From NCBI GenBank assembly GCA_016550425.1, contig JABXGS010000001.1:1-23712 (forward strand): DNA of 23,712 nt, written 5' to 3'. A program made the translations under genes and the position numbers. Shown piece after piece: positions 1 through 23,712 of this stretch. Position 1 is the stretch's first letter. Every line of letters starts with the position of its first letter. This stretch comes from an archaeon (lineage in GTDB: Archaea > Asgardarchaeota > Hermodarchaeia > Hermodarchaeales > Hermodarchaeaceae). The notes under the pieces were generated by a model, which was given only the letters and a program-made list of their open reading frames with translations, did no database searches and had not been told where the DNA came from.

Positions 1-978
1 CAAATGGAAGATGAAATCGCTTCGATTGCGGCGATCATTGGGGCTTCTTGGGCAGGGGGGAAGGCAATGACGGCTACATCAGGACCGGGTTTCAGTTTGA
101 TGCAAGAGAATCTGGGTTATGCCTATCTTACTGAAACGCCTATTGTCATTGTTGATGCCCAGCGATCAGGACCTAGCACTGGTCAAGCCACTATGCCAGG
201 TCAGCAAGATATCATGCAGGCTCGTTATGGCTCACATGGAGATATTCCACCCATCGCCTTCTGTCCTTGGTCAGTGCAAGAAATGTTTGATTTTACTATC
301 TACGCCTTCAATTATGCTGAGCGGTTCCGAACACCCACGCTAGTTATGTCGGATGGCGAAATCAGTTATATGCGTGAACCCCTCACGATTCCCAAATCCC
401 AGGAGTTCCCCGTTATTAACCGGGAACGACTTACTCCGAATCATTCCAGTCCACGCGATATCTTTCTCCGGTATGAAATGCCCCGGTTTGGTGATGGTAT
501 GAATCTGCTTGTCACAGGTTCTGCGCATCGACCAACAGGTGTACGAGATTATACGCCGCGTTTCCATCGGGCAACCATTGAATGGCTCTTTGAAAAGAAT
601 CAACAGGCAGGAAATGCATTACGGAAAGAAAGACTGGATTTAGAGGTGACCGATCTCGAATCAGCATCTACGGCGGTGTTAAGTTTTGGAGCAGCAGCTC
701 GACCCGCTTACCACGCCGTCCAAAGAGCAAGGAAAAGAGGTCGCAAGGTGGGCTTTATCCGGTTAAAAACGCTCTGGCCGCTACCAGAAACCCATCTTCT
801 TGAGGTGCTCAAAGATGTGCAACGAGTTTTGGTTGTAGAGATGAACATGGGTATGATGGTCCATGAAATCACTCGGCTTGCACGGAATGCTTCGGTTATT
901 AGTGTGCCAAAGGTGGCAGGAGAGGTTCACCAGTCTGATGAGATTCTCGACCAAATATTAGGGGGGGATGTTGCATGA
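1..978 (+). CDS. korA: 2-oxoacid:ferredoxin oxidoreductase alpha subunit (5' truncated)
   Basis: This is the alpha subunit of a TPP-dependent 2-oxoacid:ferredoxin oxidoreductase, which oxidatively decarboxylates a 2-oxoacid such as 2-oxoglutarate to the acyl-CoA with reduction of ferredoxin in the cytoplasm. The visible 325 residues open inside the conserved family stretch (M)EDEIAS, followed by ATSGPGFSLM, then SHGD and the segment around FNYAERFRTPTLVMSDGE. The C-terminal transketolase-like domain begins near VLSFGAAARPAYHAV. Family members are about 370-385 residues, so roughly 55-60 N-terminal residues lie before the window. The first base is in frame, and the ATG at position 4 is internal, not the start. 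The stop overlaps the next start as ATGA, indicating translational coupling with korB. The order and sequence fit KorA best, but related 2-oxoisovalerate enzymes cannot be excluded. Confidence 0.93.
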   Translation, partial: QMEDEIASIAAIIGASWAGGKAMTATSGPGFSLMQENLGYAYLTETPIVIVDAQRSGPSTGQATMPGQQDIMQARYGSHGDIPPIAFCPWSVQEMFDFTIYAFNYAERFRTPTLVMSDGEISYMREPLTIPKSQEFPVINRERLTPNHSSPRDIFLRYEMPRFGDGMNLLVTGSAHRPTGVRDYTPRFHRATIEWLFEKNQQAGNALRKERLDLEVTDLESASTAVLSFGAAARPAYHAVQRARKRGRKVGFIRLKTLWPLPETHLLEVLKDVQRVLVVEMNMGMMVHEITRLARNASVISVPKVAGEVHQSDEILDQILGGDVA

Positions 979-1862
979 CAAAGGAAAGCCAAAGACTGGG
1001 TAAACCTCAGGCATACTATCGTGAGAATTATCTCCGAAACCTCCCTAGTGCTTTCTGTGCTGGTTGTGGAAATGGGACGATTCTCAATTCATTTGTGCGT
1101 GCCGTTGACGAGTTGATAATGACTAAACAAATTCGGCACAAAGATCTTCTTGGGGTTTCTGGCATCGGATGCTCCGCATGGATTCCCAGTCCCCATTTCA
1201 AAGGTGACACCTTGCATACTACTCATGGTCGTGCAATTGCATTTGCCACCGGTGCTAAAGTAATGAATCCGCAGCTCAAGATCGTCGTATTCACAGGCGA
1301 TGGTGATGGTGCTGCCATAGGCGGAAATCACCTAATCCACGCTGCTCGCCGTAATATCCCAATGACCGTTATTTTGGTTAACAATCTCAACTATGGGATG
1401 ACCGGGGGGCAGTCGGCTCCAACGACTCCGCTTCATGTCCAAACATCAACCTACCCCCAACACCCAGAGGCCCCCTTTGACCTCACCCAACTCGTCCTGG
1501 GAGCTGGAGCAAGCTATGTTGCCCGCTGGACCACCTTCTATGTGAATGAGCTGATTGCCACTATTAAGGAAGCCCTGATACATCCGGGCTTCTCCTTCAT
1601 TGAAGTCATCTCTCAATGTCCCACATATGCAGCTCGATTTTTTTCAGAATTCCAGTCCACTCTCTCACCAGCTGAATTAGATCAATATCGACGACATCCC
1701 GGTGCATGGATGTTGAAAGCGCTGAAGGGAAAGAAATCTGGGGAACATTTGGGGCAGCCACAATTTCAACTGAAATTGAAAGACAAGGATATTGAATTAG
1801 GTCTTTTCCGACGAGAACTTCGACCAACTCTTATTAAGTATCTCCAAGAGCTATGGGGCTAA
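975..1862 (+). CDS. korB: 2-oxoacid:ferredoxin oxidoreductase beta subunit
   Basis: This is the TPP-binding beta subunit of the same enzyme, 295 residues, a usual length for KorB. Cysteines C28 and C31 (CAGCG), C66 (GIGCSAW) and about C215 (SQCPTY) are placed as in beta subunits that hold one [4Fe-4S] cluster. The TPP/Mg motif starts at GDGDGAAIGGNH, about residues 113-124, and ends in the VNNLNYGMTGGQ stretch some 25 residues later. It begins inside the korA stop (ATGA overlap) and is followed after 19 bases by korC, so the three genes form one operon. No ferredoxin-like delta subunit follows. The exact 2-oxoacid is not readable from the sequence. Confidence 0.95.
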   Translation: MTKESQRLGKPQAYYRENYLRNLPSAFCAGCGNGTILNSFVRAVDELIMTKQIRHKDLLGVSGIGCSAWIPSPHFKGDTLHTTHGRAIAFATGAKVMNPQLKIVVFTGDGDGAAIGGNHLIHAARRNIPMTVILVNNLNYGMTGGQSAPTTPLHVQTSTYPQHPEAPFDLTQLVLGAGASYVARWTTFYVNELIATIKEALIHPGFSFIEVISQCPTYAARFFSEFQSTLSPAELDQYRRHPGAWMLKALKGKKSGEHLGQPQFQLKLKDKDIELGLFRRELRPTLIKYLQELWG

Positions 1863-1866
1863 TCGT

Positions 1867-1871
1867 GGAGG
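1867..1871 (+). promoter_or_regulatory. Shine-Dalgarno site for korC
   Basis: GGAGG lies 10 bases before the ATG at 1882. It separates the real start from the ATG at 1877, which opens only a four-codon frame. Confidence 0.7.
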
Positions 1872-1881
1872 AATAAATGCA

Positions 1882-2457
1882 ATGCATCTAACTATTCGCT
1901 TCGCTGGGTATGGCGGTTATGGCGTTGTCACAGCCAGTCGAATTTTGGGTCTTGCATTCACTCAAAAAGGCTTTCATGTTCTACAAACGGAATCCCATGG
2001 TGCAGCTGCACGTGGTGGTGCCTGTACTGCAGACTTGACGATTTCGTCTAGCCCAATTAATGAACTACGGTTTGAAAAACCAAATGTCCTTATTGTTCTC
2101 TCAACACCCGCATTTCGGAAATGCTGTTCAATCACACCAGATTTGAGTAGTGAACTTTTAATAATTGAAACCGAGATTCTGAATGATCCAATTGTGCAAA
2201 TGGGAATAGCTGAACTTCCCCAAGAGAATGGAACTAGAATCTATCATGCGAGAATACGAAATCTCGCAGATACCCTTGGACACGTCAGATATATGGGCAT
2301 CGCTTCGCTGGGTGCCCTTGCCGCCATCGATGACCGTATTGACATGAAACTAATTGAAAAGACAATAGCACTTGATAATAAACTCAGACGTTTTGAAACA
2401 CAAAACCTCCAAGCTCTTCATGAAGGAGCTAAAGCTATTGCAGTACACAAGGCATAA
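1882..2457 (+). CDS. korC: 2-oxoacid:ferredoxin oxidoreductase gamma subunit
   Basis: This 191-residue protein has the gamma-subunit fold of 2-oxoacid:ferredoxin oxidoreductases. The N-terminal glycine-rich motif GYGGYGVVTASRIL (residues 9-22) corresponds to the family GxGGxG signature, and SHGAAARGGACTADL matches the usual SxG.eaRGG.s segment. In the family this subunit sits with alpha and beta and contributes to CoA and substrate positioning. The ATG at 1882 is preceded by GGAGG at 1867-1871 with a 10-base spacer. An ATG at 1877 is in another frame and stops after four codons. It is the third gene of the kor operon. Confidence 0.92.
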   Translation: MHLTIRFAGYGGYGVVTASRILGLAFTQKGFHVLQTESHGAAARGGACTADLTISSSPINELRFEKPNVLIVLSTPAFRKCCSITPDLSSELLIIETEILNDPIVQMGIAELPQENGTRIYHARIRNLADTLGHVRYMGIASLGALAAIDDRIDMKLIEKTIALDNKLRRFETQNLQALHEGAKAIAVHKA

Positions 2458-2489
2458 ACAGAAAGTGTCTAATATTAAAGACGACGCAG

Positions 2490-3458
2490 ATGGTTGAGCG
2501 GAATCATAAGATGAATTCACAAAAAAGCAGCTATCTCAGCTTAATTATCGCCGCTATCTGTTTTGGCACGATCCCTGTCTTCTCATCCTATCTGACCTTC
2601 TTTGGCGTTTCATCTCTCCAGCAAGCCCTCTTTCGCACAGCATTTACAGTTCTGTATATCTTCATCGGTCTTGGAATTGCTTATTCATTCCATAATATTA
2701 CAATTAAACGCAAACATCTCATGCATTTTATCATCTATGGACTAATTGGAGTCGCCCTTGGCCTCATCGTATACATCACTGCAATCGCGATTGGGACGCC
2801 CGTGGTCGTCGCTGTTTCTTTAACCTACCTTTACCCCGCCATCACGCTAATCCTTGGACGAATTATGCTTCAAGAACTGATAACACCCATTCGCCTCATC
2901 GCTGTGCCTCTGTCAATTGCAGGGGCAATAGTAGTTTCGCTTCCAATCTTCCCCTTGGTTGTTGTAGCTCCCTTAGCTGGAATAATTCTAGCCTTGTCAA
3001 ATGCAGTCTTCGCAGCAATCTATATGGTTCTAGGAAGAAAATGGAGCGGACATGAGGGATACCGCCCTTCAGTGGCAACCTTTTGGGGCTATTTCTTTGC
3101 CTTGCTATGGATGATCCCGATTATTCTCATAATCAGTCTCTTCATTAGTGATCCACGAATCGTTGGAATCCAATTGATTCTTCCAGTTCCCGCTTGGTTA
3201 CTCCTTATAGGGTTTGCATTAATCGCTACAACCATCCCCTACCTATTAACTAATATTGGAGTGAAAAAGGTGGACGCTTCAGCTGCTTCCATTATTCTTC
3301 TCTTGGATCCTATTAGTGCCGTGATTTTTGGTTTCATGTTCCTTGGACAACCGGTCGCTCTTTGGCAAGCGGTCGGAGCTGCTTTAATCTTTCTCGCGAC
3401 CATTCTTATTGCCCTAGAACCACGATTCCGCAAGAAAGAATCAGAAAAAAAGGAATAA
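2490..3458 (+). CDS. EamA/DMT-family membrane transporter
   Basis: This is a 322-residue polytopic membrane protein of the drug/metabolite transporter superfamily. About ten hydrophobic segments are visible, arranged as two EamA repeats (about residues 14-155 and 165-310). The first has FGTIPVFSSYLTFFGVSSLQQALFRT and TPVVVAVSLTYLYPAITLILG. The second ends with VDASAASIILLLDPISAVIFGFMFLGQ, the typical last-helix pattern. A lysine/glutamate-rich tail follows. It starts 32 bases after korC and could be cotranscribed, though nothing links it to the oxidoreductase. The start is uncertain: ATG at 2490 or at 2511, neither with a strong ribosome binding site. The substrate is unknown; family members export amino acids, nucleotides or other metabolites. 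Confidence 0.88.
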   Translation: MVERNHKMNSQKSSYLSLIIAAICFGTIPVFSSYLTFFGVSSLQQALFRTAFTVLYIFIGLGIAYSFHNITIKRKHLMHFIIYGLIGVALGLIVYITAIAIGTPVVVAVSLTYLYPAITLILGRIMLQELITPIRLIAVPLSIAGAIVVSLPIFPLVVVAPLAGIILALSNAVFAAIYMVLGRKWSGHEGYRPSVATFWGYFFALLWMIPIILIISLFISDPRIVGIQLILPVPAWLLLIGFALIATTIPYLLTNIGVKKVDASAASIILLLDPISAVIFGFMFLGQPVALWQAVGAALIFLATILIALEPRFRKKESEKKE

Positions 3459-3485
3459 AGAATTTGGCATTGTGAACCGTATCCA

Positions 3486-3491
3486 TTATAA
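3486..3491 (+). promoter_or_regulatory. Possible TATA box upstream of the AIR-synthase-like gene
   Basis: TTATAA lies about 36-41 bases before the ATG at 3527. That would place transcription start about ten bases before the gene. An AAGGT Shine-Dalgarno follows at 3515-3519. The call rests on position and composition only. Confidence 0.35.
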
Positions 3492-3526
3492 CCTGCAACG
3501 TTGCTCTTTCATCTAAGGTAACCACA

Positions 3527-4513
3527 ATGTCTCTTCCCATGGGCAAACTCACACTAGCTGAATTGGAACGTCTCGTGTTCCCTCACCTTCCTCGAGTAGA
3601 GGATGCGCGTTCTGTCCTTCTTGATTACGGTTCAACTCCCATTGCTGGAAATGTGGTTGTTGCCTCCGATCCTGTGGTGGGGATACCACTTCATTTCTAT
3701 GGATTCTTTGCGGTTCATTATTCAACAACCGATGTCGCAATGGCCTGGGCTATTCCCCAATACCTTTCCTTAGGTATCTATTATCCACCTAATACTGAGG
3801 AGAAATGGCTCATTTCAACCATGAAACAGCTTGGACAGGAAGCTCAACAACTAAACCTCAAAGTCATTGGTGGACATACGGGGGGTTATGATGGGCTCCA
3901 CACTCCTCTTATCGCCACAACGTGTTTTGGAATAATCCCTGAGTCATCTCAACGTGAATCTCAAGTGAAACCTGGAGACGTCATCATTGCAGTTGGTCCG
4001 ATTGCTCGAGAAACCCTGTGGTTTCTTGCCAACGTCGAAGAATCAACAGTCGATACCATTCTCTCCCGATCACTGCGTCAAGCGTTGGCCAATGACTTAA
4101 GCCCTTTCAGGGTAGTTCCCCTAGTTCAAACTCTTCCCCGAGAACAAATCACCTTACTCCATGATTTAGCTGAAGGAGGATTGGCAACCGCGTTATTGGA
4201 ACTCCAGCAAGCCACGCGGTTGGGAATCACCGTCCAAAGTAGTGCAATTCCCTGGGATGAGCCCGCAATCCAACTCTTCAATTACCTGAATTGGAATCCC
4301 TTTTATTGCTCGTCCTTTGGGAGCTTCCTCATTGTCACTAAAAATGAGGAATCGCCTGTGATAATCAAATCTATTCAAGAACATGGGCGTCAAGCAGCAA
4401 TCATTGGAACATTCATGAAGAAGAAGCAAATTCGAATCGAAGCAGACGGGAAAACCAGTCGCCTTGAACCTGGTGAAGATCCATATAAGCGCTTCACAAC
4501 CCGCCTTCTTTAG
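3527..4513 (+). CDS. AIR-synthase-related protein (PurM/HypE/ThiL superfamily)
   Basis: This 328-residue protein has the two-domain PurM fold used by AIR synthase, HypE, SelD and ThiL, ATP-dependent enzymes that phosphorylate or activate a substrate. Matching segments are VVASDPVVG near residue 45, FFAVHYSTTDVAMAWAIP (about 64-81), the VIGGHTGGYDG loop (about 112-122), and KPGDVIIAVGPIARETLW at the start of the second domain. LLHDLAEGGLATALLEL matches the conserved D.sEGG.a.al motif. The C-terminal PR(V/I)C tail of true HypE is absent and no hydrogenase genes are nearby, so a HypE role is doubtful. The position facing a ThiN gene makes a thiamine-related role possible, but the sequence is not clearly ThiL. 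The last 20 bases overlap the convergent methyltransferase gene. The start is supported by AAGGT seven bases upstream. Confidence 0.8.
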   Translation: MSLPMGKLTLAELERLVFPHLPRVEDARSVLLDYGSTPIAGNVVVASDPVVGIPLHFYGFFAVHYSTTDVAMAWAIPQYLSLGIYYPPNTEEKWLISTMKQLGQEAQQLNLKVIGGHTGGYDGLHTPLIATTCFGIIPESSQRESQVKPGDVIIAVGPIARETLWFLANVEESTVDTILSRSLRQALANDLSPFRVVPLVQTLPREQITLLHDLAEGGLATALLELQQATRLGITVQSSAIPWDEPAIQLFNYLNWNPFYCSSFGSFLIVTKNEESPVIIKSIQEHGRQAAIIGTFMKKKQIRIEADGKTSRLEPGEDPYKRFTTRLL

Positions 4514-5276
4514 CCCCACACCGTTTTGCACTGAAAACCGTAAATGCGCCAAGTGCACGGCTTAGCCACCGGTTACTTAGTGTTACTTCAAGCATGGAAA
4601 CGACGGGCAAGCATTTTTCTGGAGCAAAGGGAGGAGCATAGACTGATCCACGGTACTGAATCTGAGTAAAACCATTCCGATACAATCTTCGAATAACCTG
4701 CCAAGGACTTGGAAAGCTAGCAAGTCCAAACACATCGCATTGAGCTAAATTTCGAATTCTTCGTTCTAATGCCCATAAATTGACTGATGTGAGCACGCCC
4801 AACAAGAAATTTCCTGAAGCATGGAGGCATCGATAGATTTCTTTGAAGAGCTCATCGCGATCAGGTACAAATTCCAATACGGTCATACTGAAAGTGAGGT
4901 CACTGCATTCGGTACGAAACGGTAGGCTTGTTCCATCCGAGAGCACGAGATGCACATTGTCCGATTTCGTAAATTTCTGACGAGCGACGGCAAGCATTTG
5001 CCAAGCAAAGTCAATTCCAATGAGTTGAGTATGGTCATTACCTAACAAGGAGATGGCTTTGCCCGTACCAACACCTATCTCAAGCGCAACTTTGGGAACA
5101 GTGGCGGGGAATAGATTTTGAATTGCTTGTGTTTCTACTAACCAGACATAGTTCCCCATTGCTGATTGGTACCAGAAATCATATCCTTTTGCCATTGATC
5201 CAAACGCTTGACTTACTGCTCGTTTGTGTTGGATGTTCTTTGTTTTCGTATTTGTCAAGCTTTTTTCACTCATCAA
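4494..5276 (-). CDS. Class I SAM-dependent methyltransferase
   Basis: This 260-residue protein has a Methyltransf_11-type Rossmann domain. Motif I is ALEIGVGTGKAISLL (about residues 64-78). The acidic residue that binds the SAM ribose lies in LIGIDFAWQMLAVA, followed by VLSDGTSLPF and the motif IV/V segment DLTFSMTVLEFVPDRDELFKE. The N-terminal AFGSMAKGYDFWYQSAMGNYVW resembles the cap of UbiE/BioC-like enzymes. Its start overlaps the end of the upstream thiN-like gene by 11 bases, so the two are probably translated from one message. Its 3' end overlaps the convergent AIR-synthase-like gene by 20 bases. The methyl acceptor cannot be predicted. A link to thiamine would rest only on the neighbour. 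Confidence 0.88.
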   Translation of the reverse strand: MMSEKSLTNTKTKNIQHKRAVSQAFGSMAKGYDFWYQSAMGNYVWLVETQAIQNLFPATVPKVALEIGVGTGKAISLLGNDHTQLIGIDFAWQMLAVARQKFTKSDNVHLVLSDGTSLPFRTECSDLTFSMTVLEFVPDRDELFKEIYRCLHASGNFLLGVLTSVNLWALERRIRNLAQCDVFGLASFPSPWQVIRRLYRNGFTQIQYRGSVYAPPFAPEKCLPVVSMLEVTLSNRWLSRALGAFTVFSAKRCGAKEGGL

Positions 5277-5811
5277 CTAGCAATTGGTCCAAAACCGATC
5301 GCACTCTTTCGGTAACTATGCTCGGAGAAGGTCCAAATATGACCACAAGTGGTTCAACGCCGTGAGCTCCCCAATCAAACAGCACTTCAGGAACGAAACC
5401 AAATTTCGTTAATCCTGCTAGTGTCATACAATCTGGAATCTGGGTGCGTTCTCCAAGCCGAAATCCTATAACTTGTAAGCCAGCTCGTCTTGCAGCCTCG
5501 GTGATTTCATTCGAATGGCGTAGTGAGATTGCCGCGTGAATCGACTCGTTCAAGGTGTGGGCTTTGAGGATTACGCGTCCCATATACGGTGCCCAACCAA
5601 ACTCGACCTCTCCTATAGCTTCGGGTTTCCCTCTAACTAAGATAATCCGACCTGTCAATCCTGCTACCTGTGAAAGTTCTGTGGCTCCTGAAACGCAGGC
5701 TACAAAATTCCCTCCAACTTCTGGAACAAGCTGGGCAAAATGGGGAGTGCGAGTAAGTGCCCTTATGTTGGTTTTAAGCTGTCGAATCAACTTAGCAGGA
5801 TCGTCGACCAT
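5266..5811 (-). CDS. thiN: Stand-alone ThiN-family thiamine-phosphate synthase domain
   Basis: This protein of about 181 residues is a ThiN domain. In archaea ThiN joins HMP-PP and thiazole phosphate to thiamine phosphate, usually as the C-terminal half of a ThiD-ThiN fusion. Recognisable segments are LTGRIILVRGKPEAIGEVEFG, the ESIHAAISLRHSNEI helix with the conserved Arg near residue 98, GLQVIGFRLGER, and the C-terminal VPEVLFDWGAHGVEPLVVIFG. No ThiD kinase domain and no helix-turn-helix is attached, so it is neither the common fusion nor a ThiR-type repressor. The family Asn just before the ..RYS motif appears as Ser here. The first codon is ATG at 5811 or GTG at 5814; a GAGGGT ribosome site favours ATG. 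It is the first gene of a pair with the overlapping methyltransferase. Confidence 0.8.
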   Translation of the reverse strand: MVDDPAKLIRQLKTNIRALTRTPHFAQLVPEVGGNFVACVSGATELSQVAGLTGRIILVRGKPEAIGEVEFGWAPYMGRVILKAHTLNESIHAAISLRHSNEITEAARRAGLQVIGFRLGERTQIPDCMTLAGLTKFGFVPEVLFDWGAHGVEPLVVIFGPSPSIVTERVRSVLDQLLVDE

Positions 5812-5816
5812 CACAT

Positions 5817-5822
5817 ACCCTC
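5817..5822 (-). promoter_or_regulatory. Shine-Dalgarno site for thiN
   Basis: On the minus strand GAGGGT lies five bases before the ATG at 5811 and two bases before the alternative GTG at 5814. The spacing favours the ATG. Confidence 0.5.
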
Positions 5823-5887
5823 ACTGAGTTGAACCTTTAATGTTCTTGATAATTCTTCCTTTTGAGTCTAGGGATTTTACGCAACCC

Positions 5888-5896
5888 TTTTATACA
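5888..5896. promoter_or_regulatory. TATA-like element in the thiN / ECF intergenic region
   Basis: The sequence TTTTATACA reads TGTATAAAA on the minus strand, so it is TATA-like in both directions. On the minus strand it lies about 75-85 bases before thiN, predicting a leader of about 50 bases. On the plus strand it lies 41-49 bases before the ECF GTG start, predicting a leader of about 20 bases. It is the only good TATA candidate in this 125-base divergent gap, so it could serve either gene or both. Confidence 0.4.
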
Positions 5897-5936
5897 TCCC
5901 GTATGAAAACCCGTATTCGTTCGGGAGTCGATCAAG

Positions 5937-6608
5937 GTGAATGAGTTTCTAAAAGAAAAATCTGCTCCGCGGTCCTTATACGTTGCCACGATTGGGGTTC
6001 TAAGTGCTTTAATGGCGTTTATGGCAATGTTTGCTGTTGTTCTCCCTCCTCCACTTGGTTCAATTGACACCTCGTCAATTCTCATTTTCGCAACTGCCAT
6101 TCTTTATGGTCCCTCATTCGGGCTCATTATTACAATCATTGGGCAACTTATCGGAAAAGGTGTGCTTATCTCTTCTGTGGGTTGGCCGGCAATTTTCATT
6201 CCCGGAATTGTAGCGGTTCGTGGTCCTGAAGCCTTCATCGTCGGATATATCGGTCGCTCTAAATCTTTTGGACGATTTCGTGAGCCCCTTGCGATGGGGA
6301 TAGGAGTAGTTTGGGAAACAGTGGCATTTGTTATTGCGGATTTCTGGCTCTTTGGGATTGCAGGTGCTATTGGGGTAATTTTCACTTTTATCGATGTTAT
6401 TTGGGTACCAGTAGGAATTGCGGCACTCTACTATGTTCGATTGACTTTCAAAACCGAATACCTCGACAAGCATCTAGGTTTAGTTGATCCTCGAGCAAAA
6501 CGCGGTTTCATGATTACTGGTTCTCTATTCATTCTTCTTTGCTGGATATTTATTCTCATTTCTGGAATAACAGGTTGGGGCTTACTTCCTGTATTTCCTA
6601 GTTTATAG
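5937..6608 (+). CDS. ECF-transporter-type substrate-binding membrane protein (S component)
   Basis: This is a 223-residue integral membrane protein with about six hydrophobic segments, resembling S components of energy-coupling-factor vitamin importers. After a short basic N-terminus, helix 1 (about residues 15-37) leads to the PPPLGSIDTSSILIFATAILYGPSFGLIITIIGQLIG segment, the usual S-component layout with a glycine-rich repeat. LAMGIGVVWETVAFVIADF and two further helices follow. The start is GTG at 5937; an ATG at 5941 is out of frame. No EcfA ATPase or EcfT gene is in the window, so it would use a shared energising module. The divergent thiN suggests thiamine or a precursor as ligand, but no TPP riboswitch or diagnostic ligand motif is visible, so the ligand is unassigned. 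Confidence 0.72.
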   Translation: MNEFLKEKSAPRSLYVATIGVLSALMAFMAMFAVVLPPPLGSIDTSSILIFATAILYGPSFGLIITIIGQLIGKGVLISSVGWPAIFIPGIVAVRGPEAFIVGYIGRSKSFGRFREPLAMGIGVVWETVAFVIADFWLFGIAGAIGVIFTFIDVIWVPVGIAALYYVRLTFKTEYLDKHLGLVDPRAKRGFMITGSLFILLCWIFILISGITGWGLLPVFPSL

Positions 6609-6651
6609 TCCACACAATCGTGTCGCCACGCAAGTCCGTGTTAGGGGAAAC

Positions 6652-6658
6652 CTTTAAG
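6652..6658 (+). promoter_or_regulatory. Possible TATA box for the macrodomain gene
   Basis: CTTTAAG preceded by purine-rich GGGGAAA (BRE-like) lies about 52-58 bases before the ATG at 6710. Transcription would start near 6680. Composition and spacing are the only support. Confidence 0.35.
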
Positions 6659-6709
6659 CCTAGATATAGGGCTTTTTGCTGGTAGTGGTTGGTCGAATGG
6701 TGTTGGAGT

Positions 6710-7243
6710 ATGCGTCGTGTCGTCAACAAAGTCACAATCGAACTTGTACAGGGCGATATTACTGACTTAGCAACCGACGCAATTGTAAATGCAGCAAATG
6801 AATCACTCCAAATGGGAGGCGGGGTTGCAGGTGCAATTCGCCGACGCGGAGGACCAGCAATACAACGCGAGTGTGATGAAATTGGAGGGACACCCGTTGG
6901 AACTGCGGTTCTTACAAATGGAGGGAACCTAAAAGCTCGGTATGTTATTCATGCAGTCGGACCTCGTTGGGGGGAAGGGAATGAAGCTCAGAAACTTGCA
7001 AGTGCTGTGAGAAGTGCGCTCAAAATTGCTGTTGGAAAGCGTTTACGCAGTATAGCCTTCCCTGCTATCAGCACTGGAATTTTCGGATTCCCTAAAAAAC
7101 AAGCTGCTCAAATCATTCTCACTACTATCCTCGCTTTTGTGCGAGAAGTCGATTCCACTCTTCGTCGCATTGTATTCAGCTTGTTTGATCCTACTTCGTA
7201 TGCGATTTTTGAAGAAACCTTTGCGGCACTATCTGCAACATAA
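6710..7243 (+). CDS. Macrodomain protein (probable ADP-ribose/O-acetyl-ADP-ribose hydrolase)
   Basis: This 177-residue single macrodomain protein resembles the MacroD/YmdB group, which removes ADP-ribose from acidic residues or deacetylates O-acetyl-ADP-ribose. Signature motifs are all present: VQGDIT (residues 13-18), IVNAANESL (25-33), GGGVAGAI (36-43), AVGPRWGEG near residue 83, and the STGIFGFP phosphate loop (121-128). No other domain is attached. A TTG at 6689 would add seven residues. ATG at 6710 is preferred because the macrodomain begins directly after it, although its ribosome site is weak. It faces the convergent DinB-like gene. Substrate choice among macrodomain types is inferred from the MacroD-like motifs. 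Confidence 0.9.
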   Translation: MRRVVNKVTIELVQGDITDLATDAIVNAANESLQMGGGVAGAIRRRGGPAIQRECDEIGGTPVGTAVLTNGGNLKARYVIHAVGPRWGEGNEAQKLASAVRSALKIAVGKRLRSIAFPAISTGIFGFPKKQAAQIILTTILAFVREVDSTLRRIVFSLFDPTSYAIFEETFAALSAT

Positions 7244-7280
7244 GAAGTTAATTTGAAGGTAGGTCAAAGAGTGGGAATTG

Positions 7281-7799
7281 TTACTGTTTGACAAAAAAGA
7301 TGAGTTGTGCAACTGCCTCCATCATCTGGCTCCAATATTCCTCGAGTTCATCGTTTGGTAGATCGGATCCTCCAACTGCATAGCGTGTGTAGATGATTTC
7401 TCCGCTGTGATACAGCGTGTGAAGTGTAATATGTGATATGACCCAACCCAAACTTGGTTTCTTTTTCTCGGTGGGAGGTTGAAACACCAATTCTTCTTCA
7501 GGGCAATCCTTGAGTTCCCTTATGATGCGTTTACGGACATCCTCTAATAAATCGAGAGCAATATTGAGTGGAACAGTTTTTGCATATACGACCACCTTAC
7601 GTCCTGAAGCGGATAACCAGTACAATTCCGAATTCGCTATGTGAGTCAGATAATAGAGAATCGTCCGTGATTCGGGTGCTGGTTCCTTTCCTGCTTGTTC
7701 TGGTGTTAGATCAGACACGATATATCGAAGATGGTCACGAGCTGCTTCGTAGGCTGCAGCCAGACCGGTTCGTAAGTCCTTTGGGGTTTTGGTGGTCAT
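7281..7799 (-). CDS. DinB-family four-helix metal-binding protein
   Basis: This 172-residue mainly helical protein fits the DinB/YfiT fold. The metal ligands expected for the family are visible as H53 in LTHIANSELYW and H127/H131 in SHITLHTLYHSGEI, the counterpart of the usual HxxxHRGQI ending. Family members are metal-dependent, thiol-linked enzymes or stress proteins, and many have no known substrate. The gene is divergent from the AAA+/VWA gene and convergent to the macrodomain gene. No Shine-Dalgarno precedes the ATG at 7799, so the message may be leaderless. No specific reaction can be assigned. Confidence 0.8.
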   Translation of the reverse strand: MTTKTPKDLRTGLAAAYEAARDHLRYIVSDLTPEQAGKEPAPESRTILYYLTHIANSELYWLSASGRKVVVYAKTVPLNIALDLLEDVRKRIIRELKDCPEEELVFQPPTEKKKPSLGWVISHITLHTLYHSGEIIYTRYAVGGSDLPNDELEEYWSQMMEAVAQLIFFVKQ

Positions 7800-7852
7800 G
7801 GCTACAAAGAGGAATCCCAGTAACTAAAGCTTTTGCCTAACTTGGAAAATCG

Positions 7853-10495
7853 GTGGATTTTGATTTTCATGTTCTTGGTGCATCTTCCCAAAATTCTATA
7901 AGCGAAAGGCGGGCAGGAGTGGTTGAGGTTCCCCGTTTGGTACCGGAAGTAAATACTGCTCTACGCAGCGTTCTCCCATTCACGGCTTTCGTCAATCATG
8001 ATGAATTGAAGCTAGCGCTACTACTTAACGCGATCAATCCTGGTATTGGTGGACTTCTGATAACGGGTCCCAAAGGGACAGGAAAAACCACTGTTGTTCG
8101 ATCCCTTGCAGCCCTTCTTCCCGAAATTCCGATTGTCAAAGGGTGCCAATTTCGGTGTGCTCCCGATGATGCCATGGGGCTCTGTTCGTCTTGCAAGGAA
8201 AAACTTGAGAAGAATAAGAGACTGACAACTGTCAAACAAAAAATGCGAGTGGTCAATCTCCCATTAAGTGCCACCGAAGACCGTGTTGTCGGTAGTTTAG
8301 ATGTTGAGCGTGCTATCCGGGAGGGTGAAGCGGCTCTGAAACCGGGTATTCTTGCAGATGCGAATCAGAATATCCTTTATGTCGATGAAGTGAATTTGCT
8401 TCCTGATCATATTGTTGATTCACTCCTCGACGCTGCAGCAACGGGGATTAATGTTGTCGAAAGGGAAGGAATCTCTGTTAGCCATCCTTCGCGATTCATT
8501 TTCATTGGTTCCATGAACCCGGAAGAAGGAGAACTCCGTCCCCAACTCTTGGATAGATTTCCTCTTCATGTGGCAATCCAACGACCATTCTCCACAGCTG
8601 AACGAGTCGAAATTATTCAACTAAACATTGATTTTGAACGGGATCCCGAAAGCCTCCTAAAGAAGTGGGCGTCGCAAGAGGAGAAACTCCGGAACGAAAT
8701 TGCTGCTGCACGAGAACGAATGAAGACTGTAGAGATTTCTGAGGGGATAATGGAGCTTATTGCGCAGTTAACCACACAACTCCAAGTTGATGGCGCGCGT
8801 CCTGATATTGTAATTGCAAAAACGGCTATGGCTTTTGCTGCTTTTGATGGTCGTAACAGCGTAGCCCCTGAAGATGTGGAAATGGTTGCTCCTCTTGCTC
8901 TCAGCCATCGAACGCGCCAACGTGGTATACTCGAACCGCCATCAGATGATGAGATTCAAGATATCATGAAGGAAGCCAAGAAGAAAGTCAAGACTCAGAA
9001 TCCCCGTTCCAAGGATAAAGACCCTTTTACAAAGGATGAGCACCAAAAACTTACCCGAAAATTCAAACAATATCATCCCTTGGACAGTAGTCAGGATGGC
9101 GAACGTTTTTTCGGAACCCCTCCTAGAAAAGGCGCTGCCGGACGCTGTTCGTACACCGGATTTGTATGTTTCTTCATGGTCATTGCAGCTGCTCTAGGAC
9201 TTATCATTCCAATTCTCCCACCCTTCAACTTTGTTGTAGGTGGGTTGATTGCAGCAGGCTTGGTAATTCTGCTCGAAAGGGTCTACCGATATCAACGACG
9301 ACCAGGCTCTGTAATGCCAGCCCTCTCGCAGGGAGAACGACCCCCAGACACTAAGGGTCAGTATAAACGAGCAAAACACCGGGGAGATTCCACAGCTCCT
9401 CCAACCACAAGTACTACTCCGCCCAAAGCCATTCGAAGTTCTTCTCAACCGTCTGTCTCTGGAAAACCGGTGTCAGGATCCTCTCTCATTCGAATGGAAG
9501 AAGGGAAGCCACTCTTTGATTTCAAAGATTTTCTTGAACCTCGATATTTCGGACGCCAGCGAGCTCCTAAATGGTCAATACGGCAAGTTGGTCGTCGCGC
9601 AGGTTCACTGTTTTCTCGCCAATCCGAAGGGGGTGTCTTATTGGGATCTGCAATTCCTCAAGGATCTCCTCGCAATATTCACTTACCTGCCACAATCAAG
9701 GCGGCAGCACTCCATACAGATCCAACAATCCAGCGTATTCCTCGTGTTCGTATTCATTCGCCTGATGTCCGAGAAAAACGATTTCAAAGTTGGACACCTC
9801 TGACCATCATCTTTGTCGTTGATCTGAGTGTCTCAATGCTCAAAAACATCGATAAACTTCAACTCTCTTTGATTGCATTCAAGACATGTTTGGAGGGCAC
9901 GCGCGACCGAGTGGGTCTCATTGCGTTAAAGGACTGGGGGGCGGTGGAAGTTCAAGCTCCCACAACCAATTGGACACGCCTTGTAGCTAAATTTATGACC
10001 CTTCGTTTATCTGGATATACGCCATTAGCCGCAGGATTAAAACGTGCGCATGAAACGATCAAACGAGAACGCCGCCGAAACTCTGGGGCACTCCCAATTG
10101 TCGTTGTATTCAGTGATTTTTTACCTAACATTCAACTGAGAAATTCTGATACTCCCGATATCGGGTTACCTGAAGCTATTGCAGATGTTCTTCACCAGTG
10201 CCATCTTATGCGCAATGATCGAATTCCTTTAGTTACGATTAACTTGCACCACGAATTTTTTCCAGTGAAACAGAAAAGGCACCATGATGTCTTCATAGAT
10301 TGGGCCCGAAAACGAGCAAAAGAACTCGAGATTCCGAATTACATTGAGATCGGAATTCGGGATGACAAACTCATTCCCTTTTTAGCCTTCTATATGGCTT
10401 ACATTACAGGTGGTCGAACTTATCTTGGGACTGAATTAGCTTCTCCAACTGAAATCATTAGTGAAATCCATAGAATTGCTCAACGAGTTGGGTAA
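7853..10495 (+). CDS. ChlI-like AAA+ ATPase fused to a VWA domain through a membrane hairpin
   Basis: This 880-residue protein combines the I and D parts of magnesium-chelatase-type machines. The N-terminal AAA+ domain has Walker A GPKGTGKT (residues 72-79), a four-Cys insertion (CQFRCAPDD...CSSC), Walker [11 protein letters not shown] with D178/E179, and a ChlI-type sensor-1/arginine region [20 protein letters not shown]. The AAA lid runs to about residue 365. A basic linker leads to two closely spaced hydrophobic segments (about 436-457 and 461-481), a predicted transmembrane hairpin, and then a low-complexity Pro/Ser/Thr linker. The C-terminal VWA domain has an intact MIDAS: DLSVS at 657-661, GYTPLAAG, and VVFSD. 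The start is GTG. No chelatase H subunit (CobN/BchH) is nearby, so cofactor metal insertion is not supported. A MoxR/VWA-like remodelling role at the membrane is inferred. A longin-like gene follows after 62 bases. Confidence 0.85.
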
Positions 10496-10517
10496 GGTCT
10501 CGGAAAGCTTTTCTCTC

Positions 10518-10523
10518 TTTAAA
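10518..10523 (+). promoter_or_regulatory. Possible TATA box for the longin-like gene
   Basis: TTTAAA lies 35-40 bases before the ATG at 10558 in the 62-base gap after the AAA+/VWA gene, so the longin-like gene may have its own promoter as well as read-through. Confidence 0.35.
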
Positions 10524-10542
10524 CCATCAAGAAAGTATTACG

Positions 10543-10548
10543 AAAGGT
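10543..10548 (+). promoter_or_regulatory. Shine-Dalgarno site for the longin-like gene
   Basis: AAAGGT lies nine bases before the ATG at 10558 and supports that start. Confidence 0.5.
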
Positions 10549-10557
10549 CGAGTTTGA

Positions 10558-11217
10558 ATGGCCCAACTTTATAGTCTCTATGTCGTGTATCGCGATGGTC
10601 GAACTCTTCTCCAAAAGGACTTTCAAATCGAAAATATGGAACCTGACCTTGTCACTGGATTCCTTTCAGCCGTGAGTATGTTTCTCTCAGATTTGGTTGG
10701 TCGCATTTCAGTGGGTGGACAACAGCTACGGACCCTAGAACGCGAGGATGGACGACTCCGCATTATCGACCGAGAAGATGTAAAAATCCTCTTAGAATAC
10801 GGAAAAAACATCTACGTCGCGGTTTTCTCCACCCATGATCTAGCTGCTATTCGTGAACGCATGCGTACTCTCATTACGATTATGGAGCGAGAGCACGGTG
10901 AATTATTAGAAAATTGGCTGGGTGATCTAAGCCATTTTCGGAACATCTTACCACAGATAGATTTACTCTTTCGTCCATTTGCAGTCACGGAGCGCTACGT
11001 TCCTGTTCGTGTACATACCGTTCCCAAATCTCAGGTGCCTGAGAAGTATCATCCGCTTTTAGATGCGATTGATGGTACAAAATCCATTCGAGACCTTGCA
11101 CTGCAGTTACATCAACCGGTGTTCCAAGTCATGCTTGACTACTTTACACTTCAAAATCATGGTGCTGTGGAACTTGAACGTCACTTAAAAATTGAACAGC
11201 TCGTTTTGCCAACTTAA
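10558..11217 (+). CDS. Longin-like domain protein with C-terminal winged-helix-like region
   Basis: This 219-residue protein opens with QLYSLYVVYRDGRTLLQKDF, a beta-turn-beta pattern like the start of longin/sybindin/adaptin-sigma domains. It continues with a helix rich in FLSAVSMFLSDLVG, the strand pair RTLEREDGRLRIIDRED/VKILLEYGKNIYVAVFS, and a long helix (about residues 97-117), which completes a longin- or roadblock-type topology. Residues from about 165 (HPLLDAIDGTKSIRDLALQL...LQNHGAVELE) look like a winged helix of the kind at the end of DUF4388 proteins. In eukaryotes and Asgard archaea, longin-type domains scaffold small GTPases and trafficking complexes. No GTPase is in the window. 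Its position after the membrane AAA+/VWA gene suggests a partner. The stop shares the palindrome TTAA with the convergent GIFT-domain gene. The fold is a judgement from pattern. Confidence 0.6.
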   Translation: MAQLYSLYVVYRDGRTLLQKDFQIENMEPDLVTGFLSAVSMFLSDLVGRISVGGQQLRTLEREDGRLRIIDREDVKILLEYGKNIYVAVFSTHDLAAIRERMRTLITIMEREHGELLENWLGDLSHFRNILPQIDLLFRPFAVTERYVPVRVHTVPKSQVPEKYHPLLDAIDGTKSIRDLALQLHQPVFQVMLDYFTLQNHGAVELERHLKIEQLVLPT

Positions 11218-12104
11218 TTGCCTTTATCTTGTTTCTGAAGTTCTCGGATCATTTTTTCCATTTCTCTAAGGCTCGAATTTATGACGTCTTTCAGGTTAGC
11301 CAATTCTTCTTCGATTGTATCAAGTTGTTGTTGAAGGTCCGCGATTGCTTCAGTTGCCGTCAGCTGATTCATTGTAGCCGATGCTCTGGTAACCTTCTGG
11401 ATCGGTAAATCCGTCGGTTCACCTGCCAACCACCGAAAGAGTTGCACAATGAATTTTTCGTGGTCTCCTGCTGTAATATAGTCGTTGAAAAAGAAAGTCC
11501 CTCCACCGAAGGCTGCAATTCGTCCTTTCTTGAATTCCATTGCGATGGCGATTGTGGGGGTTCCTGGGCTAGCTGGAACTCGGAAGAGATGAGTTTCTGT
11601 ATTCTCCGCTACAAGTTTTGTCCCTGAAGAGACTGTCAAAGAACCAATGCCTGTAAGGATATGATGGGTTCCTGCTGGGATTGCACTAAAAATATCTTCT
11701 TCTACATCTGGTGGCTTCTCTAGAGCTTTCTTTGAAAACTCAAATCCAAACTGCTTTGCTAGCTCGTTGAGATTTGTATTCCGTGCATTGTCACCTCCTT
11801 TACCAAAAATTGTTGCTCCACTTATCAAGAGCAAACCCTTGCCTGATTTAACAAAGGAAACTAAGGTTGAGATTTCGTCAGAAGTCAGTTTAGATTCATA
11901 GGGGTTGCCTAAGACCACGACTTGATATTGGGCCAGCTTTTCGCTTGTAAAAGGCGAAATGTTTGTGGAAGGTGCGAAACCATTCGCGTCCAGAAGCTTA
12001 GCTAGCATTGTTAATTCTGGTTCCTCAAGCGTTAATTCCTCATTATGACTTACATCAAAGAGGATTGCAGGCGGTTTTGGGGGAGACATAGTATTTCGAC
12101 CCAT
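11214..12104 (-). CDS. GIFT/DUF4350-like (IFT52/GldG-type) domain protein with C-terminal coiled coil
   Basis: This 296-residue protein starts with AILFDVSHNEELTLEEPEL, like the first strand of GIFT domains (GldG, IFT52, DUF4350), which are glutamine-amidotransferase-like folds without a catalytic triad. Typical following parts are YQVVVLGNPYESKLTSDEI, the FVKSGKGLLLISG strand, and NLNELAKQFGFEF. A second conserved strand is GRIAAFGGGTFFFNDYITAG. Residues about 247-292 (LQQQLDTIEEELANLKDVI...) form a predicted coiled coil that could mediate assembly. No signal peptide or membrane helix is seen. The start could be ATG at 12104 or 12089. It is divergent from CDC48 and convergent with the longin-like gene, with stop codons overlapping. 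Family members act as scaffold or sugar-binding modules; the exact role here is unknown. Confidence 0.65.
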   Translation of the reverse strand: MGRNTMSPPKPPAILFDVSHNEELTLEEPELTMLAKLLDANGFAPSTNISPFTSEKLAQYQVVVLGNPYESKLTSDEISTLVSFVKSGKGLLLISGATIFGKGGDNARNTNLNELAKQFGFEFSKKALEKPPDVEEDIFSAIPAGTHHILTGIGSLTVSSGTKLVAENTETHLFRVPASPGTPTIAIAMEFKKGRIAAFGGGTFFFNDYITAGDHEKFIVQLFRWLAGEPTDLPIQKVTRASATMNQLTATEAIADLQQQLDTIEEELANLKDVINSSLREMEKMIRELQKQDKGN

Positions 12105-12125
12105 ATTCCACTATCAGGCGCCGGA

Positions 12126-12135
12126 GTTAAATATG
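12126..12135 (+). promoter_or_regulatory. Possible TATA box for the CDC48 gene
   Basis: GTTAAATATG in the 93-base divergent gap is the best TATA-like match, about 63-72 bases before the chosen ATG at 12198. It would give a leader of about 40 bases. Confidence 0.3.
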
Positions 12136-12197
12136 CTACTCGCGTGGGTAATACCAAGAAACCTTGTAGCCATGTTCTAATTGGTGTGTGGCTAAAG

Positions 12198-14348
12198 ATG
12201 AGTGTAGCATCAGTACGTGTGGCAGAAGCTAGTGCGGTTGATGTTGGACGGTTCACGGTCCGCTTAGATCCTAACGTGTTTGACCAACTCCAACTCGCAG
12301 ATGACTCTCTCCTTGAGATTGTTGGAAAAAAAAGTGTGTGCGCTAAGGCAATCCGCGATGTCACCCTGCAGAACCAGAATGTCATAAAAATGGATGGTCT
12401 AACTCGACTGAATGCGGGTGTTCGGATTGGAGACGTTGTAACAGTGCAAAAGACCGAGGGTCAACCAGCGCGGAGCGTCATATTGACTCCACTCAAGGGG
12501 GAAGAAATCGAATATCGTCAGGAACTAGCCACTTCTCTATTGAAAAGCAATCTTCTTGATAAACCAGTTAGGAAAGATATTATTATTGCAGTCGGACGAG
12601 CCGCATTCGCCTTGGCAGAAGCTAAGTTTTATGTTGCCAAAACAGTTCCAGCTGGAAATGTGATCGTCAATACCAATACTGACCTCATATTGCAGAAGGA
12701 AGCTCCAGATGAAGTCACTCCGATTGCTACCGCAACCTACGATGATGTCGGCGGTTTAGATGACGCAATTTCCCGAATCAGAGAAATCGTCGAACTACCA
12801 ATACGCCACCCTGAGCTTTTTGCACGATTGAAAATACAACCACCTCGAGGGGTACTTCTGCACGGACCCCCCGGCTGTGGCAAAACACTTCTCGCCAAAA
12901 CGGTGGCTACTGAAAGTGAAGCTTTCTTTCGGGCAATCAATGGTCCCGAAATAGTGAGTCAATATTATGGTGAATCCGAGAAATTTCTTCGAGATGCCTT
13001 TCAAGAAGCTGAAAAAAATAAACCTGCGATAATCTTTATTGACGAAATCGATGCCATTGCTAGCCGACGAGAATCGGGAGGCATGGAAAGCCGGATTGTA
13101 GCCCAACTACTCACCCTCATGGATGGTCTCCAAGACCGGGATCAAGTCTTCGTCCTCGCTGCAACGAACCGATTAGACGCAGTTGACCCAGCACTGCGCC
13201 GCCCAGGACGGTTTGATCGAGAAATTCATATTTCCGTTCCTGATCAACACGGTCGCTATGATATTCTTCGAGTCCACACACGGGGTGTCCCCCTCGATGA
13301 CTCAGTTGACCTCCACAGCATCGCCCAAGGAACTCATGGCTTCGTCGGTTCCGATTTAGCCTTTCTGGTGAAGGAAGCGGCTCTAGGTGCCCTCCGCCGT
13401 GTGTTACCCCAAATTGAAGAATCGCAGATGCAAGTTCCTCCAAATATGATAAATCAAATTGTAGTTAGCGCTGATGATTTCAAAACGGCTCGTCAAATAG
13501 TTGAACCCTCTGCTCTTCGAGAAATTGCTATCGAGGTTCCTATGGTCCGTTGGGAAGACGTGGGCGGAATGGAATCCGCCAAGCAGGCTATACGAGAAGC
13601 AGTTGAATTACCTATCAGTCGCCCTGATATCTTTCAACGATTCAATATCACTCCTCCAAAAGGTGTCTTACTCTTTGGTCCTCCAGGCACTGGTAAAACA
13701 CTACTGGCAAAAGCAGTGGCTACTGAAAGTCAAGCGAATTTCATCAGCATTCGAGGCGCCGAAGTAATGAGCAAATGGGTTGGCGAATCTGAAAAAATCA
13801 TCGCAGAAATCTTTCGTCGCGCTAGACAAGCCGCTCCCTCAGTTCTTTTTATTGATGAACTCGATAATATTGCACCCCGCCGTGGATCTGGATTTGATAG
13901 CCGTGTAAGTGAACGCATTGTCAACCAGCTCTTGGTAGAAATGGACGGAATGGAACAACTCGAAAGTGTAGTCGTGCTTGCAGCCACCAATCGTCCTGAT
14001 ATGATTGATACCGCTCTCCTACGTCCTGGGCGGTTCGATATTTTCATCTTCACACCACCTCCCAACCAAGCAGCGCGGCAAGCTATCTTTGAAGTCCATA
14101 CTCGAAATATGCCACTCGCTGAGGATGTAAAGGTCGAACAACTCGCTTCAGTCACAGAGGGTTTCTCAGGGGCTGATATCCAAAACGTCTGTCGCAAGGC
14201 GGTCCTTGCCGTTCTACGCACCAATCTAGAAGCTAAACGCGTTAATATGGCACATTTCCACGAAGCCATTAAATCTACAAGACCAAGCATAACCCAGGAC
14301 ACAATGGATCAATTCACTCAATTCGCGGCTCGTTTTCTAGGACAATAA
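12198..14348 (+). CDS. cdc48: CDC48/VAT-type tandem AAA+ ATPase
   Basis: This is a double-ring AAA+ unfoldase of the CDC48/p97/VAT family, 716 residues, which extracts or unfolds proteins using ATP in the cytosol. The N-domain (about 1-180) begins with RVAEASAVDVGRFTVRLDP, the double-psi barrel start of VAT. Ring D1 has Walker A GPPGCGKT (223-230), Walker B FIDEID (D282/E283) and the arginine-finger region RRPGRFDRE. Ring D2 has GPPGTGKT (494-501), FIDELD (D553/E554) and LRPGRFD. All key residues are intact. The C-terminus ends FAARFLGQ with no HbYX proteasome-docking motif. The frame is open back to 12045, but family alignment makes the ATG at 12198 the real start; the ribosome site is weak. 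Three same-strand genes follow with gaps of 42-62 bases. Confidence 0.96.
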   Translation: MSVASVRVAEASAVDVGRFTVRLDPNVFDQLQLADDSLLEIVGKKSVCAKAIRDVTLQNQNVIKMDGLTRLNAGVRIGDVVTVQKTEGQPARSVILTPLKGEEIEYRQELATSLLKSNLLDKPVRKDIIIAVGRAAFALAEAKFYVAKTVPAGNVIVNTNTDLILQKEAPDEVTPIATATYDDVGGLDDAISRIREIVELPIRHPELFARLKIQPPRGVLLHGPPGCGKTLLAKTVATESEAFFRAINGPEIVSQYYGESEKFLRDAFQEAEKNKPAIIFIDEIDAIASRRESGGMESRIVAQLLTLMDGLQDRDQVFVLAATNRLDAVDPALRRPGRFDREIHISVPDQHGRYDILRVHTRGVPLDDSVDLHSIAQGTHGFVGSDLAFLVKEAALGALRRVLPQIEESQMQVPPNMINQIVVSADDFKTARQIVEPSALREIAIEVPMVRWEDVGGMESAKQAIREAVELPISRPDIFQRFNITPPKGVLLFGPPGTGKTLLAKAVATESQANFISIRGAEVMSKWVGESEKIIAEIFRRARQAAPSVLFIDELDNIAPRRGSGFDSRVSERIVNQLLVEMDGMEQLESVVVLAATNRPDMIDTALLRPGRFDIFIFTPPPNQAARQAIFEVHTRNMPLAEDVKVEQLASVTEGFSGADIQNVCRKAVLAVLRTNLEAKRVNMAHFHEAIKSTRPSITQDTMDQFTQFAARFLGQ

Positions 14349-14378
14349 TGAAATAACACAAATTCTATAGAAAAGAAA

Positions 14379-14384
14379 GGAAGG
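14379..14384 (+). promoter_or_regulatory. Shine-Dalgarno site selecting a TTG start
   Basis: GGAAGG lies nine bases before the TTG at 14394. No in-frame ATG lies near, so this site supports the unusual start codon. Confidence 0.5.
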
Positions 14385-14393
14385 TAAATCTCA

Positions 14394-15242
14394 TTGACTT
14401 GGGAACTGGAACCAACTGAAAAACTAACCATTGCTAAAAGCATTCTCCCCAAAGCTGATGAAACGTTGCTCCTCGTCGCAAAAGCTAAGATCGCCAAAGG
14501 CGTTCGAGCAGGGAGTGAGCCTTTGATGGTGAAGGGACAGGATGGTCATTTCATCCTGACGAGTTACCGGACTGCATTCGTCGCAGAAGTTGAAAGACTC
14601 CCACCCACTGAACCATACAAGGGCGAATTAGAAAGAGCATTAAAACATAGTAAGGTATTCTTCAATGTGCCTCTCGTGTTTCTCTCCGAACTCCAAGAAA
14701 ATCCGGAGAGTTACAGTAAGTGGAAGAAACATATCAACCTCGCTGTGGAGCGCTCTGATGGTGTGCAAGAAGTTGTCTATATTAAAGCTACAGGAGAGTT
14801 ACTTGATTTTCAGCGAACTAGCCATGGCTTTTTCAAGAGTTGCTTCACCGGACCGATTGACTTCTACAAACTCTTAGAAAGCGGAGTTAAACACGAAACC
14901 ACAACAGAAACAGCAATCTATGATCTTATTGGGAAGCGCATCATTAGGCAAATGACCGCAGTTCCTGAGAGTATGCTGCAAAGTTATAAAAATAAGGCTC
15001 AAAAGCTATTCACGACGTTTGTCTCCTACCTTGCAAAAAAGGGTCAAGGGGGGTATTATGATGCAGTGGCGAGGACAATTGTACTCCGTGGAGATCATGT
15101 CCACATCTCCATGGATTGGATTGCCCAATCCACAAATTCTGCCATTCAACAAAAAACCCAACAATTCATCCAAGAATGGCGCAGTAAGGAGGACGCAAAA
15201 GCAGAACGACTTGGAGATCGATATGAAATCACTGGCTTTTAA
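14394..15242 (+). CDS. Unrecognised protein, possible PH/GRAM-like domain
   Basis: I do not recognise this 282-residue protein. It has no signal peptide or membrane helix. Residues about 20-150 show a PH/GRAM-like strand pattern: ADETLLLVAKAKI, then GHFILTSYRTAFVAEVERL (the 'lTs.R..f' feature of bacterial PH and GRAM domains), FFNVPLVFLSELQ, INLAVERSDGVQEVVYIKA, and GFFKSCF. The C-terminal half is helical with KLFTTFVSYLAKKGQGGYYDAVARTIV, which could be a winged-helix unit, and ends in charged helices. It starts with TTG 45 bases after CDC48, with an SPFH-like and a V4R-like gene downstream. A lipid- or adaptor-binding role next to CDC48 is inferred from the fold guess and context only. Confidence 0.5.
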   Translation: MTWELEPTEKLTIAKSILPKADETLLLVAKAKIAKGVRAGSEPLMVKGQDGHFILTSYRTAFVAEVERLPPTEPYKGELERALKHSKVFFNVPLVFLSELQENPESYSKWKKHINLAVERSDGVQEVVYIKATGELLDFQRTSHGFFKSCFTGPIDFYKLLESGVKHETTTETAIYDLIGKRIIRQMTAVPESMLQSYKNKAQKLFTTFVSYLAKKGQGGYYDAVARTIVLRGDHVHISMDWIAQSTNSAIQQKTQQFIQEWRSKEDAKAERLGDRYEITGF

Positions 15243-15290
15243 CTAGGCACCAATAGTTATTTGAAGTTAGAAGTATTCGCAAATATGAGA

Positions 15291-15296
15291 AGGAGG
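15291..15296 (+). promoter_or_regulatory. Strong Shine-Dalgarno site selecting a GTG start
   Basis: AGGAGG lies eight bases before the GTG at 15305. It fixes the start of the SPFH-like gene. Confidence 0.75.
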
Positions 15297-15304
15297 CTTT
15301 CACT

Positions 15305-16552
15305 GTGGCAAAAACTGTATGTCTAATGGCACCAGATCCACATCTTGGTCCCCACCCCACCATCCCAATCGGTGATGTTGGAGGACAAACATACTGGACA
15401 CAAATGATCCAAGCTCCCCATAAGGATCGTGGTGCTCAAGCAATCCGCGCTTTTCGGCGACTCACTCGGCTTGCAGCTTTTGGCGGTTTTTCTACCGGCA
15501 AAACTATAGCTCGCATGCTCCCGACCGGGACCGAAATCCAAGAATCAGATTCGCGGCTACCTCTCTTTATCTACCATCCTCCAGATTTGGAGCGGGATAT
15601 GGAGCAAATTGAAATCCTCGAAAAAGACGCAAAAATCTATGTTCCTCCCGATTGGCTTTGCTGTGCTTATGGTGAGGAATTCAACAATGGCGATCGTGAA
15701 TTCAAAGTCTATGAAGTCTGGGAACCCAGCGAAACCCCATACGCTATTGAAACTTTTCCGTCTCCCTTGATTAAAACAGGCTGGAGGGGTCAAGGGTTCA
15801 AATCTAACATCGTCTACATTTACACTGGGCGTGTTCACGTCTATGCAAATACCGGTGTAACCCAAACCTCTGATCTAGCACGGCTCACATGGACGGGTAA
15901 GTCTTGGCGCCGAGAAGAATTCGATATACCCGTAACCACGGGAGAAGGAAAAGAGACAAAAACCATTTATCAGCGGTCGGTTCGGCTCCAAGAGCCGTAT
16001 GGGCTTCTTTTCGCCTTTGTTGTTGATGACGCTCGAGAACTCATTTCAAACCTCCATGAGCAAAGGATTCCTATGAATTCCCAAGAGCTAGTCGAATATC
16101 TCAAGACGCTAATCGATAATGTGATGCGAGATAAATTCTCTGAGCACGAATTCATGAGCGCTTTAAGAGATGAAGCAGAAATTCGAGATGAAGTCCGGAA
16201 AATCGTGGCGAAGGCCTTTCAACGACTGGGCCTCAACCTCGTTTCTCTTTCAGCCGGTGTACTGTCCATTGAAGAGAAGCTCTGGGATCGTTTCTTCTAT
16301 TGGCGTGTAGCTGGGGTGCATCCAGCACAAGTGCTTTGGGCTGAGAAATCAGTAGAAATTGCTGAAAAAACTGGACAAGCTCCTACATTGCCTGCAACAA
16401 TTCCGACTGGTCCGCTAGCCGAAGCAGAACGTCAACTTCGGGATCGTGCTCCTGCTAGAACAACCCGAAAGGAAAAGGCGAAGGATACAATCCCTGAGAA
16501 ACCTGAAAAAGCCACGGAAGGAAAAAACGAAGCATCTGAAAAGAAAGGCTAA
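15305..16552 (+). CDS. SPFH/band-7-like protein with charged tail
   Basis: This 415-residue protein has a central region (about 105-345) resembling SPFH domains of the 'virion core protein-like' group. Its features are IYVPPDWLCCAYG, NIVYIYTGRVHVYANTGV, QRSVRLQEPYGLLFAFVVDDARELI (the usual 'v..r..G.y.f.v.d...l' strand-helix), then a helical EFMSALRDEAEIRDEVRKIVAKAFQ. LGLNLVSLSAGVLSIEEKLWD matches the terminal 'yGl.l....i..I' strand. The N-terminal 85 residues do not match the family and contain GGFSTGKT, a P-loop-like string without other NTPase motifs. The last 45 residues are Lys/Glu-rich and probably disordered. No transmembrane helix is seen. SPFH proteins form oligomeric membrane-associated rings. 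The GTG start has a perfect AGGAGG eight bases upstream. It lies in the CDC48 gene string. Confidence 0.6.
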   Translation: MAKTVCLMAPDPHLGPHPTIPIGDVGGQTYWTQMIQAPHKDRGAQAIRAFRRLTRLAAFGGFSTGKTIARMLPTGTEIQESDSRLPLFIYHPPDLERDMEQIEILEKDAKIYVPPDWLCCAYGEEFNNGDREFKVYEVWEPSETPYAIETFPSPLIKTGWRGQGFKSNIVYIYTGRVHVYANTGVTQTSDLARLTWTGKSWRREEFDIPVTTGEGKETKTIYQRSVRLQEPYGLLFAFVVDDARELISNLHEQRIPMNSQELVEYLKTLIDNVMRDKFSEHEFMSALRDEAEIRDEVRKIVAKAFQRLGLNLVSLSAGVLSIEEKLWDRFFYWRVAGVHPAQVLWAEKSVEIAEKTGQAPTLPATIPTGPLAEAERQLRDRAPARTTRKEKAKDTIPEKPEKATEGKNEASEKKG

Positions 16553-16576
16553 CCACAGCATCAATGCGGTCAACTG

Positions 16577-16583
16577 AAGGAGG
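16577..16583 (+). promoter_or_regulatory. Shine-Dalgarno site for the V4R-like gene
   Basis: AAGGAGG lies 11 bases before the ATG at 16595. Confidence 0.65.
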
Positions 16584-16594
16584 ATTAATAACGA

Positions 16595-17152
16595 ATGACA
16601 ACCAATGAAGGAACCACAGAAGCAAAACCACCATTATTTTCTGGCCCGTTAATGCCGATCTTTTATCTTCGATTGGTTGAAGCTCTTTCTGTTGAGCATG
16701 CAGGCAATCCTACCGCTATCGAACGGGCCCTTCATGCGCTAGGAAAGACCATGACTACTCCCCTCTTACTCGGACTGGTGGCTCGTTATGGAGAACCTCA
16801 AGAAGATTTCTATCCTAATTCTGCTGATCTTTTTTTGAATCGAGTTGATGAGTATCTATCACGCAACTGGAAATTAGCCACAGGTAGTCCACCGGATTCC
16901 ATGGAGTTTACCGACGATCGAACACTTCTACTCCGAACAAAATCTTGTCCGATTTGTTCCCAGGATACCTTCGAAGCAGAAATGGATCTCCGCTACTGCG
17001 AGCGTGTCTCAGGACTGCTTGAAGGGCTTCTTCAGCATTGGATTGATAATCTTCAGGTTCCTTACATTGCCCGCGTCACCCAAATTGAAGGACGCCTCCA
17101 AGGAGCATCTCATTGTGTTTTTCGCATCAGTTTCACTGATAAAACCGATTAG
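16595..17152 (+). CDS. V4R/TRAPP-fold protein with Cys motif
   Basis: This 185-residue protein ends in a pattern typical of V4R domains: SCPICS (about residues 115-120), LRYCERVSGLLEGLLQ and GRLQGASHCVFRISF (C...G...G, then Glu, Gly, CxF). V4R domains share a fold with TRAPP Bet3 subunits and bind small ligands or act as scaffolds. The CPxC pair plus C in LRYCE could bind metal. The N-terminal half is helical (FYLRLVEALSVEH...ALHALGKTMTTPLL), as in Bet3-like proteins. No membrane segment is seen. The gene is last in the CDC48-PH-like-SPFH-like string, 42 bases after the SPFH-like gene, with AAGGAGG before the ATG. It faces the convergent AOR gene. The function is unknown. Confidence 0.65.
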   Translation: MTTNEGTTEAKPPLFSGPLMPIFYLRLVEALSVEHAGNPTAIERALHALGKTMTTPLLLGLVARYGEPQEDFYPNSADLFLNRVDEYLSRNWKLATGSPPDSMEFTDDRTLLLRTKSCPICSQDTFEAEMDLRYCERVSGLLEGLLQHWIDNLQVPYIARVTQIEGRLQGASHCVFRISFTDKTD

Positions 17153-17176
17153 GAATCGATTCTGAGAAGCACTGGT

Positions 17177-19009
17177 TCAAGTTAAGCAAACTACCTCTTC
17201 AAGGCCAGGAATAAGCCAGTCAAGATCCTGTTCTTTAAGACGTTTCTTTGTAGGGATTCCGCGGTTATCCCATCCTCGTTTTTGATAATACCAAGATAAC
17301 ATCTTCTCATAACCGACCTTGTCAAGTTTTGAACCGGTCAGTGGTCCGCAGGACAAGGGTTCCTTGAACCAGCGAGCGGGTGGATAATCCATGGTCTGAT
17401 CCCACTCACCATTCAATTCGCGAACTCCATAGGATCGAACAAGCGAATAAACACGATCAGCAACAGTCCAAAAGTCATCTAGCGACCACTTCAGTCCAGT
17501 CGCAGCAGCAAAGTATTTGGGATACCATTCGAGGTCAAAGCCCACCTCAATCCATGGGAACCTACAACCAACAAGTTGTTCGAACATGCCTCCTCGAATG
17601 CGTTGGAGTTCTATGACTTTTTCCACTTTGCTCTCATCATAGGATTCTCGACCCACGTCTACTTCATAGGTGATTATCCAGCTCTCTTTGTGGTGCGCAC
17701 CAATTGAACAGACACCAAATGCTAAGGCCATACCTGGAGCTGCATGACAATCATAGCCTGAGATTTCAAGCCCCTTGATTTGCATAGCATAATCCAAAGC
17801 ATCTTTTCCGAGTGTTTGGGCAAAACTGCGAGTTCCTTCTGCAAGCGCTGAACCGAAGGTTCCTCGTCGGAAGGCGATATCGGAAATGAGTTGCTTGACT
17901 GCTTGATAATCTCCCCAATCAAGCTTATCTTTGAGAAGTCCTCTCTCTGATGCTTCCATGGCAAATCCAATTGTGTTCCCAAGAGAAATTGTATCGAGCC
18001 CAAATTCATCAGCTAATCGATTCAACGTTGCGACTTCACGTAAATCCCGCATCCCGATATTTGAACCTAAGAGGGCAACATTCTCGTAATCGAGTTCGGC
18101 GGACTTGCCTTCAGCGTCTTTAATACAGTGACCACATTGCATTGTACAACTGGGACAGCCATGGGTCTTTTCCTTCATCGCTTCCATAGTATCCCCATTC
18201 AATGCCTCTGCATGTTCAAATTGCCCCTCCTTGAAATTGTAACTGGGCAAGACACTGAATTCTTGGCACCATGCATGAATTAGCATAGTTCCTTGAGTCA
18301 TCCACTGATTATAACCTGGCTTCTCCCGAATGTCTTTGAAACCATCCCGACCCAATTGTCGAAACGCTTCAGGATCAGCAATCTCCGGGCTCTTACTGCC
18401 TTTAGCTATCAGCGCCTTTAGGCGTTTAGAACCCATGACTGTTCCCATGCCTGGTCGACCTCCCGCTCGTCCCATCATGGAGCGAACAACTGCATATTTC
18501 ACAAGATTCTCGCCACCCTGTCCAATCATTAACGTCCCAATATTCTTGCCATGGAGGTCCTCCAATTTTTGTTCAGCTTCAAACGCTCCCTTACCCCATA
18601 GCTTATCCGCATCCAAAATACTAACATCTGCATCTTCAATGAAGATATAAACAGGCTTCTCAGCTTTTCCTTCAACTACAACCAGATCATAGCCAGATCG
18701 ACGTAATTGAGCACCAAAATGAGAGCCCAGATTTCCATCTCCATAGATTCCTGTTAATGGGCTTTTTGATGCAACAACAGTTTTTCCAACGTTTGGCATC
18801 GGTAGCCCCGAAAGCGGTCCTACGGCCGCAATGAATTTATTAGCAGGTGACAGGGGATCAGTCCCTCGCGGGACCTCCTCCCAAAGAATTTTTGCTGCAA
18901 ATCCGCGACCGCCAACAAACTGTAGAGCAAGGTCTTTCGGATATGCTTCTGTAGCGGTTTCTTTAGTCGTTAAATTTACTCGTAAAAGCTGGCCAGTCCA
19001 ACCTTTCAT
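17177..19009 (-). CDS. aor: Tungsten-dependent aldehyde:ferredoxin oxidoreductase
   Basis: This enzyme of 610 residues oxidises aldehydes to acids with ferredoxin, using tungsten bis-pterin and a [4Fe-4S] cluster. It opens with WTGQLLRVNLTTKETATE, the standard AOR N-terminus, and has VGGRGFAAKILWEE, SKSPLTGIYGDGNLGSHFG and GRAGGRPGMGTVMGSKRLKA from the cofactor domain. Cluster ligands are C285, C288 and C292 (CPSCTMQC) with C482 (VGCRFPW), the C-x2-C-x3-C...C spacing of the family. The C-terminus FKEPL...YYQKRGWD..GIPTKKRL is typical. The frame is open back to 19090, but ATG at 19009 matches the family start and a TATA box at 19045-19052 lies inside the longer frame. No Shine-Dalgarno is seen, so the leader is probably short. 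Its aldehyde substrate is unknown. Confidence 0.96.
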   Translation of the reverse strand: MKGWTGQLLRVNLTTKETATEAYPKDLALQFVGGRGFAAKILWEEVPRGTDPLSPANKFIAAVGPLSGLPMPNVGKTVVASKSPLTGIYGDGNLGSHFGAQLRRSGYDLVVVEGKAEKPVYIFIEDADVSILDADKLWGKGAFEAEQKLEDLHGKNIGTLMIGQGGENLVKYAVVRSMMGRAGGRPGMGTVMGSKRLKALIAKGSKSPEIADPEAFRQLGRDGFKDIREKPGYNQWMTQGTMLIHAWCQEFSVLPSYNFKEGQFEHAEALNGDTMEAMKEKTHGCPSCTMQCGHCIKDAEGKSAELDYENVALLGSNIGMRDLREVATLNRLADEFGLDTISLGNTIGFAMEASERGLLKDKLDWGDYQAVKQLISDIAFRRGTFGSALAEGTRSFAQTLGKDALDYAMQIKGLEISGYDCHAAPGMALAFGVCSIGAHHKESWIITYEVDVGRESYDESKVEKVIELQRIRGGMFEQLVGCRFPWIEVGFDLEWYPKYFAAATGLKWSLDDFWTVADRVYSLVRSYGVRELNGEWDQTMDYPPARWFKEPLSCGPLTGSKLDKVGYEKMLSWYYQKRGWDNRGIPTKKRLKEQDLDWLIPGLEEVVCLT

Positions 19010-19044
19010 AGTCAACACAACAATCGCTAAATCTTGCAATCCGT

Positions 19045-19052
19045 CTATATAG
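19045..19052 (-). promoter_or_regulatory. TATA box for the AOR gene
   Basis: CTATATAG is a good archaeal TATA box on the minus strand, 36-43 bases before the ATG at 19009. Transcription would start near 19022, leaving a leader of about 13 bases. Its position rules against the longer start at 19090. Confidence 0.5.
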
Positions 19053-19166
19053 ATGCCACAAATAGCTTTCGCAGCCACACACAAGTTCATTCGAAACTCA
19101 GAAAAACAATAAGATAAAAGGCTTCAAACCACCTGATAGCCTTCATCTGTTCAGAGGCGTTATATT

Positions 19167-21752
19167 ATGAGTGAATCAAACAGCAAAGAGGTAGTTTTTG
19201 CTCCTCGCATTGTCCGAATTATTGCAGGTATTGATTTCGTGTTGATGTTTGCTTTCACGATAATCGGAGCCCTTGTTAGTCTCCTTCCCGTCAACCTCAT
19301 AGATCTCCTAAATTTTCTGGCAATCAATGATCCCGTTCTTTACAATCAAATCTTAACCGAGATAACCAATGCTGGACTTACCATCCCTTTCATTGTGAAT
19401 TTCTTCTTCGTTTTCGGAACTACACTCATCTTCGTATCTATTATCGGAATGATTGTTGCACTTGGAACAGCCTACAAAAAGCCTTGGGCAATTCCTCTGG
19501 GTGTGGGTGTATCAATTCTTGCCATCACAGGAGGGATCGTCAGCTACTTTTTCAAACTCCTCTTTCCTTTCACTCCAAGTGGTCCCCTAATCATACTAAA
19601 TCTTGCTCTAGGTCTGTTCTTTGGTGTTTTGGCTATCAACGTCTTTTTTGTAGGCGCTTTCCTCATATGGCAAATGGATCAACAACCATACTCGACTATT
19701 CGGATAGGACGCGTCATCCTTATCTGGAATCTCAACACTCTCAGCTTACTTCTTACGGCAGTCTTCTATCCAGGTATCGCAATCGCAGGCTTCCTAACAG
19801 GTGATTTCCTGAGTGGATTAGGTATTGCCTATATCGTTGTGGCTGTAATCGCTATTCTAAATGTCCTCATTCGTCCCGTTTTTACTCGAATTGTTTCTTG
19901 GGTTGCACGATGGTGGATAGGATTTGCCATTTCCTTTATCCTTATGTTCATAGTTAACGGCTTCTTACTTTGGATTTTAGGTACCTTTATGCCTGGATTC
20001 GTTGTGGTCAATATCTGGGCCGCAATACTTGCCGGACTTATACTTGCTGGAATTAATGCAGTCATTGTCAATTTAGTAGGTCTTGATGACGATAGCAGTT
20101 TCTTCAGTCAATACGTCGCCAAACAAATCCAGCGAGTCGGTGACATTAAAGATGTTCCTCAAACTCCTGGATTAGTAGCCTTAGAAATCGATGGATTAAG
20201 CATCGAAGTGCTTCAGGAAGCACTGAAACGAGAATACATGCCCACAATACAATACCTGCTAGACCGTGGAAGTCACCAACTCGATAGCTGGGATTGTGGT
20301 ATCCCCTCAATGACCTCCTCCTGCCAAGCCGGAATCCTTCACGGCAACAACAACGACATCCCTGCCTTTCGTTGGTATGTTAAAAAAGATGATCGCATGC
20401 TCACCTCCAACCATCAACCGGATGCCCAATACATCGATAAACGCGCTTCAGATGGAAAAGGCATTCTTCGTAATGGAGGCTCTAGTGTTAGTAACTTGGT
20501 CAGTGGAGATGCTACATACTCATTCTTCACCATGTCAACACTCTCCGAACCGGATGTCGTTGCGGCCAAACGACGCAGTGAAGATCTTTACTTTTACCTC
20601 GTGAATCCCTGGGCCATGAATCGAAGCATCATCTATACCATCTGGGATCTCATCGTTGAAATTGGGCAAATCATCAAACAAACCATCACTCGACGGAAAC
20701 CCCGCATGAACAGGCTTCACAAGTTCTATCCTGGAGTCCGAGCTGCCACCAATATCTTCATGCGCGATATTTCCACCTCGATGGTTATTACTAATATCAC
20801 TCGAGGCGTTCCTGGCATCTATGTAACGTTCCTCGGTTATGACGAAATTGCTCATCACTCAGGACCTATGACTACAGATGCTCTCAAAGCCCTTCGGGGG
20901 CTCGATAAACAAATCCGTCGGGTGTTACACGCCATTGAAAATGTCGCTCCGCGACCATACAACCTTTTTGTCCTTTCAGATCATGGACAATCCTCAGGTT
21001 GGACCTTCAAACAACGATATGACATGCCCCTCAAGGAGCTCATTGCCAATCTTCTCGAAGGCAAACTCTCCGTAGGAGAAATCGAAGCCATTGACGCACA
21101 CGTCGGCTATGTCGGCGGGCTTGTCGATGACCTAAACAAAGGACAAGATGAAGTCGAAGGTAAGGAAACAAAGAATCCCTTACGCCATTTCTATCGAGAT
21201 AAAACACAGCAAGATAAAGTCGATACTGGAGAGCACCTTAAATCCGATGATGTGATCGTGTGTGCTTCTGGAAACCTCGCTCAAATTTACTTCAAAACAC
21301 AAAAAGAACGCCTTACCCTGCAAGATTTAGAACAGATCCATTCTGGATTTGTATCCAAATTAGTTGCACACGAAGGTGTTGGCTTTGTTATTGTGCTCGA
21401 TGCCAATCGTGGTCCTATACTCCTTGGAAAGGAAGGGGCAGTTGAACTGGGAACGGGTAAAGTTGATGGCACAAACCCGCTCATCCCCTATGGCCGAGAA
21501 GACGTACGTGTGAAACAGCTGCTTCGACTCGCCGAGTTCCCCAGTGCTGGTGATCTTACTGTTGTCAGCCCTGTATACACAGATGGCTCAGTGGCGGCTT
21601 ATGAAGAGCTTATCGGCAATCACGGAGGCGTGGGTGGTAATCAAACCCATGCGATTCTCTTGCATCCCAAAGATATCAAATTCGCTGGTAAGAACATCGC
21701 CAACGCTGAACAAATATACGACATCCTGAACCAAGGGCGCTCTGACAAGTAG
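19167..21752 (+). CDS. Membrane protein: holin-superfamily-IV-like module fused to alkaline-phosphatase-type phosphodiesterase
   Basis: This 861-residue protein has four or five N-terminal hydrophobic segments (about 15-165), followed by a module like the mycobacterial 4-TMS phage holin IV family (about 172-310). The latter contains NVLIRPVFTRIVSWVARWW and FMPGFVVVNIWAAILAGLILAG. Residues about 335-861 are an alkaline-phosphatase/type I phosphodiesterase domain. Its expected metal and nucleophile positions are visible: ALEIDGLS (D342), PSMTSS (T383 as nucleophile), GYDEIAHHSGP (D559, H563/H564), SDHGQ (D605, H606) and NHGGVGG (H819). The catalytic set looks complete. Which side of the membrane the domain faces is not clear. 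Such enzymes hydrolyse or transfer phosphodiester or phosphoethanolamine-type groups; a lipid or surface-polymer substrate is inferred. The gene is divergent from AOR and followed after 58 bases by HIT. Confidence 0.85.
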   Translation: MSESNSKEVVFAPRIVRIIAGIDFVLMFAFTIIGALVSLLPVNLIDLLNFLAINDPVLYNQILTEITNAGLTIPFIVNFFFVFGTTLIFVSIIGMIVALGTAYKKPWAIPLGVGVSILAITGGIVSYFFKLLFPFTPSGPLIILNLALGLFFGVLAINVFFVGAFLIWQMDQQPYSTIRIGRVILIWNLNTLSLLLTAVFYPGIAIAGFLTGDFLSGLGIAYIVVAVIAILNVLIRPVFTRIVSWVARWWIGFAISFILMFIVNGFLLWILGTFMPGFVVVNIWAAILAGLILAGINAVIVNLVGLDDDSSFFSQYVAKQIQRVGDIKDVPQTPGLVALEIDGLSIEVLQEALKREYMPTIQYLLDRGSHQLDSWDCGIPSMTSSCQAGILHGNNNDIPAFRWYVKKDDRMLTSNHQPDAQYIDKRASDGKGILRNGGSSVSNLVSGDATYSFFTMSTLSEPDVVAAKRRSEDLYFYLVNPWAMNRSIIYTIWDLIVEIGQIIKQTITRRKPRMNRLHKFYPGVRAATNIFMRDISTSMVITNITRGVPGIYVTFLGYDEIAHHSGPMTTDALKALRGLDKQIRRVLHAIENVAPRPYNLFVLSDHGQSSGWTFKQRYDMPLKELIANLLEGKLSVGEIEAIDAHVGYVGGLVDDLNKGQDEVEGKETKNPLRHFYRDKTQQDKVDTGEHLKSDDVIVCASGNLAQIYFKTQKERLTLQDLEQIHSGFVSKLVAHEGVGFVIVLDANRGPILLGKEGAVELGTGKVDGTNPLIPYGREDVRVKQLLRLAEFPSAGDLTVVSPVYTDGSVAAYEELIGNHGGVGGNQTHAILLHPKDIKFAGKNIANAEQIYDILNQGRSDK

Positions 21753-21810
21753 CCTATCCTCTGATGGTGAAACATAGGCATTTATCAACGGGAAAGACCA
21801 AGTCACAGTT

Positions 21811-22254
21811 ATGAGTGAATTATCTACTGGTTGTGTCTTCTGTAAAATTGTGGCAAAAAAAGTTCCAGCAAATGTGGTCTATGAGGACAACAAAATCATT
21901 GCCTTCTTAGACATCCGACCAATCAATCCTGGACACACTCTCGTCATCCCCAAGAATCATGCTGCCAGCTTGAAAGACCTTGACTCTAAACTAGGTGGAC
22001 GACTCTTCCAAGTTGCAGGACAAATAGCAGCAGCGATTCGTAAATCGGGGCTCCGCTGTGAGGGAATCAATGTCTGGCTAGCAGATGGAAAAGCTGCATT
22101 TCAAGAAGTCCCTCATATTCATATCCACGTAATTCCACGATTCAAAGGGGACGGATTACGGATTCAGGTCGGCCCCCATTATGGAAAGACACCACCTGAT
22201 GACAAGCTGCAACAACAAGCTGAGAAAATCCGCCAAGCCCTTAAAAGCCTCTAG
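21811..22254 (+). CDS. HIT-family nucleotide hydrolase
   Basis: This 147-residue histidine-triad protein is of the HINT/Fhit-like type. It has the zinc-type cysteines C8 and C11 (GCVFCKIV), YEDNKIIAFLDIRPINPGHTLVIPK, and the catalytic PHIHIHVIPR triad with H102, H104 and H106. Family enzymes hydrolyse nucleoside phosphoramidates or dinucleoside polyphosphates in the cytoplasm. The length and C-terminal helix (KLQQQAEKIRQALKSL) are normal. The gene lies 58 bases after the holin/phosphatase gene and 80 bases before the beta-propeller gene. Cotranscription is possible, but no functional link is evident. Confidence 0.95.
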   Translation: MSELSTGCVFCKIVAKKVPANVVYEDNKIIAFLDIRPINPGHTLVIPKNHAASLKDLDSKLGGRLFQVAGQIAAAIRKSGLRCEGINVWLADGKAAFQEVPHIHIHVIPRFKGDGLRIQVGPHYGKTPPDDKLQQQAEKIRQALKSL

Positions 22255-22316
22255 CCCCAATGCTCTGCCCTGAAACGAAGCCTCAAATACTTGAATCACC
22301 GGATAAAACATCGACA

Positions 22317-22324
22317 AAAGAGGT
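22317..22324 (+). promoter_or_regulatory. Shine-Dalgarno site for the beta-propeller gene
   Basis: AAAGAGGT lies ten bases before the ATG at 22335. It separates this start from the ATG at 22328, which is in another frame. Confidence 0.55.
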
Positions 22325-22334
22325 CCAATGAACC

Positions 22335-23712
22335 ATGAAACTCCACCGAAAAGCGTTCATTATCCTTTCACTTCTTCTAACTGGTTTATTAGCTTCAACA
22401 ATCTTCTCAGCACAGCAGCCAATCCTCTTAGAAGCAGACACATTAGCACTTGGTGATCCGTGGGGTGTACTTTGGATGCGCCCCCAAAATGATGGCTTTG
22501 CTGCGACAGCTTTCACAACCGGTGCAGTCTTTGTCGCTGGCACTAGCCAAATTTTCGTTGATGACATCAACGAAAATATTCTTCTAGTAAAATACTCGAC
22601 AGAAGGAGAACAACTTTGGAATCAAACTTGGAATACACCAGTTGATGAAGCTGCCTATGCCTTAGCAACCTCAAACGATGCCCTATATTTGGCTGGAAAA
22701 ACCACAAATGGAACTCATGGAATAAATGGACTCCTCGTCAAACTCGATTTTGAGGGGAACGAAATTTGGAACGTTTCCTTTGGAAATTTCCCTGCGGAAT
22801 GGTTTACTAGTGTTGCAATTGGTGTGGATGGAGTCTATGTCGCTGGAATTCTGCAGCGATCAAGTTCTGATGATGCTGATGCCCTCATCGCTAAATTTAA
22901 TTTTGACGGAACAGAACTCTGGTCCGAAGCATGGGATTTAACCAATGTTGATCGGGGTTTCGGTATTGCAGTGGGGACAGATGGGGTGTATCTAGTAGGT
23001 GATTATGGTGGGCTTTGGGATGGACTCAGCAATAATGCCTTCCTCGCAAAATACTCATTCACCGGTATTCAAGTATGGAATACAACATGGGGTGGCGGAC
23101 AGAAGGATCTTGCACGCGCAGTAAATGTATGTAACGAAAGTGTCTATGTGACCGGTTCTACCCAGTCTTTTAGCACTACAACAACAGGTGCACTTTTCCT
23201 ACTCAAATACAACAGCACCAAAACTCTGCTTTGGGAGACGATTAAAAATACCGGATCAAATCATGAAGGGCTTGGTATTTTTGCGACAGAAGATACAGTG
23301 TTTGTTGGAGCTCATTATGAAGATCCTGTAGCAGGATATCGGGCGAATCTTCTCAATTTCAATACCACAGGTGAGTTCAATTGGGAACGATCATGGGGTG
23401 GTGCTGGTCCCTGTCAACCCTTCGGGTTTACCACCGGTGTCAACACTCATTATTTCGCCGGAACAACCAGTGGTTGGCTTGATGACACAACTACTGGTTT
23501 CCTCGTCAAGTTCGGGTTTGATGGGGAAACGAGTCCAGGACCAGTAGAATTGCTTCCTCCAACAATCCTGAATCCCTATGGCACTCTTATTCTTTCATGG
23601 ACCCAAGCCTTTGATGGAGATGCAACAATCGATGGGTATGAGCTCCAAATGGATATAACCCCCCTCTTTGATATCCCTGACCGAACATGGAATGTAAACG
23701 CCACAAGTCAAC
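22335..23712 (+). CDS. Secreted SBBP-type beta-propeller protein (3' truncated)
   Basis: The frame from ATG 22335 stays open to the window edge, giving 459 codons with no stop. Residues 1 to about 32 form a signal peptide: a basic start (KLHRK), a hydrophobic core (FIILSLLLTGLLAS), and a small-residue region ending near FSAQQ. The body consists of five to six repeats of about 50-60 residues, each with a 'LL(V/A)K(Y/L/F)...G...W...W' strand set and an 'AxGxDGVYVAG' strand, typical of SBBP beta-propeller repeats. Examples are LLVKYSTEGEQLWNQTW, LIAKFNFDGTELWSEAW and FLAKYSFTGIQVWNTTW. From about residue 398 (SPGPVELLPPTIL...WTQAFDGDATIDGYELQMD) a fibronectin-III- or Ig-like module begins. It probably acts at the cell surface; its ligand is unknown. 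A further domain or membrane anchor would lie downstream. Confidence 0.85.
   Translation, partial: MKLHRKAFIILSLLLTGLLASTIFSAQQPILLEADTLALGDPWGVLWMRPQNDGFAATAFTTGAVFVAGTSQIFVDDINENILLVKYSTEGEQLWNQTWNTPVDEAAYALATSNDALYLAGKTTNGTHGINGLLVKLDFEGNEIWNVSFGNFPAEWFTSVAIGVDGVYVAGILQRSSSDDADALIAKFNFDGTELWSEAWDLTNVDRGFGIAVGTDGVYLVGDYGGLWDGLSNNAFLAKYSFTGIQVWNTTWGGGQKDLARAVNVCNESVYVTGSTQSFSTTTTGALFLLKYNSTKTLLWETIKNTGSNHEGLGIFATEDTVFVGAHYEDPVAGYRANLLNFNTTGEFNWERSWGGAGPCQPFGFTTGVNTHYFAGTTSGWLDDTTTGFLVKFGFDGETSPGPVELLPPTILNPYGTLILSWTQAFDGDATIDGYELQMDITPLFDIPDRTWNVNATSQ

Follow-up and report, generated by a model that had tools for sequence, protein, structure and literature searches.

What does a CDC48-family ATPase do in a row of genes that also encodes an SPFH protein and a protein with a TRAPP-like fold? 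The question is raised by a locus on an Asgard contig, assigned to Hermodarchaeia by similarity, within a window of 23,712 nucleotides (the whole stretch of DNA analyzed here). As a preliminary description of the same DNA had claimed, four genes on the plus strand follow each other in the order CDC48, 282-aa, SPFH, and TRAPP/V4R, with short gaps of 45, 62, and 42 bases, and a clear ribosome-binding-type site precedes each of the last three (Table 1), which start with TTG, GTG, and ATG, respectively. The genes flanking the cluster on both sides lie on the opposite strand. In the relatives, the ribosome site is strong before the SPFH gene and weaker before the TRAPP gene in some cases. The mechanical open reading frame of CDC48 begins at 12045, and the start codon in four relatives is aligned to 12198, upstream of which no ribosome-binding-type site is present in the window sequence.

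Table 1. Features of the four-gene locus (positions in the window)
Feature	Coordinates	Strand	Remarks
CDC48-family AAA+ ATPase, 716 aa	12198..14348	+	CDC48_N domain and two AAA modules; diverged paralogue
282-aa protein, fold not assigned	14394..15242	+	PH/GRAM-like motif GHFILTSYR only
SPFH protein, 415 aa	15305..16552	+	Related to the Band_7_1 (YdjI) type but divergent, judged from sequence
TRAPPC3/V4R-fold protein, 185 aa	16595..17152	+	Cys118, Cys121, Cys135, and Cys174 aligned to Thor TRAPPC3 cysteines
Conserved noncoding block	12112..12144	+	Candidate promoter; TATA-like GTTAAATATG at 12126-12135
Ribosome-binding-type site of the 282-aa gene	14377..14384	+	AAGGAAGG
62-nt spacer, 282-aa gene to SPFH gene	15243..15304	+	Holds AAGGAGG at 15290-15296; candidate internal promoter/leader element
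Ribosome-binding-type site of the TRAPP/V4R gene	16577..16583	+	AAGGAGG

Two noncoding stretches of the locus are conserved. Upstream of CDC48, one block is near-identical in all five sequences aligned (the window, L001, L002, L004, and L005), and the remaining spacer is variable. Its TATA-like element lies 63 to 72 nt upstream of the CDC48 start, and the block is possibly a promoter shared with the divergent gene at 11214 to 12104. Before the SPFH gene, the spacer has a constant length in all six loci, and its sequence is also conserved in the six-sequence alignment; it may act as an internal promoter, so that the last two genes are also expressed alone. Farther upstream, a 219-aa gene (10558 to 11217) looks longin-like by eye. 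A five-sequence profile of its product found nothing credible in the PDB, and the longin identity was dropped.

The first product belongs to the CDC48 family, as proposed earlier, with a TIGR01243 score of 895.2 bits (cutoff, 802.65) and a CDC48_N score of 66.9 bits. It is an extra copy, other CDC48 copies being present in the same Hermodarchaeia genomes, and in a tree with other Asgard copies the window-type proteins form their own clade (support, 100/100; branch length, 0.99). Like CDC48, VAT, and p97, it has the N domain, two AAA modules, and the second-ring pore loop SKWVGESE, and Walker A, Walker B, and the arginine fingers of both rings are intact in all five full-length window-type copies. 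Unlike those proteins, this long-branch clade has altered first-ring pore loops and a shortened C terminus. The first-ring pore loop reads SQYYGESE, whereas all 37 other Asgard copies have K in the second place, and pore loop 2 is shorter by two residues. At the C terminus, all five copies end in ...GQ and lack HbYX. The 37 other copies extend 1 to 14 residues further, yet only 9 have a strict HbYX ending; with 28 lacking it, the test separates poorly, and the absence of this ending gives no more than a hint of nonproteolytic action.

The SPFH identity of the third product was also borne out. Pfam Band_7 scored 28.2 bits (cutoff, 23.6) and matched all 16 members of the SPFH alignment, and hhalign against Asgard Band_7_1 proteins aligned residues 108 to 358 (probability, 97.8; E = 1e-12). 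Band_7_1 itself scored 12.9 bits, below the Pfam cutoff of 24; the Pfam scan gave no zinc-ribbon match, and an N-terminal extension of about 107 residues is without a match. The structural model is of low confidence. By these comparisons, the protein appears to be a divergent relative of the YdjI type and not a plain member. It shares with the YdjI-type proteins of Bacillus and Asgard archaea the alignable Band_7_1 region and the absence of a transmembrane anchor; it differs from them in its N-terminal extension, the missing zinc ribbon, and its gene partner, which is CDC48 and not PspA. Elsewhere, all five Hermodarchaeia genomes carry an SPFH gene of the ordinary Band_7_1 kind, and the one such copy checked (in genome G005) has the zinc ribbon.

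For the fourth product, the predicted V4R/TRAPP fold emerged from profile comparison with solved TRAPPC3 structures (7yh3, from Thorarchaeota, E = 6.8e-5 over residues 18 to 179; 7yh2, E = 5.1e-4 over residues 22 to 179), although the Pfam scores of the window protein (TRAPP, 12.8 bits; V4R, 13.4 bits) fall below the cutoffs of 27 and 31. Pfam TRAPP is found at an E value of ≤1 in 23 of the 26 alignment members (best, 1.7e-4). The four cysteines listed in Table 1 align with those of 7yh3 and are widely kept: Cys118 and Cys135 in 26/26 members, Cys121 in 25/26, and Cys174 in 24/26 (one miss being a gap). According to a study of Thor TRAPPC3 (PMC10933270), that protein has a zinc site formed by four cysteines, as well as cavities for ligands. 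The likeness to Asgard TRAPPC3 and V4R proteins thus covers almost the full length and the zinc site. The window protein differs from other Asgard TRAPP proteins in sequence (22% identity to a TRAPP-like protein of genome G222) and in neighborhood: at 15 other Asgard TRAPP loci fetched, no CDC48, SPFH, or 282-aa match was present. One of these other Asgard loci carries TRAPP, TRAPP, and V4R genes together with an FtsX permease gene.

The PH/GRAM fold suggested for the second product was not confirmed, the one domain call of the preliminary description to be left so, while the codirectional cluster and the other three calls stood. The 282-aa protein has no Pfam match, its model is of low confidence (pLDDT, 42.6), and a fold comparison spanned only residues 166 to 269. 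Its profile against Asgard bPH_3 scored 24.0, the highest of 21 comparisons, with a probability of 6.8%; the best of the 20 others was 21.6. None of the four proteins has a membrane-spanning segment (maximum 19-residue hydropathy, 1.00 to 1.50), and membrane association is therefore argued from the SPFH and TRAPP relatives.

We examined how the cluster is distributed among 227 Asgard genomes. The 282-aa gene has strong matches in five of them, all Hermodarchaeia; the SPFH gene has strong matches in exactly the same five, and the TRAPP-like gene has five strong matches followed by a next best at E = 6.8e-9. Searched at an E value of 0.01 with the family's own profile and Pfam TRAPP, those five genomes yielded no second TRAPP-like gene. 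Only in the five Hermodarchaeia do all four diverged genes occur jointly. Conservation of the gene order had been named in advance as the test of the cluster: the order is kept in all five Hermodarchaeia genomes found (in one, two genes are cut by a contig end), with gaps of 45 to 60 (five loci), 62 (all six loci), and 38 to 42 (six loci) bases, but it does not extend to the other CDC48 genes examined. At 20 CDC48 loci in other Asgard genomes and at 9 loci with other Hermodarchaeia CDC48 copies, mostly the best-scoring places, no neighbor matches the partner proteins. Of 16 gene pairs compared with the window, 5 have a synonymous divergence (dS) of 2.1 to 3.3, and the remaining 11 gave no computable value; that the four genes stay together at such divergence is more than chance would give, whereas the saturation leaves dN/dS of little use.

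Protein databases suggest that the linkage reaches further. Among the matches listed, 11 of 33 homologues of the 282-aa protein, down to 57% identity, come from records whose longest contig equals in size that of an SPFH or TRAPP homologue, which suggests linkage in more diverged lineages; in two pairs, the locus tags differ by ten, which would leave room for a single gene if tags advance in steps of five. Some homologues are labeled Thorarchaeota, Odinarchaeota, or Hodarchaeota, so that either the restriction to Hermodarchaeia is valid for the searched genomes only or the records are labeled loosely. Six distant SPFH matches elsewhere in the Asgards do not widen the conservation: they score as ordinary Band_7_1 genes, and the five such loci fetched have no CDC48, 282-aa, or TRAPP match.

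Our tentative answer, rated somewhat short of an even chance, is that these Hermodarchaeia genes form an operon encoding a specialized, probably nonproteolytic CDC48 machine at the cell membrane. We infer that the four genes are transcribed together and that their products act jointly in one assembly. The SPFH protein, which lacks its own membrane anchor and would therefore be recruited through partner proteins, would oligomerize as a membrane scaffold. A TRAPP/V4R dimer might bind a small ligand, lipid-like or otherwise, and serve as an adaptor or sensor, and the 282-aa protein might bridge scaffold and motor. The CDC48 paralogue, driven by ATP, would apply pulling force to the scaffold or to its clients, or take them apart, without passing them to the proteasome.

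Neighboring genes may instead have separate jobs, with an additional CDC48 serving protein quality control and three unrelated lineage-specific genes kept in place by general Hermodarchaeia synteny, an account only slightly less probable. We compared other Hermodarchaeia regions, namely the surroundings of the other CDC48 copies and of the ordinary SPFH gene. In 12 of 13 comparisons, every neighboring orthologue pair was kept within two places, and in the thirteenth, 6 of 7 pairs were kept; the genes flanking the cluster are as syntenic as the cluster itself. Because gene order is generally kept in Hermodarchaeia, adjacency and order alone are weak evidence for a joint function or complex. Better evidence than synteny is the shared presence of diverged versions of all four genes in an identical set of five genomes, with near-constant short gaps on one strand between flanking genes of opposite orientation. 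Nor would altered first-ring pore loops and an altered tail be expected of a plain spare CDC48.

It is improbable, but consistent with the YdjI-type alignment of the SPFH protein, that the locus is a membrane stress module of the YdjI/phage shock kind, in which the SPFH protein senses or fluidizes stressed membrane and CDC48 replaces a missing PspA as the remodeling partner. Pfam PspA was not found in any of the five Hermodarchaeia genomes at an E value of 0.001, and according to PMC8581546, YdjI is predicted to be soluble, reaches the membrane only with partners, and brings PspA, an ESCRT-III homologue, to the membrane. The ordinary Band_7_1 gene elsewhere in all five genomes speaks against such a module, as does the absence, by hydropathy, of a membrane-integral YdjG/H-like protein from the cluster. 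Most improbable of all is that the cluster stands in for an ESCRT system lost from this lineage. A 2024 survey (PMC10936438) describes Hermodarchaeia as lacking ESCRT components, yet four of the five genomes have two Snf7 matches each, which rules out a simple replacement; the fifth (1.7 Mb) has none. Close to the Snf7 genes of genome G005 are a Vps4 with an MIT domain and a bPH_3 protein whose Vps23-core match is below threshold. The Snf7 matches listed are on contigs other than that of the cluster, and no Snf7 appears among the Pfam matches shown for the nine genes of the window that were scanned.

Two foreign origins were also rejected. The SPFH protein has no match in phage records and no confirmed match in IMG/VR. 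PHROG gave only weak matches. PADLOC matches none of the three partner proteins; CDC48 matches several AAA-containing defense families, as expected for most AAA proteins.

Partnerships of SPFH proteins with AAA+ ATPases are known from HflK/C-FtsH and from erlins with p97. The proposed CDC48 machine would resemble them by analogy, as an SPFH scaffold with an AAA+ motor at the membrane; it differs in having no protease domain, an SPFH protein without a membrane anchor, and an added TRAPP-fold partner. Among archaeal ESCRT-related loci described in PMC10936438, Meth_adaptin occurs with an SPFH gene and Halo_adaptin with a VAT-N-type ATPase. These loci likewise link a CDC48/Vps4-group ATPase with an SPFH gene, or their ATPase bears an N domain of the VAT type; the window cluster instead encodes a complete two-ring CDC48 and is without an ESCRT-III gene. 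No report of a CDC48-SPFH-TRAPP cluster was found in the open-access literature searched. In a bolder version, which we consider unlikely as it stands, an SPFH scaffold incorporates a dedicated CDC48 paralogue and a ligand-binding subunit of the TRAPP fold, and the machine arose within the Asgards as an independent counterpart of eukaryotic SPFH-p97 membrane extraction.

Asgard archaea have many eukaryote-like membrane-trafficking parts without known partners. According to a 2024 study (PMC10933270), the small-GTPase genes of one cultured Asgard archaeon are not generally in operons with TRAPPC3 genes. The cluster offers the TRAPP-fold protein specific, testable candidate partners, the CDC48 motor included, and it offers an SPFH protein that neighbors CDC48 instead of PspA or FtsH. 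The absence of membrane-spanning segments may ease expression and assembly tests of the four proteins. Should the bolder version hold, TRAPP-fold proteins would be tied to an AAA+ motor instead of small GTPases.

The four-gene cluster is real and lineage-specific. Its genes all lie on the forward strand, separated in order by 45, 62, and 42 bases, which bears out the layout reported in the preliminary description (one strand, gaps of 42 to 62). Good ribosome sites precede the 282-aa, SPFH, and TRAPP/V4R genes, as also reported there, whereas CDC48 lacks one. A block containing a TATA-like GTTAAATATG, 63 to 72 nt upstream of CDC48, is near-invariant in all five aligned loci. The spacer upstream of the SPFH gene (15243-15304) measures 62 nt in 6/6 loci, and its sequence is conserved, which sets it apart from the other two cluster spacers; because of this constancy, it may be an internal promoter or leader element. 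Window positions 7853-11217 encode an 880-aa Mg-chelatase-type AAA + VWA protein (hydrophobic segment near residue 437) and then a conserved 219-aa protein of no recognised family. Both genes also lie upstream of the cluster in the Hermodarchaeia loci L001 (880-aa gene cut), L002, L004, and L005.

Cluster genes and their flanking genes in the window
Feature	Positions	Strand	Remark
GIFT/IFT52-like gene	11214-12104	opposite	flank; Pfam IFT52_GIFT, E 2.9e-12
CDC48	12198-14348	+	gene 1 of cluster
282-aa protein	14394-15242	+	gene 2 of cluster
SPFH protein	15305-16552	+	gene 3 of cluster
TRAPP/V4R protein	16595-17152	+	gene 4 of cluster
Aldehyde ferredoxin oxidoreductase	17177-19090	opposite	flank; Pfam scan

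The cluster is present in all five Hermodarchaeia genomes (in one, a contig end cuts two genes), and the window CDC48 and SPFH proteins are 80-92% identical to proteins of five Hermodarchaeia records, by which the window is assigned to this Asgard class. Among 227 Asgard genomes, strong matches to the SPFH and 282-aa proteins were confined to those five, with six and one weak matches elsewhere, respectively, while the TRAPP profile matched in 46 genomes, five of them strongly (next best E, 6.8e-9). The gene order held in the class but was not seen away from the window-type copies: at 29 further loci with a CDC48 gene (20 from other genomes and 9 of other Hermodarchaeia copies, mostly the best-scoring CDC48 places, several reaching contig ends), no neighbour resembled any of the three partner proteins (best E, 0.076). 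Some database homologues, however, are labelled Thorarchaeota, Odinarchaeota, or Hodarchaeota, which speaks against confinement to Hermodarchaeia in the strict sense, although these labels are of uncertain correctness. For 11 of 33 listed 282-aa homologues, down to 57% identity, the longest contig agrees in size with the one recorded for an SPFH or TRAPP homologue, and two homologue pairs have locus tags ten numbers apart; more diverged homologues therefore also seem linked.

Conserved order proves little on linkage by itself, as it is class background: across 13 comparisons made as controls elsewhere in Hermodarchaeia genomes (surroundings of other CDC48 copies and of the ordinary SPFH gene), neighbouring orthologues were at most two places apart in all but one pair. 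What remains to suggest linkage is that the four genes share one strand while both flanks lie on the opposite one, that their gaps are near-constant at saturated synonymous divergence, and that these four diverged genes have a single distribution.

Three of the four domain assignments made earlier were upheld. The window CDC48 matches TIGR01243 (895.2 bits), and a phylogeny of 42 CDC48 proteins from Asgards (5 window-type, 37 others) groups it with four full-length Hermodarchaeia orthologues in one clade (100/100), whose branch has a length of 0.99 changes per column. Of the Hermodarchaeia genomes, G001 showed one additional full-size CDC48 gene and G002-G005 two each. All five window-type copies have intact Walker A, Walker B, and arginine-finger motifs in both rings. 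In the first ring, their pore loop has the sequence SQYYGESE (37/37 others carry K as the second residue) and pore loop 2 is shorter by two residues. Their C-terminus is also shortened, with the 37 others extending 1-14 residues beyond. A strict HbYX ending occurs in 0/5 window-type copies versus 9/37 others, which is only a hint, as 28/37 of the others also lack it. The second Hermodarchaeia CDC48 gene (L144:8193-11738, L148:8026-11595) carries an insertion of ∼430-460 residues that matches stretches of intein-bearing models; it sits in the first AAA module in G005 and in the second in G004.

The SPFH protein passes the Pfam cut-off for Band_7 and falls below it for Band_7_1. Its residues 108-358 matched 28 Asgard Band_7_1 proteins (profile probability, 97.8; E, 1e-12), the remaining 20 profiles reaching ≤4%, and the N-terminal ∼107 residues matched nothing. 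The ordinary SPFH copy of G005 has a zinc ribbon, whereas the cluster protein gave no zinc-ribbon match. Near the ordinary Band_7_1 gene of Hermodarchaeia (L218:1462-6768, with L219 and L220) lie a 181-aa protein of no recognised family and two proteins with N-terminal CxxC motifs.

For the TRAPP/V4R protein, Pfam TRAPP and V4R both fell below cut-off, and its assignment comes from a 26-row profile that matched Thorarchaeota TRAPPC3 (E 6.8e-5 for 7yh3 and 5.1e-4 for 7yh2; the match ranked next had E 0.69). Four cysteines, kept in 26, 25, 26, and 24 of the 26 rows, align with those of TRAPPC3, where four cysteines are reported to coordinate zinc (PMC10933270). Elsewhere among Asgards, one locus (L078:6562-16314, Pfam-scanned) combines two TRAPP genes and a V4R gene with an FtsX-type permease and two proteins of 300-330 aa; L073-L077 and L079 are look-alikes by similar gene runs. 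Two TRAPP-profile matches lie within ∼3 kb on one contig in nine genomes.

The fourth assignment, PH-like for the 282-aa protein, was not confirmed: its top profile comparison, bPH_3 at the motif GHFILTSYR, was not significant, and the protein has no family match, only scattered weak matches in ≤3/27 alignment members.

We also considered the cluster as a simple replacement for ESCRT, components of which are given as absent from Hermodarchaeia in a 2024 survey (PMC10936438). Snf7 matched in 208/222 Asgard genomes, including four of the five Hermodarchaeia with two matches each (none in G001). In G005, an ESCRT locus (L221, G005:C19:6000-25500; 5853-8676 and 16603-17760) holds two Snf7 genes, a MIT-domain Vps4, and a bPH_3 protein; the Snf7 genes lie ≤12 kb from the MIT-AAA-Vps4_C protein and adjoin the bPH_3 protein, which has a sub-threshold Vps23-core match. 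Given these Snf7 genes, simple replacement is rejected.

The four genes would be expressed as one transcript and form one assembly. Pairing of SPFH proteins with AAA+ ATPases has precedents in HflK/C-FtsH and erlin-p97. Since none of the four proteins shows a membrane-spanning segment, recruitment to the membrane would have to run via the TRAPP protein, the 282-aa protein, or an unlinked membrane protein. YdjI of Bacillus is described as predicted to be soluble, carried to the membrane by partner proteins, and connecting the ESCRT-III homologue PspA with the membrane (PMC8581546); Pfam PspA was not found in any of the five Hermodarchaeia genomes. The 2024 survey also describes archaeal ESCRT-related loci with SPFH genes or with ATPases bearing a VAT-type N domain (PMC10936438). 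With its ATPase motifs intact and its C-terminus shortened, the CDC48 paralogue would act as a remodeller rather than a protease feeder, and a joint membrane function of the four genes is plausible.
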